The translations under genes and the position numbers were made by a program. 64,000 nt of DNA from Rhodothermales bacterium. Its GTDB lineage: Bacteria; Bacteroidota; Rhodothermia; Rhodothermales; VXPQ01. Within the stretch, counting starts at the first letter, position 1. Each line of letters opens with the position of its first letter. Shown one piece after another: positions 1 through 64,000 of this stretch. Under the pieces are notes generated by a model. It searched no databases. It was not told where the DNA came from and was given only the letters and a program-made list of their open reading frames with translations. The stretch covers positions 1-64,000 of the forward strand of contig JAJDWX010000038.1 in the NCBI GenBank assembly GCA_022825385.1, given 5' to 3'.

Positions 1-280
1 CCTCGCAGCCTCCCGAAGGGCGCGTCACGTCCCCAACGACCCGAATCTACGGTTTTTTCTGCTGATTTCATCGATACAAGCATGACGGTCTTTGCGGGCA
101 ATAGGGACGCGCTGAGCGAAGCGGCTTTGATCAGAGTATCCTTAACGCCGAGGCGGGCGCGGCGTTTCCTGTTCAGGAACAAGCGCAGGCGGGAAGCATA
201 CGTGTTTTGACGCGGCTATCGCGCCAACGCCTCCTCGTTCGCAGCGCGCATGCGCGCCCGGTTGTCCCCTTTACGCTGTT
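1..280. other. Intergenic leader before the M1 peptidase gene
   Basis: I see no convincing gene here. The stretch holds one copy of a dispersed repeat at 110-145 (listed separately), a short palindrome TTCCTGTTCAGGAA at 166-179, and a GC palindrome GCGCGCATGCGCGC at 243-256 about 25 bases upstream of the M1 peptidase start. It presumably contains the promoter for that gene, but no promoter element stands out. Confidence 0.5.
110..145 (+). repeat. Dispersed 36-nt repeat, copy A
   Basis: This 36-base stretch matches 56822-56857 at about 31 of 36 positions. The invariant core is TCAGAGTATCCTTAA, preceded by CGCTGAGC. A more diverged copy lies on the minus strand at 62984-63034 and matches the 5' half almost perfectly, including CGCTGAGCGAA. 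In one frame all three copies would read L-(I/T)-R-(V/I)-S-L followed by basic residues. The nature of the element is unknown. This copy sits 136 bases upstream of the M1 peptidase gene. Confidence 0.6.
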
Positions 281-3200
281 ATGATGTCCTTTCGATACGC
301 CCTGCTTTTCGCGCTTGCTTGTTTGCTCCCGGCGACGAGCGGACAAGCCCGCCAGGCAGCGGCGCCCGCCTCCTCCGCGTCCCGCGCCGGACCGAATCCA
401 GCCGCCCAGGCGCCCGTCGTCCAGTACGAAATGGACGTTACCGTCCACCCGGACCGGAACGCCATGGAAGGACGGCAGCGCCTTGCGTACGCGAACGCCT
501 CGCCGGACACGCTTTCCCGAGTGTTCTACCACCTCTATTTCAATGCCTTCCAGCCCCATTCCATGATGGCCGAGCGGAACCGGGCATTGCCAGACCCCGA
601 CCCGCGTACGGCGCCGCGCATCTTCGAATTGGGCCCGGAGGAAATCGGATATCACCGCATCGAATCGCTCGCGCAGGACGGAGAACCCGTTGCGCACCGC
701 GCCTTCGACACGGTGCTGGAAGTGACGCTGGCGCGTCCCCTGCCGCCGGGCGGACAGACTGTTTTCGACATGACGTTCGTTTCGCAAATTCCCTTGCAAA
801 CTCGCCGCAGCGGACGAGACAGTCGGGAGGGAATCGATTATTCCATGACCCAGTGGTACCCGAAACTCGCGCAGTACGATGCGCGCGGATGGCATGCGGA
901 CCCCTACGTCGGGCGAGAATTTTACGCCCCGTTCGGAACCTTCGACGTACGCATTACGCTGCCCGCCGAATATGTCGTGGGCGCGACGGGGACCCTGCTG
1001 AACCCGGACGAGGTGGGCCACGGCTATGCAAGCGATTCGCTGGATGCGGACGCCGCCACGCCGCAAGCGGATTCGCTGACCTGGCGATTCCATGCGGAAA
1101 ACGTCCACGATTTCGCCTGGTCGGCGGACCCGGACTACGTTCACGACGTGCTGGAAACGGAGGCGGGCTACGCGATTCACCTGCTCTACCAGCCGGACGT
1201 AGCCGACACATGGGCAACCCTGCACGAAGCCGCCCCGAAAATCATGGCGTTCTTCGAAGCGCGCTACGGCCCCTACCTCTATCCGCAGATGACCATTGCG
1301 CAGGGCGGAGACGGAGGCATGGAGTATCCTATGATCACGCTTGTAACCGGAAAGCGTTCCCCGCCTTCCCTGCACGGCGTAACCGCCCACGAAGTGGCGC
1401 ATATGTGGTTCTACGGCATGATCGGGTCCAACGAAGCGGACCATGCGTGGATGGACGAAGGGTTTACGAGTTACGCGACGCGGGAAGCGCTGGCGCATAT
1501 CCGCGGGCAACCGCGGCCATCCCATGCAAGCGCCACGTACAGCGTCCTGAGCCTGAAACGCCTGGGCCTCTTCGAGCCGCTGAATACGCCCAGCGACTGG
1601 TTCGACACGAACGCGGCCTACGGCGTGGCTTCGTATTCGGGCGGCGAGATGATGCTCGACATGCTGGGGTACGTCATCTCGGACTCGCTGCGCGACCGGT
1701 TTTTGCTCGAATTCCACCGGCAATATACGTTCCGGCACGCCGGTCCCTACGACGTGGAGCGCGTAGCCGAACAGGTGTCCGGCATTCATCTGGACTGGTA
1801 TTTCCAGCAATTCGGAGATTTGGATTGGAAACTGGATTACGCCATACGACGATTCAGGAGCCACCCGCACGGACCCCAATGGCGCGCCTCGATGACGCTC
1901 GAAAGGCGCGGGCGCGCCGTCATGCCTATAGACCTGCAAATCACGCTTGAAGACGGATCCTCGCAATGGGTGCATATACCGCTGGGCGTGATGCGGGGAC
2001 ACAAACCGGTCCCCGATGACTGGATCGTGGCGGACCCCTGGCCCTGGACCTCGCCCGAATACACGCTGGACGTCATGCTGCCCGTCCGGGCGCGCCGCGC
2101 CGAAATCGATCCGTATCTGCGGACCCCGGAATCGAACCGGCTGGACAATGTCACCGGGCGCGGGCGCGAATATTCCTTCCTGCAGCCCCCTGCCCCCAAT
2201 ATCCGCCGCTTCGACGTTGGATGGCGACCGCTCGCGCATTACGCGCAGCACTGGGGGCCGGGCGTCGGGGTGCAATTTCGCGGCGCGTATACGCTCACCG
2301 GAGAAACGCAAAAACGCGCGGTGACGATCTGGCCGCAGGCGCTCTTCAGCGGCGGCGAATTCCCCGCCGTCGCATCCCGCATCGCGCACGTCGAATCGCC
2401 GGAATTCCATGCGCTGAACGGCGTCGACTTCGATTTTTCCCGTTCGGAAAGTTATTTGAAGGGCTACCTGATCGACTGGCGCTCCTGGACCCGGAAACAG
2501 CTGGGCATTTATCAGACCGGCATGGAGATCTCCTTTTCGGATCCGGAAAACCTTCTCCGGAAACGCAGCCGCCGCTACGCGATAGGAGCCAAGCTCGTCT
2601 ACCCGGTCAACGACCGCGCCAAAGTCCGGAACACCTCCAGCGCCTGGATACAAGATACCGCCTCCATATACGGCCGCATGGAAGGGGCAAGCGACTGGTA
2701 TCGCTATATCGCGTTCGGAGCATTGGGCGCCGCATGGAATGAAGAATTGGATGGAGAAGACGAAAATCGGTATTCCCTCAACCGCATGTCCATGGACTTC
2801 GCCCTCGGCATGCCCATCGGCCCGCTCATGGGCTCCGTGCGCGTGTTCCTGGGCACTGGAGATGACGACCTCTCCCCGGACCGGCGTTTCCGCTTCGGAG
2901 GCGTATCGGTCGAGGAACAATGGAACCATGCGGGCTATCGTAACGTGGAGGCGCTCTTTGAGGAACCGCTCGCCGATGCAAACTGGGTGGCCTTCGGCGC
3001 GCCGGGGCCGGTGGCCTACATGCGGCAGGCGGAGCCGTACGCCGAGCGCGAGCAGACGGACCATGACCAAAAGCGCCACAAGGACGATACGGATCGCCAT
3101 GACCGCCACGAAGCGGGCCACGCGAAAGCGGAGCCGTTTTTTCTGGGATCCACGGGAATGCTCGCCTTCAGCGCGCGACTGCTTACCCCCCAGCTCCAGG

Positions 3201-3508
3201 GACCGCCCCTCTTGCGCCCGCTCCGGCTGGAATTGTTTATGGGCGCCGGAGTCACAGGCGATTCGCGAGAAAACATACGCCATGACAGAAAACACACCCT
3301 GATGGACGCAGGGCTGGGCGTCCGCTACGACCTGAACCGCCTGCGAGGATTCGACCGATGGATCAAACAGTCCGATGTATTGTCAGATCTTGCGCTCGTG
3401 GCGCGCTTTCCCTTGTGGGCCAACGATTACGAATATGCGGACACCGACAAGGCGTTCGCATTCCGCTGGGTATTCGGCGTCCAGCTGGACCGCCTTCCCT
3501 GGGACTAA
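281..3508 (+). CDS. M1 family metallopeptidase with C-terminal outer-membrane-barrel-like region
   Basis: Secreted zinc aminopeptidase of the gluzincin M1 family. A signal peptide covers residues 1-24. The zinc site is HEVAH at residues 370-374 with the third ligand E393, exactly the HExxH-18-E spacing of M1 enzymes. GGMEYP (345-350) stands where the family has its GxMEN substrate motif. Ordinary M1 enzymes end after the helical domain, but this 1075-residue protein continues from about residue 620 with alternating aromatic and polar strand-like sequence and ends VFGVQLDRLPWD, which resembles a beta-barrel. The catalytic part may therefore be tethered to the outer membrane. A His/Asp-rich insert lies at about 921-950. 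No Shine-Dalgarno is visible; ATG ATG gives two possible starts. The next gene begins 9 bases after the stop. The peptidase call is secure; the barrel is inferred. Confidence 0.93.
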   Translation: MMSFRYALLFALACLLPATSGQARQAAAPASSASRAGPNPAAQAPVVQYEMDVTVHPDRNAMEGRQRLAYANASPDTLSRVFYHLYFNAFQPHSMMAERNRALPDPDPRTAPRIFELGPEEIGYHRIESLAQDGEPVAHRAFDTVLEVTLARPLPPGGQTVFDMTFVSQIPLQTRRSGRDSREGIDYSMTQWYPKLAQYDARGWHADPYVGREFYAPFGTFDVRITLPAEYVVGATGTLLNPDEVGHGYASDSLDADAATPQADSLTWRFHAENVHDFAWSADPDYVHDVLETEAGYAIHLLYQPDVADTWATLHEAAPKIMAFFEARYGPYLYPQMTIAQGGDGGMEYPMITLVTGKRSPPSLHGVTAHEVAHMWFYGMIGSNEADHAWMDEGFTSYATREALAHIRGQPRPSHASATYSVLSLKRLGLFEPLNTPSDWFDTNAAYGVASYSGGEMMLDMLGYVISDSLRDRFLLEFHRQYTFRHAGPYDVERVAEQVSGIHLDWYFQQFGDLDWKLDYAIRRFRSHPHGPQWRASMTLERRGRAVMPIDLQITLEDGSSQWVHIPLGVMRGHKPVPDDWIVADPWPWTSPEYTLDVMLPVRARRAEIDPYLRTPESNRLDNVTGRGREYSFLQPPAPNIRRFDVGWRPLAHYAQHWGPGVGVQFRGAYTLTGETQKRAVTIWPQALFSGGEFPAVASRIAHVESPEFHALNGVDFDFSRSESYLKGYLIDWRSWTRKQLGIYQTGMEISFSDPENLLRKRSRRYAIGAKLVYPVNDRAKVRNTSSAWIQDTASIYGRMEGASDWYRYIAFGALGAAWNEELDGEDENRYSLNRMSMDFALGMPIGPLMGSVRVFLGTGDDDLSPDRRFRFGGVSVEEQWNHAGYRNVEALFEEPLADANWVAFGAPGPVAYMRQAEPYAEREQTDHDQKRHKDDTDRHDRHEAGHAKAEPFFLGSTGMLAFSARLLTPQLQGPPLLRPLRLELFMGAGVTGDSRENIRHDRKHTLMDAGLGVRYDLNRLRGFDRWIKQSDVLSDLALVARFPLWANDYEYADTDKAFAFRWVFGVQLDRLPWD

Positions 3509-3517
3509 CGCCCCCTC

Positions 3518-4339
3518 ATGCCTATCCCGACGAAAAAAATGCTTCGCGTATCGACCCGTTTGTCCACCCGCGCGGCGGCTGCGCTCCTCGCCGCCGCCCT
3601 GCTGGCCTTCGCCGCCTGCGGCGGCCCTTCCGAAGAGGCTTCCGCGCCCGGCAAAGCAGAAACCATCATACGGCAGGCGGCGCTTGCGCACGGCGGCGAA
3701 CATGCAGACCGCGTAAAAATCGAATTCGATTTTCGCGAATACCATTACGTCATCGCGCTGGACGGAGGACGGTTCCAGTACGAACGCGCGCGCCCGGACT
3801 CCGCCGGATACATCCGGGACGTACTGAACAACGAGGGCTTCCGGCGGGAAATAGACGGAGCGCGCGTAGAACTTTCCAGGGAAGCCGATTCCAGCTACGC
3901 CTCCTCGCTCAACGCCGTGGCCTACTTCATGCTGCTGCCCTTCAAGTTGACCGACGACGCGGTGCAGGCCCGATACCTGTCCGAAGACGACATCCTGGGC
4001 GAGCCGTATCATGAAATCGAAGTCACCTTCGAGCGAGCCGGCGGCGGCGACGATTACCAGGATCGGTACGTGTACTGGTTCCATCGGGACCGCCACACCA
4101 TGGACTATTTCGCCTACGACTACCAGACGAGCGACGCGGGAACGCGCTTCCGCAAAGCCTACAACGCGCGAACCGTGGGCGGCGTCCGCTTCCAGGATTA
4201 CCTGAATTTCACCTCGGAAACCATCGCCGCGCCGGGGGATCCTATCGAGCAAATGGACAGTCTGCTGGCTATTCAGGCGCTGGATACGGTGTCCGTCATC
4301 GAAAAAACGAACATTGTCGTAGAGAAAACAGGCGAATAG
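3518..4339 (+). CDS. DUF6503 family lipoprotein
   Basis: A 273-residue protein with a basic N-terminus, a hydrophobic stretch and a lipobox (LLAFAAC, Cys about residue 34), so it is probably a lipoprotein. The mature part resembles the DUF6503 family common in Bacteroidota, whose fold resembles lipoprotein carriers of the LolA/LolB kind. Typical features are the opening phrase IIRQAALAHGG, the strand-rich middle, and the phrase VGGVRFQDYLNF near the end. Function is unknown. It follows the M1 peptidase gene by 9 bases and is probably co-transcribed with it. An internal ATG at 3539 is an alternative start that would keep the signal sequence. Confidence 0.75.
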   Translation: MPIPTKKMLRVSTRLSTRAAAALLAAALLAFAACGGPSEEASAPGKAETIIRQAALAHGGEHADRVKIEFDFREYHYVIALDGGRFQYERARPDSAGYIRDVLNNEGFRREIDGARVELSREADSSYASSLNAVAYFMLLPFKLTDDAVQARYLSEDDILGEPYHEIEVTFERAGGGDDYQDRYVYWFHRDRHTMDYFAYDYQTSDAGTRFRKAYNARTVGGVRFQDYLNFTSETIAAPGDPIEQMDSLLAIQALDTVSVIEKTNIVVEKTGE

Positions 4340-4414
4340 ATACGCTCCCGGTCGTATATTCCAGACATTCCAACCCTTTCCACCCACGTTATCCAACCCA
4401 ATACGCTTAACGCC

Positions 4415-4984
4415 ATGACTGTATTCATGCCTCGCACCCTCCTTCCCCTGCTCGTTACGGCGGGCCTCCTCGTTTTCGGCGCGCATTCCGTCGCTGCGCA
4501 GGACATCGTTCCGCCGCCCAACCCGGCGAGTCCGCGCGCCGTTACCCAAACATCGTTCAGCGACGGAACCTACGCCAGCATCCACTACGGATCGCCGCGC
4601 AAGCGCGACCGGGAAATTTTCGGGGGCCTGGTGCCGTTCGGCGAGGTTTGGCGACTGGGCGCCAACGAGGCCACGGAAATGACCGTTACGCAAGACGTCC
4701 GGCTCGCAGACATGGACCTGGTCGCAGGCACCTATGCCCTCCTCGCCATCCCGAACGAGGAATCATGGACCCTGATCGTGAACGCCGGCCTGGGCATGTG
4801 GGGCGCCTTTTCCCATTCGGAAGAACACGACGTCCTGCGCCTGGAAACTCCGACAAGCATGACCGAAAGCATCCACGAAGCCTTTACGATCAGCCTCGAA
4901 TCCAACGAGGAGGGCTCGGCGGGCACGCTTTCCATGATGTGGGATCAGACGAGCGTGTCGATTCCCGTAACGCCTGCGGAATAG
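4415..4984 (+). CDS. DUF2911 domain secreted protein
   Basis: A 189-residue protein with a signal peptide (residues 1-28, cleavage probably after VAAQ). The rest matches the DUF2911 pattern: PSPRA-like opening (ASPRAVTQ), then IHYGSPRKRDREIFGG, then WRLGANEATEM and GTYALLAIP. DUF2911 proteins are small beta-rich secreted proteins of Bacteroidota with no established function. It lies 75 bases after the DUF6503 gene, so it may share its transcript or have its own promoter in the short AT-richer gap. Confidence 0.85.
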   Translation: MTVFMPRTLLPLLVTAGLLVFGAHSVAAQDIVPPPNPASPRAVTQTSFSDGTYASIHYGSPRKRDREIFGGLVPFGEVWRLGANEATEMTVTQDVRLADMDLVAGTYALLAIPNEESWTLIVNAGLGMWGAFSHSEEHDVLRLETPTSMTESIHEAFTISLESNEEGSAGTLSMMWDQTSVSIPVTPAE

Positions 4985-5068
4985 TTCCGGCGTTCTATTG
5001 CCAATACATGCTTCCGGCAGGACGACGCCGCGCACGGCGCCTCGTCGCAACCATGATGCGGACACGCC

Positions 5069-7894
5069 ATGCAGTTTTCGGGGCTTGACGTCGAAGCGGA
5101 GGGCACGGGCATATCGCGCCCGTTGAGCCGCCAGGTCAACCTCCTTGGCGCGCTGCTTGGGCAAGCGATACGCCAGCAGGCGGGACAGCGCGTCTTCGAC
5201 CTGGCGGAAGCGTTGCGGACGCTCTGCAAACAGGCGCTGACGGAGCAAAGCCCGGCGCCTCGCATCGAGGCCAAGCGCCGCATTGCGGAGCTCGACAACG
5301 AGGACATTCTCTGGATGCTGCGGGCCTACACCGCATTCTTTCATCTGGTGAACCAGGCGGAGCAAGAGGAAATTATTCGGATAAACCGGGACCGGGCGCG
5401 GGCTGCGTCGGCGGAAACCCCCCGGGCGGAATCCATCCTGGAGGCCATCCGCTATCTCAAGGAGCAGGGATATTCCCGCGAGGAGGCGCTGGCGCTCCTC
5501 CGCCAACTGGATATCCAGCCTACGCTGACGGCGCACCCCACCGAAGCGCGGCGGCTCAGCATCCTGTACAAGCAGCAGCACATTTCCCGGATACTGTCCC
5601 GCCTGAATCGGGAGCGCCTGACGCCAAGGGAAAAAGAACATGTCCTCGCGGATATCCAGAACCAGATATCCCTGCTGCTCTCCACCGACGAGATTCGGGC
5701 GGACAGGCCCAGCGTAGACGACGAAGTGGACCAGGGGCTGTATTTCCTGCGCAACGCGATTCGGGAAACCGTCCCGGACATATACGACGACATACGACGG
5801 GGACTGCACACGTATTACGGGGCGGCGGGCGACATTCCCGTATTTCTGCGGTACCGATCCTGGATCGGCAGCGATCGGGACGGCAACCCGAACGTCACGG
5901 CGGACGTGACGCGGCGGACGTTCGCCAAACAGCGCCTTGCCGCCATCGGCCTCTTTCTCGACGAACTGGTGGAGTTGCGACGGGAACTGAGCATTTCGGA
6001 CCGGCAGGTTTCCGTCCCGCGCGCGCTGTACGACGCCCTTGCCGCCGATGCGAAGGCGATCAACCTGGACGCAAGAAGCAAACGAATCTACCGTCACGAG
6101 CCGTACCGCCTCAAGATAAGTTACATGGCGGAGCGCCTGCAGCGGCTTGCGAAGCAAGTGGAAACCGCGCAAGACGGGAACCCTTCGGGAACCGTCGAGG
6201 CATGCAGCTACGCCAGCGCGGACTTTGTCAAGGACCTGGAGCTGCTCCGGGAATGCCTTGTCGAGACGGGCTACGAAACCTGCGCCGAAACCGGTCGCCT
6301 GCAACGCATGCTCGTGCGGGCGCGCACGTTCGGGTTTCATATGGCGGCGCTTGACGTGCGGCAGCACAGTCGCATACACGAGCAAGCCGTCGCCGACATC
6401 CTGCGCGCCGCAAACGCGCACGACGCGTACGACCGCCTGGGCGAATCCGAAAAAATCGATCTGCTGGCCGCCGAACTGGAAAATCCGCGCGCCCTCTTGC
6501 CTCGCGACGCAGAGCTCCCCGGCATGGCGCAGCAAGTCGTAGAAAGTTTCGAGGCGATCCGGGAGATTCTTCAGAGAGAACCGGCGGCCATGGGAAGTTA
6601 CGTCATCAGCATGACGCATACGGTGAGCGACGTGCTGGAAGCCCTGTTGCTGGCGAAAGTCGTTGGACTCTGGAAGATGCAGGACGGCGCGTGGCGCTGT
6701 CCGCTCGATATCGTGCCCCTCTTCGAAACGATAGAGGACCTGGCCGAGGCGGATGCGCTCATGGCCGCGCTCTTCGCCAATCCGGTATACGCCCGGCACC
6801 TCGAATCCCGCGGACGTTTCCAGGAAATCATGCTGGGCTACTCCGATTCGAACAAGGACGGCGGATACTGGATGGCCAACTGGGCGTTGCACAAGGCCCA
6901 GAAAGCCCTCGGCGCCGTATGCAGGGAACGCGGCGTTACGCTGCGGCTGTTTCACGGGCGCGGCGGGACGGTCGGACGCGGCGGCGGACGGGCCAACCAG
7001 GCTATTCTCGCCATGCCCCCTGTCGTCCACAACGGACAAATCCGGTTTACCGAACAGGGCGAGGTGATCTCGTTCCGGTACGCGCTGCCGGACATCGCCC
7101 GGCGGCACCTGGAGCAGATCGTCAGCGCCATGATCGTGAGCACGGCGGCGGAATCGCGGCGAAACGGCGAAAACGACTACGGAACAGCCCCCGAAAACGT
7201 CGAGACGCTGGACCGCATCGCCGACCGCTCCATGGAAGCCTACCGGACGCTCATCGAAGACCCCGCGCTGTGGCCATGGTATACCTGCGTCACGCCTATC
7301 GAACAGATAAGCCGTTTGCCTATCGCTTCCCGCCCGGTTTCCCGGGGGGCCGCCCACGAAGTCCACTTCGAATCGCTGCGGGCCATCCCGTGGGTCTTCG
7401 CATGGACCCAGACGCGGTACACGCTGCCGGGATGGTTCGGGACGGGCCGCGGCCTCGCCGCGCTCGCCGACGAAAACCCGAAAACGCTCTCCCGGCTCCA
7501 GGGGCTCTTCCGGGAATGGACCTTCTTCCGCGCCGTTGTGAACAGCGCGCAACGGGAGATGGCGCGGGCGCGGTTCGTCATTTCGCAACATTACCGGGAA
7601 TTGGAAAATTCCCCGGAGGGCACCCGCATCCATCGGCAGATCGAGGAAGATTTCCGGCGGGCGCGCGACATGATCCTCCAGATCACCGGGCAAAGCGAAT
7701 TGCTCGGCAGCAATCCGGTCATCCAGAAATCCATTTCCCTGCGGAATCCCTATACGGACGTGCTCAACCTCTTGCAGGTCGAACTCGTCAAACGGTACCG
7801 GGCCGCCAAGGACGAGGCAGCCCAGGATACGCTGCGGCACGCCTTGTTCCTGAGCATCAACGGCATCGCGGCGGCAATGCAGAGTACGGGATAG
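5069..7894 (+). CDS. ppc: Phosphoenolpyruvate carboxylase
   Basis: Carboxylates phosphoenolpyruvate with bicarbonate to oxaloacetate, refilling the citric acid cycle; cytoplasmic. The 941 residues carry the family signatures in order: LTAHPTEARR with catalytic His156, WIGSDRDGNPNVT, the lysine motif GYSDSNKDGGYW (K596), the glycine-rich loop FHGRGGTVGRGGG, TEQGEVI, and the C-terminal end SINGIAAAMQSTG that matches the usual INGIAAGMRNTG end. It is slightly longer than the E. coli enzyme (883 residues), mainly through N-terminal and internal loops. No Shine-Dalgarno is seen at the ATG. It is convergent with the thermonuclease gene, only 4 bases apart, leaving no room for a separate terminator. 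Confidence 0.98.
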   Translation: MQFSGLDVEAEGTGISRPLSRQVNLLGALLGQAIRQQAGQRVFDLAEALRTLCKQALTEQSPAPRIEAKRRIAELDNEDILWMLRAYTAFFHLVNQAEQEEIIRINRDRARAASAETPRAESILEAIRYLKEQGYSREEALALLRQLDIQPTLTAHPTEARRLSILYKQQHISRILSRLNRERLTPREKEHVLADIQNQISLLLSTDEIRADRPSVDDEVDQGLYFLRNAIRETVPDIYDDIRRGLHTYYGAAGDIPVFLRYRSWIGSDRDGNPNVTADVTRRTFAKQRLAAIGLFLDELVELRRELSISDRQVSVPRALYDALAADAKAINLDARSKRIYRHEPYRLKISYMAERLQRLAKQVETAQDGNPSGTVEACSYASADFVKDLELLRECLVETGYETCAETGRLQRMLVRARTFGFHMAALDVRQHSRIHEQAVADILRAANAHDAYDRLGESEKIDLLAAELENPRALLPRDAELPGMAQQVVESFEAIREILQREPAAMGSYVISMTHTVSDVLEALLLAKVVGLWKMQDGAWRCPLDIVPLFETIEDLAEADALMAALFANPVYARHLESRGRFQEIMLGYSDSNKDGGYWMANWALHKAQKALGAVCRERGVTLRLFHGRGGTVGRGGGRANQAILAMPPVVHNGQIRFTEQGEVISFRYALPDIARRHLEQIVSAMIVSTAAESRRNGENDYGTAPENVETLDRIADRSMEAYRTLIEDPALWPWYTCVTPIEQISRLPIASRPVSRGAAHEVHFESLRAIPWVFAWTQTRYTLPGWFGTGRGLAALADENPKTLSRLQGLFREWTFFRAVVNSAQREMARARFVISQHYRELENSPEGTRIHRQIEEDFRRARDMILQITGQSELLGSNPVIQKSISLRNPYTDVLNLLQVELVKRYRAAKDEAAQDTLRHALFLSINGIAAAMQSTG

Positions 7895-7898
7895 GGCT

Positions 7899-8630
7899 TC
7901 ATTCCCCCCACAATCCCCGCCCTGCTTCGCGCGCTTCCCGCTCGTATTCCCGGTACTCCTCGCTGTATTCGAACGGAAAGCGCGAATAGATATTCGCATA
8001 CCCGTCCGCCACGAGGCGGTCATTTACCCGGTACAAACGCTGGCCGTCCTCGCCGAGGACCCATACGTACGCCAGGGTCCTGCCAAACACATCCGTTCTG
8101 CCTCCGGAATCGTATTCCAGTTCGACCGGCTTGCCAAGCGCCAGTTCCGAGGCGTACGCGCTGGCCCGCCGCGCCAGCGCCCGGATGGTTTCCTTGTCCT
8201 TGCCGGTGCGTTCTACGTCGCTGTCGCGAGGACGCAGTTCGGGCGTGTCGACGCCTATGAGGCGCACCCGCGTACTGTCCGAAAGGACGAACGTATCCCC
8301 ATCGATAATGCGGGCAACGGTCATTCGCTCGCCCGTCTCCCCGTTCGCAACGACAGGGCACGACGGGTCGGGCGCCGGTACGAACACCGTGTCGGCGGCG
8401 ACGCCCTCCTGCAGGGCTGCGGAACGCACAGGGCCGACATGGTTTCGATACGGCGGCGACAGGACCGTCCCCGCAGCGGCGTAATACGACAAATAACACG
8501 GGAGCGGCGCGGGCGCGGCGGCGGTTTGCGCCATAGAAGCCCCCGGCGGATCCACGCGATTCCATAATTCCACGCCAAGGTTGGCGGCAAGAAGCAGGAT
8601 CAGTACCGCAAGAAGGGTCCGCACAGTCAT
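7899..8630 (-). CDS. Membrane-anchored thermonuclease (SNase-like) protein
   Basis: A 243-residue protein with one N-terminal hydrophobic segment (about residues 3-20) that is a signal anchor or signal peptide, a low-complexity linker with two cysteines, and a staphylococcal-nuclease-type OB-fold domain from about residue 103 to the end. Nuclease motifs are visible: IDGDTFVL, then RVRLIGVDTPE (arginine and acidic calcium-site residues), then FGRTLAYVWV with the second catalytic arginine, and LVADGYANIY. It probably cleaves extracytoplasmic nucleic acid. Substrate and purpose cannot be told from sequence. It is monocistronic or ends an operon, convergent with ppc. Confidence 0.9.
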   Translation of the reverse strand: MTVRTLLAVLILLLAANLGVELWNRVDPPGASMAQTAAAPAPLPCYLSYYAAAGTVLSPPYRNHVGPVRSAALQEGVAADTVFVPAPDPSCPVVANGETGERMTVARIIDGDTFVLSDSTRVRLIGVDTPELRPRDSDVERTGKDKETIRALARRASAYASELALGKPVELEYDSGGRTDVFGRTLAYVWVLGEDGQRLYRVNDRLVADGYANIYSRFPFEYSEEYREYEREAREAGRGLWGE

Positions 8631-8689
8631 AATCCCATAGGAAATGATTCAAAAGGGCATAATTCCGAAAAAGTGCAGAAAAAATCCGG

Positions 8690-9682
8690 TTATTTTCGCA
8701 AATCCACCAGCAACCGGCCCTGGATCGCGCCGGACAAAAGCCGTTCGCTATACGCCGCAAGATCGCCCAGGCCAATCGTATCTGCAAGAAGATGCTCCGC
8801 CCGCTCGTCCGTCATCCAGCGGGCAAGGCGCGCCCAGGCTTGTCGGCGCGCGGGTACGGGACAGGTGTTCGTATCCACCCCGATCAGGCGCGCGCCGCGC
8901 AGAATGAACGGAAACACCGTGGTATGCAAGGCATGTCCTCCGGCCAGTCCGCAGGCCACGACCGCCCCATGCCGCTTCAGGCTCGCCAGAATCGCTTCGA
9001 GCGTTTTCCCGCCTGCAACGTCCACGGCGCCCGCCCATTTCCCCGAATCCAGCGGGCGAGCGGCGCCGGCCGCAAGCGCCTCGCGTTCGACGATCCGGTC
9101 CGCGCCAAGCCAACGCAGCCAGTCATGGGCGTCCGGGCTTCCGGTGGACGCCGCCACGCTATATCCCGCCGCATGCAGCAACCCCGCGGCAAAACTTCCT
9201 ACCCCGCCCGACGCGCCCGTCACCAGGACTTCGCCTCCGCCCGGCTTCACGCCGTGCGCCTCCAGTTCCATCACAGCCAGCATGGCCGTAAGCCCCGCCG
9301 TACCGGCCAGCATGGCCTTGTCCAGAGACATGCCCTCGGGCAGCGGAAGCAGTTTGGCCGCATCCACGCGCTGCGCGGTCGCATATCCGCCCCAATGGGA
9401 TTCGCCCAGCCCCCATCCCGTGCCGATCACCAGATCCCCCGGCTTGAACGCCTCCGAACCGGACGTCCGCACCTTTCCGGCCAAATCGATCCCCGGCACG
9501 AACGGCCAGGCGCCGCGGATAATCTTGCCCCGCCCGGTAATGGCCAGCGCATCCTTGTAATTAAGCCCCGAATACCATACGTCGAGCAGCACATCGCCCT
9601 CGGGCAAGCGGGATTCGTCTATCTCGCTTACCGAAGCCTCCACCCGCCCCTCCCGGCGATGCAGCAAAAGCGCGCTCGTCAT
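8690..9682 (-). CDS. YhdH/AcuI-type zinc-free NADPH quinone/acrylyl-CoA reductase
   Basis: Medium-chain dehydrogenase/reductase of 330 residues, of the YhdH/YhfP branch whose studied members reduce acrylyl-CoA with NADPH (AcuI). Seen: an N-terminal GroES-like domain with [14 protein letters not shown] and [12 protein letters not shown], then the nucleotide-binding domain with [14 protein letters not shown]. The structural zinc cysteines of alcohol dehydrogenases are absent, as expected. The start ATG overlaps the msrB stop (ATGA), so the two genes are translationally coupled, which hints at a role in redox or reactive-carbonyl stress. Physiological substrate is uncertain; acuI is a possible name but no other acrylate or DMSP gene is nearby. 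Confidence 0.88.
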
Positions 9683-10089
9683 GCCGTCTGCGAAGCGTCG
9701 TCTTCAAAATCGAGCGCGGCGGAATTGATGCAATACCGCAACCCGGTGGGGTTCGGCCCGTCTTCGAACACATGGCCAAGATGGGAATCGCACCGCGAGC
9801 ACAGCACCTCCGTGCGCAACCTGCCCCCGCTAAGGTCTTCCTGCGTTTCGACGGCGCCTGCGTCCTCCGGCTGGTAAAAACTGGGCCATCCGCAACCAGA
9901 ATCGTACTTGGCCCCGGAATCAAAAAGCGGCTGGCCGCAGGCGGCGCAGACGTAGGTCCCGTCCCCCTTATGGTCGCACAAGGCGCCGGAAAACGCGCGT
10001 TCGGTGCCCTTTTCCCGAAGTATCCTGTACTGTTCGGGAGAAAGCGCGGCTTTCCATTCGGCCTCGGACTTGCTTATTTTTCTGTTCAT
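9679..10089 (-). CDS. msrB: Peptide-methionine (R)-S-oxide reductase MsrB
   Basis: Repairs methionine-R-sulfoxide in proteins, using thioredoxin. The 136-residue chain has the two CxxC zinc pairs (CAAC and CSRC), the substrate motif [10 protein letters not shown], and the catalytic cysteine in RYCINSAAL near the C-terminus. Start chosen at the ATG giving [12 protein letters not shown], which is where family members begin; the open frame extends 24 bases further upstream. No signal peptide, so cytoplasmic. The stop overlaps the start of the AcuI-like gene by 4 bases. Confidence 0.96.
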
Positions 10090-10208
10090 ATCGTAAAACC
10101 GGATTGGCGACAATGTGGCGGCAAGGTCCCCTCAATGTACAATGCCGCAAAAAGCGCATTGTTCGGGCAGGCGAACACAAAACGCAAGGCCCCCTGCGGC
10201 GCATGGCC

Positions 10209-10607
10209 TTACGAAACCCAAAACGCTTGCTTGAAATGGGTCACGACCGGCTCGCCGTTTTTGCGCAACACGACGGCGACCACGTCGAACCGGCACGGCG
10301 CCTGCTCCATGCGTCGCTCCCGCAGCCAGGCCTGCGCCGCCTGCGCGATGCGGCGTTTTTTCGTGTCCGATACGGCTTCCTCGGGACGCCCGAACCCGAA
10401 ACCGGAGCGGGTTTTTACTTCCACGAACACAATCTCCCTTTGGCCGGGAAGCGCGCCGGAGGCAGCGGGGGCGGCATGGCATATCATATCCAGCTCCAGC
10501 CGCCCAAACCGGTAATTCCGGCAGAGAATGCGGTATCCGGCAGCCTCCAGGTACGCGGCGGCGATATCTTCTCCGCGCTTGCCTACGTTTTGTCCATGGG
10601 CAGACAT
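10209..10607 (-). CDS. yraN: YraN family (UPF0102) endonuclease-like protein
   Basis: A 132-residue member of the UPF0102 family, with a restriction-endonuclease-like fold and no settled function (often linked to the Holliday-junction resolvase superfamily). Seen: GKRGEDIAAAYLEAAGYRIL at the start, RLELDMIC for the acidic metal residue, and FVEVKTRSGFGFG, giving the E-D-ExK nuclease pattern. Start chosen at the ATG at 10607 because a strong Shine-Dalgarno (GGAGGG, 7 bases before) precedes it; the frame itself is open upstream to 10709. Divergent from the SAM hydrolase gene, with a shared 170-base promoter region. Confidence 0.92.
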   Translation of the reverse strand: MSAHGQNVGKRGEDIAAAYLEAAGYRILCRNYRFGRLELDMICHAAPAASGALPGQREIVFVEVKTRSGFGFGRPEEAVSDTKKRRIAQAAQAWLRERRMEQAPCRFDVVAVVLRKNGEPVVTHFKQAFWVS

Positions 10608-10780
10608 AAATTTACCCTCCGGATATATACGCAAGGCGTACCGCGCCCGGCGCTTCGCGTTCCGGCGAACGACAATTCCCCTCCGGGCCCCGCGCGGCAA
10701 ACCCGCCATAACGCGCCGCAGCGAAAACCAAAGCCTGCTTTCTTCGTATTTTGGAACAAAAATTTACCCTTCGCGCCGCC

Positions 10781-11572
10781 GTGTCTGCTATCATAACGCT
10801 TACCACCGACTTCGGAACGCAGGATGCGTATGTCGGAGCGCTCAAAGGCGTCCTCCTCGGCCTGTGCCCCAGCGCGCGCATCGTGGATATTTCGCATGAA
10901 ATCGCGCCGCAAGACATTATGGAATGCGCCTTCGTGCTGCGCGAAGCCGCCGGCTATTTTCCGCCCGGCGCCATACACCTCGCCGTGGTGGATCCGGGGG
11001 TAGGAACGGATCGGAAACCCGTAGCGCTGCGCGCTGGCGAGCGCTTTTTTACAGGGCCGGACAACGGCATTTTCCCGCTGGTTCTGGACGGCGCCGCGCC
11101 CGACGCCTGCGTCCAGCTCGACCAACGCGCGTACTGGCGCAACGACACGCCTTCGCAAACTTTTCACGGACGCGACATCTTTGCGCCCGCGGCGGCCCAT
11201 CTCGCGAGCGGCGTCCCCATCGAACGCCTCGGCAGCGCCATCGACCAGCTCGCCCCCATGAAATGGGCGCTGCCTATCATGGACGACGAAGGCGTGCAAG
11301 GGTGGGTAGTGCACATCGACCGTTTCGGCAATTGCATCACGAACATTGCGCGCGAGATGATCGAGGAACGGCGAGCGGGCAGGCCCGTCAAGTGCTTTGC
11401 GGGCAACGCCATCATTGAAGGCGTCCAGCCTGCGTACGCCGCCGCGGAGACCGGAGAACCCCTTTTGCAGTACAACAGCAGCTGCCTGCTCGAAGTGGCG
11501 GTCAATGCGGGCAGCGCAGCAGAACTACTCGGCATTCGCAAGGGCAATCCGGTAAATATTCTTTTTTCGTAA
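10781..11572 (+). CDS. SAM hydrolase / SAM hydroxide adenosyltransferase (DUF62)
   Basis: Family of fluorinase-like enzymes that in most bacteria hydrolyse S-adenosylmethionine to adenosine and methionine. Family marks are ITLTTDFGTQDAYVGALKG at the N-terminus, VVDPGVGT, FFTGPDNGIF and HGRDIFAPAAAHLA, and a C-terminal beta-barrel domain (DRFGNCITNI, then NPVNILFS). The 263-residue start is placed at GTG 10781 (protein beginning VSAIITL) because relatives begin there; an in-frame TTG at 10751 is an alternative. The fluorinase-specific loop was not recognised, so halogenase activity is not claimed. Convergent with the kinase gene, 31 bases apart. Confidence 0.9.
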   Translation: MSAIITLTTDFGTQDAYVGALKGVLLGLCPSARIVDISHEIAPQDIMECAFVLREAAGYFPPGAIHLAVVDPGVGTDRKPVALRAGERFFTGPDNGIFPLVLDGAAPDACVQLDQRAYWRNDTPSQTFHGRDIFAPAAAHLASGVPIERLGSAIDQLAPMKWALPIMDDEGVQGWVVHIDRFGNCITNIAREMIEERRAGRPVKCFAGNAIIEGVQPAYAAAETGEPLLQYNSSCLLEVAVNAGSAAELLGIRKGNPVNILFS

Positions 11573-11603
11573 AAACCGAAGCGCCTGTTTCTGCGGCCCC
11601 GCC

Positions 11604-12959
11604 TCAGGGTTTCTGCGCCGCCGGAATCGTAATCCGAAACACGCTGCCCTGGTCGGAACGCGAAGAGAGGAGCGCAAGACGCCCGCCGTGGTGGTCCTCC
11701 ACGATGCGGCGGGCCAGATTCAGGCCAAGCCCCCAACCCCGCTTTTTGGTGCTGTACCCGGGGCGGAAGATATTTTTCCAGTTTTTCCGATCAATGCCCT
11801 TGCCCGTATCGCGTATATCTATCTGGATGTCGTTTTCCTCGCGAGACGCCTGCACATGGATGGCGCCGCCGGTCATCTCCATGGCGTCCAGCGCATTCTT
11901 GAGCAGATTCTCTATCACCCATTCGAACAGTTCGGCATTCAGCGGCGCATACAACGCGCCAGACGCGTCCACATGCAACGCGACGAACCCGGCTCCCTGG
12001 GGGATGCGCTTGCGCACATAATCCGCCGCCGCCTCGATAACCGGCGCCACCGCATCCACCTCCAGCCTCGGCATGGAGCCTATATCCGAAAAACGGGCCG
12101 TGACTCGTTCGAGCCGCGCCACGTCACGCTTCATTTCCTTGAGCGCGCCCTGCTTTTGCTCTCTGGACAGCGCATTCCCTCCAAGCAACTCGACCCACCC
12201 CATCAAACTGGAAATCGGGGTGCCCAGCTGATGCGCCGCCTCCCTGGCCATGCCGACCCACAAACTGCTTTGCTCGCTGCGGCGCACATACGAAAATCCG
12301 AAATAGCCGATCAGAATGAAAAAGGCCACGAACAGCAGTTGCAGAAACGGAAAAATCCTAAGCTCCTGGATTAGCCTCGAATCCTCGTAGAATACGTATT
12401 GCGTGAAGGATTCCGGGGGCTCGCCATATTCTATCGCGATCGGGTCGTAATCCTGGGCCATGGCGCGCGCGCGTTCGTTCAGGCTGCGCAGCGCGGCGGC
12501 TTGCTCCTCGGGCGACAAATCCCCTATCGAATCCGGCGTCGATACATGCCGCCAGGACACAGGCGCCGATTGGGTCGAGTCGATAATGATGGCCGGAATG
12601 CCGAATTCCCCCTGCAATATGATCTCCCCGGCAAGCGTTACGTCGTCGGCGGGCGGCATCGCGCGAGACCAGGCGAGCGCGCTGCGATACCGGGCCAGCG
12701 CTCCGGGAGAAATCGCCCCGTCCGACGCCGCCGCCGCAACCAGCTGCTGTTCTATTTCTGCAAAAGCGGGAATGTGCGGATTTGCCCGGGGCGTCGCCAG
12801 GCGCTCCTGCGCCGACGCCCATAAATGAATCGCAAACTGCTCGCGTTCGCGCAACCGGTCTACGGTATGGCGGGTGTACGCAAGCGAAGCGACCGATATA
12901 AGCACGGCCAATACGATGAGGCCGAGTTTGAGTCGTACGGAATGGCGATACGCCTTCAT
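11604..12959 (-). CDS. Sensor histidine kinase, membrane bound
   Basis: A 451-residue two-component sensor. Transmembrane segments lie at about residues 10-28 and 203-224 and bracket an extracytoplasmic sensing region of about 170 residues with no recognised domain. The phosphoacceptor is His243 in AREAAHQLGTPISSLMGW; the ATPase part shows the N box (ENLLKNALDAM), G1 (DTGKGID), F box (FRPGYSTKKRG) and G2 (GWGLGLNLARRIVEDHHGG). No HAMP domain was recognised. No response regulator is adjacent, so its partner is unknown. It starts 41 bases after the purA stop and may be in the purA transcript. The reading frame stays open upstream inside purA, but the ATG at 12959 gives a proper signal anchor. 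Confidence 0.93.
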   Translation of the reverse strand: MKAYRHSVRLKLGLIVLAVLISVASLAYTRHTVDRLREREQFAIHLWASAQERLATPRANPHIPAFAEIEQQLVAAAASDGAISPGALARYRSALAWSRAMPPADDVTLAGEIILQGEFGIPAIIIDSTQSAPVSWRHVSTPDSIGDLSPEEQAAALRSLNERARAMAQDYDPIAIEYGEPPESFTQYVFYEDSRLIQELRIFPFLQLLFVAFFILIGYFGFSYVRRSEQSSLWVGMAREAAHQLGTPISSLMGWVELLGGNALSREQKQGALKEMKRDVARLERVTARFSDIGSMPRLEVDAVAPVIEAAADYVRKRIPQGAGFVALHVDASGALYAPLNAELFEWVIENLLKNALDAMEMTGGAIHVQASREENDIQIDIRDTGKGIDRKNWKNIFRPGYSTKKRGWGLGLNLARRIVEDHHGGRLALLSSRSDQGSVFRITIPAAQKP

Positions 12960-13000
12960 GGTCACCAGCGCTGTCCAATAGACGCGGAGCGGAACGAGGG

Positions 13001-14314
13001 CTATTCCCCTCCTGTACTGACGGAAAAGGCGGGCGCGGCTTCCTCCGAAACGATCTGATCCCGCCTGGGGCCCGTCGAGATCATGGAAATGCGGACGCCA
13101 AGCGCGTCGCGCAAAAAACGCACATAGCGGCGGGCGGCCTGCGGCAAATCGTCCATGCGCCTTGCGCCGGTAATGTCTTCGGACCACCCTTCGAACGAAA
13201 CATACGCGGGCTCTACTTTTTCGAGGGTTTGGACCTCGCTCGGAAAACGCGTCGTCTCTTTCCCGTCGTACCGATAGGCCGTGCACACTTTGAGCTCGTC
13301 CAGCCCCGTCAGCACGTCGAGCTTGGTGATGGCCAATTCCGTAAGCCCGTTGATCATGGAGGCGTACCGGAGCGCAACCAGGTCCAGCCACCCGCACCGC
13401 CGGGGCCTGCCGGTGGTTGCGCCAAACTCGCCTCCCGCCTGGCGCAATCGTTCCCCGGTCGCATCGTCCAGTTCCGTGGGAAACGGTCCGTTGCCCACGC
13501 GCGTGCTGTAGGCCTTTACGATCCCCGTAACCGTATCCACCGCCGTGGGCGGTACGCCCAATCCCGTGCAGCAGCCCCCGACGGTAGGATGGCTCGAAGT
13601 CACAAACGGATAGGTCCCGAAATCCACGTCCAGCAAGGACCCCTGCGCCCCTTCGGCAAGGATGCGTTTGCCTGCGCGCAGCGCCTGCCCGAGGTATTGC
13701 GACGTATCCGTAACGAACGGGTCGATCAATTGGTCGAACTCCACATATTCCTCGATAATCCGCTCCACGTCCAGTCCGTCGGCGTCGTACACGCCGCGCA
13801 GCACGGCGTTCTTTTCCTCGATCGCGCGCTTGAGCTTGCGGCGCAGCGTATCCCTGTCCAGCAAATCCACCACGCGAATGCCGGTGCGGGCGAACTTGTC
13901 CATATAGGCCGGCCCAATGCCGCGCCCGGTCGTGCCAATGGCGCTGCTGTCGCGCATCCGTTCCCGGGCCTCCTCGATCCGCTTGTGGTACGGCATGATG
14001 AGGTGCGCATTGTGCGAAATAAGCAGGCGCCCGTCCACATCGTATCCCAGATCGCGAATCATGCGAATTTCTTCCATGATCGCCACGGGGTCCAGCACCA
14101 CGCCATTCCCGATCACGCAGGTCGCATGCTCATGGAAAATGCCGCTTGGAACGAGATGCAGCACAAACGTTTCGTCTCCCCAGCAGATCGTATGCCCCGC
14201 ATTGGCCCCGCCCTGGTACCGCGCCACAATGTCCACGTTCGCGCTCAGCAGATCGACGATCTTGCCCTTGCCTTCGTCTCCCCATTGCGCTCCTATGATA
14301 ACGTTAACACCCAT
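13001..14314 (-). CDS. purA: Adenylosuccinate synthetase
   Basis: First committed step of AMP synthesis: joins IMP and aspartate using GTP. The 437-residue chain carries GAQWGDEGKGKIVDLL (GTP loop and catalytic Asp), GGANAGHT (catalytic His), GTTGRGIGPAYMDK, DFGTYPFVTSSHPTVGG and TTGRPRRCGWLD, ending SVSTGGE. Length equals the family norm (E. coli 432). Start taken at ATG 14314 giving MGVNVIIGAQWG; the frame is open for 165 bases upstream but family members begin here. Sits between the STAS gene and the histidine kinase on the same strand. Confidence 0.98.
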   Translation of the reverse strand: MGVNVIIGAQWGDEGKGKIVDLLSANVDIVARYQGGANAGHTICWGDETFVLHLVPSGIFHEHATCVIGNGVVLDPVAIMEEIRMIRDLGYDVDGRLLISHNAHLIMPYHKRIEEARERMRDSSAIGTTGRGIGPAYMDKFARTGIRVVDLLDRDTLRRKLKRAIEEKNAVLRGVYDADGLDVERIIEEYVEFDQLIDPFVTDTSQYLGQALRAGKRILAEGAQGSLLDVDFGTYPFVTSSHPTVGGCCTGLGVPPTAVDTVTGIVKAYSTRVGNGPFPTELDDATGERLRQAGGEFGATTGRPRRCGWLDLVALRYASMINGLTELAITKLDVLTGLDELKVCTAYRYDGKETTRFPSEVQTLEKVEPAYVSFEGWSEDITGARRMDDLPQAARRYVRFLRDALGVRISMISTGPRRDQIVSEEAAPAFSVSTGGE

Positions 14315-14444
14315 TTCAGCAAAATCCTGAGGCGCGTCTTGTCGCGATATGCCAGCGGATGGGGAAATTGCAGACAAAAAAGACGATGTGCAGGGGGAAT
14401 GCGCGCGCTGCGCGAACGGTCCGCCGCCCGAAGCCAAAGGCCCG

Positions 14445-14804
14445 CTATGCCAGCGTTGGCGGATCCTCCTCGTAGCCAAGCACGGCCTCGTCTACGGATT
14501 CGTAGTGCTTGAACACCGTATCGAGGCGCGTGATCGCCAGCACGGACCGAATGCCGTCGGCCAGGCCCGCCAGGCGAAAATCGCCTCCAGCGTTGCGCAT
14601 GGTGGTCATGGCGCTGATCAGCATGCCCAGCCCGCTCGAATTCATGAACCGCACCCCGGACATGTCGCCCACGATATACCGCTTGCCTTCGTCTTTCAAT
14701 TCGTGCAGCCGATCATGCAATTTCGCGCCGTCGGGGCCGCCCAGCACGTTGCCTTCCAGCGCCAGAACCACTACGCGCCCCTGTTCCTGCACATCGTATT
14801 TCAT
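14445..14804 (-). CDS. STAS-domain anti-sigma factor antagonist
   Basis: A single STAS domain of 119 residues, the fold of SpoIIAA/RsbV-type anti-anti-sigma factors, which bind anti-sigma kinases when their conserved serine is unphosphorylated. The site is visible in GDMSGVRFMNSSGLGMLI, the second serine of NSSG being the expected phospho-acceptor. No cognate RsbW-type kinase, phosphatase or sigma factor gene is nearby, so the partner must be elsewhere. It lies 60 bases from secF and 130 bases upstream of purA on the same strand; those gaps hold nothing recognisable. Confidence 0.9.
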   Translation of the reverse strand: MKYDVQEQGRVVVLALEGNVLGGPDGAKLHDRLHELKDEGKRYIVGDMSGVRFMNSSGLGMLISAMTTMRNAGGDFRLAGLADGIRSVLAITRLDTVFKHYESVDEAVLGYEEDPPTLA

Positions 14805-14864
14805 GAAAACCTCTCGGATTCGTTAATCCTTAACAGCGAAGCAAGCCGCATACGGGACAGAGAT

Positions 14865-15776
14865 TCACCGGCGGGCCGCTTTCATGCGCGTCCTGAGTTC
14901 CACCACAACCGGCGAAGCCACGAAAACGGAGGAATACGTACCGATCGTAACGCCCAGAATCAAACCGAAAGCAAAGCCGCGCAGCACCTCTCCGCCAAAA
15001 ATAAAGAGCACCGCCACGACGAGCAAGGTCGTACCGGACGTAACGATGGTCCGGCTGAGCGTATTGTTGATGGAACGATTCACCAGTTTATCATACGTCT
15101 CTGTCTTGAAAAGATTCGAATACTCCCGAATTCGGTCGAAAACCACCACGGTGTCGTTGAGCGAATACCCCACGATGGTCAAAAACGCGGCAATGATCGC
15201 CTGATCGATCTGAAGCGAAAACGGCAGGACGCCGGCGCCCAGCGAAAAAATGCCCAGCGTGATCGTGACATCGTGGAACAGGGCGGCCACCGCGCCCACC
15301 CCGAACCGCCACTCGAACCGCAGCAGGATGTAAACGAAAACCACCAGAAGCCCCCCGAGGATAGCCCAGATGGCCCCTTGCTTCAGGTCTTCTGCGAAGC
15401 GCGGTCCCACCACATCGGTCTTGACCACTTCCGGACTGGAGCCGGGAAAAGCCTCCGAAACGCCTTCCACGATCCGGTTCTGCATTTCCGAAATGTCCCC
15501 TTCGGCGGGCGTGCGAATAAGTATCTGTCCGGCGCCAAACGTTTTCACCTCCGGTTCGGAGCCCAGCACGGCGGCCAGTTCTCCGCGCACGGCCACGGGC
15601 TCCAGTTCGATCGGGCTCGCCACCACGAACTCCATGCCGCCCTGGAAATCAATGCCCACTTCCAGCCCGCGCACAAGCAGCGAACCGATGCTTAAGAGGA
15701 GCAGTATCCCGGAAACGACATACGCCTTTCGCCGGTTGCCTATGAAATCGAAATCGGTGTTTTCAAAAATTCTCAT
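14865..15776 (-). CDS. secF: Protein translocase subunit SecF
   Basis: Partner of SecD in the proton-driven SecDF complex of the inner membrane that helps pull secreted proteins out of SecYEG. The 303-residue chain has the first transmembrane helix, the GIDFQGGMEF motif, the periplasmic P4 region (FGAGQILIRTP), and five further helices with the RIREYSNLFKTETYDKLVN loop and the SRTIVTSGTTLLVV segment. Length is typical for SecF. It follows secD by 54 bases, the usual order. Confidence 0.97.
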   Translation of the reverse strand: MRIFENTDFDFIGNRRKAYVVSGILLLLSIGSLLVRGLEVGIDFQGGMEFVVASPIELEPVAVRGELAAVLGSEPEVKTFGAGQILIRTPAEGDISEMQNRIVEGVSEAFPGSSPEVVKTDVVGPRFAEDLKQGAIWAILGGLLVVFVYILLRFEWRFGVGAVAALFHDVTITLGIFSLGAGVLPFSLQIDQAIIAAFLTIVGYSLNDTVVVFDRIREYSNLFKTETYDKLVNRSINNTLSRTIVTSGTTLLVVAVLFIFGGEVLRGFAFGLILGVTIGTYSSVFVASPVVVELRTRMKAARR

Positions 15777-15830
15777 CGTTCTGTCTTTATCGAAAGCCCG
15801 TCGGCGGATGCTGGACGCCCCGAAACGCCA

Positions 15831-17723
15831 TCATCCGTAACTGACGTTCATGCGCCGCTTGACCACCATATAGTCGAACACGATCCGGGACACGATAATG
15901 GCCGTAAACAGCGACGAAAGGATGCCCGCCATCAACGTCACCGCAAACCCCTGAATGGGACCTACGCCAAACGAATACAGGATAGCGCCTACGAAAAACG
16001 TGGTGACGTTGGCGTCGAAAATAGCGCTGAACGCCTTCGAATAGCCGGCGTCAATGGCCGCCTTCAGCGTCTTGCCGGTACCGCGTTCTTCGCGTATTCG
16101 CTCGAAGATCAGTACGTTGGCGTCCACAGCCATGCCGATCGTCAACACGATGCCGGCAATGCCCGGCAGCGTCAGCGTCGCCTGAAACGCAGCCAGTATC
16201 CCGAAGATGAAAATGATATTGAACAACAAGGCCAGGTCCGCGACCAGCCCGGCCGTCCGGTAATAGAAGATCATGAACAGCGCCACCAGCCCAAGCCCCA
16301 CCATGACCGAAATGAATCCGGCCCGAATGGACGCCTGGCCCAGGCTTGGGCCCACCGTACGTTCCTCGACGATATCGACCGGCGCAGGCAGCGCCCCGGA
16401 CATAAGCACCGTAACGATGTCCTGCGCCTCGTCCCGGCTGCCCAGTCCCGTAATGGACGAACGTCCGCCGACGATGCGGTTGATGACGGTCGGATACGAA
16501 TACACCACGCCATCCAGCACGATGGCGATGTTCTTGTTGACATTCGCCCCGGTCAGCCGGGCCCAGGTGCGCGATCCTTCCGAATTCATCACCATGGTTA
16601 CTTCCGGAAGATTCAACTCGTCGAAATCGACGCGGGCCGACGTAATCACCTCGCCCGACAATTCGACCTGATCCCGAACGCCCAGCAAGTAATACATTTC
16701 CAGGCCCTCCTCGGTCGCCCCGGCGGGATTCGCGTCATAGAGCAGGTCTACGCCCACCGGAAGAAAATCCTGCACGGCGGGCGCCGAAAGCAGCTCCCGA
16801 ACGCGCGCCGTATCCTGCTCCGAAACCAGCCCGAACTCTACCCCCTGTCCGGCGGGCTGCATAACCGCCAGCAACGGATTGGTCGGCTGGTCCAGGACCT
16901 CTTCGAACAGATCTGCGACGGCGGACGTGTCAGCTGCGGCGGGCGTGTCAGCGGGGGCAGCGGTCGTATCGGCGGTCTCCGCCATGGCTGCGTCCGCGGT
17001 ATCTACTTGCGTATCGTACCAGGCGATCGTCTGCTGCAAGGCGCGCGCCAGTTCCTCCGGTTCGGCCATGAGATGAAATTCGAGGCGGGCCGTGCCTTTC
17101 AGCAAATTCCGTACGCGCTCGGGATCGTCGATGCCCGGCAATTCGACCACCACGCGTCGGGTGCCTTGTTTCTGAATGGACGGCTCCGTCACGCCGTACC
17201 GGTCCACGCGGTCCCGGATAATGGAAATGGCCCGGTCGATGGCGTTGTCGGCCTGCCCGAGAAGGTATTGCGACACATCGCCGTTCGTGGACCGGCGCGT
17301 AATCCCGGCGTCGGAATCCCGGAAATACCGGGACAAACGCGCATTCGGATCGCGCCGCTCGAACTCCATCGCAAACGCGTCGATGATGGAATTACCGGTC
17401 TCGTCCGCCGTTGCGCGCGCCGCGGCCAACACCTCCTCGAACGTTTGATCCACATCCGTAGCCAACTCCCGAATCAGGGCGTCGGTCCGAACCTCCATGG
17501 TGACATGCATGCCTCCTTGCAAATCAAGGCCGAGTTTCAGCGCATCCTCCTTCACGTTTCGGATTCGCTGAAGATTCTCTCGTTCATACTCCTCCCGTTC
17601 CTGCTGCTCCATGCCGTCGATCCGCTGCTGAATGAAATAATTCCGGGCGGAGGGATAGAGATACCAGGCCGATAGAGCAAAGAAAAATACGACCAGGCCG
17701 ATTTTGAACCCGTTTCCCTGCAT
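15831..17723 (-). CDS. secD: Protein translocase subunit SecD
   Basis: The 630-residue SecD half of SecDF. Seen: N-terminal helix, LGLDLQGGMHVTMEV, the RVDRYGVTEPSIQKQG motif of the P1 domain, and the six-helix RND-type membrane domain with GLGLVALFMIFYYR and IGMAVDANVLIFERIREE. Start is ATG 17723, giving MQGNGFKIGLVVFFFA; the longer frame upstream overlaps non-coding sequence. Unusual: an Ala/Asp/Thr-rich low-complexity insert follows DTQVDTADAAMAETADTT within the periplasmic head region, absent from typical SecD. Confidence 0.97.
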   Translation of the reverse strand: MQGNGFKIGLVVFFFALSAWYLYPSARNYFIQQRIDGMEQQEREEYERENLQRIRNVKEDALKLGLDLQGGMHVTMEVRTDALIRELATDVDQTFEEVLAAARATADETGNSIIDAFAMEFERRDPNARLSRYFRDSDAGITRRSTNGDVSQYLLGQADNAIDRAISIIRDRVDRYGVTEPSIQKQGTRRVVVELPGIDDPERVRNLLKGTARLEFHLMAEPEELARALQQTIAWYDTQVDTADAAMAETADTTAAPADTPAAADTSAVADLFEEVLDQPTNPLLAVMQPAGQGVEFGLVSEQDTARVRELLSAPAVQDFLPVGVDLLYDANPAGATEEGLEMYYLLGVRDQVELSGEVITSARVDFDELNLPEVTMVMNSEGSRTWARLTGANVNKNIAIVLDGVVYSYPTVINRIVGGRSSITGLGSRDEAQDIVTVLMSGALPAPVDIVEERTVGPSLGQASIRAGFISVMVGLGLVALFMIFYYRTAGLVADLALLFNIIFIFGILAAFQATLTLPGIAGIVLTIGMAVDANVLIFERIREERGTGKTLKAAIDAGYSKAFSAIFDANVTTFFVGAILYSFGVGPIQGFAVTLMAGILSSLFTAIIVSRIVFDYMVVKRRMNVSYG

Positions 17724-17846
17724 GGCGAATTTTATGGATAGATGATGACCTTCTGGAGAATGCGGAAAAGAAAGACCCCTTCCTATACCGCGCCCTGCAT
17801 GTTTGTTCCGTGGACGAGGCGCCGGCAAGCGTTTCCCGTCTTCGCG

Positions 17847-19367
17847 TCACGGCGAAATGCGCCCCATAAGCCTCGGAAACGGAATGGTCTCCCGCACATG
17901 GTCGATCCCCGCAATCCACGTAAGCAGGCGCTCCAGCCCCAAACCGAATCCGGCGTGCGGAACGGAGCCGAACCGCCGCAAATCCAGATACCATTCGAAC
18001 GCGTCTTTCGGAAGGTCGTGCGCAGCAATCTGTTCTTCGAGAAACGCCAGGTCCGTCGCCCGCTCGCCGCCGCCTATGATTTCCCCGTATCCCTCCGGGG
18101 CCAACACGTCCAGCGCCATGGCGAGCCGCGCGTCGTCGGGGTCTCGTTTCATATAAAACGCCTTGGCGGCGGCGGGATAGCGATGCACCATAGCCGGGCG
18201 ATCGAAATGCCAGGTCAATACCGTTTCGTCGCTGCCCCCGAAGTCGCTGCCCCATACGAAGGATCGGGCCGAATCTTTCCAGGCCGGGAGATTTTGCAAC
18301 GCCTCCGCGATCTCGTCCGCCCGCCGCCGTATCGCAATTTCGCGGGCGTCCAGGCGGCGGCGCTCGCCTTTTTTGGCCTGACCGTATCGCTTCCGGTTTG
18401 CCGCGAATTCTTCGGCGAGCGCAGCGTTTTCTTCCTCCAGGGCTTGCATCCTGTTCTCCAGCATCCGGGCCGTGGCGTCGCTGCGCAGCAAGTCCACCGC
18501 CTCCGTATAGGAAATCCGGGGAAAAGGCTTGCGAACCCGCTCCAGCGGCGCCGTATCGCGTCCGAGGATCGCAAGTTCCTCCGTGCAATGCGCCAGGGCG
18601 TCGCGGGCGACGCGCGTCAGCAAATCCTCGGCCAGGCCCAGCGTATCCTCCAGATCGAAAAACGCCATTTCGGGCTCGATCATCCAGAACTCCGTAAGAT
18701 GCCGCCGGGTCTTGGACTTTTCGGCGCGAAAGGTGGGGCCAAACGTATAAATGCGCCCAAACGCCATGGCCATCGCCTCGCCGTACAGCTGTCCGCTCTG
18801 CGTCAGGTACGCCTTCTCGTCGAAATAATCCAGTTCGAAGAGACTCGACGTGCCTTCTACCGCGTTCCCCGTCAGAATAGGGGCGTCCATCTGCAAAAAT
18901 CCGCGCTCCTGAAAAAACGCATGAATCGACGCGATGAGCTGGTTGCGCATCCGCAAAATGGCCCAGGGCAAGCGGCTGCGCAACCACAAATGGCGATGCG
19001 ACATCAGAAAATCGATCCCGTGCTCCTTGGGCGTAATGGGATACTCCGCGGACGCGCCGACCAGCGCGAGCGAGGACACGACGAGCTCGACGCCGCCCGC
19101 CTGACGCTCGTCACGCACGACCTTGCCCGTTACCGTCAGGGCGCTTTCCTGCGTGGCTTCGTCCGCCACGCGCCAGGTCCCGGCGTCCACGCTGTCCGCG
19201 GCCGCCACGCATTGCACCAGGCCCGTGCCGTCCCGCAACAGCAGAAACAGCAGATGCTTCGAGCCGCGCTTGTTGTAGAGCCAGCCCTTGAGCGTCACTT
19301 CCTGCCCGACATGCGCAGCCAGGTCCTGAATGGTCGCATGCCGGGGTCCGACATCGGCGTGGGTCAT
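17847..19367 (-). CDS. asnS: Asparaginyl-tRNA synthetase
   Basis: Class IIb aminoacyl-tRNA synthetase that charges tRNA-Asn. N-terminal OB-fold anticodon domain (VTLKGWLYNKRGSKHLLFLL, LVQCV), then the catalytic core with motif 2 (TFRAEKSKTRRHLTEFWMIE) and motif 3 (GFGLGLERLLTWIAGIDHVR). The asparagine-specific FGPTFRAE and LTEFWMIEPE phrases distinguish it from aspartyl enzymes. At 506 residues it is about 40 longer than the E. coli enzyme: a charged helical insert (about residues 290-360, opening RMLENRMQALEEENAALAEE) lies between motifs 2 and 3. Its stop is 123 bases before secD; the start is 43 bases after the GWxTD stop. Confidence 0.97.
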   Translation of the reverse strand: MTHADVGPRHATIQDLAAHVGQEVTLKGWLYNKRGSKHLLFLLLRDGTGLVQCVAAADSVDAGTWRVADEATQESALTVTGKVVRDERQAGGVELVVSSLALVGASAEYPITPKEHGIDFLMSHRHLWLRSRLPWAILRMRNQLIASIHAFFQERGFLQMDAPILTGNAVEGTSSLFELDYFDEKAYLTQSGQLYGEAMAMAFGRIYTFGPTFRAEKSKTRRHLTEFWMIEPEMAFFDLEDTLGLAEDLLTRVARDALAHCTEELAILGRDTAPLERVRKPFPRISYTEAVDLLRSDATARMLENRMQALEEENAALAEEFAANRKRYGQAKKGERRRLDAREIAIRRRADEIAEALQNLPAWKDSARSFVWGSDFGGSDETVLTWHFDRPAMVHRYPAAAKAFYMKRDPDDARLAMALDVLAPEGYGEIIGGGERATDLAFLEEQIAAHDLPKDAFEWYLDLRRFGSVPHAGFGLGLERLLTWIAGIDHVRETIPFPRLMGRISP

Positions 19368-19410
19368 CGGCGAAAAAGATTAGGAATAGGCGACAAACCG
19401 GTCCTCCGAG

Positions 19411-20874
19411 CTAACGGCGATATAGCGCCGATTGCCAGTTGGGCAACGAGCGCTCGCCGGGAACGCTGGAATGCAACAATTCGAAACGACCGAACCCGTT
19501 CATGTCCGCAAACACGAAAATGGACTGCCCGTATCCCGGAACATTGTTGTATTGCCATATCTCGTAGGGAACCGTTGCCTGATCGTACAGATGCGGATCG
19601 ATGTCGCTCGGCAATCCGTACGTAACGACCACCCGGCCCCGGTCGCTTTGCCAACCCGGCTCCATGGTGGACGTATACCGGTCGTTGGCATACTGGATGC
19701 GGCTGTAAAAAGCGTCCTTGAACTCGTTGAGCGGCGTCATGGGCCGGTCGTCGCGCTTTTGCCAGAAATCCATGAGAAAACGGCGGCGGGCGTCCAGGTC
19801 GGGCAACCTTCGTATCCGGCGCCGCTCCGTATCGTTGGCGATAAGGCGTGCGTGCGCCAGCCCCTGTTCCACCTCTTCCTCCGTCATGGCCGCATAGGAA
19901 CTCGTTTCGAAATCCAGTTCCAGCGCCGCCGGGTCTTCGCGGGATACGTCCGGGTTATACACGAAAAACTTGCGGGACCGTTCGAAAACGCCCTCGTTTC
20001 TATCGTTGAAGAGCGCCATATGGAGCGCATACGATCCCGTAGGCAACGCGCCCGTATCGAAACTTCCGACGAGAATGTCGGGGGACCTTGCCGCGCGTTC
20101 GAGGCGACGCTCCATGCCGGGCAGCGGATTCGACCGGTCGGCGTCCGCCACATAAGCATACGCCATGTATTGCCCTTGCGCGGAAGCGACCTCCCCGGCG
20201 CCGTACGTTTCCGCATAGTAGTACATGCGGGGCAAGCCTTCGCCAAACAGGCGATTCGGACTGGGATGCACAAGCAATCCATTCTTGAAAAAGACATTCT
20301 CCCGCTGCGCGTTCGGCGCAATGCCCGTGGCCAGCGTAATGTCCGAAATAGCCGCCGCGCCATCCAGTTCGAAACGGTCTACGGCCAGGGATTGCCGCAA
20401 CTGTAATTCGGGGCGGTCGGATGCATCGGAAGCGGCGAGCCGCAACACATACTCGCCCGGCGCGACCGCCGCGCGTATCTGATGCGTAAAATAATGCCCG
20501 GAATGCATCCCGGCGGTATCGGGAAGCGCAAAGCGAAGCACCGTGGAGTCGGCCCAGGCCGGGGCGGCGGACGCCGCGCCCGCCTCCGGCCCCGCGCCCG
20601 CCTCCGGCCCCGCGTTGCGGACCAGGTCAAGGCGCAACGGCAAAAGCGCCGCGAAACCTTCCGGCTCCACCGCCTCGAAATAGAGTGACGGCGCCTCTAC
20701 GCCGATATAAATCTCTACAAGCGACAATGCCTCGTCGTACGCAAAGGACGCATAATCGACGTCTACCCTGAGCGGCGCGTCTTGCGCGCGGACGCCCCCT
20801 GCGAGCAGGCCGAAAAAGACCAGCGGCGCCATGCCCGCCGCGCCGAAAAATCGTGCCCTGAAACAACCGATCAT
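19411..20874 (-). CDS. GWxTD domain secreted protein
   Basis: A 487-residue secreted protein: signal peptide (about 1-30, cleavage after VRAQ), beta-rich N-terminal half with an Ala/Gly/Pro repeat (GPEAGAGPEAGA), and a C-terminal GWxTD domain. The defining motif is seen as EPGWQSDRGRVVVTYGLPSD, a serine in place of the usual threonine, preceded by RRRFLMDFWQKRD and followed by YEIWQYNN and FVFADMNGFGRFELLHS. GWxTD proteins occur in Bacteroidota and Acidobacteriota; function unknown. ATG 20874 is chosen because AAGGGGGA lies 4 bases before it and the signal peptide begins there. Confidence 0.88.
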   Translation of the reverse strand: MIGCFRARFFGAAGMAPLVFFGLLAGGVRAQDAPLRVDVDYASFAYDEALSLVEIYIGVEAPSLYFEAVEPEGFAALLPLRLDLVRNAGPEAGAGPEAGAASAAPAWADSTVLRFALPDTAGMHSGHYFTHQIRAAVAPGEYVLRLAASDASDRPELQLRQSLAVDRFELDGAAAISDITLATGIAPNAQRENVFFKNGLLVHPSPNRLFGEGLPRMYYYAETYGAGEVASAQGQYMAYAYVADADRSNPLPGMERRLERAARSPDILVGSFDTGALPTGSYALHMALFNDRNEGVFERSRKFFVYNPDVSREDPAALELDFETSSYAAMTEEEVEQGLAHARLIANDTERRRIRRLPDLDARRRFLMDFWQKRDDRPMTPLNEFKDAFYSRIQYANDRYTSTMEPGWQSDRGRVVVTYGLPSDIDPHLYDQATVPYEIWQYNNVPGYGQSIFVFADMNGFGRFELLHSSVPGERSLPNWQSALYRR

Positions 20875-20962
20875 GCCATCCCCCTTGCTCAAGCGAAGAA
20901 GTCTCAAAATAGGCCGGGAAAACGGAAAAAGAAAACGAAGGGGCGGAAAAACGCGCAAGCGC

Positions 20963-21772
20963 CTATCGATCAAACCGGGTTACGCCTTCCGAAACAAACC
21001 GGCCCGTTTCGACAAGGTATTGCCTCCCCTCTATCGAAAAAGCGTCCGACGCGATGTCGATTATATTGTAATGATTCCGGGAGCGGTACGCCCGGCGGCC
21101 CCGGGTGCTGGTGGCGGTCCCGGCCACGGCGACCACGATCCGCTGCATGGGGTGCGCGCCCACCGTAATCTCAAGCGGTTCTACATGCGATACGTGCAGA
21201 TGCCCGCACAGAATAAGGGATACGCCCGCCTCGCCCGCCCGATCCAGCGCGCGGGAAGCATGGCGAGCCACGTCGTGCAGCCAGAGGGCGCGCATGCGCG
21301 ACAGCTGATGATGCACCACAAGCACCTTGAATACGGACGAAGGGACCGGCGCCAGGCGCTGCGTAATATCCTCGCAGGTCTTCTCGTCGATGCGCCCGGC
21401 CTTGATCGTGCAGCGGCGGGCCGAATTCATCCCCAGGACCGCCACGCCATCGGTCTGGAAAAACGGCGCCACGTCGGGGTGAATAAAGCGACGATACCGC
21501 TCGAACGGCGCGAAAATGCGCAGGAAAGGTTGCCACCACGGCGAAACGTCATGGTTGCCGGGCACGACAAGCACCGGCGGATTCAGGGCGGCGAGCATCG
21601 CAGCGGCCTCCTTGAACTCGACGAGGCGCGCCCGCTGGGTCAAATCCCCGCTTACGGCGACAAGATCGACATTCGAGGCATTGATTTCATCGACCAGCGC
21701 CCCGACGACGCCGCGATGCGCAATCTTGCCGAAATGCAAATCCGATACATGCGCAATCCTGAATCCGCTCAC
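20963..21772 (-). CDS. Calcineurin-like metallophosphoesterase
   Basis: A 269-residue phosphoesterase with the full dimetal signature: HVSDLHFG, VSGDLTQRA, VPGNHDVS, VVHHQ and CGHLHVSH. This set fits the cyclic-nucleotide-phosphodiesterase-like (CpdA/Icc) group, but substrate cannot be fixed. No signal peptide, so probably cytoplasmic. Starts with GTG 20 bases after the pdhC stop and ends 88 bases before the GWxTD gene, so it looks co-transcribed with the pyruvate dehydrogenase genes. Confidence 0.9.
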   Translation of the reverse strand: MSGFRIAHVSDLHFGKIAHRGVVGALVDEINASNVDLVAVSGDLTQRARLVEFKEAAAMLAALNPPVLVVPGNHDVSPWWQPFLRIFAPFERYRRFIHPDVAPFFQTDGVAVLGMNSARRCTIKAGRIDEKTCEDITQRLAPVPSSVFKVLVVHHQLSRMRALWLHDVARHASRALDRAGEAGVSLILCGHLHVSHVEPLEITVGAHPMQRIVVAVAGTATSTRGRRAYRSRNHYNIIDIASDAFSIEGRQYLVETGRFVSEGVTRFDR

Positions 21773-21792
21773 CGTGCTGGTCCCGTAACAAC

Positions 21793-23085
21793 CTATAACA
21801 ACATGGAAAGCGGCTCCTCAAGATAGCTCCGCACCGTCCCGACGAAAGCAGCCGCGACTGCGCCGTCTACTACGCGATGATCGGACGAAAGCGTCAACTT
21901 CATGCGCTTGCCGGGCGCGATCGCTCCATCCCGGACCACGGCCTCGTCCCGAATCGCCCCGATAGCGAGGATACATGCGTTCGGAGGATTGATGATGGCC
22001 GTAAACTCCTCCACGCCATACATGCCGAGGTTGCTTGTCGTGAACGTAGACCCTTCCCAGTCTTCCGGCTGCAACGAACGGTCGCGCGCGCGGCGGGCCA
22101 GTTCCCGGGTTTCCGCGGCGATCTGCGCGAGCCCCTTTCGGTCCGCATGGCGAATAACCGGCGTCACGAGGCCATCGTCTATGGCTACGGCGATGGCTAC
22201 ATGGACCTGTCCATGCCGTCGAATCACGCCCTCTTGTTCAAACCAGGATGCATTCGCCGCGGGATGCCGCGACAGGGCCAGCGCGCACGCCTTGGTGACA
22301 AGGTCGTTGAACGAAATTTTTACGCCGCCCTCGGCTTCGGCTTTCGCGTTGATGCGGGCGCGCGCCGCGACGGCCTGCTCCACGTCCACGTCCACCGTAA
22401 CGTAAAAGTGCGGCGACGTGTATTTGCTCTCGGCCAGGCGGCGGGCGATGGTCTTGCGCATCTGCGAAATGGGCAGGGTCTCGAAAGCGTCCTCCGCCGG
22501 CGCCTCGAGCGCGGCGGCGCTATAGCCCGGGTCGACGCTCCGGCCCGGGACGGCTTGCCGAATCGCCGCCTCGACGTCCCGTTTCACGATGCGCCCTTCC
22601 GGACCGCTTCCCGCAATCTGCTGCAATGCGACGCCATGCTCTTCGGCCAGACGGCGGGCCAGCGGCGAACTCTTGACGCGCCCGGCGTCTGCGAGAACAG
22701 GCGGCTCCGCGGTCTCCGTCGTTTGCGGCGGAGCCGCTGCCTCGGCGGGCTGTATGGCGCCGTCCCCCGTCGAGGCGGCGGGCGCTTCGGAATGCGCAAC
22801 GCCCGCTCCGCCGTCATACCCGGCAAGCAATCCCGAAATGTCCTCCCCCGCTTCGCCCAGCACGGCGATCAGGCCGCCGATCGGCACAGCCGCGCCCGCC
22901 GGAATTACTTTTTTGAGCAAGACGCCGTCGTCGTACACCTCCAGGTCCATCGTGGCCTTGTCCGTCTCCACCTGGGCGATAATGTCCCCGGACGATACGG
23001 CGTCTCCCTCCTCTGCAAGCCATGAAACGAGGACGCCCTCCTCCATGGTATCGCTCATTTTGGGCATTTCGACAGGAATGGGCAT
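21793..23085 (-). CDS. pdhC: Pyruvate dehydrogenase complex E2, dihydrolipoamide acetyltransferase
   Basis: Core acyltransferase of pyruvate dehydrogenase. One lipoyl domain (residues 1-80, lipoyl lysine in VETDKATMDLEVYD), an Ala/Pro/Glu-rich linker, the E1/E3-binding domain (SPLARRLAEEHGVALQQIAG to EGRIVKRDVEAAI), a second linker, and the catalytic domain ending SSDHRVVDGAVAAAF with its catalytic histidine. The 430-residue length fits a one-lipoyl E2. It lies 123 bases after pdhB. No E3 gene is in the window, so lipoamide dehydrogenase must be encoded elsewhere. A related branched-chain E2 is unlikely given the pyruvate-type E1 pair. Confidence 0.94.
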   Translation of the reverse strand: MPIPVEMPKMSDTMEEGVLVSWLAEEGDAVSSGDIIAQVETDKATMDLEVYDDGVLLKKVIPAGAAVPIGGLIAVLGEAGEDISGLLAGYDGGAGVAHSEAPAASTGDGAIQPAEAAAPPQTTETAEPPVLADAGRVKSSPLARRLAEEHGVALQQIAGSGPEGRIVKRDVEAAIRQAVPGRSVDPGYSAAALEAPAEDAFETLPISQMRKTIARRLAESKYTSPHFYVTVDVDVEQAVAARARINAKAEAEGGVKISFNDLVTKACALALSRHPAANASWFEQEGVIRRHGQVHVAIAVAIDDGLVTPVIRHADRKGLAQIAAETRELARRARDRSLQPEDWEGSTFTTSNLGMYGVEEFTAIINPPNACILAIGAIRDEAVVRDGAIAPGKRMKLTLSSDHRVVDGAVAAAFVGTVRSYLEEPLSMLL

Positions 23086-23208
23086 GGTCCGGCGTACGAA
23101 GTAAAGATTTTCTTGGTAAAAACGCGCTTTGGGCGTGATGTCAGGCAGATTTAGCGCGGAAACGTTTTCCGGGTTCGCAAACGACGCATCCGGGAAGCCG
23201 CCCCGCGT

Positions 23209-24192
23209 TCAACGCGCGTAGAGCGCTTTTTTGGCGGCCGCTACGATATCCTCGGTGCGCGGCATGTAATACTCGATCAGGTTTTTGGCGTACGGAGCCG
23301 GCGCGTCCTTCGCCGTCACGCGCAGGACGGGCGCATCCAGCCAGTCGAATACGCGCTCCTGTACCTGGCAAGCCACCTCCGACGAAAAACTGGCGAACGG
23401 ATTGCTTTCGTCCACAACCACGAGCCGGTTGGTTTTTCGTACGGAAGCAGCGATCGCGTCGATATCCAGCGGGCGGATGGTCCGCGGATCGATGACTTCG
23501 GCTTCGTACCCGTCTTCCGCCAGCCGGTCGGCTGCTTCCAGCGCGCGCCAGTAACTCTTCTGATGCGCTACGAGGGTCACGTCGGCGCCTTCGCGCGCAA
23601 TCCGCGCCTTGCCGAGCGGGATCAGGTAATCGGCAGCGTCCGAAACCTCCCCCTTCAACCCGTACATGGATTCGCTTTCGAGGAAAATCACCGGATCGTC
23701 GTCCCGGATCGCCGACTTCAGCAGTCCCTTCGCATCGTCCGGGTTGGAGGGCGCCACCACCTTCAGGCCGGGAAAATACGAATACAGGGATTCGACCGCC
23801 GTGTTGTGCGTCGCGGCCAACTGTCCCGCCGCGCCGTTCGGCCCCCGAAAAACGATGGGGATCGCGTACTGCCCGCCCGACATGTAGCGAATTTTCGCCG
23901 CATTGTTGACCAGCTGATCGAACGCTACGAACGAAAAATTAAAGGTCATGAACTCGACGACAGGGCGCAACCCGGCCATGGCGGCGCCCACGCCAAGCCC
24001 TGCAAAGCCGCTTTCGCTGATCGGCGTATCGATCACCCGGCCCGCGCCGAAACGATCCAGCATCCCCTCGCTGACCTTGTACGCTCCATTGTACTCGGCA
24101 ACCTCTTCGCCTATCAGAAAGATGTTCTCGTCGCGCGCCATCTCCTCCACCATGGCGGCGCGAATCGCTTCGCGAAATTGCAATACAGCCAT
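23209..24192 (-). CDS. pdhB: Pyruvate dehydrogenase E1 component, beta subunit
   Basis: The 327-residue beta subunit of heterotetrameric E1, which with the alpha subunit decarboxylates pyruvate on thiamine diphosphate. Typical marks are FREAIRAAMVEEMARDENIFLIGEEVAEYNGAYKVS (opening), TPISESGFAGLGVGAAMAGL, and PRTIRPLDIDAIAASVRKTN near the C-terminus. Starts 12 bases after the pdhA stop, so the pair is tightly coupled. Confidence 0.96.
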   Translation of the reverse strand: MAVLQFREAIRAAMVEEMARDENIFLIGEEVAEYNGAYKVSEGMLDRFGAGRVIDTPISESGFAGLGVGAAMAGLRPVVEFMTFNFSFVAFDQLVNNAAKIRYMSGGQYAIPIVFRGPNGAAGQLAATHNTAVESLYSYFPGLKVVAPSNPDDAKGLLKSAIRDDDPVIFLESESMYGLKGEVSDAADYLIPLGKARIAREGADVTLVAHQKSYWRALEAADRLAEDGYEAEVIDPRTIRPLDIDAIAASVRKTNRLVVVDESNPFASFSSEVACQVQERVFDWLDAPVLRVTAKDAPAPYAKNLIEYYMPRTEDIVAAAKKALYAR

Positions 24193-24204
24193 AATCTGCG
24201 TGGA

Positions 24205-25359
24205 TCAATCGGTTAAAAACGGATAGTCGGTTTGCGCATATACATGCTCGTATATCTCGGGGAGGGCCGGCGCGGGGCTTTCTTCGCTGAAGGCAACCGA
24301 ATCCATCACTTCCTGCTTGATTTCGGCGTCCGCGGCGTCCAGGTCCTCGTTCGAGGCCAGTTCGCGCTCCAGCAGGTAGCCCTTGAGACGAATGATCGGG
24401 TCTTGCTCCTTGCGCGCGTCCAGTTCTTCTTTGGTCCGGTAATTCGCCGGGTCGCTCATGGAATGGCCCCGATACCGGTAGGTGCGCACCTCCAGAATCG
24501 ACGGGCGGTTGTTCCGGGCCATCGCGATATGGTCGGACATGGCCTTGTACACGCTGAAAATATCCATGCCGCTGGCCAGCGCGGAAGGCATGCCGTAACT
24601 ATCGGCGTACCGGTAAAAGTCCGGCTGCGCAAACGCCCGGTGGGTCGCCGTGCCCATGGCGTACTCGTTGTTCTCGATCACAAAGACGCACGGCGTTTCG
24701 TACAGCGCCGCCAGATTCATGGTTTCGTGAAAAGACCCCTGCCCCACGGCCCCGTCGCCGAAATAGGTCAGGCACACGCCGCCGTCGCCCTTGTACTTGT
24801 GCGCAAAGGCAATGCCCGCGCCTACGGCGATGTGCCCGCCGACGATGCCATGCCCGCCGTAAAAATTCAGTTCTTTCTTGAAATAGTGCATGGACCCGCC
24901 CTTCCCTCTGGAAGAACCGCCCACCTTGCCGAAGAGCTCCGCCATGCATTCGTTCGACGTCATGCCGAGCGCCAGCCCAAGGCCGTGATCCCGATAGGCC
25001 GTGATCACCGAATCCTTGCCTATTTCCATGGCGTACGCCGACCCGGTGGACACCGCCTCCTGGCCAATATAAAGGTGCAGGAAGCCGCCGATCTTTTGCT
25101 TGCCGTACATTTGCGCCGCCCGCTCCTCGAACCGGCGCTGCAACAACATGTTGCGATACATGGCGCGCGTCTCGTCGTCGGAAATCCCGAGTTCCTCGTG
25201 GGTATACGCGCCCGCCGGATAATCGACGAAGGGCTCGCTTGCGCCGTCTTCCGCCGTCGCGGCGGAATGGCCATTCTGGCTCACAGCCGAAATCCCATTG
25301 CCTTGCGCTTTACCCTCTGCGACAGGTTGCCTTGTTTTTTTCCGCGTTTCACCAGCCAT
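24205..25359 (-). CDS. pdhA: Pyruvate dehydrogenase E1 component, alpha subunit
   Basis: The 384-residue thiamine-diphosphate-binding E1 alpha subunit. Seen: LLQRRFEERAAQMYG, GFLHLYIGQEAVS, the ThDP motif GDGAVGQGSFHETMNLA closing with ENNEYAMGT, and the loop YRYRGHSMSDPANYR. It has an N-terminal extension of about 45 residues, rich in polar and alanine residues, before the conserved domain; E1 alpha proteins without this are nearer 340 residues. First gene of the pdhA-pdhB-pdhC-phosphoesterase-GWxTD run; its promoter must lie in 25360-25623, shared with the divergent glycosyltransferase gene. Confidence 0.96.
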   Translation of the reverse strand: MAGETRKKTRQPVAEGKAQGNGISAVSQNGHSAATAEDGASEPFVDYPAGAYTHEELGISDDETRAMYRNMLLQRRFEERAAQMYGKQKIGGFLHLYIGQEAVSTGSAYAMEIGKDSVITAYRDHGLGLALGMTSNECMAELFGKVGGSSRGKGGSMHYFKKELNFYGGHGIVGGHIAVGAGIAFAHKYKGDGGVCLTYFGDGAVGQGSFHETMNLAALYETPCVFVIENNEYAMGTATHRAFAQPDFYRYADSYGMPSALASGMDIFSVYKAMSDHIAMARNNRPSILEVRTYRYRGHSMSDPANYRTKEELDARKEQDPIIRLKGYLLERELASNEDLDAADAEIKQEVMDSVAFSEESPAPALPEIYEHVYAQTDYPFLTD

Positions 25360-25623
25360 GGCGTATCACAGCATGCATTGTTTTTCAAAAACGACGAACC
25401 GGGCCGTTAACCCGTTTGTATCAGAATAGAATCCGGGGGGTTTCCTGTTTCCCTAAAATTAATCGAACATCGCCTCGGGCGATAGCCCACGCATGGACGC
25501 GCGCGCCTTTCGGAACCGCCCGCCCGCTCCTGTGTCAGAATGCGGCTTGCGCATGCGCAGTTCGTTAAGATAATAAAAAATCGCAATATTTTCCGTACGC
25601 TGTTCCGCAGATTTTCGCTCCCC

Positions 25624-26382
25624 GTGAAACCGCTTCGCAAACAGGATGCTTCGGACGAGAATCGCTCCATAGTGGTGATTCCCACGTACAACGAAGCCGA
25701 AAACGTCCCCGTCGTGCTCGACGAACTCATGACGCTCCCCGAGCAAGTGCACGCGCTGGTGGTAGACGACGGCTCGCCCGACGGCACGGGCCGGTGCGTC
25801 AAGACGCGCATGCAGAAATACCCCGGGCGCATCTCGTTGATCGAGCGGGAAGGAAAAATGGGCCTCGGTTCCGCCTATCTTCGCGGCTTCGACTGGGCGC
25901 TTGAGCGGGGGTACGCCTTTATTTGCAGCATGGACGCAGACTTGTCGCATAATCCCGCCGACATTTCCCGCCTCATCGCGCCCGTCCTCGAAGGCCGCGC
26001 CGATCTGGCGGTCGGATCGCGCTACGCAGAGGGCGTACGCGTCGTGAACTGGCCGCTTACCCGCCTCATCCTCTCCTACTGCGCCGGCATGTACACCCGT
26101 TTCGTAACGCGCCTCCCGATCCGGGACGTAACCGCCGGGTTCATGTGCTACCATCGGCGCGTACTCGAAGCCATCGACTTCGACCGGGTCGCCTCCAATG
26201 GATACTCCTTCCTGCTGGAAATGAAATTCCGGGCCTGGCGGCAGCGATTCGTCCTGCTGGAAATCCCGATCATCTTCACCGAACGTACCGAAGGCCAGTC
26301 CAAGATGACGCGGGCCATCGTGCGCGAAGCGGCGTTCAAAGTCTGGGAACTCCGCCTGCGGCAACTGTTCGGACGCTTGTAG
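25624..26382 (+). CDS. Polyprenol monophosphomannose synthase-type glycosyltransferase (GT2)
   Basis: Family 2 glycosyltransferase of the dolichol-phosphate-mannose synthase type, moving a sugar from a nucleotide to a polyprenyl phosphate at the inner face of the membrane. Motifs: VVIPTYNEAENVP, VVDDGSPDGTG, the DxD-type site MDADLSHNP, GSRYAEG and SNGYSFLLEMKFRAW. It ends FTERTEGQSKMTRAIV and lacks C-terminal transmembrane helices, like the soluble type. The start is GTG 25624 (252 residues); the frame runs open to ATG 25540, but that stretch is AT-rich and promoter-like. Divergent from pdhA. Confidence 0.9.
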   Translation: MKPLRKQDASDENRSIVVIPTYNEAENVPVVLDELMTLPEQVHALVVDDGSPDGTGRCVKTRMQKYPGRISLIEREGKMGLGSAYLRGFDWALERGYAFICSMDADLSHNPADISRLIAPVLEGRADLAVGSRYAEGVRVVNWPLTRLILSYCAGMYTRFVTRLPIRDVTAGFMCYHRRVLEAIDFDRVASNGYSFLLEMKFRAWRQRFVLLEIPIIFTERTEGQSKMTRAIVREAAFKVWELRLRQLFGRL

Positions 26383-26497
26383 CGAGCGTACAATTTTACA
26401 CGCTTTGCACGAAAAGCCCGCATCCCCTCCATCCCTTGCGCGTTAACAGGCCCAGCGAATCGAACTATCCACCTTTCAACGCGGAAATAATATATCC

Positions 26498-27742
<1,245 letters not shown>

Positions 27743-27772
27743 CGCCGCAGCCCGGAAACGAGGCGGGCGCGG

Positions 27773-28930
27773 CTACAGGCGCGCCTCCCGGGGCGCCGCG
27801 GCGACCTCTTCCAGCAGCGCATCGTATTGCGCAACATGCTTCCGCCAGTCGAGCGACTGCGGAATGGTCTGGAGCGTAGACGTCGGCAACGGCCGTTCCT
27901 CGCTTTCCATAATCCGGGACAGCGCCTCGAAAAGGTCCTGCTCGTCCTCGTACAGCACGGGAGCGTGCAGCAACGGATGGTGGAGCGCGTCGGGAATCAG
28001 TTCGGGATAGCTAAGGCGATTCGGCAAGAGCGGATGGCAACCGCAATAAATGGCCTCCATAATAGCTATGCCGAAAAATTCGTGAATCGAGGTAGACACC
28101 ACCAGATGCGCCCGGTGCAACAGACGGCTGTATTCCTTGAAGTCCTCCGCATAGCCATAGTGAAGGATACGGTCCGCATACCGCTCGAACGCTTTTTCGA
28201 ATTCGTAGGGCTGCTCCTCGAAATGCTCCCCGGCGAGAATAAGGCGAAAACGGTATCCGCAATCGTCGAGCCGGTTCATCACCCGGAAAAAGGATTCCGG
28301 GTTCTTGTCGTACTCCCAGCGCTGATTCCATAGTACGATCGGAGATTGCATGGAGGGGCCCCAATCGGGCGGCGCGTACGCCGCGCGGTATCGGTCGTGC
28401 GCCTCCAGGTCCATGCCCACATGCAGCACGGCGGACTTCTTGCGCAACGCGTTCATCGTATTCAAATGGGTATAATCCGGAAACGTCCGCAAGAGTTTGG
28501 GGAGCGCGTCCATGAACTCGTCGAAATGGAACCGGGAGTTGAACACGATCCGGTCGGCGGCCAGCGAGGACAGGTAGTTGATATATCCATAGGTATAATC
28601 CCGCTCGGCGTCCGGCGGCAAGGGATAGGTCAACTGGTTCTCGTGGAAATACAGCGCAACGGGTACATTTCCCAGGTGCGGGCGGACAAGCGCCAGAAAG
28701 GCCGGCAGATTGACCATGCCCGTCGCGAACACGACATCCGGCTCGAAACCGTCCCGAAACGCCTTGAGGGCCTTGCGCGCCATGGTGACGGCGCCGCCAT
28801 GCATGCGCCACTTCCAGAAGCGGTCCGTCATGGTGACCGTCCGAAATTCGTGGCGGCTATGCTTGACCAGGCCGTCGAGGAAATTTCTGTGGGAACCGCC
28901 GTACCACGGCTCCAGGGCAAGCACTTTCAT
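27773..28930 (-). CDS. DUF3524 glycosyltransferase, tRNA-queuosine alpha-mannosyltransferase homologue
   Basis: A GT4-like transferase of 385 residues. The N-terminal part (LALEPWYGGSHRNFLDGL, FWKWRMHGGAV, YFHENQLTYP) is the DUF3524/QTMAN domain. The C-terminal part is a standard glycosyl transferase group 1 Rossmann fold with STSIHEFFGIAIMEAIYCG, the E-x7-E type nucleotide-sugar site. The animal member (GTDC1/QTMAN) mannosylates queuosine in tRNA-Asp; a similar tRNA role in this bacterium is inference only. Its start overlaps the stop of the upstream 83-codon gene by 4 bases (ATGA), so the two are translated together. Convergent with icd. Confidence 0.85.
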   Translation of the reverse strand: MKVLALEPWYGGSHRNFLDGLVKHSRHEFRTVTMTDRFWKWRMHGGAVTMARKALKAFRDGFEPDVVFATGMVNLPAFLALVRPHLGNVPVALYFHENQLTYPLPPDAERDYTYGYINYLSSLAADRIVFNSRFHFDEFMDALPKLLRTFPDYTHLNTMNALRKKSAVLHVGMDLEAHDRYRAAYAPPDWGPSMQSPIVLWNQRWEYDKNPESFFRVMNRLDDCGYRFRLILAGEHFEEQPYEFEKAFERYADRILHYGYAEDFKEYSRLLHRAHLVVSTSIHEFFGIAIMEAIYCGCHPLLPNRLSYPELIPDALHHPLLHAPVLYEDEQDLFEALSRIMESEERPLPTSTLQTIPQSLDWRKHVAQYDALLEEVAAAPREARL

Positions 28931-29178
28931 CCCTGAACGCTCCCCGCTTCTTCCAACTCCTTCCGAAAGGCCTTCTCCTCCTCTTTCGTGACCGGACGCA
29001 CGATAGAAATGGCGCGCACCTGCAGGTTCTTGCGGACTGCGGGGTCGCGCACTTCTTCCGCGGTGATCATCGTCGCTTCGCCGGGAAGCAACGTAATGCT
29101 GCGAGAAATCATGCCTATTTCAACCGGGCGCGAATTGGCGTTCTTGATAATCATTCCGCGCCGCACGGGTGTCGCCAT
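28927..29178 (-). CDS. Small protein translationally coupled to the QTMAN homologue
   Basis: An 83-residue protein I do not recognise. It is beta-strand-like in its first 60 residues (MIIKNANSRPVEIGMISRSI, then TLLPGEATMITAEEV) and ends with a charged helix (TKEEEKAFRKELEEAG). No signal peptide or membrane segment. The stop overlaps the next start by 4 bases, and the codon use resembles its neighbours, which supports it as real. An internal ATG at 29154 is an alternative start. The divergent comF gene begins 157 bases away. Confidence 0.6.
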   Translation of the reverse strand: MATPVRRGMIIKNANSRPVEIGMISRSITLLPGEATMITAEEVRDPAVRKNLQVRAISIVRPVTKEEEKAFRKELEEAGSVQG

Positions 29179-29335
29179 CGGATTCGGTAATGCTTGTTGC
29201 CTGTTTTCCAGAATGTTCGGTCGAAAACCGCGGGGGAGCGCCGCAACAGGTTATAAAAATCGACCCGAAGCGTCTAATATATGAAATTCGAAGCAACTTT
29301 TTTCCACCGCCGTAGCGCAATGCCCGACTGGAACC

Positions 29336-30073
29336 ATGCCTTTCTCCCTGCGAAACCTTTGGCGAACCTCAATGCAAGCGGCCCGCGACACAGGACAGGG
29401 GCTGATGGGGCTGGCCTTTCCTGCGTCGTGCCTCAACTGCGGCGGCGCCACCCCGAACGCCTCGACGCTGCTTTGCTTTTGCTGCCTGCGCAACGCGGAT
29501 CGGGCCGATGCGGACGACGTTCGGGAACGCCTGGACGATCTGCCCGGCATGCGCAGCGCCATCGACGGCGCATTCGCCCTGTGGATGTTCGACAAGGGAG
29601 GATTTTTGCAACGCATACATCAGGCCCTGAAATACGAAAATCGCCCGCGCTACGGCGTGTGGCTGGGGGGCGCCCTCGGTTACGCCTTTGCCCAAACGCT
29701 TTTGTATCGGCCTGCGCCGGACCTGATCGTGCCCGTCCCCCTGCACCGCATGCGGCTATGCGAACGAGGGTACAACCAGAGCGAATACCTGGTCCGGGGC
29801 ATTGCGCCCGCCCTGGAAAAGCCGGTTGCGGCGGACATCGTGGTCCGAAACAAGGCCACCCGTTCGCAAACCGCGCTTTCGCGGAACGAACGACTGAACA
29901 ATCTCGACGGGGCCTTCGCTGTGCCCATCCCGGAACGGGTCGCCGGACAACGCATCCTGCTTGTGGACGACATTCTGACTACGGGCGCCACGGCGGGCGT
30001 GGCCGCATGCGCCCTGCTCGAAGCCGGAGCAGAGGCCGTAGACGTCGCCGCGCTGGGCGTAACGCGGATGTGA
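29336..30073 (+). CDS. comF: ComF family phosphoribosyltransferase-like protein
   Basis: A 245-residue ComF-like protein, implicated in DNA uptake in competent bacteria. N-terminal cysteine cluster (PASCLNCGG, then LLCFCCLRN) resembles the zinc-ribbon of ComF. The C-terminal phosphoribosyltransferase domain shows VPVPLHRMRLCERGYNQSEY and the PRPP loop ILLVDDILTTGATAG. No other competence genes are in the window. ATG at 29336 chosen; MQAARDTG at 29372 is a possible later start. Convergent with the ABC ATPase, 32 bases apart. Confidence 0.92.
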   Translation: MPFSLRNLWRTSMQAARDTGQGLMGLAFPASCLNCGGATPNASTLLCFCCLRNADRADADDVRERLDDLPGMRSAIDGAFALWMFDKGGFLQRIHQALKYENRPRYGVWLGGALGYAFAQTLLYRPAPDLIVPVPLHRMRLCERGYNQSEYLVRGIAPALEKPVAADIVVRNKATRSQTALSRNERLNNLDGAFAVPIPERVAGQRILLVDDILTTGATAGVAACALLEAGAEAVDVAALGVTRM

Positions 30074-30105
30074 AAGGGGAAAATAGCGCGGCAGACGGAA
30101 CGGAT

Positions 30106-30753
30106 CTATCGATACTCCTCGACGCAAAGCGTACGGGCGTACTCGGCCGCCTCCCGGGCGTCGTTGGTGGCCGCCACCACGATGGCGCCGCGGCGGACGC
30201 TGTTTTCGATAATAGAGGAGATGACGCGACGGCCTTCTTCGTCAAGATGTTCATTCGGCTCGTCCAAGAGGAGCAACGGCGGCTCGGCCAGCAGCGCCGC
30301 CGCCAGTTTGACGCGCTGCGTCATGCCGGAGGAAAACGTGGCGACCCGTTCATGCATGCGGCGCGCAAGCCCAACCGAGGCAAGCGCCGCTTCGATGCGC
30401 GCGCGCTGATCCCTCAGGCAGCGCGCCCGGGCAATGAATCGCAGGTTTTCCCAGGGAGAAAGTCCTGCGTATACATTCGCGTACGGCGCTACGAGCCCGG
30501 CATGCAGCGGGTGCGCCTCCTTCGACAAGGCGCTGCCGCGTACGCTGAGCGAGACGGTTCCTTCGCTTGGCGGCAGTACGCCGGCCAGCATCCGAAGCAA
30601 CGTGGACTTCCCGGACCCGTTCGCGCCGGTCACGGCCAGGCTGTCTCCGCCCGACAAGGCAATCGAAAGGTCCCTGAAAAGAAGCCGCCTCCCGAAACGG
30701 CGGGCCAGGCCGCATACGGTCACGACCGGCAAAGCGCTTGGGGATTGGGACAT
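30106..30753 (-). CDS. ABC transporter ATP-binding protein, CcmA-like
   Basis: A 215-residue ATPase: Walker A GANGSGKST, signature FSSGMTQRVKLAAALL, Walker B LLLLDEPNEHLD, and a C-terminal sensor histidine position replaced by Asn (AATND). The signature and shortness resemble CcmA, the ATPase of the haem exporter CcmAB of cytochrome c maturation, but no ccmB or other cytochrome biogenesis gene is adjacent, so the partner permease is elsewhere and the name ccmA is not assigned. It lies 87 bases after the AlbA_2 gene on the same strand. Confidence 0.87.
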   Translation of the reverse strand: MSQSPSALPVVTVCGLARRFGRRLLFRDLSIALSGGDSLAVTGANGSGKSTLLRMLAGVLPPSEGTVSLSVRGSALSKEAHPLHAGLVAPYANVYAGLSPWENLRFIARARCLRDQRARIEAALASVGLARRMHERVATFSSGMTQRVKLAAALLAEPPLLLLDEPNEHLDEEGRRVISSIIENSVRRGAIVVAATNDAREAAEYARTLCVEEYR

Positions 30754-30840
30754 GGCTTGGAAAAAGTTTCCGTAGATAGTACGAACGCCCTGGCAAGATA
30801 TTGCATAATTCCCGGTTTTGGGAAACGAGCGGAGGCGCGT

Positions 30841-32472
30841 TCACTTGAGACTGTCCTGTGCTTTGATCTTTTCAGCGAGCGCCTCGCCTTGAGCGGTTCG
30901 GCGGTACTGCTGCTTGCGGCTTTTCGGTTTATCCGGGAGCGTCATTTCGATCAGTCCGGCATGGAGGGCGGGGGCAAGGTATGCTTCCACGAAGTGGGAT
31001 CGGTTATTGATGCCCAGGATGTCCTGTAGCTGAGGACGGTTCATTTCCTCCGTAAGGAGCGCGATCAGGCGTTCAACATGTTGGGTTACATGTATGGTGT
31101 CATGTATGGTGTCATGTATGGTTCCTTGACCTTTTTCCTTATTTTTCAATGAGTTATCATGTATGGTGTCATGTGGAGTATCATGTATGGCGCCATCGTC
31201 GGTTGGCGCAAGAGAAGCCTGTTCATGGACCGGCAGCCGGACCAGAAACCAGGTTCGATCCTCGTCGCTCTCGAAAATCGGTTCCGGGGAGCCGTTCTGC
31301 CGCATGGCCCGAAAAATTTTCGGTACGCCGGTTGAGCGCGCCTCGGCAAGGTCGAGTTCTTTCAGGAATTCGCCAATACGCCGGTTCCGGTAGCGTCTGC
31401 TCACGGCCTGTCCCTCCTTGAAATCCTTCATACGGATGGAGCGGTCTGCACCGGGATAACTCAGAACCAGCAACTCTTCGCGCGTGATGCGAACTTCAAC
31501 CGGCTCCCGTTCCTCGTATGAACGATGGTATATGGCGTTCACCAGCGCCTCTTCAATAGCGCCGATGGGAAAATTCCAGAATCGCTCGGCCTCTGGCTTG
31601 TGGGGATACTTGACAACGGTTTCCTTCAGGTAATTCCGCGCAATGTAACTGATCGCCTCGCTGAGAATGATGGACAATGGGCCGCGAAACTCCTTCTCCT
31701 CGAACTGATCGCCGCCCGGCCCATCGGGAAACCACACGACATCGATCTGGGTGGACGGAAAAAACTTGTCCGGGCGCTCATTGAAAAACAGCAGGCCGAC
31801 GTTCTTCGGAAACATCGCTTCGGACGGGCCTCCGACGATATTCAGGCGCTTGCCCAGATCTTCAACAGACAGCCCCTTCGCTTCCGCCGCCAGTTCGCTG
31901 CCGATATTGCGTAGAAATTCTCGAATCAGCCGGTGCGAAAGGTCGTCAAGCGAAGCCGTCTGGCGATAACGGTCGTCAAAAGGCACGGTAGCCGCCAGAC
32001 TCAGCAGATCGCGCTCGTCCGGCCCCCTGGCGCGAACCGTGTTGCTGTGCCTGCGAATGAAGTAGGCCCAATCGTTGCGCTCCGCGCTAAGACTCGTTTT
32101 GGCTTTGTAAGGGCGGGTTTCGCCGCCAGGCACCCAAAGCGCCAGGATGGTCTGACCGCCAATATTGTAAATCCCTGTAAGCGGGTGATAATAGGGGCGA
32201 ATCGCCGAATAACCCAGATTCAGCAGTTCTTTGTGGATTGCGTCAATGGAATCGGGCGAGATGCCCTTGGGCGGCAGTACAGGGCGGCCTTCGCGTTCCT
32301 CGACGCCCAGGACTACGTAACCGCCACCGAGGTTGTGAAAGTCGTTGGCGAATGCACAAATCGTATGCAGGACGCTTTGCGGGTTCCAGCCCGCCTTGTA
32401 CTCGATGCGCTCGCCTTCGATGGTGCGCTGTCGCAGCAGGTGGTCGATATTTATGGGTAGCTTGCCGGTCAT
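30841..32472 (-). CDS. AlbA_2/Schlafen-type ATP-binding protein with HDTI repeats
   Basis: A 543-residue protein with an N-terminal AlbA_2 (Schlafen AlbA-like) domain (residues 1-150: EGERIEYKAGWNP, FANDFHNLGGGYVVLGVEE), a middle part with a HATPase-like region (GAIEEALVNAIYHRSYEERE, then VEVRITREELLVLSYPG), and a C-terminal winged-helix-like region. Between about residues 425 and 465 lies a tract of Thr-Ile-His-Asp tetrads encoded by 12-base repeats (listed separately). AlbA_2/ATPase proteins are usually called putative transcriptional regulators, and related ones occur in defence loci; this one's role is unknown. ATG 32472 chosen (MTGKLPINIDHLL); ATG 32493 is an alternative. Its codons look more AT-rich than the neighbourhood, hinting at transfer. 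Confidence 0.85.
   Translation of the reverse strand: MTGKLPINIDHLLRQRTIEGERIEYKAGWNPQSVLHTICAFANDFHNLGGGYVVLGVEEREGRPVLPPKGISPDSIDAIHKELLNLGYSAIRPYYHPLTGIYNIGGQTILALWVPGGETRPYKAKTSLSAERNDWAYFIRRHSNTVRARGPDERDLLSLAATVPFDDRYRQTASLDDLSHRLIREFLRNIGSELAAEAKGLSVEDLGKRLNIVGGPSEAMFPKNVGLLFFNERPDKFFPSTQIDVVWFPDGPGGDQFEEKEFRGPLSIILSEAISYIARNYLKETVVKYPHKPEAERFWNFPIGAIEEALVNAIYHRSYEEREPVEVRITREELLVLSYPGADRSIRMKDFKEGQAVSRRYRNRRIGEFLKELDLAEARSTGVPKIFRAMRQNGSPEPIFESDEDRTWFLVRLPVHEQASLAPTDDGAIHDTPHDTIHDNSLKNKEKGQGTIHDTIHDTIHVTQHVERLIALLTEEMNRPQLQDILGINNRSHFVEAYLAPALHAGLIEMTLPDKPKSRKQQYRRTAQGEALAEKIKAQDSLK
31089..31193 (-). repeat. 12-base tandem repeats coding (Thr-Ile-His-Asp)n
   Basis: Two clusters of three 12-base units each. 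On the plus strand they read CATGTATGGTGT with few changes: 31089-31100, 31101-31112, 31113-31124, then after a 33-base spacer 31158-31169, 31170-31181, 31182-31193. Because 12 is a multiple of three, gain or loss of a unit would keep the AlbA_2 gene in frame and just change the length of the HDTI tract. The tract joins the ATPase part to the C-terminal domain. Confidence 0.9.
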
Positions 32473-32521
32473 GCAACCAATATACGTTCTCATGAACTCA
32501 CAGAGAACCGGGACAACCCGT

Positions 32522-33220
32522 TTACTCTGCGTAGCGCGAAGCGTCGGTATCCGCCACAAGGTCGCAAAACACGAAGCGCTCCCGTTCGACTATTTTCCCG
32601 GTAGATACCGGAACCGGATGGCGAAAAATGGGCCCGTCGAACACGAATGTATGGAACTCGCCGTGCTCGCCGCATGGGTCTACCTCCGCCGGAAGATCCG
32701 CCAGAAAGGCCTCGTCGAACGGACGACCGGCAAACGAAACATCCAGAACCGCGGGGTTCACGCACGCCACGACGGCCCTGAATCCGTCCGCGACGAACCG
32801 GCGCGCGAGTGCTGCGGTGTCCCGGCGCCAGATCGGAAACAGGCATTCGAGCCCCTGCGCCGCCAGCTGCGCTTCGCGATAAACGCGCAAATCTTCAAGA
32901 AAGATGTCGCCGAAAGCCACGCGGCGGACGCCCTCGGCCTGCAATCGCGCAAAGGCACGACCCATTTCGCGCTCGTAAACATCATTGGACGAGCTGGGCG
33001 GAATGGCGACTTCGACGAGCGGAATGCCGATCGCGTCCGCCTGTCGCCGCGCAAGCGTACGGCGAACGCCGTGCATGGTTACCCGGTCGTACGGAACGGT
33101 TACGGTCGTCAGCAATTCCCCGACGACATACGTCCCGGCCCGACGAATCTCATGCAGCGCAAGCGCGCTATCCTTGCCCCCGCTAAAACACAGGGCGATG
33201 GATTCAAGGCTGTTATTCAT
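32522..33220 (-). CDS. DUF71 PP-loop ATPase (diphthine-ammonia-ligase-like)
   Basis: A 232-residue adenine-nucleotide alpha-hydrolase with the PP-loop CFSGGKDSALALHEI at the N-terminus and the DUF71 core (HGVRRTLARRQADAIGIPLVEV, AFGDIFLEDLRVYREAQL, GRPFDEAFLADLP, HGEFHTFVFDGPIF). In eukaryotes and archaea this family amidates diphthine on EF-2; bacteria lack diphthamide, so the bacterial substrate is unknown. Its ATG overlaps the hicA stop by 4 bases, so it is coupled to the toxin-antitoxin pair. The frame stays open upstream of this ATG but there overlaps hicA. Confidence 0.9.
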   Translation of the reverse strand: MNNSLESIALCFSGGKDSALALHEIRRAGTYVVGELLTTVTVPYDRVTMHGVRRTLARRQADAIGIPLVEVAIPPSSSNDVYEREMGRAFARLQAEGVRRVAFGDIFLEDLRVYREAQLAAQGLECLFPIWRRDTAALARRFVADGFRAVVACVNPAVLDVSFAGRPFDEAFLADLPAEVDPCGEHGEFHTFVFDGPIFRHPVPVSTGKIVERERFVFCDLVADTDASRYAE

Positions 33221-33435
33221 TCGAATGCAATGCGCGGCACGCCAGACTGACGAATAATCGAAAGCAGTGTCCCGACACGCAATTCCCGATGATTGGGAAC
33301 AGGCACGGTGCTGGTCGTATTTTCCTGAACCTTCTGCATCACGATATGGCTTCCGCGCCTTCGCACTTCCACAAATCCATGGGAAGCCAGTATCTTGCAC
33401 ACTTCCCGCCCCGACAAAACGCGCAACTTAGCCAA
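33217..33435 (-). CDS. hicA: HicA family mRNA interferase toxin
   Basis: A 72-residue toxin of the HicA family, a small double-stranded-RNA-binding fold that cuts mRNA. Seen: LRVLSGREVCKILASHGF and the catalytic histidine in RRRGSHIVMQK, then NHRELRVGTLLSIIRQSG. A TTG start at 33435 gives the usual opening M-A-K-L-R-V-L-S-G and overlaps the hicB stop; TTG 33441 is an alternative. Antitoxin precedes toxin, the reverse of the classical hicAB order but seen in many loci. Its stop overlaps the DUF71 gene start. Confidence 0.88.
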   Translation of the reverse strand: MAKLRVLSGREVCKILASHGFVEVRRRGSHIVMQKVQENTTSTVPVPNHRELRVGTLLSIIRQSGVPRIAFE

Positions 33436-33649
33436 CGGCAACCTCGACGCGGGTTATATATACTTCCGTACAAAGCCGTCGGTCTATTTCGCTTGCGGAA
33501 GCCGTCTCGAAGAAAAGCCCGAGTGCTTCCTGAAGATTTTCATGCGCTTCGGCGACGGTGCTTCCCTCGCTCGTGACATCTACTTCGGGACATAGCGCCA
33601 CATAGCCATCTCGCTCGCGTTCTATGATCGCAGTTAACTGTATGTTCAT
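33428..33649 (-). CDS. hicB: HicB family antitoxin
   Basis: A 73-residue partial-RNase-H-fold antitoxin. Family phrases: IIERERDGYVALCPEVDVTSEG and TVAEAHENLQEALGLFFET. No C-terminal DNA-binding (ribbon-helix-helix or HTH) domain follows, so this is the short HicB type and autoregulation would need another route. ATG 33649 chosen; a long upstream open frame exists but has no similarity to HicB. The stop lies inside hicA (8-base overlap). Confidence 0.88.
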   Translation of the reverse strand: MNIQLTAIIERERDGYVALCPEVDVTSEGSTVAEAHENLQEALGLFFETASASEIDRRLCTEVYITRVEVAVG

Positions 33650-33959
33650 TGCCGCCTTGTTTGGTTGGTTACCGCTATGCCACGTCAATCCGTTTTTTGC
33701 CCATATCTCTGTATTGATCGCGCCCCTGTTCCTTCGCTGGCTCATGCGCCCCGCCGCTCCAGATGCAATGCGGCCAGGCATAAATATCGCGCTCCGGCTT
33801 GTCGAATGCAATAGCCCTATGGATGCTCCGGCGCCGCCTCCGCATCCATGTTTTCCACACCAATCCATACGCAAAAGGGCAGACCGCAGCCGGCCTGCCC
33901 TTCGAAACGCTTGCCGCGCCGCCTCGCGCTTGCGGGCGGCGCGTAGAGCAAGCGCCGGC
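33650..33959. other. Gap between hicB and the HEAT-like gene, with doubtful small ORF
   Basis: No recognisable gene. On the minus strand an unrecognised 62-codon frame starts with GTG at 33863 and stops at 33675, 25 bases before hicB (it holds the phrase DIYAWPHCIWSGG); it could be a small gene of the cassette or a remnant. A hairpin that may end transcription of the HEAT-like gene lies at 33875-33902 (listed separately). Plus-strand frames here look like chance. Confidence 0.3.
33875..33902 (-). terminator. Putative Rho-independent terminator after the HEAT-like gene
   Basis: Inverted repeat with arms AAGGGCAG (33875-33882) and CTGCCCTT (33895-33902) around a 12-base loop. Read on the minus strand the stem ends in CCCTTTTGC, giving a short T run. 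It lies 58 bases past the stop of the minus-strand gene ending at 33960. Confidence 0.5.
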
Positions 33960-34421
33960 TTATAACGCGCCGGCCTGCACGGCGTGATACTCCGAAATCA
34001 CGCCAGAAACCAGCGACCGGTATTCTGCGTCGGCCATGCCGCCAAGGTGCGCCACATGCCGCCTGGCTCGCCAGGAATCGATCGACCGCAGCGCTGCGAC
34101 CGCAAGACGCCGGTTCGATCTGGACTCGTCTTCCTCGGCTACTTCGGCAAGCGCCGCCGTCAGTTTGGGCAAGTCAACCCGATCAAAATCAAGCGTTGCA
34201 TACACGATCACATTCTTCAGGGTCTGGCTGCGAACCTGCGCATGCGGCGACTCGAGCGACGCGGCGATCTGCCTGGCGACCAACCCGTCAAGCCGCTCGG
34301 GGTTCGCAGAAGCATGGTCGTTCTGGGACCACGCAGGCGCAATCGGAACGAAACCGATCGCCAGCATGGGAACGAGCAGGAAAAGGGCTTTCAGTTTTGC
34401 GGAGACTACATGCATGTTCAT
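33960..34421 (-). CDS. Secreted HEAT-repeat-like protein
   Basis: A 153-residue protein with a signal peptide (residues 1-32, ending PAWSQ). The mature part is all helical: ARQIAASLESPHAQVRSQTL is a typical HEAT-like opening, and RRLAVAALRSIDSW a second helical repeat. Function unknown; such proteins usually mediate contacts. Its ATG is followed by a second in-frame ATG two codons on. The gene lies 146 bases after the PH-like membrane gene, with AT-rich sequence between. Confidence 0.6.
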   Translation of the reverse strand: MNMHVVSAKLKALFLLVPMLAIGFVPIAPAWSQNDHASANPERLDGLVARQIAASLESPHAQVRSQTLKNVIVYATLDFDRVDLPKLTAALAEVAEEDESRSNRRLAVAALRSIDSWRARRHVAHLGGMADAEYRSLVSGVISEYHAVQAGAL

Positions 34422-34567
34422 GGCAATGCCTCAGGATGAAGAGGTGATGGAAATGGTTCCGCCCGGAATGAGCGCGCCCGGTCCGATCCGACGGACGGAG
34501 CGCTGGAACAAGCATCGTCTACGGAAGGCCCCGAGGCAAGTTACAGGGGCAGCGAAATTTTTTTTAT

Positions 34568-35071
34568 TTATTCGCCCGGCAGGGAACGGGCGGCCATGGC
34601 GCGACGAATATGCTCCTCCAGTCGTTCGGGATGATCGCTGCCCACATACAGCGCCTGGCCGTTGGAAAGCGTAAGCACGACGGCCTGATTGCCGCGAGCA
34701 GTCCAGGCCCGCGTCTTGCCCATTCCGCGAACGCCCCATCCTCCGAACTCGGCGAGGGGACGGTAGCGCACGCTTTTCAGGGACGCGATGTCCGCAAAGG
34801 GCACCGACTTTTTCACCAGAGGAATCGATCCGAGGTAGATGAACAAGCGGGTTTCCTCCACCCGGACGTGAAGGCCGCCAAAGATATGCTGAACGGCCCA
34901 GCCCAAACCCAGAATGGCCGCCATGGAAAGAAGGCGACCCGGCATGCCGTACTCCGCGTTCAATCCGAACGCAAAGGGAAGGGCCGAAGCGCCCAGCGCG
35001 CCCCATACTATCCACCCTACCCACCGGGGCCAGGGAGAATATTCGCGGTATGAGACAGATTCTACAGGCAT
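34568..35071 (-). CDS. Membrane protein with PH-like domain
   Basis: A 167-residue protein with two predicted transmembrane helices at about residues 19-37 and 45-63 (WPRWVGWIVWGALGASALPF, LLSMAAILGLGWAVQHIFG), followed by a soluble beta-rich domain: VRVEETRLFIYLGSIPLVKK, FADIASLKSVRYRPL and AVVLTLSNGQALYVGSDHPE. The last phrases fit a bacterial PH-like domain that senses or anchors at the membrane. No exact family was recognised. ATG 35071 chosen over an upstream TTG at 35086. Confidence 0.6.
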   Translation of the reverse strand: MPVESVSYREYSPWPRWVGWIVWGALGASALPFAFGLNAEYGMPGRLLSMAAILGLGWAVQHIFGGLHVRVEETRLFIYLGSIPLVKKSVPFADIASLKSVRYRPLAEFGGWGVRGMGKTRAWTARGNQAVVLTLSNGQALYVGSDHPERLEEHIRRAMAARSLPGE

Positions 35072-35184
35072 GAGAGATAGCAACAAATGAGGCCGTTTTA
35101 ATCAGGGCGTCCTGTACCTGTACGGAAAACATCGCGTTCGGGATGCAGCGAAAAACCCGGCGCCCGCAATAAAAATCAGCGGCC

Positions 35185-36045
35185 CTATTCCGGCAGGCGC
35201 TCGATGGGGCCCTGCGGCCCCGTCAGAATCACCCGGCTCCAGGTAGCGTCGTCGTCGCCGTCGCCGTACACCATGAAATGTCCGCCGTACGCCCCGCCGT
35301 CGGGATCGCAATGCACGATCATCAAACTATATTCGTCCCCGGCGGCGGGCGCAGTCCAGCGCGGATCGCTGACCGGGAAAAACGCATCCATGCGTACGCG
35401 CGCCTCCAGTTTGAAATCGCCGGGACCGGTTCCCCAGGGATCGAATTGCAACGCATAGTCCACCATATCGTCCGGCATCCGCGCCTCCTGATACGTGTCT
35501 TCCGGGGTGCCATAACGCCACCAGGCTCCGTACTCTGGCATGGACGCATCCGCCACGAAGCAAAACGCATTGTCGCCGCGCCCGAACCGTTCCGGCGCAT
35601 GGTCCCGGGGCGCCTCCATGAACCAGCAAACGGAATCCTTGAACATCCAGCGGCGAGGAGCATGGTCCGGGTCGTCCACGTCGTTTGCATTGTCATGTAC
35701 CTCCGCGCCGAAATACAAGTACGTCTCGTCCCACGCCATATAGTACCGGGCGCGCAGATCGTCCTCCAGCGCCGGTTCGTCGGGCGCCTGGTCCGTCAGG
35801 CGGTTGCGGGCGCCGCCATCGTACCAGGACGCATGGCGCAGGCGGTAGATATCCCACACGCCGTCATGGTGCGCGGCGTGCTTCCATTCGTCCAGGTCGC
35901 CGTCGACGACGGGCGCATTCGCAAGGTACGGCATATAGAGCGGCGGGGGTTCTACCAGCCTCTGGGCCTGGGCAGACAGGGCGAAAAACGGCCCGCAGGC
36001 CGCGCACGCAAAGAAGGAAGCAAGAATAACACGGAGCATGGTCAT
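35185..36045 (-). CDS. CBM9/DOMON-like secreted carbohydrate-binding protein
   Basis: A 286-residue secreted protein with a signal peptide (about 1-27, cleavage after ALSAQA) and one family 9 carbohydrate-binding-like domain: APVVDGDLDEWK, then YYMAWDETYLYFGAEVHDN, MFKDSVCWFMEAPRD, and YALQFDPWGTGPGDFKLEARV. Family members bind sugar ends at the cell surface or periplasm. It lies 85 bases after the TIM-barrel isomerase gene and closes the minus-strand sugar gene run, so it probably helps in carbohydrate capture. Confidence 0.8.
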   Translation of the reverse strand: MTMLRVILASFFACAACGPFFALSAQAQRLVEPPPLYMPYLANAPVVDGDLDEWKHAAHHDGVWDIYRLRHASWYDGGARNRLTDQAPDEPALEDDLRARYYMAWDETYLYFGAEVHDNANDVDDPDHAPRRWMFKDSVCWFMEAPRDHAPERFGRGDNAFCFVADASMPEYGAWWRYGTPEDTYQEARMPDDMVDYALQFDPWGTGPGDFKLEARVRMDAFFPVSDPRWTAPAAGDEYSLMIVHCDPDGGAYGGHFMVYGDGDDDATWSRVILTGPQGPIERLPE

Positions 36046-36130
36046 AGCCTTTACAGGAAACAGGTCGGGCGAACGCAGCGTGGATCAAGCGCAACGAAAA
36101 ACCTGGCGAAACGGAATGCGGCAAGGAATT

Positions 36131-37066
36131 TCAGCGGGGACGGCGGTCTGCGCGCGGGACGAAAGAACGCAAATACGCGGCGCTCTGGCGCAGCGCTACT
36201 TTCCGGCCCTGGAGCGAATGTTCGTAGGCGCGATCCTCCACCTCCACGCAAACCGGTCCGGCGTAGCCTGCGTCGGTCAGTGTGGAAAAAAAGCGGCCCC
36301 AGTCTACGTCGCCGAGTCCGGGCAATTTGGGCGTATGGTATTCCAGCGGGGTGGCAAGAATACCCACCTCGTCCAGCCGATCCTGGTCCAGGCGGGCGTC
36401 CTTCGCATGCACGTGAAAAAGCCGGTCGGCGAACGCGCGCAAGGGGCGCAGGTAATCCATCTGCTGCCAGATCATATGCGACGGATCGAAATTCAGGCCG
36501 AATCGGTCGCTGGGAATATCTTCGAACATGCGCCGCCAGATAGCCGGACTGTACGCCAGATTCTTGCCCGCGGGCCACTCGTCTTGCGTGAAAAACATGG
36601 GGCAGTTCTCAATGGCGATGCGTACGCCATGCTCCTCCGCAAACGCGACAAGCGGTTTCCATACGGCCAGGAATCGCGGCCATTGCTCCGCAACCGAAAG
36701 CGTCGGGTCCCGCCCTGCGAACGTATTCACGAGGTCTACCCCAAGCAGCGCGGCGGCGCGCACGACCTGCCTGAGATGCTCGATATATACGGCCGCTTCG
36801 TCCGGGTCGGACGCAAGCGGATTGGGATAATACCCGAGTCCGCTGATTTCCACGCCCGCGTCTTCGACAACCGCGCGCGCCTGCCGGGCGTCCGCTTCGG
36901 AAAAATCCGTCGCGTCAATATGGGTAACGCCCGCATAGCGGCGCTCCGCCTTTCCCCGGGGCCAGCAAAGCAACTCCACGCAATCGTATCCCTCCGCCGC
37001 GGCCGTTTCGACCACGCCCGGAAGATCCAACTCCGCGAGAATAGCGCTTACGAACCCGAGTTTCAT
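36131..37066 (-). CDS. Sugar phosphate isomerase/epimerase-like TIM-barrel protein
   Basis: A 311-residue xylose-isomerase-like TIM barrel. It opens [20 protein letters not shown]. Metal-ligand positions of the family are visible: Glu in RIAIENCP, Asp in [12 protein letters not shown], His in [10 protein letters not shown], and Glu in [12 protein letters not shown]. Substrate unknown; in keto-sugar loci members act as epimerases, isomerases or dehydratases. The start overlaps the stop of the Gfo/Idh gene by 4 bases (ATGA), so the two enzymes are translationally coupled and likely work on the same compound. No signal peptide: cytoplasmic. Confidence 0.88.
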
Positions 37067-38196
37067 ATCGGTATCCAGCGGGCCTCCCGATGACTCTGGA
37101 GAATGGCGTCGCACAACACGATCTCCTTGTGCCCCTCCTCGAATGTAGGATACATCCGCTCGCTCGAACCGCCCCCCGCCACCGCGTCGTAAAACGCGCG
37201 AAAACAGTGCTTGAACGTGTCCGCAAAGCCTTCGTTGTGCCCGCCCGGATAGCTGGTAAAACGTCCGGGGAGGTCGTGCAGCAGCGCCGGGTCCCGGACC
37301 AGCGCTTCGCTCGGAACATTGCGGCGCCCCACCTGAAGCTCGTTGGGGAACTGGCTGCTCCAGGAAACCGACCGCTCTGCGCCGGAAATTTCGTACCGAA
37401 GGCAGTTCTTGTATCCCGCCGTAACCTGGGAAACCCACAGGCTGCCCCGGGCGCCCCCCTTGAAACGGAAAAGCACGCTGCCGCAATCCTCCGTGTCGAT
37501 GTCGATCTCCTCCACGTCCCCTTCATAGGCCCCGCTGAATGTCTGGACTTCTCCGAGGGGCCGCTTGCGTACGGGGTGCACGATCTTCAGGTCCGCCAGC
37601 ACGGCCTCCACCTCCAGCCCCGTCATGGACGCAACGAGATCGATCCAGTGCGTACCGATGTCGGATACGGCGCGCAGCGGCCCGCCCTTGTCGGAAAGTA
37701 CGCGCCAGTTGTAGTCCGTGTCGTACAACAGCCAGTCCTGTACGTAGCTTCCCGCCACCGAATGCAACGCGCCCAGTTCCCCGCTGGAGATCATACTGCG
37801 GACCTGCAGATTCATGGGATAGAAACGCTGATTGTAACATACGCCCGCCTCCAGCCCCGACGCGCGGGCCGCCTCGACCAGCGCCGCCGATTCCGCGGCG
37901 TTCATGGCCAGCGGCTTCTCGCACATCACATGCTTGCCGGCTTCGAGCGCGCGCAGGGAATACGCGTAATGCAGCACATTCGGCAAGGCAAGATGCACAG
38001 ACTGCACATCCGGGTCCGCAAGCGCTTCGTCGAGGCTTGCATAGGCTTTGGGCAAGCCCAGGGCGCGGCGGGCTTGTTCGGAGCGTTCCGGGCTGCTCCC
38101 GAGAATGCCGGTTACATGAACATTTTCCAGTCGCCGGAGCGCCTCGATATGTACGGGACCGATAAATCCGGAACCCGCTACGGCTACGCCAATCAT
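37063..38196 (-). CDS. Gfo/Idh/MocA family oxidoreductase, cytoplasmic
   Basis: A 377-residue NAD(P)-dependent sugar oxidoreductase: Rossmann motif [17 protein letters not shown], the lysine motif [10 protein letters not shown], and the catalytic helix [16 protein letters not shown]. Unlike the two other Gfo/Idh proteins in this window it has no Tat signal. It overlaps the downstream TIM-barrel gene and starts 4 bases after the aldo/keto reductase stop, so three enzymes (reductase, Gfo/Idh, isomerase) form one operon. Substrate likely a sugar or inositol derivative, not resolvable here. Confidence 0.93.
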
Positions 38197-38200
38197 AGCG

Positions 38201-39163
38201 CTACCTCAACCAGGCTTTTTTAACGTCGGGATTGCCGGCCGTATCCAGTCTTTCCATCTGATCGTCGGAAAGCGTAACGTCCGCCGCGCCAAGATTTTCT
38301 TCCAGTTGTTCTAGGCGGCTGCCGCCGAAAAGCGGGAGAATGCCGTTGCGCAGCATCCAGGCGATAAGCACCTGGTTCGGGGTGGCTTCTGCCTCCTCGG
38401 CCACGCTCCGAAGGGCAGCGAGGCGCTCGTCTGACTCCGGTCCGGCGAACTGGGCCGGCACAGGCCGGTCCTCCCGCGTGTACGCGCCCTGCAATAGCAC
38501 GGAATATCCGATGAGCGTAACGCCATGATGGCGGCAATACCGCTTCATATCCTCGGTAACAAAGATTTGCGGCCCGAAGTCGGCGCCATGCCGGGGGCGC
38601 AGATAGGTAAAGCGCTGTTCCACGGCCTGATACGGCGTCCAGCCCCGCTCCTCGGCCAACTTCCCCGCTTCGGCAATGCGCCAGAGCCACACGTTGCTGG
38701 CCCCGATCACGCGCGCCTTGCCTTTCTGGATCAGCCGATGAAACGCTTCCATGGTTTCTTCCATGGGCGTATCGAAGTCGTCCCGGTGGGCATAATATAC
38801 ATCGATATAGTCGGTCTGGAGGCGGGCAAGGCTTTTGTCGCACTCCCGTTCAATCTCGTCGGCGGAAAGGCCGCCGCCGCTGCCGGGATAATCGAATCCG
38901 AGTTTGGACGAAATCTGCATCTTGTCGCGTACGCCGCGCTCCTTCATCCAGTGTCCGATCATCGTTTCGCTTTCGCCCCCGGAACAGCCCTCGACCCAGC
39001 TCGAATAGAAATTGGCTGTGTCGAGAAAGGTGCCGCCCCGGTCGTAAAACAGGTCGAACAAGGCAAAAGAGGTTGCCCGGTCGATTCGGCTTCCAATCAG
39101 GTCCGTGCCATAGGAAAGCGCGGACACTTCCACGTCGCTATGGCCAAGTTTCCAGGTTTTCAT
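38201..39163 (-). CDS. Aldo/keto reductase
   Basis: A 320-residue NADPH-dependent aldo/keto reductase. Catalytic tetrad in the expected order: Asp and Tyr in GTFLDTANFYSSW, Lys in ISSKLGFD, His in VYYAHRDDFDTP. NADP-site phrases are SNVWLWRI and GGSRLEQLEENLGA. It likely interconverts a sugar aldehyde or keto-sugar and its alcohol within this operon. Starts with ATG 108 bases after the large ThuA-fusion gene stop, so it may share its message. Confidence 0.93.
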   Translation of the reverse strand: MKTWKLGHSDVEVSALSYGTDLIGSRIDRATSFALFDLFYDRGGTFLDTANFYSSWVEGCSGGESETMIGHWMKERGVRDKMQISSKLGFDYPGSGGGLSADEIERECDKSLARLQTDYIDVYYAHRDDFDTPMEETMEAFHRLIQKGKARVIGASNVWLWRIAEAGKLAEERGWTPYQAVEQRFTYLRPRHGADFGPQIFVTEDMKRYCRHHGVTLIGYSVLLQGAYTREDRPVPAQFAGPESDERLAALRSVAEEAEATPNQVLIAWMLRNGILPLFGGSRLEQLEENLGAADVTLSDDQMERLDTAGNPDVKKAWLR

Positions 39164-39271
39164 AAGACGGTAATCAGGGATGGCTATGGATGAATGAACA
39201 GGGAATGGGCCGCGCAGCGAGGCGTTCGGGCCAGCGAAAACGCGGGCGCGCGTCGCGGTCCGGCCATGCGG

Positions 39272-42200
39272 TCAATACAAGATGGATACCCCTCCCGGAC
39301 GGCGGGTAACGCCCGGCCCTTCGAATTCGATCCGGTCGAAGCGGGCTACCACGCCCCGCTCGGGGCCCTGGAACACCACGTACAGGTCGCGCGCGCCCTC
39401 CGGGGCCTCGATCGGAAGCGACCAGGACATCCAGTGAATAACGGGCGGGCCGTCCTCGCGCTCCTCGATGCGGGATTCTTCAGGCGGCGAAAAGGCGGTT
39501 TCCGCCAGGATCGGCCCGTCGGCGGCGTCCAGCCGCACCTGCGCCACGCCCTCTGCTTCGGGCACAAGATATAACGCAAGCGCATGGACGCCATGGAGGT
39601 TCATGGCCGAAAACGACACATGCTCCGCATGCTCCATCTCAAGATACACTTCGGTTTCGTCGGGGAACCCGGGACGCTGCCGATTGCCTGTAATGATCAG
39701 GTTGTCGCCTTCGCCCATGGAGCGGTTCTCCGCCTGCACTACATTCGGGTACAGGATCGCCTCGGCCGACGACGCAAGCGCGGGCGTCCCCGAATCCGTG
39801 TAGTTCGCCACGAGGCGTACGTACCGGTCTATAATGTACGGCCCGTTGCCCGGATCGGGCACGACGTTGAACGCGCCGGTATTACCCCGGTGCATGTGCA
39901 GCGGACGTTCATGGGTGTCATGTCCCAGAAAGGGTTGCAGGGTAACGCGCGAACCGGGACTGGCCAACATGCCTTCCTCCGCGTCAAGCACCTGCACTTC
40001 ATAGGGGATCGCCGTATTCATGGGCACGATTCCCCCGGAGGGCGGCCATACAATGGACACTTCGGGCGCCGTGTTGCCGGCGGTAACCGTTATTGCCGTC
40101 TCCGAAACCATGCCTTCGGCGTCCGTCACTATGAGGCGGGCCGTATGCGTTCCGGGCTCGGCGTAGATATGCTCGGCAATCGGCGTTTCGGCGTCCGCAA
40201 CGCCGTCTCCATCGAAATCCCAGGAAAAATGCAGCGCGCCCCCGTTGCGGGATGCGGAAGCCGACCCATCGAAGGCCACAGCAAGCGGCGCCGGGCCGGA
40301 CAGGGGTTCTGCGGTCGCAAGGGCTTGCGGCGGACGTTTTTCGTTTCCGTAATAATCGATGCGGACCAGTTGTCCGTCGCGATTATGCCCCCAGAATTCC
40401 TGCCCCCACTCCAGTACGTACAGCGTCTGGTCCGGCCCCAGCGCAATATCGACCGGGCGGGTATACGGAATTTCAGGAGTGAACGCCGTGATTTCCAGGA
40501 CGTCCCCATGCTCGTCGTTGAGCGTTTCCTGAATCCAGTTGCGCGCCCATTCGAAAAGCATCGCCTTGCCGTCGAAATATTCGGGCAATGCGCGGGGACC
40601 TGCGATTTCCGGATCGTAACGATATACGAATCCGGGCGCCGCCGACATGCCCCCCGCGCCCATTTCGGGAAATTCGTCCGACGGGCCGTAACTATAATAA
40701 ATCCAAGGCAGTTGGGCAGGCGGCAGTTCGCGCAATCCGGTGTTGTTCGGGGAATCGTTGATCGGATTTTCCGGGTCGTACCAGCCGCCGTATTCCTCTG
40801 TCTCGAAATTCAGGTCGCGGTACGAGGCGTTGGGGCCCACGAAATAGGGCCAGCCAAAGAATCCCGGGGCCCGGGCCTGTCCGAATTCCTCCATCCCCTG
40901 GGGAATTTTCCCTTCTACGTACTGATTTCCCGGCCCCACGTCGCCCCAGTACATCCAGCCGGTTTCCGGGTCCACCGTAATGCGCCACGGATTGCGGTGT
41001 CCCATCGTATAGATTTCCGGACGGGTAAGCGGGTCGTCGTCCTCGAACAGATTGCCTTCGGGAATCGTGTACGAGCCGTCCGGCTGCGGACGTATGCGAA
41101 GCACCTTCCCGCGCAGATCGTTCGTGTTGGCCGAAGTCCGCTGCGCGTCGTATAGCGAACGTCCCGGACGCTCGTCCGTGCGCGGAGCAACCCCGCCCGT
41201 GTTGTCGCCCGTGGCCAGCCACAGGTTCCCGTCCTTGTCGAAATGGAGCTCTCCGGCGCTATGGCAGCAAAGGTCGCGCTGCATGAACACCTCCAGCACA
41301 ATCACTTCGCTGCCCATATCCAGCCGATTTCCCCGCATCGCGAAGCGAGAAAGCCGGTTCGGATCCTGACTGAGCGGCATGTAATAGAAATAGACCCAGT
41401 TGTTTTCCTCGAAATTCGGGTCGAGCGCAATGCCGAGCAGGCCGTCCTCGATTTTCATGGACGTGGGAATCCAGCCCGCCATGACCGTCGCCTCGATAGC
41501 CGGATCCCATATCTTGACCGCTCCGTCCCGTTCGATCCAGAACACGCGCCCGTCCGGCGCCACCTCGAGTTGCATGGGATACGTCGTATCGCCGTCGAGC
41601 ACGACCTCCTCGTAGGACCCTTGCAGCGTAGCCCCGACGTCCCCGTCTACGCGGCCCGCCGCCCACAGCATGGCCTGGAGCAAGTGCTCGCGGAAAAGCG
41701 GCTCCTCGTAGCTTCCCGAAGTATGGCCCCCGCCGGTATACAAAGCCCGCCCCCCATCGTATTCGCGCGCCCATGCGATGGGATGGTCGTCGCCCATCTT
41801 GCCGCCTTCGTAACTCTTTTCCACAAGCGTAGCCAGTACATGCGCCTCGCCGCGCGGGTTCGCCTTGTAGTCGTACCATTCGTCCGTGCGGGTCCAGCGC
41901 GCGGGCAGATGCGCCGTGGCGGGAAAAGCCCGGTCGAGCACGGCGATATCCGCTTCCTGAATATGCGGATGGCTCTCGAAATACGCGCCGACCAGCTGGC
42001 CGTACCAGTCCCATTCGTATTCGGTGTCCGCCGCCGCGTGTATGCCGACATATCCGCCGCCTCCCTGAATGTACCGCTCGAAGGCCGCTTGCTCGTCGTC
42101 ATTCAGCACATCTCCGGTCGTATTCAGAAACACCACCGCGCCGTAGCCCGCCAGGTTCGGCCCGGAAAAGGCCGCGGCATCCTCCGTATGCTCGACGGAG

Positions 42201-42436
42201 AATCCGTTTTCTTCGCCGATTTCCCGAAGCGCACGGGCTCCGTCTTCGATGGAATCGTGACGGAATCCCGCCGTTTTACTGAAAACGAGGACGGACAGAT
42301 CGTCCTGCGCGTCGCCCGGGTCCTGAGCGACCGCTTGCGCAAACGGGGCCAGGCCGGCAGCAAGCAAACTTGCGACAAGCAACGGAAGGAACAGGCGGGG
42401 CGTGCGCCCCCGCCCTATTGGCTCTTCGTACATCAT
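39272..42436 (-). CDS. ThuA - sugar-dehydrogenase propeller - PKD - CBM-like fusion protein
   Basis: A 1054-residue secreted protein with a signal peptide (about 1-38). Order: ThuA-like glutamine-amidotransferase-fold domain (about 47-265: VFSKTAGFRHDSIEDG, GGGYVGIHAAADTEYEW), a glucose/sorbosone-dehydrogenase-type beta-propeller (about 290-690: LLGIALDPNFEENNWVY, CCHSAGELHFDKDGNLWLAT, MGHRNPWRITVDPETGW), a PKD domain (about 715-795: FSWDFDGDGVADAETP), an Ig-like stretch, and a C-terminal CBM6-like domain (about 900-1050). ThuA proteins belong to disaccharide 3-keto pathways; the propeller family oxidises sugars with PQQ, though whether PQQ binds here is unproven. Starts 53 bases after the VCBS/DUF1080 gene stop. 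Confidence 0.9.
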   Translation of the reverse strand: MMYEEPIGRGRTPRLFLPLLVASLLAAGLAPFAQAVAQDPGDAQDDLSVLVFSKTAGFRHDSIEDGARALREIGEENGFSVEHTEDAAAFSGPNLAGYGAVVFLNTTGDVLNDDEQAAFERYIQGGGGYVGIHAAADTEYEWDWYGQLVGAYFESHPHIQEADIAVLDRAFPATAHLPARWTRTDEWYDYKANPRGEAHVLATLVEKSYEGGKMGDDHPIAWAREYDGGRALYTGGGHTSGSYEEPLFREHLLQAMLWAAGRVDGDVGATLQGSYEEVVLDGDTTYPMQLEVAPDGRVFWIERDGAVKIWDPAIEATVMAGWIPTSMKIEDGLLGIALDPNFEENNWVYFYYMPLSQDPNRLSRFAMRGNRLDMGSEVIVLEVFMQRDLCCHSAGELHFDKDGNLWLATGDNTGGVAPRTDERPGRSLYDAQRTSANTNDLRGKVLRIRPQPDGSYTIPEGNLFEDDDPLTRPEIYTMGHRNPWRITVDPETGWMYWGDVGPGNQYVEGKIPQGMEEFGQARAPGFFGWPYFVGPNASYRDLNFETEEYGGWYDPENPINDSPNNTGLRELPPAQLPWIYYSYGPSDEFPEMGAGGMSAAPGFVYRYDPEIAGPRALPEYFDGKAMLFEWARNWIQETLNDEHGDVLEITAFTPEIPYTRPVDIALGPDQTLYVLEWGQEFWGHNRDGQLVRIDYYGNEKRPPQALATAEPLSGPAPLAVAFDGSASASRNGGALHFSWDFDGDGVADAETPIAEHIYAEPGTHTARLIVTDAEGMVSETAITVTAGNTAPEVSIVWPPSGGIVPMNTAIPYEVQVLDAEEGMLASPGSRVTLQPFLGHDTHERPLHMHRGNTGAFNVVPDPGNGPYIIDRYVRLVANYTDSGTPALASSAEAILYPNVVQAENRSMGEGDNLIITGNRQRPGFPDETEVYLEMEHAEHVSFSAMNLHGVHALALYLVPEAEGVAQVRLDAADGPILAETAFSPPEESRIEEREDGPPVIHWMSWSLPIEAPEGARDLYVVFQGPERGVVARFDRIEFEGPGVTRRPGGVSILY

Positions 42437-42488
42437 AAATCACTTCCAATTCGGGGGTTATAAAGAACGCGCGACCTGTTATTTCGGC

Positions 42489-45170
42489 TCACCGGTACGC
42501 CGGATTCAGCGCCCGCTTGAGCAAGGACGCATCGTCGAGGCGCAGGATGCGCGCATGGCGATACCAGACCGGGCGCCCGTGATCCTGCAATCCGATGCGG
42601 CCTTCCCGGGCAAAATCCCGCAGGGCCCGCGGAAACTTGTTCCTTGCGCCGGTCGGATTCATGTTCGGTTTGGTCCACTGATCCAGGTCCGCCGCAGCTA
42701 CGCGCACGCCATTCACTTCGGTGATAATCTGGTTGTCGAAAGCGAAAACGCGCAGCCAGTTCCATTCGCCCGGCGGATGCACGGGATTGTTGCGCGGCTT
42801 CACCAGATCGTAGAGCGTACCGGTCGTGCTTCCCTGGCTCGTCGGGTGGCCATACGAATTGTTTACCTGCACCTCGATGCCCGTGTAGACGGGATCGGCG
42901 ATATCTTCCGTACGAATGAAAATGCCGCTGTTCGAATTTTCCACCGTTTTGAACTCGACTTCCAGTACGAAATCCCCGTAGGTATCTTTCGCCCACAGGT
43001 AGTGTTCGTTCGGCATGGAATTGTCGAATTCGCGGTCGAGCAGGATCATGCCGTCCCGGACTACCCAGGAATGGCCTTCGCCGGCAACCCAGTTCTCCAT
43101 ATCCTCCTCCCGGCCGTCGAACAGGATTTCCCAGCCTTCCGGATAATCCATGCGCGCAATATCCTCCCGCTGCGCGTCGTCGATCAGGTCGATCCAGATA
43201 TTGCGGAATTCGATGATGCTGGAAGTCGGATCCATTTCGCCCGTCTCCTCGATCATGCCCCCATGGTGCTGAAGCCCGATGGGGCCGCAAGCGGGAATGC
43301 CTGGAACGAGCGCGTCGTGGATGACCTCCTCCCCGTTCAGGCGCACCGTAACCCGATCCCCGATCATCCGGATGTCGAATTCGTTCCATTCGCCTATCGG
43401 ATGATCCATTCGCCTGGACGGCACCGCCGCCGCCCGCACTTCCGGCGCATTGTCCTGGTTCGTACGCACCCCCCAGAGTTCGCCGGAGCCCACGCCCCAG
43501 TTCCATATATTCGCCTGATCGTACGATCCGCGCAGAAGAATGCCCGAATCCGAATTGGGCGTGGGCGCAGTGACCAGGTTTCCGTCGTCCCTTTCGTACG
43601 TCCCGTCCGGCAGGATATTTGGCATGTCGTAGAGGCCGGACGCCTCCGGGAAGCGCCATTCCACATGCAGGTTGTAGTCGCAGTACTCCTCCTCCGTGAA
43701 GAGATGCTTGACCTCCGCTTCCGAGAGCGCGTCGTACTTGATCATGAAGTCCTCGACCTTCCAGTGCCCGCCGTCGCCTTCCGGCACGACCCAGCCGTCG
43801 AAGTTCCGTCCATTGAACAACGTGCCGTACTCGCCCCAGGCGCGCCACGTTTCGTACTCGTCGTACGTGGGCAAGCGGTAGGCGTCGCCCGGCGTAGGCG
43901 GTCCGCCTTCGTTGTAGAAAATGTACAGACCCGCCTTGCTCGGATTCACGACATCGTTGCGCCCGTCGCCGTTCATGTCCGCCACATGCACGTTCATGCC
44001 CATGCCGAACGCATAATTCGGCGGCGGATTCAGGCTCGCCTCGTATCCGTACCGGGGCAGGTGGTTATAAAACAGAATGTGCCGCTTCGGATCGCCCCCG
44101 TTCAGGTCGTACCAGAAGCCGAAAAGCGGCTCGAAAGCGCCAATGTCCCTGCCGTAGTGCGCCATCAGCCGCCGCCCCGTCACCAGATCGTCCTTGCCGT
44201 CGCCGTTCAGATCGCCCAGCGTCATCGTGTGAAACTGGGTGAACTCGGTTTCGAGCCAATGCTGCTCGAACGACCGCTCGCCGTCCTCCATCTTCTGCGC
44301 GTACCAGGCCAGGCCGTACGCATGCGCAGACCCGATAATGACATCGTTGAGGCCATCCTCGTTCACGTCGTGCACCAGAATCGGATGGGAGGCCGCGCTG
44401 GCGATCCGCTCCTTGAGCGACTCGAATTTCCAGTCGGCATGGTAGGCCCACAGGCCCTTCGCCGCTTCGCCGCCCGGATTCTCGTACCACCCCAGCGGCG
44501 TAACAATGTCCGGGTCGCCATCCATGTCGATGTCGCCCAGGCCATTGCCGTGCATATCTACGTCGTCGCCTATGACATGCTCGATGAAATACGGGTGCTC
44601 GTCGATGTGCTCCAGCCAGGTCATCCCCTGATCCTCGTAGAGCGCCCAGTGGTTCACCAGAATATCGTGGTCGCCGTCGCCGTCGATGTCATGATGCCCT
44701 TCGACGCCCTCCATATTGAACGCCTGGTGCACCTTGTGCGAAGCCCAGGTATCCACCTTGTTGCACGGATTTTCGTACCAGTAGGCGCCCTTCATGAACA
44801 TCCAGCCGGAACTTACGATATCCATGCACCCGTCGCCGTTCACATCCATGGGAAACTCGGCGTTGTTCTCCGTCTCGGGGCCGTTCACATCGCCGCCGCT
44901 GCGGAAATTTTCGTGCTTGATCCAGAGCGGCGCTTCGTACCAGTTGCGACCGGCCACGAGATCCAGGTCGCCGTCGTTGTCGACGTCCACGACGCTCGCG
45001 GTCTCCGAGAAGGGACCGAACCAGTAGGATCCGTTCGCCGGATCGTGCGGCGGCCCGTCCACCTTGACAGGCTGGAAAAAAACAGTGGGTTCGGGGGCCT
45101 GCGCATGGGCATTGGCAGGCATAAGAAAACATCCCGCCGCGAGGAGCGGCAGCAAGGTCGTAATGCGCAT
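42489..45170 (-). CDS. VCBS/FG-GAP repeat protein with two DUF1080 domains
   Basis: An 893-residue secreted protein (signal peptide 1-23, ANAHAQ). The first half is a beta-propeller of FG-GAP/VCBS repeats with at least seven calcium-loop motifs (DVDNDGDLD, DVNGDGCMD, DIDGDGDHD, DIDMDGDPD, DVNEDGLND, DLNGDGKDD, DMNGDGRND). The second half carries two DUF1080 (3-keto-disaccharide hydrolase fold) domains, opening LFNGRNFDGWVVPEGD and LFDGREEDMENWVAGE, each with the SDSGILLRG or NSGIFIRTED phrase. DUF1080 proteins cleave 3-keto-glycosides or bind sugars. ATG 45170 is the start; the longer frame upstream is not used. Likely a cell-surface or periplasmic sugar-processing protein. Confidence 0.9.
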   Translation of the reverse strand: MRITTLLPLLAAGCFLMPANAHAQAPEPTVFFQPVKVDGPPHDPANGSYWFGPFSETASVVDVDNDGDLDLVAGRNWYEAPLWIKHENFRSGGDVNGPETENNAEFPMDVNGDGCMDIVSSGWMFMKGAYWYENPCNKVDTWASHKVHQAFNMEGVEGHHDIDGDGDHDILVNHWALYEDQGMTWLEHIDEHPYFIEHVIGDDVDMHGNGLGDIDMDGDPDIVTPLGWYENPGGEAAKGLWAYHADWKFESLKERIASAASHPILVHDVNEDGLNDVIIGSAHAYGLAWYAQKMEDGERSFEQHWLETEFTQFHTMTLGDLNGDGKDDLVTGRRLMAHYGRDIGAFEPLFGFWYDLNGGDPKRHILFYNHLPRYGYEASLNPPPNYAFGMGMNVHVADMNGDGRNDVVNPSKAGLYIFYNEGGPPTPGDAYRLPTYDEYETWRAWGEYGTLFNGRNFDGWVVPEGDGGHWKVEDFMIKYDALSEAEVKHLFTEEEYCDYNLHVEWRFPEASGLYDMPNILPDGTYERDDGNLVTAPTPNSDSGILLRGSYDQANIWNWGVGSGELWGVRTNQDNAPEVRAAAVPSRRMDHPIGEWNEFDIRMIGDRVTVRLNGEEVIHDALVPGIPACGPIGLQHHGGMIEETGEMDPTSSIIEFRNIWIDLIDDAQREDIARMDYPEGWEILFDGREEDMENWVAGEGHSWVVRDGMILLDREFDNSMPNEHYLWAKDTYGDFVLEVEFKTVENSNSGIFIRTEDIADPVYTGIEVQVNNSYGHPTSQGSTTGTLYDLVKPRNNPVHPPGEWNWLRVFAFDNQIITEVNGVRVAAADLDQWTKPNMNPTGARNKFPRALRDFAREGRIGLQDHGRPVWYRHARILRLDDASLLKRALNPAYR

Positions 45171-45225
45171 GATTACAGATCGGAAAGGGGATGGAAAACG
45201 CGAACGCAAGCGGAGCGGGCGCGAA

Positions 45226-45666
45226 CTATCCGGCCATCGTGGCGATGGCGGCTCCAGCAACCATCAGCACGGCGCCAACCAGTTGCACGAGGGAAATGGG
45301 CTCATGGGCCGATAACCATCCGAAATGCGACATGATCAGGCCGCCGATTACTTGTCCGGCAAGCAGAACGATGAAGAAGTTGCCAGCGCCCACTTTCGGG
45401 ATGGACCAGGCAATGGCGAACACAAGGCAAGCGCCCATCGCGCCCGCCGTCAGAAGCAGGGGATTCACCATCTTCAGGCCGCCGAGGGCGCCTGCTTCCC
45501 AGCCCGTCAGGCCGACCACGATAGCCATAATCCCTCCGATCGTCCAGAAAACCGCATTCGCGACGCGGGGATTGGCCATGATTTCGCCTACCCTGGCGTT
45601 CATGGCAAGGTGGAGCGCAACGATGACGCCGAGCGCCACCACAAAAAGAAAAAACGGGAGTTTCAT
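45226..45666 (-). CDS. YdcZ-type DMT family transporter
   Basis: A 146-residue membrane protein with about five transmembrane helices, matching the YdcZ (DUF606) branch of the drug/metabolite transporter superfamily: FFLFVVALGVIVALHLAMNA, NPRVANAVFWTIGG, GAGNFFIVLLAGQVIGGLIM, and HFGWLSAHEPISLVQLVG. Length is the norm for this half-size type, which works as a dimer. ATG 45666 chosen. Start of the minus-strand sugar run, so it may export or import a product; substrate unknown. Confidence 0.85.
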   Translation of the reverse strand: MKLPFFLFVVALGVIVALHLAMNARVGEIMANPRVANAVFWTIGGIMAIVVGLTGWEAGALGGLKMVNPLLLTAGAMGACLVFAIAWSIPKVGAGNFFIVLLAGQVIGGLIMSHFGWLSAHEPISLVQLVGAVLMVAGAAIATMAG

Positions 45667-46052
45667 TGAGGCGAGATATTTTTGGTGGGTGGGGAATGCG
45701 CACAGCAAGACGAGGCGGCGGGCGGACCCCTCCCGAACCGCAATGCAAGCGCGCACCGGGAAACAGGGTACTGCGAAAAAAAGTCTTAATCAAGTCTTGA
45801 TATCCCAACCCGGAAGATGGGGTATGCCTTCCGGCCCGAACCCGCCCCGCGCTGCGTACGCAATGGGTGAATACGCAGAAAAAAGGCCGCAATTTTGAAC
45901 AATTCGTCAACTTTTGCGAACTTGCAGGGATATGCGTTTTGCGAAGGCCCTTCAGGATACAGTTCGCCGCCCCCCGTGGATCCTGCGCTTGCCGGTCGAA
46001 ACGTACAGTTAATAACGGGCCTTTCAGGTCCCGCATAGAAGAACGAACGTTC
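45667..46052. promoter_or_regulatory. Divergent control region between the transporter and Tat Gfo/Idh genes
   Basis: A 386-base gap between two divergent genes, with no credible gene. It contains a perfect 7-bp inverted repeat, CCGGAAG at 45810-45816 and CTTCCGG at 45828-45834 around an 11-base loop, and just upstream the dyad ATCAAGTCTTGAT (45788-45800). These are candidate operator or RNA structures; a real operator would need a known regulator, and none is encoded nearby. The open frame that starts upstream at 45867 is not needed by the Gfo/Idh gene. Confidence 0.4.
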
Positions 46053-47423
46053 ATGCCTGTCTCTTCAGAGCCCGCTCGCCCCTCCGCCGGGCTGTCCCGC
46101 CGCGCCTTCCTGCGCGCGGCCGGCAAAACAGGGGTTGCGCTCGCCGCCGCCCCGCTTATCGTACCGCGCAACGCGCTCGGCGGCCCCGGTTTTCGGGCGC
46201 CCAGCGACACGGTGAACGTGGCTTGCGTGGGCGTCGGGGGCATGGGCAAGGTTAACCTGGCGAACATGAACGACGTCGCCGTAACGGCCTTGTGCGACGT
46301 GGACCTGGATTTCGCCGCGCCCGCTTTCGAGACCTGGCCCCGGGCGACCCGATACCAGGATTTTCGGCGCATGTTCGACGAAATGGGCAACGACATCGAC
46401 GGGGTCGTGATCGCCACGCCGGACCATACGCACGCCATCGTAACCCTTGCGGCCATGCAGCGCGGGATGCATGTCTACACCCAGAAACCGCTTACGTGGT
46501 CGGTATGGGAAGCCCGCCAGTTGGGCCTGGCCGCCCAGCGATACGACGTAGTGACCCAGATGGGCAATCAGGGCCGTTCGGCTCATGCCCTCTACGACGT
46601 CGCGGAGCATATACAGGGGGGTTCCATTGGAGAAGTAAGCGAAGCGCACGTATGGACGAACCGCCCCATCTGGCCGCAGGGCATGGACTTGCCTTCCGTA
46701 CTGAAACGGAAACCGGAGAACATAGACTGGGACCTGTACCTCGGCCCCGCAGCCGATATGGCGTACGATCCGGCCTTTCATCCGTTCGTATGGCGCGGCT
46801 GGACGCCCTTCGGCACGGGTGCGCTCGGCGACATCGCGGCGCATTCCTTCGCCTTCGTGGCTACGGCGCTGGAACTGGGACCGCCCGCCACGGTCGAAAC
46901 CCGTTCTTCCGCCTTCAACGGCCATGCCTATCCGGTTGCTTCGACCACCTTCTTCGAATTCCCCGCGCGCGGGGAGCGCGGCCCGGTGCGCCTCGTCTGG
47001 TACGACGGCGGCTTCAAACCCCCGCGCCCCGAGGGGCTTTCCGACGACGAATGGCTGACTGCGAACGGAACCATGTACGTCGGCTCCAGGGGCGCGTTAC
47101 TGCATATGGGCGACATACGTTTCCTGCCCGGCGATCTCGCGGCAAACGCGCCGCCCCGCCGCTACGACCGCATCGCGGACGAAAGCCACGAAAACAACTG
47201 GGTGCGCGCCATCCGCGGAGAAGAAAACGCTTCGTCGCCTTTTTCCTTCGCCGCGCCGCTCACGGAAACCGTGCTGCTTGGCGTGGTTTCGCTCCTTGCA
47301 GGCAATAAAAAGATTCACTGGGATGCGGAGAATGGCCGCATTACGAACCTGCCGGAAGCCAACCGGCATTTGCGCCGCGCGCCGCGAAAAGGCTGGGAAC
47401 TCCCGGCCGTGGACGCGGGATAA
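46053..47423 (+). CDS. Tat-exported Gfo/Idh/MocA oxidoreductase
   Basis: A 456-residue oxidoreductase with a twin-arginine signal (LSRRAFLRAAGKTG) so it is exported folded with its cofactor. Rossmann motif VACVGVGGMGKVNLANM; the usual lysine motif is a Q variant, YTQKPLTWSV, seen in the exported subfamily; and the helix GALGDIAAHSFAFV. Such proteins oxidise sugars or glycosides at C3 in the periplasm. ATG 46053 gives the signal; 58 bases separate it from the DUF1080 lipoprotein gene, probably one operon. Confidence 0.92.
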   Translation: MPVSSEPARPSAGLSRRAFLRAAGKTGVALAAAPLIVPRNALGGPGFRAPSDTVNVACVGVGGMGKVNLANMNDVAVTALCDVDLDFAAPAFETWPRATRYQDFRRMFDEMGNDIDGVVIATPDHTHAIVTLAAMQRGMHVYTQKPLTWSVWEARQLGLAAQRYDVVTQMGNQGRSAHALYDVAEHIQGGSIGEVSEAHVWTNRPIWPQGMDLPSVLKRKPENIDWDLYLGPAADMAYDPAFHPFVWRGWTPFGTGALGDIAAHSFAFVATALELGPPATVETRSSAFNGHAYPVASTTFFEFPARGERGPVRLVWYDGGFKPPRPEGLSDDEWLTANGTMYVGSRGALLHMGDIRFLPGDLAANAPPRRYDRIADESHENNWVRAIRGEENASSPFSFAAPLTETVLLGVVSLLAGNKKIHWDAENGRITNLPEANRHLRRAPRKGWELPAVDAG

Positions 47424-47481
47424 CGGCGGATGCGCCGGTCGCGCAATCATCCTTCCTGTCATCAACAAAAACCCTGTTCCC

Positions 47482-48231
47482 ATGTACACACGTACGCTTT
47501 CCCTGCTCGCTGCACTCGTTTTCCTTGCAGCGGGATGCGCCTCCGGTTCGGAAGAGGCGGATCATGCCGCCATGGCCGAAGACGCAATGACGGAACCCAT
47601 GGCCATGGCCGACCCGCACCCGGACACGTCCGAACCCGGATGGGCGCCGCTCTTCAATGAAGACCTCTCGAATGCGATAAACCCCGAGGGCGTTTGGACA
47701 TGGGAAGAGGGCGTGCTCACCAGCAACGTGGACCAGAGCCTCTTTACGCAAGCCACCTACAACGACTTCGTGCTGGACCTGGAAGTCATGTTCGATCCGG
47801 GCGCAAACAGCGGGATTATCCTGCACGCTACAGAGACGGACAGCAGCGCCTGGATTCCCTATTCCCTCGAAGTGCAGATCGAGGATAGCTATCCCATGGC
47901 AGATTCGGCCCGGCATCATCAGGAAGCCGGCGCGTTCTATGGACACGTGCCCCCGTCGGAGCAACGCATCAAGCCCGCCGGAGAATGGAATCGCTACACG
48001 ATCACCGCGCGGGGCGATTCTCTGTGGACGGCGGTCAACGGCATGGAAGTAAGCCAGATCGACATGAGCGAATACCACTCCGCCGAAACGAACCCGGACG
48101 GTTCGGAAATCCCGGAATGGCTAAGCAATCCGCTGGCCGAACTCGCCACCGAAGGACATATCGGATTGCAGGGCAAGCATGGAGAATCCGGCGTCTGGTT
48201 CCGGAATGTCATGATCAAGTCGCTGGAATAA
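47482..48231 (+). CDS. DUF1080 (3-keto-disaccharide hydrolase fold) lipoprotein
   Basis: A 249-residue lipoprotein: lipobox LVFLAAGC (Cys about residue 19) after a short hydrophobic signal, a Met/Ala/Asp-rich linker, then a DUF1080 domain: WAPLFNEDLSNAINPEGVW, VLDLEVMFDPGANSGIILHA, SLEVQIEDS and NRYTITARGDSLWTAVNG, ending HIGLQGKHGESGVWFRNV. The family cleaves 3-keto-disaccharides. Pairing with a Tat-exported Gfo/Idh gene 58 bases upstream is the classic arrangement for an oxidise-then-cleave pathway. Confidence 0.9.
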   Translation: MYTRTLSLLAALVFLAAGCASGSEEADHAAMAEDAMTEPMAMADPHPDTSEPGWAPLFNEDLSNAINPEGVWTWEEGVLTSNVDQSLFTQATYNDFVLDLEVMFDPGANSGIILHATETDSSAWIPYSLEVQIEDSYPMADSARHHQEAGAFYGHVPPSEQRIKPAGEWNRYTITARGDSLWTAVNGMEVSQIDMSEYHSAETNPDGSEIPEWLSNPLAELATEGHIGLQGKHGESGVWFRNVMIKSLE

Positions 48232-48278
48232 TCCCTGCGCGAAAATCTGCTCGGCGGCCAATATCGTAGTTTGCAAAC

Positions 48279-48339
48279 AAGGCGCGTCTCAAGCCCCGTT
48301 GGCCGTATTTTCGGTTTCATCGCGCTTGGGGCGCGCCTT
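48279..48339 (+). terminator. Long inverted repeat after the DUF1080 lipoprotein gene
   Basis: Arms AAGGCGCGTCTCAAG (48279-48293) and CTTGGGGCGCGCCTT (48325-48339) around a 31-base loop; the two differences become G-U pairs in RNA, so a 15-bp stem can form, ending in CCTTTGTCGCC. It may terminate transcription from 46053-48231. Its core AAGGCGCG recurs in hairpins at 51274-51380 and 56863. Confidence 0.45.
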
Positions 48340-48464
48340 TGTCGCCCTTCTTGCGGATTCATTTTGCCAAAAATTCAAAAAAGCGGGTGGACTGATTCTG
48401 TCCGGTTTCTTATCTATGAAAGTTTTGCATATAAATACACTGTTGCGCCAACCCGGACCGTCAA

Positions 48465-51110
48465 GTGAATATCAAGGCTGGACCTGCCCTTGCCCCTCGC
48501 CGCCTGCTCTGTAAGACATTGTTGTCCGCGCTGTTTCTGGCATGGGCGCCCGTCCCGGAAGCCGCCGCGCAGACCGCTGGGGTCACCATCTCGACAACGA
48601 CCATAGGCATGAGAGAGGGCGCCCCGATCTCGAGTGACTTTTACACGGTTGTGCTGGACACGAACCCCGGCACGACCGTGACAATCACGGTGACTTCCAC
48701 CGATGCGAACGCCATTAAAGTGGACGCCGGCAGCGGCGCGTGGAAAGCCAGCGACATCCTGACCTTTGGTTCTTCAGACTGGTCCACAGCGAAGACGGTG
48801 AAGGTATACGGAGAACAGGATAGCGATAACCAGGGGGAGGAGGAAATAGAGATCACCCACGCCGCGACAGCCACGGACGCCAACAGTCCCTATCACCAGA
48901 TTCAAATCGCTTCTGTGCAGGGATATGTGGACGACGACGAAGGGGACATTCTTATAAGGCCGGTCAGCTGCAGGGAAGGCGAGACGATCGTCGGAGGGGG
49001 CGTTAGCGGAGGGAGCATATCCTTGAACGAAAACCCGACCGGAACAGTTACGGTGTCCTTGTCCTCAAGCGATACAAACTTGTTCACCGTCAGCCCGCCT
49101 TCGTTGACGTACATGGCGAACGAGCTGGGCCCGAAGCCCTATACGGTGACTTGCGGAGACGATAACGTTTTCACTCCCGCCAGAAGCCGAACCGGAACAT
49201 TGACGGCGACTGCAAGCGGCGCGAATTACAACGGCGTGAGCAAAACCTCCGATGTACAGGTCTTTGACGACGAGCGCATCCCGGTGAATCTCTCCATCGC
49301 CAACAACGGCTCGGTTTCCGAAGGGACAACCGGCAACACGGTGACGATCACCGCCACAGCGGCCATCCCGATTGATCCCGTCTTCGGCACGATCAACATA
49401 CAACTGGACCGCGTGGAGGAAGAAACCACGGCGCAGCGCGATATCGACTACAGCCTGGAACCATATTCGTTTATCGCGCTCACGCCTGGAAACGCCGCCG
49501 GCTCAATCACGCTGCGGGTCGTGAGCGACGCGGCCGACGAGCCAGACGAGCGCCTTCGCCTGAAGATACGGGAACCATTGGCCGCAGATCACACGGCCGG
49601 CGCGACCAAACACGTAGATATCCGTATTGCGGACGGCGACCCGACCTCGGTGACCCTGTCGGCGGGCGCTTCGAATATCGACGAAAGCGGAAACGATAGC
49701 ATGATCGACGTAACGATCACGCTGGGCCGAGAGCTGGTGGCGAACGAATCTGTGACGGTCCCCCTGAATGTAACCGGAGCGACGGTCGCCACGCACTACA
49801 CACTGGGGCTGAAATCCGGCGGCAACCTGAACGCGGGCGTAACGATCTCGACGGCCAATCCGCATAGCGCGCAGAATCCGTCGGTGACGCTGGCCGGAGC
49901 CGGCGCGCGCACGGCCACGCTGGAACTGGCGGCGGTGGACAATTCGGACGCCACGGCCCGCACGGTATCTATCGCCTTTGGCGCCGGCGCCCGCGCACCG
50001 TCGGAAACCGGGCTGAACGGCGGCATCACCCTATGGGGTTCGCCAGCAACTATCGATATCGTGGACGATGACGGAACCGCCACGCCGGTGGCGAACTTCG
50101 CCTCGGCTTCGGCAAGCGCGGCGGAAAGCGCCGGGACCCAGAACGCGACAATCAATTTCAGTCCTGCGCCGTCCGCCGCCATCACGGTAAATTACAGCCT
50201 CTCCGGCGCCGCCACGCTGGGCGCGGACTATACGATCAGCGGCGTAACAAGCAGTAATGGCACGGTGAGCGTCAATGGGGGCGATACGTCCGTCAACATA
50301 CCGGTCGCCATCACCGACGACAGCGCGGACGAACCGAACGAAACGCTCATCCTGACGCTAACGAACGGGACGGGCTACGACGTGGGAGGCGCCAACGCGC
50401 ACACGCTTACCATCGCGGACAACGACGACGATGGCGGCGGTACGGGCGGTGGTGGTGGTGGTGGTGGTACGGGCGGCGGCGACGACCCGTCCGAGGTTAC
50501 GCTGTCCGTTGCTCCGAACCCCGTAGTCGAAGGCGAGGAAATAACCGTTACGGTCAGCCTCTCGCGGTTGGTTGCCAGCGCGGTAACTATTCCGCTCGTC
50601 CTCACCGCAGAGACCGCCGAAGCAGAAGACTATGGCGCGCTCGCCTCCATCGTCGTCGAAGCGAACCAGCCAAGCGGAACGGGCGCGATCACCACGACGA
50701 AGGACGACGACAAGGACGACGAAACATTCACCGTAGCGCTCGGAACCCTGCCCTCGGGCCTTGAGGCGGGAGCCCCGGCTTCCGCCCAGGTTACCATCAC
50801 GAACGCCATCGTAACGTCGATAGAATCGCCCGCCGACGAAATACCAACGGCCTTCGCGCTGGAGCAGAACTATCCGAACCCGTTCAATCCGACCACGACC
50901 ATCGCGTTTGCGCTGGACAAGACGCAGCATGTCACGCTTTCGGTCTACGACCTGCTCGGCCAGGAAGTGCAAGTCCTCGTGGACGGCGTCCGCCCGGCGG
51001 CGCGCTACCGCATACCGTTCGACGCAACGGACCTCGCCAGCGGGACCTATCTCTACGTGCTCCGAACCGAAGAACAGGTAGCCGTCAAAACGATGGCGCT
51101 ACTGAAATAA
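48465..51110 (+). CDS. Calx-beta surface protein with C-terminal sorting domain
   Basis: An 881-residue secreted protein with a GTG start, signal peptide (about 1-35, ending EAAAQ), and several Calx-beta-type beta-sandwich repeats, visible as recurring phrases ENPTGTVTVSL, VSEGTTGNTVTIT, ESAGTQNATINFS, DDSADEPNETLILTL and EEITVTVSLSR, each ending in a D-rich loop (DDDEGD, DNDDDG). A glycine/threonine linker (see repeat) leads to the last repeat. The C-terminus (about 800-881) is the sorting domain NYPNPFNPTTTIAFALDK ... VYDLLGQEVQVLVDG ... LASGTYLYVL that targets proteins to the type IX secretion-like route. Probably an adhesin or binding protein. Confidence 0.88.
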   Translation: MNIKAGPALAPRRLLCKTLLSALFLAWAPVPEAAAQTAGVTISTTTIGMREGAPISSDFYTVVLDTNPGTTVTITVTSTDANAIKVDAGSGAWKASDILTFGSSDWSTAKTVKVYGEQDSDNQGEEEIEITHAATATDANSPYHQIQIASVQGYVDDDEGDILIRPVSCREGETIVGGGVSGGSISLNENPTGTVTVSLSSSDTNLFTVSPPSLTYMANELGPKPYTVTCGDDNVFTPARSRTGTLTATASGANYNGVSKTSDVQVFDDERIPVNLSIANNGSVSEGTTGNTVTITATAAIPIDPVFGTINIQLDRVEEETTAQRDIDYSLEPYSFIALTPGNAAGSITLRVVSDAADEPDERLRLKIREPLAADHTAGATKHVDIRIADGDPTSVTLSAGASNIDESGNDSMIDVTITLGRELVANESVTVPLNVTGATVATHYTLGLKSGGNLNAGVTISTANPHSAQNPSVTLAGAGARTATLELAAVDNSDATARTVSIAFGAGARAPSETGLNGGITLWGSPATIDIVDDDGTATPVANFASASASAAESAGTQNATINFSPAPSAAITVNYSLSGAATLGADYTISGVTSSNGTVSVNGGDTSVNIPVAITDDSADEPNETLILTLTNGTGYDVGGANAHTLTIADNDDDGGGTGGGGGGGGTGGGDDPSEVTLSVAPNPVVEGEEITVTVSLSRLVASAVTIPLVLTAETAEAEDYGALASIVVEANQPSGTGAITTTKDDDKDDETFTVALGTLPSGLEAGAPASAQVTITNAIVTSIESPADEIPTAFALEQNYPNPFNPTTTIAFALDKTQHVTLSVYDLLGQEVQVLVDGVRPAARYRIPFDATDLASGTYLYVLRTEEQVAVKTMALLK
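50448..50468 (+). repeat. (GGT)7 trinucleotide tract coding glycines
   Basis: Seven perfect GGT codons (residues 662-668 of the Calx-beta protein) flanked by ACG GGC on both sides, forming a glycine-threonine hinge before the last repeat and sorting domain. In-frame slippage would change only linker length. Confidence 0.9.
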
Positions 51111-51220
51111 CCGATTCTCCAACGAACTGCGAGGAATGCCCTCCCCCGTTTCGTAAAAGAGAAGCTGTTTCGGGCCCCGTTTTCGCGCTGCGCCCAATCC
51201 CCTCCAGCAAGCCCGATTAA

Positions 51221-51271
51221 AATAATAAGGCGCGAAAATTTCAAGGCTAAATAATTAAGGCGGGACAATTT
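51221..51271 (+). repeat. Two AT-rich tandem units ending AAGGCG(C/G)G
   Basis: Units AATAATAAGGCGCGAAAA (from 51221) and AATAATTAAGGCGGGACAA (from 51250), each followed by TTT, about 29 bases apart. They resemble the sequence at 56854-56872, where a similar AAGGCGCG core also follows TTAAAAA. Function unknown. Confidence 0.5.
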
Positions 51272-51273
51272 GC

Positions 51274-51380
51274 GGGGTCTGGAGCGCGCCTTTGCACGAA
51301 ACATCGGGCCCCGAATAAGCATGCCAACCCATCGTCTGTCGTCCCCTTATGTATTCGTGCAAAGGCGCGCTCCAGGCCCC
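51274..51380. mobile_element. MITE-like element with 27-bp inverted ends
   Basis: Arms at 51274-51300 and 51354-51380 match in inverted orientation at 26 of 27 bases (core GCGCGCCTTTGCACGAA and its complement); the one mismatch would be a G-U pair in RNA. Total length 107 bases with a 53-base interior that holds no gene. This has the shape of a miniature inverted-repeat element or of a very stable RNA hairpin. No target-site duplication was identified. Confidence 0.45.
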
Positions 51381-51424
51381 ACTGTCAAAAAAGAAGCGTG
51401 CCAGGCCCCGCTGTCAAGAAGGAG
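51367..51424 (+). repeat. Two 29-base direct repeats
   Basis: Units 51367-51395 and 51396-51424 share CCAGGCCCC, CTGTCAA and a GAAG-like end with few changes. The first unit overlaps the right arm of the inverted-repeat element. Confidence 0.6.
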
Positions 51425-51566
51425 CCCCACAAACCCTTTACTCGCCTTATCCTCCGGTTTCATATCTTTGGAAAGGCAAAACAGATTCCCTTGCCAGCGG
51501 ATCCTGCGCAACCTCCGATTTTTGCGGACACCATCGCGCATTCCTGATCAGCGCATCCTGCCGTCT

Positions 51567-52949
51567 ATGAAACATTTCCTTCGAGCGATGCTGGTCGCGG
51601 CGGTTCTTTCCGCCTGCCAAACCGGCGATGGATATTCTCCAGACGAGACCAGCGCGCCAGACGGCCCGCCCGTTGCGCAATTCGCGAACGACGTTGCCCC
51701 GCCCGCCGATACCCTGATAGCCACTGAAGCGCCCGTCGAGCCCGCGCCCGCGCCCCTCCCCCCGATTCCAGACCCGCCCGAACGCACATTCGCCTTCGAG
51801 AAACCAGAGCATGTGCGCGGCCTGTACGTCAATGCGTGGTCCGCAGGGTCGCCAAAGCGACTGGCGGAGCTCGCAGCGCTGGCCGAACGCACCGAGATCA
51901 ACAGCTTCGTAATCGACGTCAAGGACGCCACCGGGTACGTAAGCCATCCCACCGGAGTGCCGCTGGCGCGCGAAATCGGGGCCCACGGCGATATCCGCAT
52001 CCCGAACCTGACCCGGCTCCTTGAAAAACTCGAAGCGGCAGGCGTCTACCCCATTGCGCGCATCGTGATTGCGAAGGACTCCGTCCTGGCGGCGGGCCGG
52101 CCCGATCTGGCCGTACAGGATACCGCAGGGGGCGTTTGGCTCGACAACAAGGGCCTCGCCTGGATGAATCCGCACCAGCGCGAAGTCTGGGACTACCATG
52201 TGGCGCTGGCCCGCGAGGTCGCATCGTGGGGCTTCCCGGAAATCCAGTGGGACTACGTACGATTCCCCGACGCGCCGAGAGAGGATATGAAGCGGGCCCG
52301 CTTCCCCGGAAGCGATGGCCAACCGAAGGCCGCCGCGATTCGCGACTTCCTGGCGTACAGCCGGGACGCGCTTGCAGAAATGGATGTCCGCGTGACCGCC
52401 GACGTGTTCGGCGCAACCACCTCCGCCGCCCCCGGGGACGACGTGGGCATCGGGCAGGCGTGGGAATCGTTCATCGATGTCGTGGACGCAGCGCTCCCGA
52501 TGGTGTACCCCAGCCATTACTGGAAGGGCAGCTTTGGCGTTGACGCCCCCAACGAACGCCCCTACGAAATCGTGCGCGCGGCGCTGGATAGCGCAGTGAG
52601 GCGGTCGGCGAAGATACCGGACGCAGGCGCAACCCGTCCCTGGTTGCAGGACTTCACGCTCGGGAAACCGCCCTACGAAGCCGCCGAAGTGCGCGCCCAG
52701 ATTCAGGCGACCTACGACGCAGGAATCGACGAGTGGGTCCTCTGGAACGCGGGAAGCCGCTACACGGAAGAAGCGCTTGAGCCGCTGGGCGGTTTCACGG
52801 AGGAGCCGCTGTTGCGGATTGCAAACGCACTCGTACCGGCGTCGCAGCGCTACGAATGGCTTGGCAGACCCGCCGCCGCAACGGCAAAAGATTCGACACA
52901 GACGCCGCAAGCCCCTCCCGAACAGGTCGCCCCGCCGCCCGCAGACTGA
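51567..52949 (+). CDS. DUF4015 putative glycoside hydrolase lipoprotein
   Basis: A 460-residue lipoprotein: lipobox AVLSAC (Cys about residue 17), then a Pro/Ala-rich spacer of about 60 residues, then a putative glycoside-hydrolase TIM barrel (DUF4015, about residues 80-400): RGLYVNAWSAGSPKRLAELA, NSFVIDVKDATGYVSHPTGV, WMNPHQREVWDYHVALAREV, EIQWDYVRFPD and ALPMVYPSHYWKG. Acidic residues in VIDVKD and IQWDYVRFPD are candidate catalytic residues. Substrate unknown. C-terminus is a low-complexity Pro/Ala/Gln tail. ATG 51567; the upstream open frame is repeat DNA. Confidence 0.88.
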   Translation: MKHFLRAMLVAAVLSACQTGDGYSPDETSAPDGPPVAQFANDVAPPADTLIATEAPVEPAPAPLPPIPDPPERTFAFEKPEHVRGLYVNAWSAGSPKRLAELAALAERTEINSFVIDVKDATGYVSHPTGVPLAREIGAHGDIRIPNLTRLLEKLEAAGVYPIARIVIAKDSVLAAGRPDLAVQDTAGGVWLDNKGLAWMNPHQREVWDYHVALAREVASWGFPEIQWDYVRFPDAPREDMKRARFPGSDGQPKAAAIRDFLAYSRDALAEMDVRVTADVFGATTSAAPGDDVGIGQAWESFIDVVDAALPMVYPSHYWKGSFGVDAPNERPYEIVRAALDSAVRRSAKIPDAGATRPWLQDFTLGKPPYEAAEVRAQIQATYDAGIDEWVLWNAGSRYTEEALEPLGGFTEEPLLRIANALVPASQRYEWLGRPAAATAKDSTQTPQAPPEQVAPPPAD

Positions 52950-53012
52950 GCGGGCTCCCATCCGGTTGGCCCAAAGCGCCCGCCCCGCGGCGGCCGCCTC
53001 GCCCTCTGCCGC

Positions 53013-55331
53013 TTATAACCGGAACGTATAGGTGTATTTCAGCAGCAGCGTCCGGTTGTCCGTAAACGGCGGCGCCGGGTCGAAACGGCGACGGGACGTA
53101 TTCATGCCGTGGTTGTAGACCAGCCACAGGTCGTTCCCTTCCCGGAAATTGTACCGCAAACGGATATTGGACGAAAGCGCGTCGCTTACGCTGTTGTACT
53201 GCAGGAAAACATTGGCCGACGCCTGCGTATTGAGGGCCATGCCAACCCTGAATCGAAGCAAGTGGGCGTGCAGCCCGGCGTCGCGGTCCGGGAAACGAAT
53301 CCGGCTGTATTCGTAGCGCCCCGTCATTTCAAGGTGCGGGGATACGTACCAGGTGGGGCGCATGGAGAGCGTGACTTTCCAGCCGTCGTAAAAACGGCCC
53401 GCCTGCGCCATGGGGCCCAGGCGATACCGGTTCGTATTGGATTCCCCGTACGATACCTCCGCCTCCCAAAAAGCGTATTCTCCATCCGGGATGTCTACTT
53501 CTCCGATGGAAAAGGTATCGGGCAGCGCCTCGTAGAAAAACCGAAGCCCGGCTTCCCCGCGCGTTCCGTTGCGGGCTCCGTAGCCCCAGCGGGGACCCCA
53601 TTGCGCGGATTCGACGGAGCCGTCCTGGTTTCGCAAATAGGCCGATCCGGTCATTTCGAGGGTATGGAAAATAAGGCGGGCGTCTTCCGGAGGCAGCCAC
53701 GTATAGGAAAGCGTCTGGTCCAGCAACGTGAAATCGTTGCGCTGCGAGAACCCGACGCCCGGATCGTAGTCCGCCCCCGCCCAGGCCAGAATGGAGCGAT
53801 ACTCCCACTCCCTGCTGCGTCGGCGCTCCATTTGCACCGTCATGCGCCCGCCATTCAGCGGACGATACGCCGGACGAGCGATGCGCAGGTCGTCGAACGA
53901 GTGCGCCCACTGGAGCGTCAGGTAGTCGTCCCCGAAAAGACGAAAAACGCCGTCCAGGCCATAGGCGAAATTGTACGCTCCGTCCGCCCCGATGCGGCTG
54001 GTCCCCATCGCGCCCGCATAGGACCAGGGATTGAACACCTTTCGCCGAAGGCGCAACACCCCGAAATTCTCCGACGAGCGGTCGCCGGATGCTGCGGTCT
54101 GCATGGTCAGCGCCCCAATGTCCCACTGCCCGAAGCGCCCGGCGCCGCGCGCGCCCCCGAGGATCGGCACGGGCGCGCCGTCTTTGGCGAGTCCGATGCG
54201 GCGACTGTGAAAAAGGCGGCTCAATCCCCCCGTCCGAAAATCGAAAATGGCGGCCCGCTCCTGAAAAAACTGGCGCTTTTCGGGGAAAAAGAGCGAGAAC
54301 CGCGTCAGGTTTATTTGCTGATCGTCGGCTTCGACCTGCGCAAAATCGGTGTTCAGGGTCAGGTCAAGCGTGGCGTTGTTCGCAAACTGGTATTTGACGT
54401 CGGCCCCGATTTCCCGCGTCGCTTCGCGGTCGTACGCCCAGGGGGCGCCCGGCTCCTCCTGCCTCGCCGTCTCCCCCGCTCCGCCGAGCCCGTAGCCGGT
54501 CACGTACGCAGGCAGATCCGGCTCGACGCCCTCCAGCAGGAATTTCTGCGCCAGGGACGGTTTCAGAAACGCCCAGCTCGAAACGCGCTCGACCGGCGGA
54601 AACACCACCCGCTCGTCCTTGCGCACGATCTTGCGTTGCAAGGTCAGCCCCATGATCACCGCGCCGTCCTCGCGCGGCTGGAAACGCAAGCTGGAAAACG
54701 GAATGCGCATTTCCGAAAACCACCCGCTGTCGGCAATCACCGTCTCCACGTCCCAATAGGTGTTGAAATTTACATTGATCCAGCCGCCGGACGCAATGCC
54801 GCCGCCGCTGGCGTCGTTCGAAATGGCGGCTTCCCGGCGATGCCCCCTTGGATTGCTGTTGAACAGCATGCCGGTCTCGTTGTCGTTGTACGAATCGATC
54901 AGAATCTCAAAATGATCGTCGCTGCTAAGCCGGTCCCGGTAGAGCGTGTTGGCGCGAATGCCTTCCGGTTCGCGATCATAGGCGCGCAGGGCAAGGAAAA
55001 GATACTCCTCGTCGTAGGCGATGAGCATTTCCGTGCGCTCGGTCGGAGGCGTTCCGTTGTTCGGCTCGTACTGCGACGGCACGTACGGCTCGACCGACTG
55101 CCAGGCGGGTTCGAAACTGAGGCCGTCCAGTTCGACCGGCCCGCCAATGCGCTGCATAACGATAAGATCCTGTTTCGGCGTGGTCTGCTTCGGCGCCTGG
55201 GCGTGGAGCGTTCCAACCGACCAGAGCGACCACGCCAGGCCCGATACGGCAAGCCATCCGCCGCCGCGCCGCATGGCGGACCGGGAAAAAGCGCGCCGCG
55301 CGCCGCCCGAAATACGCAACAGGGGAATCAT
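53013..55331 (-). CDS. DUF5916 protein: CBM9-like domain plus outer-membrane barrel
   Basis: A 772-residue envelope protein with a signal peptide (hydrophobic stretch about 25-44, cleavage after LHAQ). Residues about 60-240 form a carbohydrate-binding-9-like domain (RIGGPVELDGLSFEPAWQSV, MLIAYDEEYLFLALRAYDRE, DDHFEILIDSYNDNETG). The rest is the DUF5916 barrel region: NTDFAQVEADDQQINLTRF, FPEKRQFFQERAAIFDF, and a C-terminal strand run ending RTLLLKYTYTFRL, with terminal aromatic and hydrophobic residues as in outer-membrane proteins. Family common in Bacteroidota; role unknown. Convergent with the DUF4015 gene, 63 bases apart; divergent from gntP-like. Confidence 0.88.
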   Translation of the reverse strand: MIPLLRISGGARRAFSRSAMRRGGGWLAVSGLAWSLWSVGTLHAQAPKQTTPKQDLIVMQRIGGPVELDGLSFEPAWQSVEPYVPSQYEPNNGTPPTERTEMLIAYDEEYLFLALRAYDREPEGIRANTLYRDRLSSDDHFEILIDSYNDNETGMLFNSNPRGHRREAAISNDASGGGIASGGWINVNFNTYWDVETVIADSGWFSEMRIPFSSLRFQPREDGAVIMGLTLQRKIVRKDERVVFPPVERVSSWAFLKPSLAQKFLLEGVEPDLPAYVTGYGLGGAGETARQEEPGAPWAYDREATREIGADVKYQFANNATLDLTLNTDFAQVEADDQQINLTRFSLFFPEKRQFFQERAAIFDFRTGGLSRLFHSRRIGLAKDGAPVPILGGARGAGRFGQWDIGALTMQTAASGDRSSENFGVLRLRRKVFNPWSYAGAMGTSRIGADGAYNFAYGLDGVFRLFGDDYLTLQWAHSFDDLRIARPAYRPLNGGRMTVQMERRRSREWEYRSILAWAGADYDPGVGFSQRNDFTLLDQTLSYTWLPPEDARLIFHTLEMTGSAYLRNQDGSVESAQWGPRWGYGARNGTRGEAGLRFFYEALPDTFSIGEVDIPDGEYAFWEAEVSYGESNTNRYRLGPMAQAGRFYDGWKVTLSMRPTWYVSPHLEMTGRYEYSRIRFPDRDAGLHAHLLRFRVGMALNTQASANVFLQYNSVSDALSSNIRLRYNFREGNDLWLVYNHGMNTSRRRFDPAPPFTDNRTLLLKYTYTFRL

Positions 55332-55417
55332 CTATGGCAAAGGTTCTGTATTTTCATCGTTAAGTTACTGCAAATTTCGCTATCCGCGCCGTTTTATCGC
55401 TATCCGGTCTATTCGTC

Positions 55418-56779
55418 ATGCCCGCCGATCCCCTTTCCACGGAAGCCCTGCTCCTCTTGACCGCAGGCAGCGTCGGAGCGCTCCTCTTTCTGGTCATCGT
55501 GCTCCGCATGCAGGCTTTTGTCGCCCTGCTGGTCGTGAGTTTCGTCGCCGCGATCCTGGGCAAAGTGCCCCCCTCGGCGGTCGCCGGCGCCATTACCGAA
55601 GGCATGGGCAACACGCTCGGCTACATTGCCGTGGTGATCGGGGTAGGGACCATGCTGGGCGAAATGATTCAGGCCTCGGGCGGAGCAAGCAAAATCGCCT
55701 CGACGATCATTCGGGTGTTCGGAGAACGCAAATCGCAGTGGGCGCTGGCCCTCATCGGCATCATCGTCGCCACGCCCGTATTCTTCGAGGTCGGACTGAT
55801 TATTTTTATTCCGCTCGTCTACAACCTGGCCCGCCGAACCGGCAAATCGCTGCTCTACTACGGCATCCCGCTCGTGGCGGGCATGGCCGTCGCGCACGCC
55901 TGCATTCCCCCTACGCCGGGGCCGGTGGCCGTGTCGTCGATCATCGGCGCGGACCTGGGCTGGGTGATCTTCTTCGGCGTCCTCGCCGGGGCGCCCGCCG
56001 CAGCCATAGGCGGCGTCTTTTTCGGCAACCATATCGCAGGGCGCATCCATGTGCCCGTGCCGGAAGCTCTGGAACGTAACGAAGACGATACCGAAGGACG
56101 CAAGACGCCGGGTTTCCTCATGGTCGTATCGCTCATTGCGCTGCCTCTCGCGCTGATTCTCATGAATACGGCGGGTAAAATCATACTCGAAGAAGGGAGC
56201 GCCCTCCTCGAATGGGTATCCTTCGTCGGACACCCGTTCACGGCGCTCACCGCGGCGCTCCTCCTGGCCTTTTACTTTCTTGGCGTCCGGCTGGGTTTTT
56301 CCGCGGACGAGGTGCAACGCATCGCCACGCGGTCCATGGAGCCCGTAGGCATGATTATCCTGCTGACCGGCGCCGGCGGCGTATTCGCCCACATTCTGGT
56401 CGAAACAGGCATCGGCGCCGCGCTGACCGAAATGATGGCCGCCACGCAACTGCCCGTCCTCCTGTTCGGCTTCCTGATCGCGGCGGTGATCCGCGTGGCG
56501 CAGGGATCGGCTACGATGGCCATGGTGGCTTCCGCGGGACTCCTGGCGCCCATCGTGCAGAGCGGCGATTATTCCGAGCCGATGCTCGGCGCCCTCGTCA
56601 TTGCGGTAGCCTGCGGAGCCACCGTGCTGTCGCATGTGAACGATTCCGGCTTCTGGCTCGTGAATCAGCTCATGGGCATGACCGAGGCCCAGACGCTCCG
56701 CTCCTGGACGGTCATGGCAACCATCGTCGGCGTCGTGGGCCTGGCCGTCGTGCTGCTCGCGGCGGGCGTGTGGCTATAG
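55418..56779 (+). CDS. GntP family gluconate/sugar-acid permease
   Basis: A 453-residue inner-membrane symporter with about 12 transmembrane helices. GntP marks: GTMLGEMIQASGGASKIAST, FFEVGLIIFIPLVYNLAR, CIPPTPGPVAVSSIIGADLG and the end region VNDSGFWLVNQLMGMT. Family members import gluconate or related sugar acids with protons. In this setting it could import an oxidised sugar released by the periplasmic oxidoreductases. A strong hairpin follows the stop. Confidence 0.93.
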   Translation: MPADPLSTEALLLLTAGSVGALLFLVIVLRMQAFVALLVVSFVAAILGKVPPSAVAGAITEGMGNTLGYIAVVIGVGTMLGEMIQASGGASKIASTIIRVFGERKSQWALALIGIIVATPVFFEVGLIIFIPLVYNLARRTGKSLLYYGIPLVAGMAVAHACIPPTPGPVAVSSIIGADLGWVIFFGVLAGAPAAAIGGVFFGNHIAGRIHVPVPEALERNEDDTEGRKTPGFLMVVSLIALPLALILMNTAGKIILEEGSALLEWVSFVGHPFTALTAALLLAFYFLGVRLGFSADEVQRIATRSMEPVGMIILLTGAGGVFAHILVETGIGAALTEMMAATQLPVLLFGFLIAAVIRVAQGSATMAMVASAGLLAPIVQSGDYSEPMLGALVIAVACGATVLSHVNDSGFWLVNQLMGMTEAQTLRSWTVMATIVGVVGLAVVLLAAGVWL

Positions 56780-56821
56780 CCCCGCTGCTCGTCGTTCCTT
56801 GCCAGCGTACCCCTCGCAAGC

Positions 56822-56857
56822 CGCTGAGCTTCGCGGATTTAATCAGAGTATCCTTAA
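56822..56857 (+). repeat. Dispersed 36-nt repeat, copy C
   Basis: Second near-identical copy of the repeat seen at 110-145 (about 31 of 36 bases the same, identical over TCAGAGTATCCTTAA). It directly abuts the hairpin at 56854-56894. It lies between convergent genes, where no leader or start is expected. Confidence 0.6.
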
Positions 56858-56894
56858 AAAGTAAGGCGCGACTTTTACGGACCTTACTTTTTAA
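56854..56894. terminator. Bidirectional terminator-like hairpin
   Basis: Perfect 13-bp inverted repeat: TTAAAAAGTAAGG (56854-56866) and CCTTACTTTTTAA (56882-56894) with a 15-base loop. It lies between two convergent stop codons (56779 plus, 56915 minus) and has T runs on both strands, as expected for a terminator acting in both directions. Confidence 0.65.
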
Positions 56895-56914
56895 ACCCGC
56901 CGTTTATTTGGCCC

Positions 56915-58219
56915 TCAGCCCGAAACCGCCATCTCGTCTTCTTCGAACGGACGGCGGTTCAGCGCCGTCTCGCCCGGCACGGCCGCGGCGAAAATCGGCA
57001 TGTCGCCGAATTCCCAGGCGGCCGGCGTGAGATTCTGGGTTGAATTCATCGCATCCTCCCAGGTGATCTCCTGCCCCGTATAGGCCGCTTCGCGCACCAT
57101 AATGGCCGAAATATTCGTCTCGGCCATGCGCCGCGCCTCGTTGATCGGGTTGCCGCCGCGAATGCTTTCGATCAGGTTCGCGTGCTCCTGCACGTACGGA
57201 TTGGGATTCTCGCCGTCGAACCGGAAGGCATGTTCGCCCTTGATCCACGAAGCCGCGTTGGACGTGCCCTTTGCGCCAATAATGTGCTCGCCCACGAACT
57301 TCGCCGTGTTCTCCTGCTGCTTGCACATGCTCAGGATGGTGGCACCGCCCGGATACTCGAGATTCACTGCGAAGTGGTCGAAAATATGGCCGTATTCCGG
57401 CGAAACCCGCTGCTGCCGCCCGCCCACGCCCGAGGCTTTGATCGGGGTCTCGCCCACGGCCCAGTTCGCCACGTCGATGTTGTGAATGTGCTGCTCGACG
57501 ACATGGTCGCCGGAAAGGTGCGTATAGTAGAGCCAGTTGCGCAGCTGATGCTCCATGTCGGACCATCCCGGCTTGCGGTCCACCTTCCACAGGCCCCCCT
57601 GATTCCAGTAGACCTGCCCGGCCACCACTTCGCCGATCGCTCCGTCATGAATCCGTTGCACGACTTCGAGATACCGGCGTTCGTGCCGCCGCTGCGTGCC
57701 CGCCACGATGGAGAGGCCCTTGCGGTCGGCTTCGTCCGCCACATCGAAGAACGCGCGAACGCCCGCGGGGTCTACCCCGATCGGCTTCTCCATGAACACA
57801 TGCCGCCCCTTCTCGACCGCATAGGCGACATGCAGGGGACGAAACACCGGAGGCGTAGCGAAAATAACCACGTCCACTTCGCTGTCGATAACATGCTTGT
57901 AGGCGTCCCATCCGGAAAATTCGCGCTCGGAAGAGACCTGATAGGCGTCTCCAAGCTGTTCCTTGAGTTTGGCCTTCGAGCTGTCCAGGCGGTCCTCGAA
58001 CACATCGCCCATGGCCGCCAGCGTCACGCCGGAGGCCGCCTCCACGGCGTTGACGGCGGCGCCGGTTCCCCGGCCTCCACAGCCCACGAGGCCATAACGA
58101 ATGGCGTCCGAGCCCGCGGCCCAGGCGAAATTTTCGCTCGGCATAAAGGCGAGGCCCGCCGCCGCGGCGGCGCTGCTCTTGACGAAATTACGGCGCGATA
58201 CCAAAGGGTTGATCTTCAT
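56915..58219 (-). CDS. Tat-exported Gfo/Idh/MocA oxidoreductase
   Basis: A 434-residue exported sugar oxidoreductase: twin-arginine signal VSRRNFVKSSAAAAAG, Rossmann motif YGLVGCGGRGTGAAVNAV, the canonical lysine motif HVFMEKPIGVDPAG, QRRHERRYLEVVQRIHDGAI, and YWNQGGLWKVDR. Its EKP and exported form fit periplasmic oxidation of glycosides or myo-inositol-like sugars. ATG 58219; 75 bases downstream of the SUMF1-like stop on the same strand. It adds to the second Tat Gfo/Idh at 46053 but is only distantly similar. Confidence 0.93.
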   Translation of the reverse strand: MKINPLVSRRNFVKSSAAAAAGLAFMPSENFAWAAGSDAIRYGLVGCGGRGTGAAVNAVEAASGVTLAAMGDVFEDRLDSSKAKLKEQLGDAYQVSSEREFSGWDAYKHVIDSEVDVVIFATPPVFRPLHVAYAVEKGRHVFMEKPIGVDPAGVRAFFDVADEADRKGLSIVAGTQRRHERRYLEVVQRIHDGAIGEVVAGQVYWNQGGLWKVDRKPGWSDMEHQLRNWLYYTHLSGDHVVEQHIHNIDVANWAVGETPIKASGVGGRQQRVSPEYGHIFDHFAVNLEYPGGATILSMCKQQENTAKFVGEHIIGAKGTSNAASWIKGEHAFRFDGENPNPYVQEHANLIESIRGGNPINEARRMAETNISAIMVREAAYTGQEITWEDAMNSTQNLTPAAWEFGDMPIFAAAVPGETALNRRPFEEDEMAVSG

Positions 58220-58294
58220 CGACTTGTCTTGTTCGGGTGTGTTGTGCTGTGGCGTGTTGTGGCGTGGTTAAGGATATGGCCGGAACGCGCGGCG

Positions 58295-59074
58295 TTACGG
58301 CTGCCGAAGGATCCGGAATCCCATGAACGGCCCATCCGTGAGCCAGAATCTGCTTTTGGGTATTTGCGGATCTGTTTCCTGCCATTTCGGGGACGGCGTC
58401 TTGCGGGCGGCGCACCCCACGTCTTCTGCCTTGTCCAGAAAGGAACCGCCGCAAGCGAGCGGAGCGCCCTCCGGCCCGGCGCACCATTCCGCGGCATTGC
58501 CGATCATATCGTAGAGGCCGAACGCATTCGGAGCCAGACTGCCTACCGGCTGCGCGGCGTCGAACGCATTGTCCCAGTACCAGGCCTGTTCGGCGAGCGC
58601 GTCCGGAGACGCGGGCGGCGCCTCCGCGAGACAGGCGTATTCCCATTCCGCCTCCGTGGGCAAGCGGTACGCCTTCCCTGTGCGCGCGGAAAGCCATTCC
58701 GCAAACGCTTCCGCCACCAGGTACGTCATGCTGATGGCGGCGTAGCCCCGGTGTCCGTAGCCCCTGTCCGGCGCGCCATACGGTTTGCTTGGGCGCAAAA
58801 TGGCGTCGTCGGGGCCTGGGTCGCCGCCGGTTCCGAAGGCATAGATATCGAAAATATCCCACGGAATCTCCGTTTCGGAAATCCAGAAAGGGCCTACCGA
58901 AACCGCTTCTCCATGCCATGCGACGGAACCCGCCGGGACCGGAATCATATCGAGTTCGACAAGCGCCTCGTCAAAGGGTTCGACATAGGGTTCCATCGCA
59001 TCCGCGTCCTGCCCGCTTGCCGCGCCTGCAAGGAAACTATACCCGTACATCGCCATGCCCAAGAGGAAAAACAT
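58295..59074 (-). CDS. SUMF1/EgtB/PvdO family protein, secreted
   Basis: A 259-residue protein with a signal peptide (MFFLLGMAMYGYSFLAGAAS) and one formylglycine-generating-enzyme-type (SUMF1) fold: MIPVPAGSVAWHGEAVSVG, ISETEIPWDIFDIYAFG, YRLPTEAEWEYACLAE, GLYDMIGNAAEWCAGPEG and a terminal GFRILRQP. The paired catalytic cysteines of true formylglycine enzymes are not in place: after GGSF only one Cys appears, two positions off. So sulfatase activation is unlikely; a structural or binding role is plausible. ATG 59074 chosen; an ATG at 59056 also gives a signal. Its 5' end overlaps that of the divergent apbE gene. Confidence 0.85.
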   Translation of the reverse strand: MFFLLGMAMYGYSFLAGAASGQDADAMEPYVEPFDEALVELDMIPVPAGSVAWHGEAVSVGPFWISETEIPWDIFDIYAFGTGGDPGPDDAILRPSKPYGAPDRGYGHRGYAAISMTYLVAEAFAEWLSARTGKAYRLPTEAEWEYACLAEAPPASPDALAEQAWYWDNAFDAAQPVGSLAPNAFGLYDMIGNAAEWCAGPEGAPLACGGSFLDKAEDVGCAARKTPSPKWQETDPQIPKSRFWLTDGPFMGFRILRQP

Positions 59075-60137
59075 CCGGCGGACGCGCCGCGCGCCGTTGC
59101 GCGCCGGGCGGTTTGCCATAGCGGGCGCGGCCCTCGTAGCCATAGGCCTTGCATCGTGCATGTCCATGCGGGAAACGGGTCGGGATTCAGATCCGCAAAC
59201 GGATCGAAAGAAACAGTACCGGTACGAATATACGCAGGTTCACATGGGGGTACAAGCCCGCGTCGTTTTGTATGCGCCGGACCGCGCCGCAGCGGAACGC
59301 GGCGCCCTGGCCGCCTTCGACCGCATCGCAGCCCTCGACGCCGTTATGAGCGATTACCGGCGGGACAGCGAACTGACGCGCCTCGGGGAGCGAAGCGGCG
59401 GCGGGCCCGTAGCGGTCAGCCCCGATCTGTTCCATGTGCTGCAGCAGGCCGAACGCCTGGCGCAGCGCTCCGGCGGCGCCTTCGACGTTACGGCGGGCCC
59501 CCTGGTGCAACGCTGGCGCGCGGCGCGGGACACAGGGACGCTGCCCTCGCCGAACGCGCTTGCCGCCGCCCGCGCGCGCAGCGGCCATGCCCTGCTGCAT
59601 CTCGATCCAAAAGATTCCACGGCCACGCTAAAGCAGCGGAACATGCGCCTTGACCTGGGCGGCCTCGCCAAGGGGTATGCGGCGGACGAAGCCCTGAAGA
59701 CGCTCCGGGCGCACGGCCTGCCCCGCGCCATGATCGAATTCGGCGGAGACATCGTCCTGGGCGAAGCGCCGCCCCGCAAGCGCGATGGAGACAGCGGCGC
59801 GGGCGCCGAGCCGCCCGGCTGGCGCATTACGGAGCCGCTCTCCGGGCGCACGTTCCGCCTTGCGAACGCCGCCCTCTCCACCTCCGGCGACACGGCGCAA
59901 TTCTTCGTGATCGACGGAACGCGATACTCCCATGTGCTGGACCCGCGCTCGGGCCGCCCGCTCACCAGCCGCATCGCGGTAACCGTCGTCGCGCCGGAAG
60001 GCATCCTGTCGGACGGGCTGGCGACCATGCTGTCGGTGCTGGGACCGGAGGAAGGCAAGCGCCTCGCAGCGCGCGCCTGGCCACAGGCGCAGGTTTTCTT
60101 CGCCACCGCAGCCCCGGCAAACGACGAGGCGGACTAA
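59055..60137 (+). CDS. apbE: FAD:protein FMN transferase (ApbE), lipoprotein
   Basis: A 360-residue ApbE lipoprotein that attaches FMN to a threonine of exported flavoproteins, using FAD. Basic N-terminus, hydrophobic stretch and lipobox (AIGLASC). Family marks: DAVMSDYRRDSELTRLGERS, GGAFDVTAGPLVQRWR, LDLGGLAKGYAADEAL, IEFGGDIVLGEAP, YSHVLDPRSGRPLTSR and SDGLATMLSVLGPEEG. No Nqr, Rnf or other flavinylated protein gene is adjacent. ATG 59055 is used; TTG 59097 is an alternative that keeps the lipoprotein signal and removes the overlap with the SUMF1-like gene. A 7-bp hairpin (GAATACG/CGTATTC) follows the stop. Confidence 0.93.
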   Translation: MPKRKNIRRTRRAPLRAGRFAIAGAALVAIGLASCMSMRETGRDSDPQTDRKKQYRYEYTQVHMGVQARVVLYAPDRAAAERGALAAFDRIAALDAVMSDYRRDSELTRLGERSGGGPVAVSPDLFHVLQQAERLAQRSGGAFDVTAGPLVQRWRAARDTGTLPSPNALAAARARSGHALLHLDPKDSTATLKQRNMRLDLGGLAKGYAADEALKTLRAHGLPRAMIEFGGDIVLGEAPPRKRDGDSGAGAEPPGWRITEPLSGRTFRLANAALSTSGDTAQFFVIDGTRYSHVLDPRSGRPLTSRIAVTVVAPEGILSDGLATMLSVLGPEEGKRLAARAWPQAQVFFATAAPANDEAD

Positions 60138-60165
60138 GAATACGCTATGATACGCTGACGTATTC
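60138..60165 (+). terminator. Weak hairpin after apbE
   Basis: GAATACG (60138-60144) and CGTATTC (60159-60165) form a 7-bp stem with a 14-base loop containing a near repeat TACGCTATGA/TACGCTGA. It has no T tail, so a terminator role is only a suggestion. Confidence 0.3.
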
Positions 60166-60250
60166 CCGTCCTCTCGCGATCAATTTCGCCGCGTCGGCCA
60201 GCTCCCGCAGGGCGCCGGGGCGGCGCAATAACGTCCTGCCCCTTTCGCGC

Positions 60251-62257
60251 TCAGTTCATCGTCGCCAGGTCCCGCACGGTATTCGCCAGCATGCGCACCT
60301 TCGACGCATTCCCTGCAGCGGTTGCCTCGTCATCAAGCGTATCGGATAACAGCGTCAATGCCGCTGCCCGATCCGCGCCCGAAACCGCTTCGGCGGCGGC
60401 GAGTTCGTCCCGCAACGAGGCGATCCGGTCGGCGGCAAGCCCATCCGAGCGCTCCAGTTGATCCACGTAGGCATGCGCCAGCGCAAAGGTGGCGGGCCAT
60501 ACGAAAGCAGGCTGTCCCTGCGCATTGAGATATTCCAGGCGAACGGTTTCCGCAGCGGCAATCTCGTTTTCCGAAAGGAATTCGCTTGGCGTCAGCGCAA
60601 AAATGTCCAGTCCGCGCGCAATTTCCGAACTGACCAGGACCCCATTGTACCAATACACCGACCAGCTTCCCCCCATGACCAGGCGTTCCGCGTCCACGGG
60701 GCCGCGATCATGGTAGGCAATCTCCACGGGATGGTCAGGATCCGTCCAGTCGAACACGGAAATGCCACCCTGATACCAGGACTGGACCATGACGTCGCGT
60801 CCGGGAACGGGAATCAGCGAGCCGTTATGCGCTACGCAATTTTCTTCGGGCGTTTGCGGTTCGGGGATCTTGTAATAACTCCTGAACTGCATCTTGTCGT
60901 CTTCCAGCGTGAAAATGGCGTTGGCGCCCCATTCCACGGGATCGGTGGCGCGGCATTTCGGGGCTACGCCGCCGCCCCATTCGTCCGTGAAAAGAATGCT
61001 CGAGCCGTCGTTGCTGAACGTGGCCGAATGCCAGTAGGCGAAGTTCGAATCCGCGACGGCGTCGATGCGCTTCGGATTCGCCGGGTCCGAGATGTCCAGC
61101 AGCAGCCCGTAGCCTTCGCACGCGCCGCCCGCCAGGCCAATCTCCGGATACAAGGTAATGTCATGGCATTGCGTAGGACCGGGCTGCGGCCCCTCCGGCT
61201 CGTCGAGCGGCATGCCGATCCGTTCCGAAACGATTTCCCGGAGATTCTCGCGCAGATAGACGCTGTCGGCGGCGGCAGGCGGGCCGTCGCCCTCCCGGGC
61301 CGCTACGATCTCCGAAAGCAGCATGGAGACGAACCGGCCCGGCAGCACCTGCGTCTGGCCCATGATATCGACTATGAAGTCGCCACGCGCCCGCGCCGCT
61401 TCGATGGCGGCGATATCGGCGGGCGCCGGACCATGCTCCTCGGGCGCCATCAAGCCCTCGAAGAGGCGCGGCGAACTCACGATGGCGGCCTGTTCGGGCC
61501 GGGCAAGGGGCACCTTGATCACCTCGATTCGGAACAGGGCCGTATTCGGGTCTTCGGCGGGCGGCGCGCCGGAGCAACCGGGGAGTTCTTCCGCCGGGCG
61601 CACCGGGGCGGAACCCGATATGTAAACGTACACATTCTCGTCGTCCTCCGGGTCCTTGAGCACCGAATGCGTGTGGGAGCCGCGGCAGGTCTGCACATTG
61701 GTGATATATTCGGGATTGCGAATATCGCTGATGTCGAAGATGCGAATTCCCCGCAAGCGATCCGGGCTTACCGCTTCCTGTACGCCTTCCGTGCCGCAAT
61801 CGAGCCGCCCGCCCAGCCCTTCGCCCGAAACGAAAAGCAGGTTTTCGTACACCGAAACGTCGCTCTGGGACGCCGGACAGAGGTAATCGACGACCAGGTC
61901 GGGATCGGCGGGATTGGAAATATCCCATACCTGAATGCCGTTATAATTCCCCTGGATGGCGTACTCGCCGGTAAACGCCAGATCGGAGTTCGTAACCCCG
62001 ATGAAATTTTCCGGCGAGGGCGTCGCAGAAAGCAGCTGCAAATTCCATATGGCCTCTTCGGCGTCGAACAAGCCCGCCTCGAGCCCGACGCGGGATGCGG
62101 CGGCCCCGTCCGAACCGGAACCATGGCGCGAGGTCATGACGGCGGTTTGGCTGCATGCGGCAAGCCCGCCGGCCAGGCTCGCGCAAAGCACAAGCAGCCA
62201 GACACGGCGGGAGGCGGCCCAGGAAAGGGAAAGGTCAAGAAGCGCTTTGGTTTTCAT
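60251..62257 (-). CDS. LVIVD-repeat lipoprotein
   Basis: A 668-residue lipoprotein (lipobox GLAAC, Cys about residue 35) of the LVIVD-repeat type, predicted to fold as a beta-propeller. Recurring phrases IQVWDISNPADPDLVV, IRIFDISDIRNPEYIT, LLLDISDPANPKRIDAV and ISVFDWTDPDHPVEIA are the repeats. Several His residues occur in conserved-looking spots (RGSHTHSVLKD, QCHDITL, YWHSATFSND). The C-terminus is a helical tail. Function unknown. It follows the DUF305 gene by 51 bases on the same strand. Confidence 0.88.
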   Translation of the reverse strand: MKTKALLDLSLSWAASRRVWLLVLCASLAGGLAACSQTAVMTSRHGSGSDGAAASRVGLEAGLFDAEEAIWNLQLLSATPSPENFIGVTNSDLAFTGEYAIQGNYNGIQVWDISNPADPDLVVDYLCPASQSDVSVYENLLFVSGEGLGGRLDCGTEGVQEAVSPDRLRGIRIFDISDIRNPEYITNVQTCRGSHTHSVLKDPEDDENVYVYISGSAPVRPAEELPGCSGAPPAEDPNTALFRIEVIKVPLARPEQAAIVSSPRLFEGLMAPEEHGPAPADIAAIEAARARGDFIVDIMGQTQVLPGRFVSMLLSEIVAAREGDGPPAAADSVYLRENLREIVSERIGMPLDEPEGPQPGPTQCHDITLYPEIGLAGGACEGYGLLLDISDPANPKRIDAVADSNFAYWHSATFSNDGSSILFTDEWGGGVAPKCRATDPVEWGANAIFTLEDDKMQFRSYYKIPEPQTPEENCVAHNGSLIPVPGRDVMVQSWYQGGISVFDWTDPDHPVEIAYHDRGPVDAERLVMGGSWSVYWYNGVLVSSEIARGLDIFALTPSEFLSENEIAAAETVRLEYLNAQGQPAFVWPATFALAHAYVDQLERSDGLAADRIASLRDELAAAEAVSGADRAAALTLLSDTLDDEATAAGNASKVRMLANTVRDLATMN

Positions 62258-62308
62258 AGCTCCTTTTCGGGTTAATGGAAAAAATATTCGTATGCAAAAG
62301 GCCCGCGA

Positions 62309-63016
62309 TCAACTGTCCTCGGCGGCGGAGGGCAACTGGTCCAGCATAGATTCCATACGGGCGATCTCGGTAACCTGGTCTACATGAATGCCCGAGGCCA
62401 GTTTGAAGGCGTCTTCGTCCAGCGCGGCGCCGTCGGCGGCGAAAAGTTCGTCCACCATATGTACGGCCCCTGCGTGGTGCTGGATCATATAGGTCAGAAA
62501 AAGCCGGTCGAAATCCAGCCCCCGGGCGGCGGCGAGTTCCTCCAGTTGCTCCTGCGTAAGCATGCCAGGCATATGGCTATGCATGGCGTGGCCGCCTGCG
62601 CCGTGCACCATCAGCATAATCCCCTCGATATGGATTTCGGGGGCCGGTTGGCCGCGGTCGCGGAGCCATTGCTGCATCAGCGCGATCTCGTCCTGCTGCG
62701 CGTTAACGATCCGGGCGGCCAGGGTCTGCACCTGCGGGCTGGCGCCGCTCAGAGGGGCCAGTCGCGACATTACGAGGGCCTGGGCATGGTGCGCGATCAT
62801 GCCCGTCATAAAATGGGTATCTGCCTCCGTAAAATGGGTGCGGGCGCTATCGAGGCGGGCCCAGTAGAGCGCCTCCATTGCGGCCGTCTGCGGCTGCGCG
62901 TCGGGGGCGGTGGCCAGGCTGCCCGCGCCGCCGCAAGCCGCCGCGAACAACATCATGGGCAAGACAGCGAACAGGCCAAGCCGCCGCGCGCCTTGCGTCA
63001 GGGAAATTCTCGTCAA
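62309..63016 (-). CDS. DUF305 family lipoprotein
   Basis: A 235-residue protein with a lipobox (LFAAACGG) and a four-helix DUF305 domain. Two metal-type motifs are seen: HFMTGMIAHHAQALVM and TYMIQHHAGAVHMVDEL, the HH-x-x-A pairs typical of DUF305, plus HGAGGHAMHSHMPGM in between. The family is often found near copper-handling genes, but the metal is unproven here. A TTG start at 63016 is assumed as no in-frame ATG precedes the signal; the start lies within a copy of the dispersed repeat. Upstream partner of the LVIVD lipoprotein. Confidence 0.85.
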   Translation of the reverse strand: MTRISLTQGARRLGLFAVLPMMLFAAACGGAGSLATAPDAQPQTAAMEALYWARLDSARTHFTEADTHFMTGMIAHHAQALVMSRLAPLSGASPQVQTLAARIVNAQQDEIALMQQWLRDRGQPAPEIHIEGIMLMVHGAGGHAMHSHMPGMLTQEQLEELAAARGLDFDRLFLTYMIQHHAGAVHMVDELFAADGAALDEDAFKLASGIHVDQVTEIARMESMLDQLPSAAEDS

Positions 63017-63034
63017 AGCCGTTTCGCTCAGCGC
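62984..63034 (-). repeat. Dispersed repeat, diverged copy B overlapping the DUF305 start
   Basis: On the minus strand the sequence from 63034 matches 109-145 at 22 of the first 23 bases (CGCTGAGCGAA then CGGCTTTGA) and more loosely after that. It covers the first codons of the DUF305 lipoprotein (L-T-R-I-S-L-T). See the other copies at 110-145 and 56822-56857. Confidence 0.55.
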
Positions 63035-63151
63035 GACATTTAGCGTGTGGAAAACATGGAAATACCCGTATTCGGGTACGGATTCGTTACAAAAAAGTTA
63101 CAGTACGCAATCCGCCGCGCGCGGTTCGCAGGGGCCTCAGGGAAACGCCCG

Positions 63152-64000
63152 CTACGGTTCCTTGCGCGGCGCGAGCGTCAAGGTATGCTCCGGGGACGCC
63201 AGCGCCTCGCCAGGAATTATTTCCACCAGAAAGCCTTCGCCCCAGCGAGCGGCCATGTCCCGGTAATGACGGTCCAGCGGGTTGCCGGATTGTCCGGTAG
63301 GGAGAAAAAAGTACCCTTGCGGGGCGGGCGGCGCCATGCGGGCTACGAAACGCTGGGAAACGCCGTTTTCTCCAGTCCACGGCGGATTCCACGAGGTGGA
63401 ATCGAGCGGGGACCAGAGGGAGCGGTCGGAAGCCCGCAGCGTATAGGGGCCGCCGCGGCCTGGATACGGCCCCACGTGAAACGAAAACAGCCTGTCGAGC
63501 CACGCTACGTTGCCGAGCGGATGCGCCGAGCGTTCGGCGTGCGCCTCGCCCCAGCGAGCGTCCGTCCAGGCCGCCGCCGCGCGGGCCGCTTCTTCCTCCC
63601 ATTGCGCCAGCGTTTCGGTTTCGGGGGTGCGCGCGTCGTCGGCCCAGAGCGCCAGCTGGGTTCCCGGCGCATCGCCTTCTTCGAGCATCTGCGCGAACGC
63701 GAAGGCCGGCAAAACGCCGTCCTCGCCCAGTTCGTCCGCCGCGACCAGGGCGCGCAGGCAATAAAGCCAGACGAAAAACGGCGCGGCGCCGAGCGAGCGG
63801 GTTTCGAGCGCAAGGTCCCAGCGGGCAAGCGCTTCGGCCAGCTCCTCCGCTCCGATGCGGCGCGCGGCGGCGACCGCCCGCTGCCGGGCGCGCCCCGCCC
63901 ACAAACTATGCGAATCCAGTTGCAGGCGGCGCATGTCGTCCACGGTCCATCCCGAAGCGCGGGAAACCGCGTCGTCGATGCGCCGGGCCCGAAACGGCGG
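63152..64000 (-). CDS. Penicillin acylase family (S45) protein, C-terminal part
   Basis: The 3' end of a gene that continues beyond the window; 282 residues are visible and the frame is open to the last base. The sequence fits the C-terminal beta-subunit region of penicillin/acyl-homoserine-lactone acylases: RRIDDAVSRASGWTVDDMRR, LQLDSHSLWAGRARQ, and the end YFFLPTGQSGNPLDRHYRDM followed by MAARWGEGF. The N-terminal nucleophile serine of these Ntn hydrolases would lie upstream and is not seen, so activity cannot be judged. Downstream (63017-63151) there is no gene before the DUF305 start. Confidence 0.85.
   Translation of the reverse strand, partial: PPFRARRIDDAVSRASGWTVDDMRRLQLDSHSLWAGRARQRAVAAARRIGAEELAEALARWDLALETRSLGAAPFFVWLYCLRALVAADELGEDGVLPAFAFAQMLEEGDAPGTQLALWADDARTPETETLAQWEEEAARAAAAWTDARWGEAHAERSAHPLGNVAWLDRLFSFHVGPYPGRGGPYTLRASDRSLWSPLDSTSWNPPWTGENGVSQRFVARMAPPAPQGYFFLPTGQSGNPLDRHYRDMAARWGEGFLVEIIPGEALASPEHTLTLAPRKEP

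Follow-up and report, generated by a model that had tools for sequence, protein, structure and literature searches.

HicA is an RNA-cutting toxin that is held in check by HicB until HicB is lost. In the compact class of hicBA pairs (class 2), as described in the available text of Gerdes 2024 (PMC10865869), hicB lies upstream of hicA and overlaps it, HicA has 60–85 aa and HicB 60–90 aa, and HicB is without a recognisable DNA-binding domain. The terms DUF71, diphthamide-type, Schlafen and AlbA do not occur in the main text of that paper.

Schlafen proteins provide a second point of comparison. A fusion of a Schlafen RNase, a minimal histidine kinase and a winged helix is described as linked to BREX in an excerpt of PMC12839542; the family keeps defence-type company. 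In SLFN13 the RNase site includes residues E205, E210 and D248 (PMC5862951, in part). A third comparison is offered by the DUF71-B12 subgroup of PP-loop enzymes, whose motif is given as ENGE[FY]H in an excerpt of PMC3541065.

The Locus

Members of these families are found together in a Rhodothermales bacterium, in a window of 64,000 nucleotides (the whole stretch of DNA that was analysed). The constituents of the locus are all of known kinds. Four intact open reading frames follow each other on the minus strand: hicB (33428..33649; 73 aa), hicA (33217..33435; 72 aa), a DUF71 (Diphthami_syn_2) gene for a PP-loop enzyme (32522..33220; 232 aa) and an AlbA_2 gene for a Schlafen-like protein (30841..32472; 543 aa). 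Counted from the TTG start of hicA, the overlap of hicB and hicA is 8 nt. The stop of hicA and the start of DUF71 overlap by 4 nt, in ATGA, and the 49-nt gap between DUF71 and AlbA_2 is occupied by the AlbA_2 leader (32473..32521, minus strand).

The first-pass annotation had reported this order with these overlaps and had called the set non-standard, and both statements are confirmed. An assembly or gene-calling accident is ruled out because the identical four genes, with the same spacing, are present in a sister species (G001). Judged from spacing, it is plausible that the four genes form a single predicted transcription unit. A scan for consensus promoters and terminators gave matches at chance level only.

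Three further features lie on the same strand. The gene u153 (33960..34421), which has no Pfam match, is the upstream neighbour of DUF71 outside the added genes. Downstream, a degenerate stump of the 5' end of hsdM (30815..30844, its far end uncertain) overlaps the AlbA_2 stop with its start, in the same position as in relatives. It is followed by a ccmA-like ABC ATPase gene (30106..30753).

The locus is best viewed, with a good deal of confidence, as the outcome of defence-gene turnover around a resident DUF71 gene, flanked on both sides by defence-type genes that are unrelated additions. A compact hicBA pair sits upstream of the resident gene, and downstream lies a Schlafen-like gene whose former operon is gone.

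Comparison Within the Genus

Evidence for this view can be found in related species. DUF71 is present in five of six genomes of the genus. The sixth (G005; 670 contigs, completeness 87%) gave no match for DUF71 and was excluded; the locus comparison covers five species, G000 (the window's genome) to G004. In all five, DUF71 has ccmA as its constant downstream neighbour. Upstream, u153 is the neighbour in G000, G001, G002 and G004, and lies beyond the contig end in G003.

Among the five species, the full four-gene set occurs only in the window and G001, with identical spacing. G004 has no inserts: 237 bp separate the matched parts of u153 and DUF71, and 119 bp those of DUF71 and ccmA, with nothing recognised in either gap. 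In G003 the order is Uma2-DUF71-ccmA; the contig starts at Uma2, which places the upstream part outside the comparison. Finally, in G002 DUF71 is intact and is accompanied by some 50 codons of hicB, part of a Uma2 gene, two pieces of AlbA_2 and a PIN toxin; in outline, this species has hicB and AlbA_2 fragments with a VapBC-like pair. No hicB turned up in G003, G004 or G005 when the whole genomes were searched. The AlbA_2 leader is common to the window, G001 and G002 and absent in G003 and G004.

Comparison of these predicted gene structures demonstrates that in the window and G001 DUF71 has had its original leader and start replaced by the end of hicA, which now supplies the DUF71 start codon. 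The 4-nt overlap of the two genes is real, but the junction is derived and confined to the window and its sister.

Codon use was also compared. GC3 separates hicBA clearly (hicB 0.51, hicA 0.58) and AlbA_2 mildly (0.65) from DUF71 (0.695); nine other measured genes around the four have values of 0.69–0.77. DUF71 itself is near the local value. At four-fold sites DUF71 diverges like the backbone. DUF71 is resident-like in position and codon use, has a non-Dph6 motif and is probably a housekeeping PP-loop enzyme.

Some observations count against two separate additions. Because hicBA and AlbA_2 occur together, complete in G000 and G001 and fragmentary in G002, and are absent together in G004, they may have been gained and lost jointly. 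One shared old gain would fit, since the fragments in G002 differ from G000 at four-fold sites about as the backbone does (hicB 7/20, longer AlbA_2 fragment 10/29, shorter 10/21, backbone 421/1111). For AlbA_2, the leader and right junction that G002 has in common with the window would favour one gain, whereas neither G002 fragment is closer to G000 than to the copies of Latescibacterota and Gemmatimonadota, which would point the other way. Its presence in G002 may reflect either a single old gain followed by losses or independent gains out of a common pool.

Between G000 and G001, a lower synonymous divergence of hicBA (3/76 four-fold sites) and AlbA_2 (14/259) against a reference of 124/1332 was dismissed as weak (Fisher p 0.15 and 0.04, uncorrected).

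The Toxin-Antitoxin Pair

As judged from its sequence, the hicBA pair is a member of the common compact class 2. It shares with the class, as far as the available text of PMC10865869 describes it, the position of hicB upstream of and overlapping hicA, the protein sizes and the simple HicB. What sets it apart is that hicA runs, with its stop, into the start of DUF71, a resident gene.

HicA matches the family HicA_toxin (PF07927; E 5e-19, 68.6 bits against a cut-off of 27). Its GSH motif, in the context RRRGSH, aligns in the solved HicA 5yrz, a weak match (E 0.005). HicB has no match above cut-off to any Pfam family, DNA-binding families included; PHD_like scores E 0.04, well short of its own cut-off. 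BLASTP places HicB at 41% identity to the protein annotated as HicB in a hicBA pair of Leptospira, and at 47% identity over 43 residues to that of a Rippkaea pair. A single-sequence model of HicB (pLDDT 71) has the order beta-beta-beta-alpha-(alpha)-beta, which fits a partial RNase H fold, and no Foldseek match at E 0.001 or better was found for it.

A plasmid search with hicA returned 6 records, every one below 60% identity. In viral contigs no relatives of hicA or AlbA_2 were found by a scan that detects close relatives only.

The Resident Enzyme

The DUF71 protein belongs to the Pfam family Diphthami_syn_2, formerly DUF71 (E 8e-34). It has the PP-loop motif SGGKDS and a second motif, GEHGEFHT, with H at the position of Dph6 E188. 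Identification as the diphthine-ammonia ligase Dph6 was rejected: the motif EGG[ED]xE is missing (the protein has GEHGEFH), and TIGR03679 reaches 87 bits against a cut-off of 197. On this motif and profile evidence, the enzyme is of a non-Dph6 type.

The SGGKDS motif and the B12-type change of E188 to H are shared with the DUF71-B12 subgroup, as characterised in the available part of PMC3541065, but the window's protein has H for the N of ENGE. Its role is perhaps cobamide salvage. Cobamide transport or cbiB genes would be the expected neighbours in the B12 subgroup; cobamide-named families are absent among ten proteins scanned at the locus, and among the 25 listed of 106 Pfam families from 85 ORFs at 11 DUF71 loci of other genera.

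The Schlafen-like Protein

The AlbA_2 protein consists of three domains, in the order RNase-type AlbA_2, histidine-kinase-like ATPase and winged helix, with Pfam matches to SLFN_AlbA_2 (E 1e-10), HATPase_c_4 and Fic-like_C. The order is supported by a model (pLDDT 84) with Foldseek matches to 3lmm (E 9e-17, TM 0.37, the best match), 2kyy (E 2e-5) and 4rgl (E 8e-4). This is the same architecture as that of the BREX-linked Schlafen fusion (PMC12839542, in part). The window's copy instead adjoins DUF71 and ccmA with an hsdM remnant, and no BREX-type protein is found among the ten proteins scanned at the locus.

For the alignment and tree, 9 of 80 AlbA_2 loci were excluded for want of a complete ORF of at least 480 aa. 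Residues E19 and E24 are kept in 71 of 72 rows, the remaining row being a gap, and their spacing of five is like that of E205 and E210 in SLFN13. Columns 58 and 59 contain D or E in 65/72 and 69/72 rows and are matched to SLFN13 D248 by distance only. The protein of G001 is 12 residues longer than the window's; the HDT-type linker is coded by two arrays of 12-bp repeats (31089..31190, minus strand). Between the two species dN/dS is 0.22, indicating purifying selection. Most likely, the protein would cut tRNA or other RNA once its ATPase and winged-helix parts sense infection.

Alternatively, it could be a transcription regulator, perhaps of its neighbours, in which AlbA_2 and the winged helix bind DNA. 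The AlbA_2 domain is termed DNA-binding in the available part of PMC6299218. Among the best 50 of 340 Foldseek rows for the model, MarR-type regulators are matched at the winged helix, and Schlafen structures are absent. Such a function is nonetheless unlikely, given the conserved catalytic glutamates, the description of the same architecture as a Schlafen RNase, and the presence of hsd genes at most 3 kb from AlbA_2 in at least 24 of 80 loci (single queries).

PADLOC gave partial matches of AlbA_2 to three Argonaute-type models only, and nothing for the hicB, hicA and DUF71 proteins. A plasmid search with AlbA_2 at E 1e-50 returned 3 records, the best with 47% identity.

Origin in Type I Restriction Operons

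Restriction genes are recurrent neighbours of AlbA_2: on the downstream side 11 of 59 neighbours have HSDR_N, and on the upstream side 7 of 60 have Methylase_S. The product of rloA in Campylobacter is presumably an AlbA_2 protein as well. This gene serves as a comparison for AlbA_2 genes located inside type I restriction operons (PMC2928727, in part).

In four such operons (L090, L091, L095 and L100), coding for proteins 65–73% identical to the window's, the AlbA_2 stop overlaps the start of an intact hsdM. The overlap is at the same position in the window, but there hsdM is gone except for the degenerate stump. The hsdM likeness of this stump is weak by itself, and it was identified by way of relatives: clear stumps occur at the same position in L088, L089, L119 and G002. 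Within the window's AlbA_2 clade (12 rows), hsdM is intact and overlapping in 4, a clear stump in 3 and a degenerate stump in 5; G002, with its clear stump, is not in the tree. A type I restriction-modification system with hsdM is not found at the locus, only the degenerate stump. In the window's genome, the HsdM_N profile has three matches, on contigs C38, C8 and C37, and none on C1.

The stump, left where close relatives overlap an intact hsdM, indicates that the AlbA_2 gene derives from a type I restriction operon. AlbA_2 genes without an adjoining hsdM, but with an hsdM stump, occur in genomes of Rhodothermota, Latescibacterota and Gemmatimonadota. Among the matches listed in a literature search for Schlafen, hsdM and orphan, none names Schlafen.

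A wider proposal is tentative and somewhat doubtful. AlbA_2 would be a one-gene mobile defence unit, repeatedly cut from type I restriction operons at a near-constant place (from its own start to about hsdM codon 8–13) and exchanged between phyla living in the same habitat. In the lineage of the window, AlbA_2 and hicBA would have settled on either side of one resident gene, and the end of the toxin gene would now be that gene's start. Loss of hicBA would then be costly, because the end of hicA has become the start of DUF71. A literature search worded on operon capture found nothing.

Neighbours or Module

A conserved four-gene defence cassette was rejected, as it does not recur in unrelated lineages. 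In a 99-genome sample of the order, HicA is near DUF71 in 2 of 44 DUF71-bearing genomes, G000 and G001, both of this genus. At 79 AlbA_2 loci of other lineages, tblastn found no hicA, hicB or DUF71, and the HicA profile had no match, within available flanks that were sometimes short; some genomes are fragmented, so neighbours can be missed. In one genome (G038), on the other hand, a distant AlbA_2-type protein (21% identity) lies 4.7 kb from DUF71. No link between hicA and DUF71 appears among the literature matches listed, including those on toxin-antitoxin or anti-phage contexts with DUF71 or diphthine-ammonia ligase. The four-gene order, which the annotation had proposed to seek elsewhere, is present in one sister species and was not found at the loci compared from other lineages. 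Outside two or three species of one genus, DUF71 and AlbA_2 occur in relatives without hicBA, which the annotation had named as a finding that would speak against its module.

A single functional defence or stress module, whose parts (HicBA, PP-loop enzyme and Schlafen-like protein) work together and are inherited together, is very improbable. The identical order and spacing in two species, the hicB and AlbA_2 fragments around DUF71 in a third, the ATGA overlap and the joint presence and absence of hicBA and AlbA_2 in four species would all agree with it. Against it, G003 and G004 have DUF71 but none of the other three genes, and in G002 only fragments of hicB and AlbA_2 go with it; in the order sample, the remaining 42 genomes with DUF71 have no HicA near it; none of the HicA places listed in a 296-genome sample of the phylum adjoins DUF71; and AlbA_2 relatives are often found with hsd genes and never with a recognised hicBA. 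Of the defence or stress module that had been suggested, what stands is the defence-type character of hicBA and AlbA_2.

Equally far-fetched is the import of a whole defence island, DUF71 included, as one mobile element: hicBA, AlbA_2, Uma2 and a PIN toxin do gather at one place in related species, and hicBA and AlbA_2 have lower GC3, but in G004 u153, DUF71 and ccmA stand in the same order with none of these genes present, DUF71 is near-local in GC3 and backbone-like in divergence, neither a tRNA nor an Rfam match at gathering score was found in the window, and the ten proteins scanned at the locus include no integrase.

Significance

Defence-gene turnover around a resident gene shows that a convincing four-gene operon can arise from unrelated genes placed side by side, and that the matter can be settled by comparing the locus between congeneric species. 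The stand-alone Schlafen-like gene is a by-product of the analysis that matters more than the four-gene question. Since AlbA_2 occurs with an hsdM stump and without hsdM in three phyla, and is under purifying selection, it is suggested that bacterial Schlafens may work without adjoining restriction enzymes.

The four genes

Four genes lie on the minus strand of the window: hicB (33428-33649), hicA (33217-33435), a DUF71 gene (32522-33220) and AlbA_2 (30841-32472), which encodes a Schlafen-like protein. All four reading frames are intact at the coordinates of the first-pass annotation, and the overlaps it described are real. Its reading of the genes as a single cassette does not hold. DUF71 is constant in the five species of the genus that were compared; hicBA and AlbA_2 come and go.

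In a Pfam search of proteins at the locus, HicA is above the cut-off, DUF71 is Diphthami_syn_2, and the AlbA_2 protein has SLFN_AlbA_2, HATPase_c_4 and Fic-like_C domains. HicB has nothing above the cut-off in this search; it is 41% identical to an annotated Leptospira HicB, itself upstream of an annotated HicA. The pair fits class 2 of Gerdes as portions of PMC10865869 describe it, a class said there to be without experimental analysis. In the DUF71 motif GEHGEFHT, H replaces the predicted catalytic E188 of Dph6, a likeness to the B12 subgroup as outlined in parts of PMC3541065. Cobamide families are not named among the proteins scanned at the window locus, nor among 25 of 106 Pfam families listed for 85 ORFs at 11 DUF71 loci of other genera.

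GC3 is 0.51 in hicB, 0.58 in hicA, 0.65 in AlbA_2 and 0.695 in DUF71. Between the window's genome (G000) and its sister species (G001), dN/dS is 0.24 for DUF71 and 0.22 for AlbA_2; hicA and hicB differ at about 4 sites each, too few for judgement.

Comparison within the genus

DUF71 is found in five of the six genomes of the genus searched. The sixth (G005; 87% complete, 670 contigs) gave no DUF71 match and was excluded. Loci were compared using the window's proteins as probes.

In G001 the order is that of the window: u153 (the upstream neighbour), hicB, hicA, DUF71, AlbA_2, ccmA (an ABC ATPase gene) and ComF. In G004 it is u153-DUF71-ccmA-ComF; the probes detect neither hicBA nor AlbA_2 at this locus, and the gaps between matched parts are 237 bp (u153/DUF71) and 119 bp (DUF71/ccmA). 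G003 has DUF71-ccmA-ComF, with a Uma2 gene (E 1e-28) upstream of DUF71 and the contig starting just ahead of it. In G002, finally, some 50 codons of hicB and a Uma2 fragment lie upstream of an intact DUF71; past it come an ORF judged AbrB-like by eye and a PIN toxin (E 6e-10), followed by two AlbA_2 fragments and ccmA. The ORF and the toxin form a VapBC-like pair that occupies the place of most of AlbA_2 (locus L062, 6508-8938).

A whole-genome search of the genus finds window-type hicB only in G000, G001 and G002. A tree of five joined backbone proteins separates G000 and G001 from G002, G003 and G004. The five-species comparison thus shows DUF71 and its backbone neighbours to be constant, and both gaps flanking DUF71 to gain and lose toxin-antitoxin and defence-type genes.

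Junctions and age of the inserts

G002, G003 and G004 have a common DUF71 start (CCTATGC[AC]TACCCG) and upstream leader. Both are missing from G000 and G001, where the DUF71 ATG is the one overlapping the hicA stop; the 3' end of DUF71 is also altered there, with its stop a few codons later. Given the ATGA overlap, translation of DUF71 would now depend on that of hicA. Overlaps of this kind are common between adjacent bacterial genes.

The AlbA_2 leader is common to G000, G001 and G002 only. At four-fold sites, the hicB and AlbA_2 fragments of G002 differ from G000 as the backbone does, consistent with a single old gain followed by loss. Alternatively, the AlbA_2 of G002 may be a separate gain, as neither of its fragments is closer to G000 than to copies in other phyla.

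Recurrence outside the genus

The four-gene set, suggested earlier as a possible defence or stress module, does not recur outside the genus in an order sample of 99 genomes, many of them fragmented. DUF71 occurs in 44 and a HicA match in 32 (27 above cut-off); the two lie within 10 kb only in G000 and G001. In the next closest pair on a shared contig, 29 kb separates the two genes (G048). A larger sample, 296 genomes of the phylum, has DUF71 in 83 and HicA in 116; among the HicA places listed, only the window's is within 10 kb of DUF71.

Short peptide patterns, which pick up close relatives, were used to look for AlbA_2 relatives in 84,980 species genomes. The best 80 of 121 were retained. Of the named relatives, a Rhodothermales MAG (L087, the record of G001) is the nearest; the bin names of several MAGs suggest a marine sponge origin. 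The remaining 79 loci have flanks reaching 8 kb at most and in some cases far shorter; within these tblastn finds no hicA, hicB or DUF71 and a five-sequence HicA profile has no match at E 1 or better. Among DUF71-bearing genomes beyond G000-G002, an AlbA_2-type match no more than 10 kb from DUF71 is seen only in G038 of the order sample, at a distance of 4.7 kb and with 21% identity; that genome has ten such matches. The 3.0-Mb genome G000 has 12 places matching the AlbA_2 protein; those listed, the window's own aside, cover only part of the protein.

Descent of AlbA_2

A tree was built from the window protein and the 71 of 80 relatives with complete ORFs. The window groups with G001, one Latescibacterota and two Gemmatimonadota copies (support 100/99), nested in a clade of 12 rows whose other seven members are from Pseudomonadota (100/100). 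The ORF is complete in all 12 rows, completeness having been a selection criterion. AlbA_2 is 88% identical to a copy in another phylum; the five joined backbone proteins of the window are 84-86% identical to those of G002, G003 and G004.

An intact hsdM, its ATG overlapping the AlbA_2 stop, follows in four of the 12 rows (L090, L091, L095, L100). At the same position L088, L089 and L119 read MNTAPIVSKV and end after 10 or 11 codons. The hsdM start is degenerate yet recognisable in L092-L094 (L093 is absent from the alignment), G001 and the window; in G002, outside the tree, the stump ends after 13 codons. Of 71 loci, a strict scripted pattern recovers 5, namely L088 and the four with intact hsdM; stumps elsewhere were recognised by visual inspection of the frames. 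Other contigs of the window's genome do carry HsdM_N. The intact genes and stumps in the clade indicate a type I restriction operon as the origin of the window's AlbA_2, as judged from sequence.

L089 has a complete hsdM ahead of AlbA_2 (341-1828) and the stump downstream of it (3476-3505), an arrangement differing from that of the four intact loci. The copies in L088 (3424-5028), L089 (1872-3476) and L119 (8001-9617), from Latescibacterota and Gemmatimonadota MAGs, are 84-89% identical to the window's. All three have a sulfatase gene downstream, perhaps reflecting a transfer between phyla that took in more than one gene.

By tblastn, hsd genes lie within 3 kb of AlbA_2 at no fewer than 24 of the 80 loci, a lower bound with one query per family. 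Neighbours were also counted as the first same-strand ORF of at least 100 aa among the two nearest per side, using greedy ORF calls and dropping the remaining loci. Downstream (59 loci) these include HSDR_N (11), HsdM_N (4), TOTE-type primase (3) and PglZ (1); upstream (60 loci), Methylase_S (7), McrBC (3) and Fic (3).

The AlbA_2 protein

An AlphaFold model from 72 sequences (pLDDT 84) has matches to 3lmm (429 columns, E 9e-17, TM 0.37), to 2kyy, which is an AlbA_2-type domain, and to 4rgl, a Fic-family protein with the same C-terminal domain at its end. Other matches are histidine kinases and MarR-type regulators; no Schlafen structure is among the 50 listed. E19 and E24 are kept in 71 of 72 alignment rows, the remaining row having a gap, and share the spacing of SLFN13 E205 and E210, residues named in sections of PMC5862951. 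An acidic residue (D or E) occupies column 58 in 65 and column 59 in 69 of the 72 rows. In the ATPase part, E307, E308 and N312 do not vary.

PMC12839542, which cites a preprint on anti-phage bacterial Schlafens, describes Schlafen RNases joined in one polypeptide with a minimal histidine kinase and a winged helix; in at least 1017 taxa it finds them closely linked to loci of the BREX type. Since the family is described as RNases, the AlbA_2 protein is predicted to be one. Ahead of its winged helix, 12-bp repeats (31089-31190) encode an HDT-type linker. In G001 the protein has 12 additional residues, and different short repeats are found at the linker in relatives.

All parts of the locus are of known kinds. 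What is new here is an orphaned Schlafen-like gene that keeps an hsdM stump, and the end of a toxin gene turned into the start of a resident gene.
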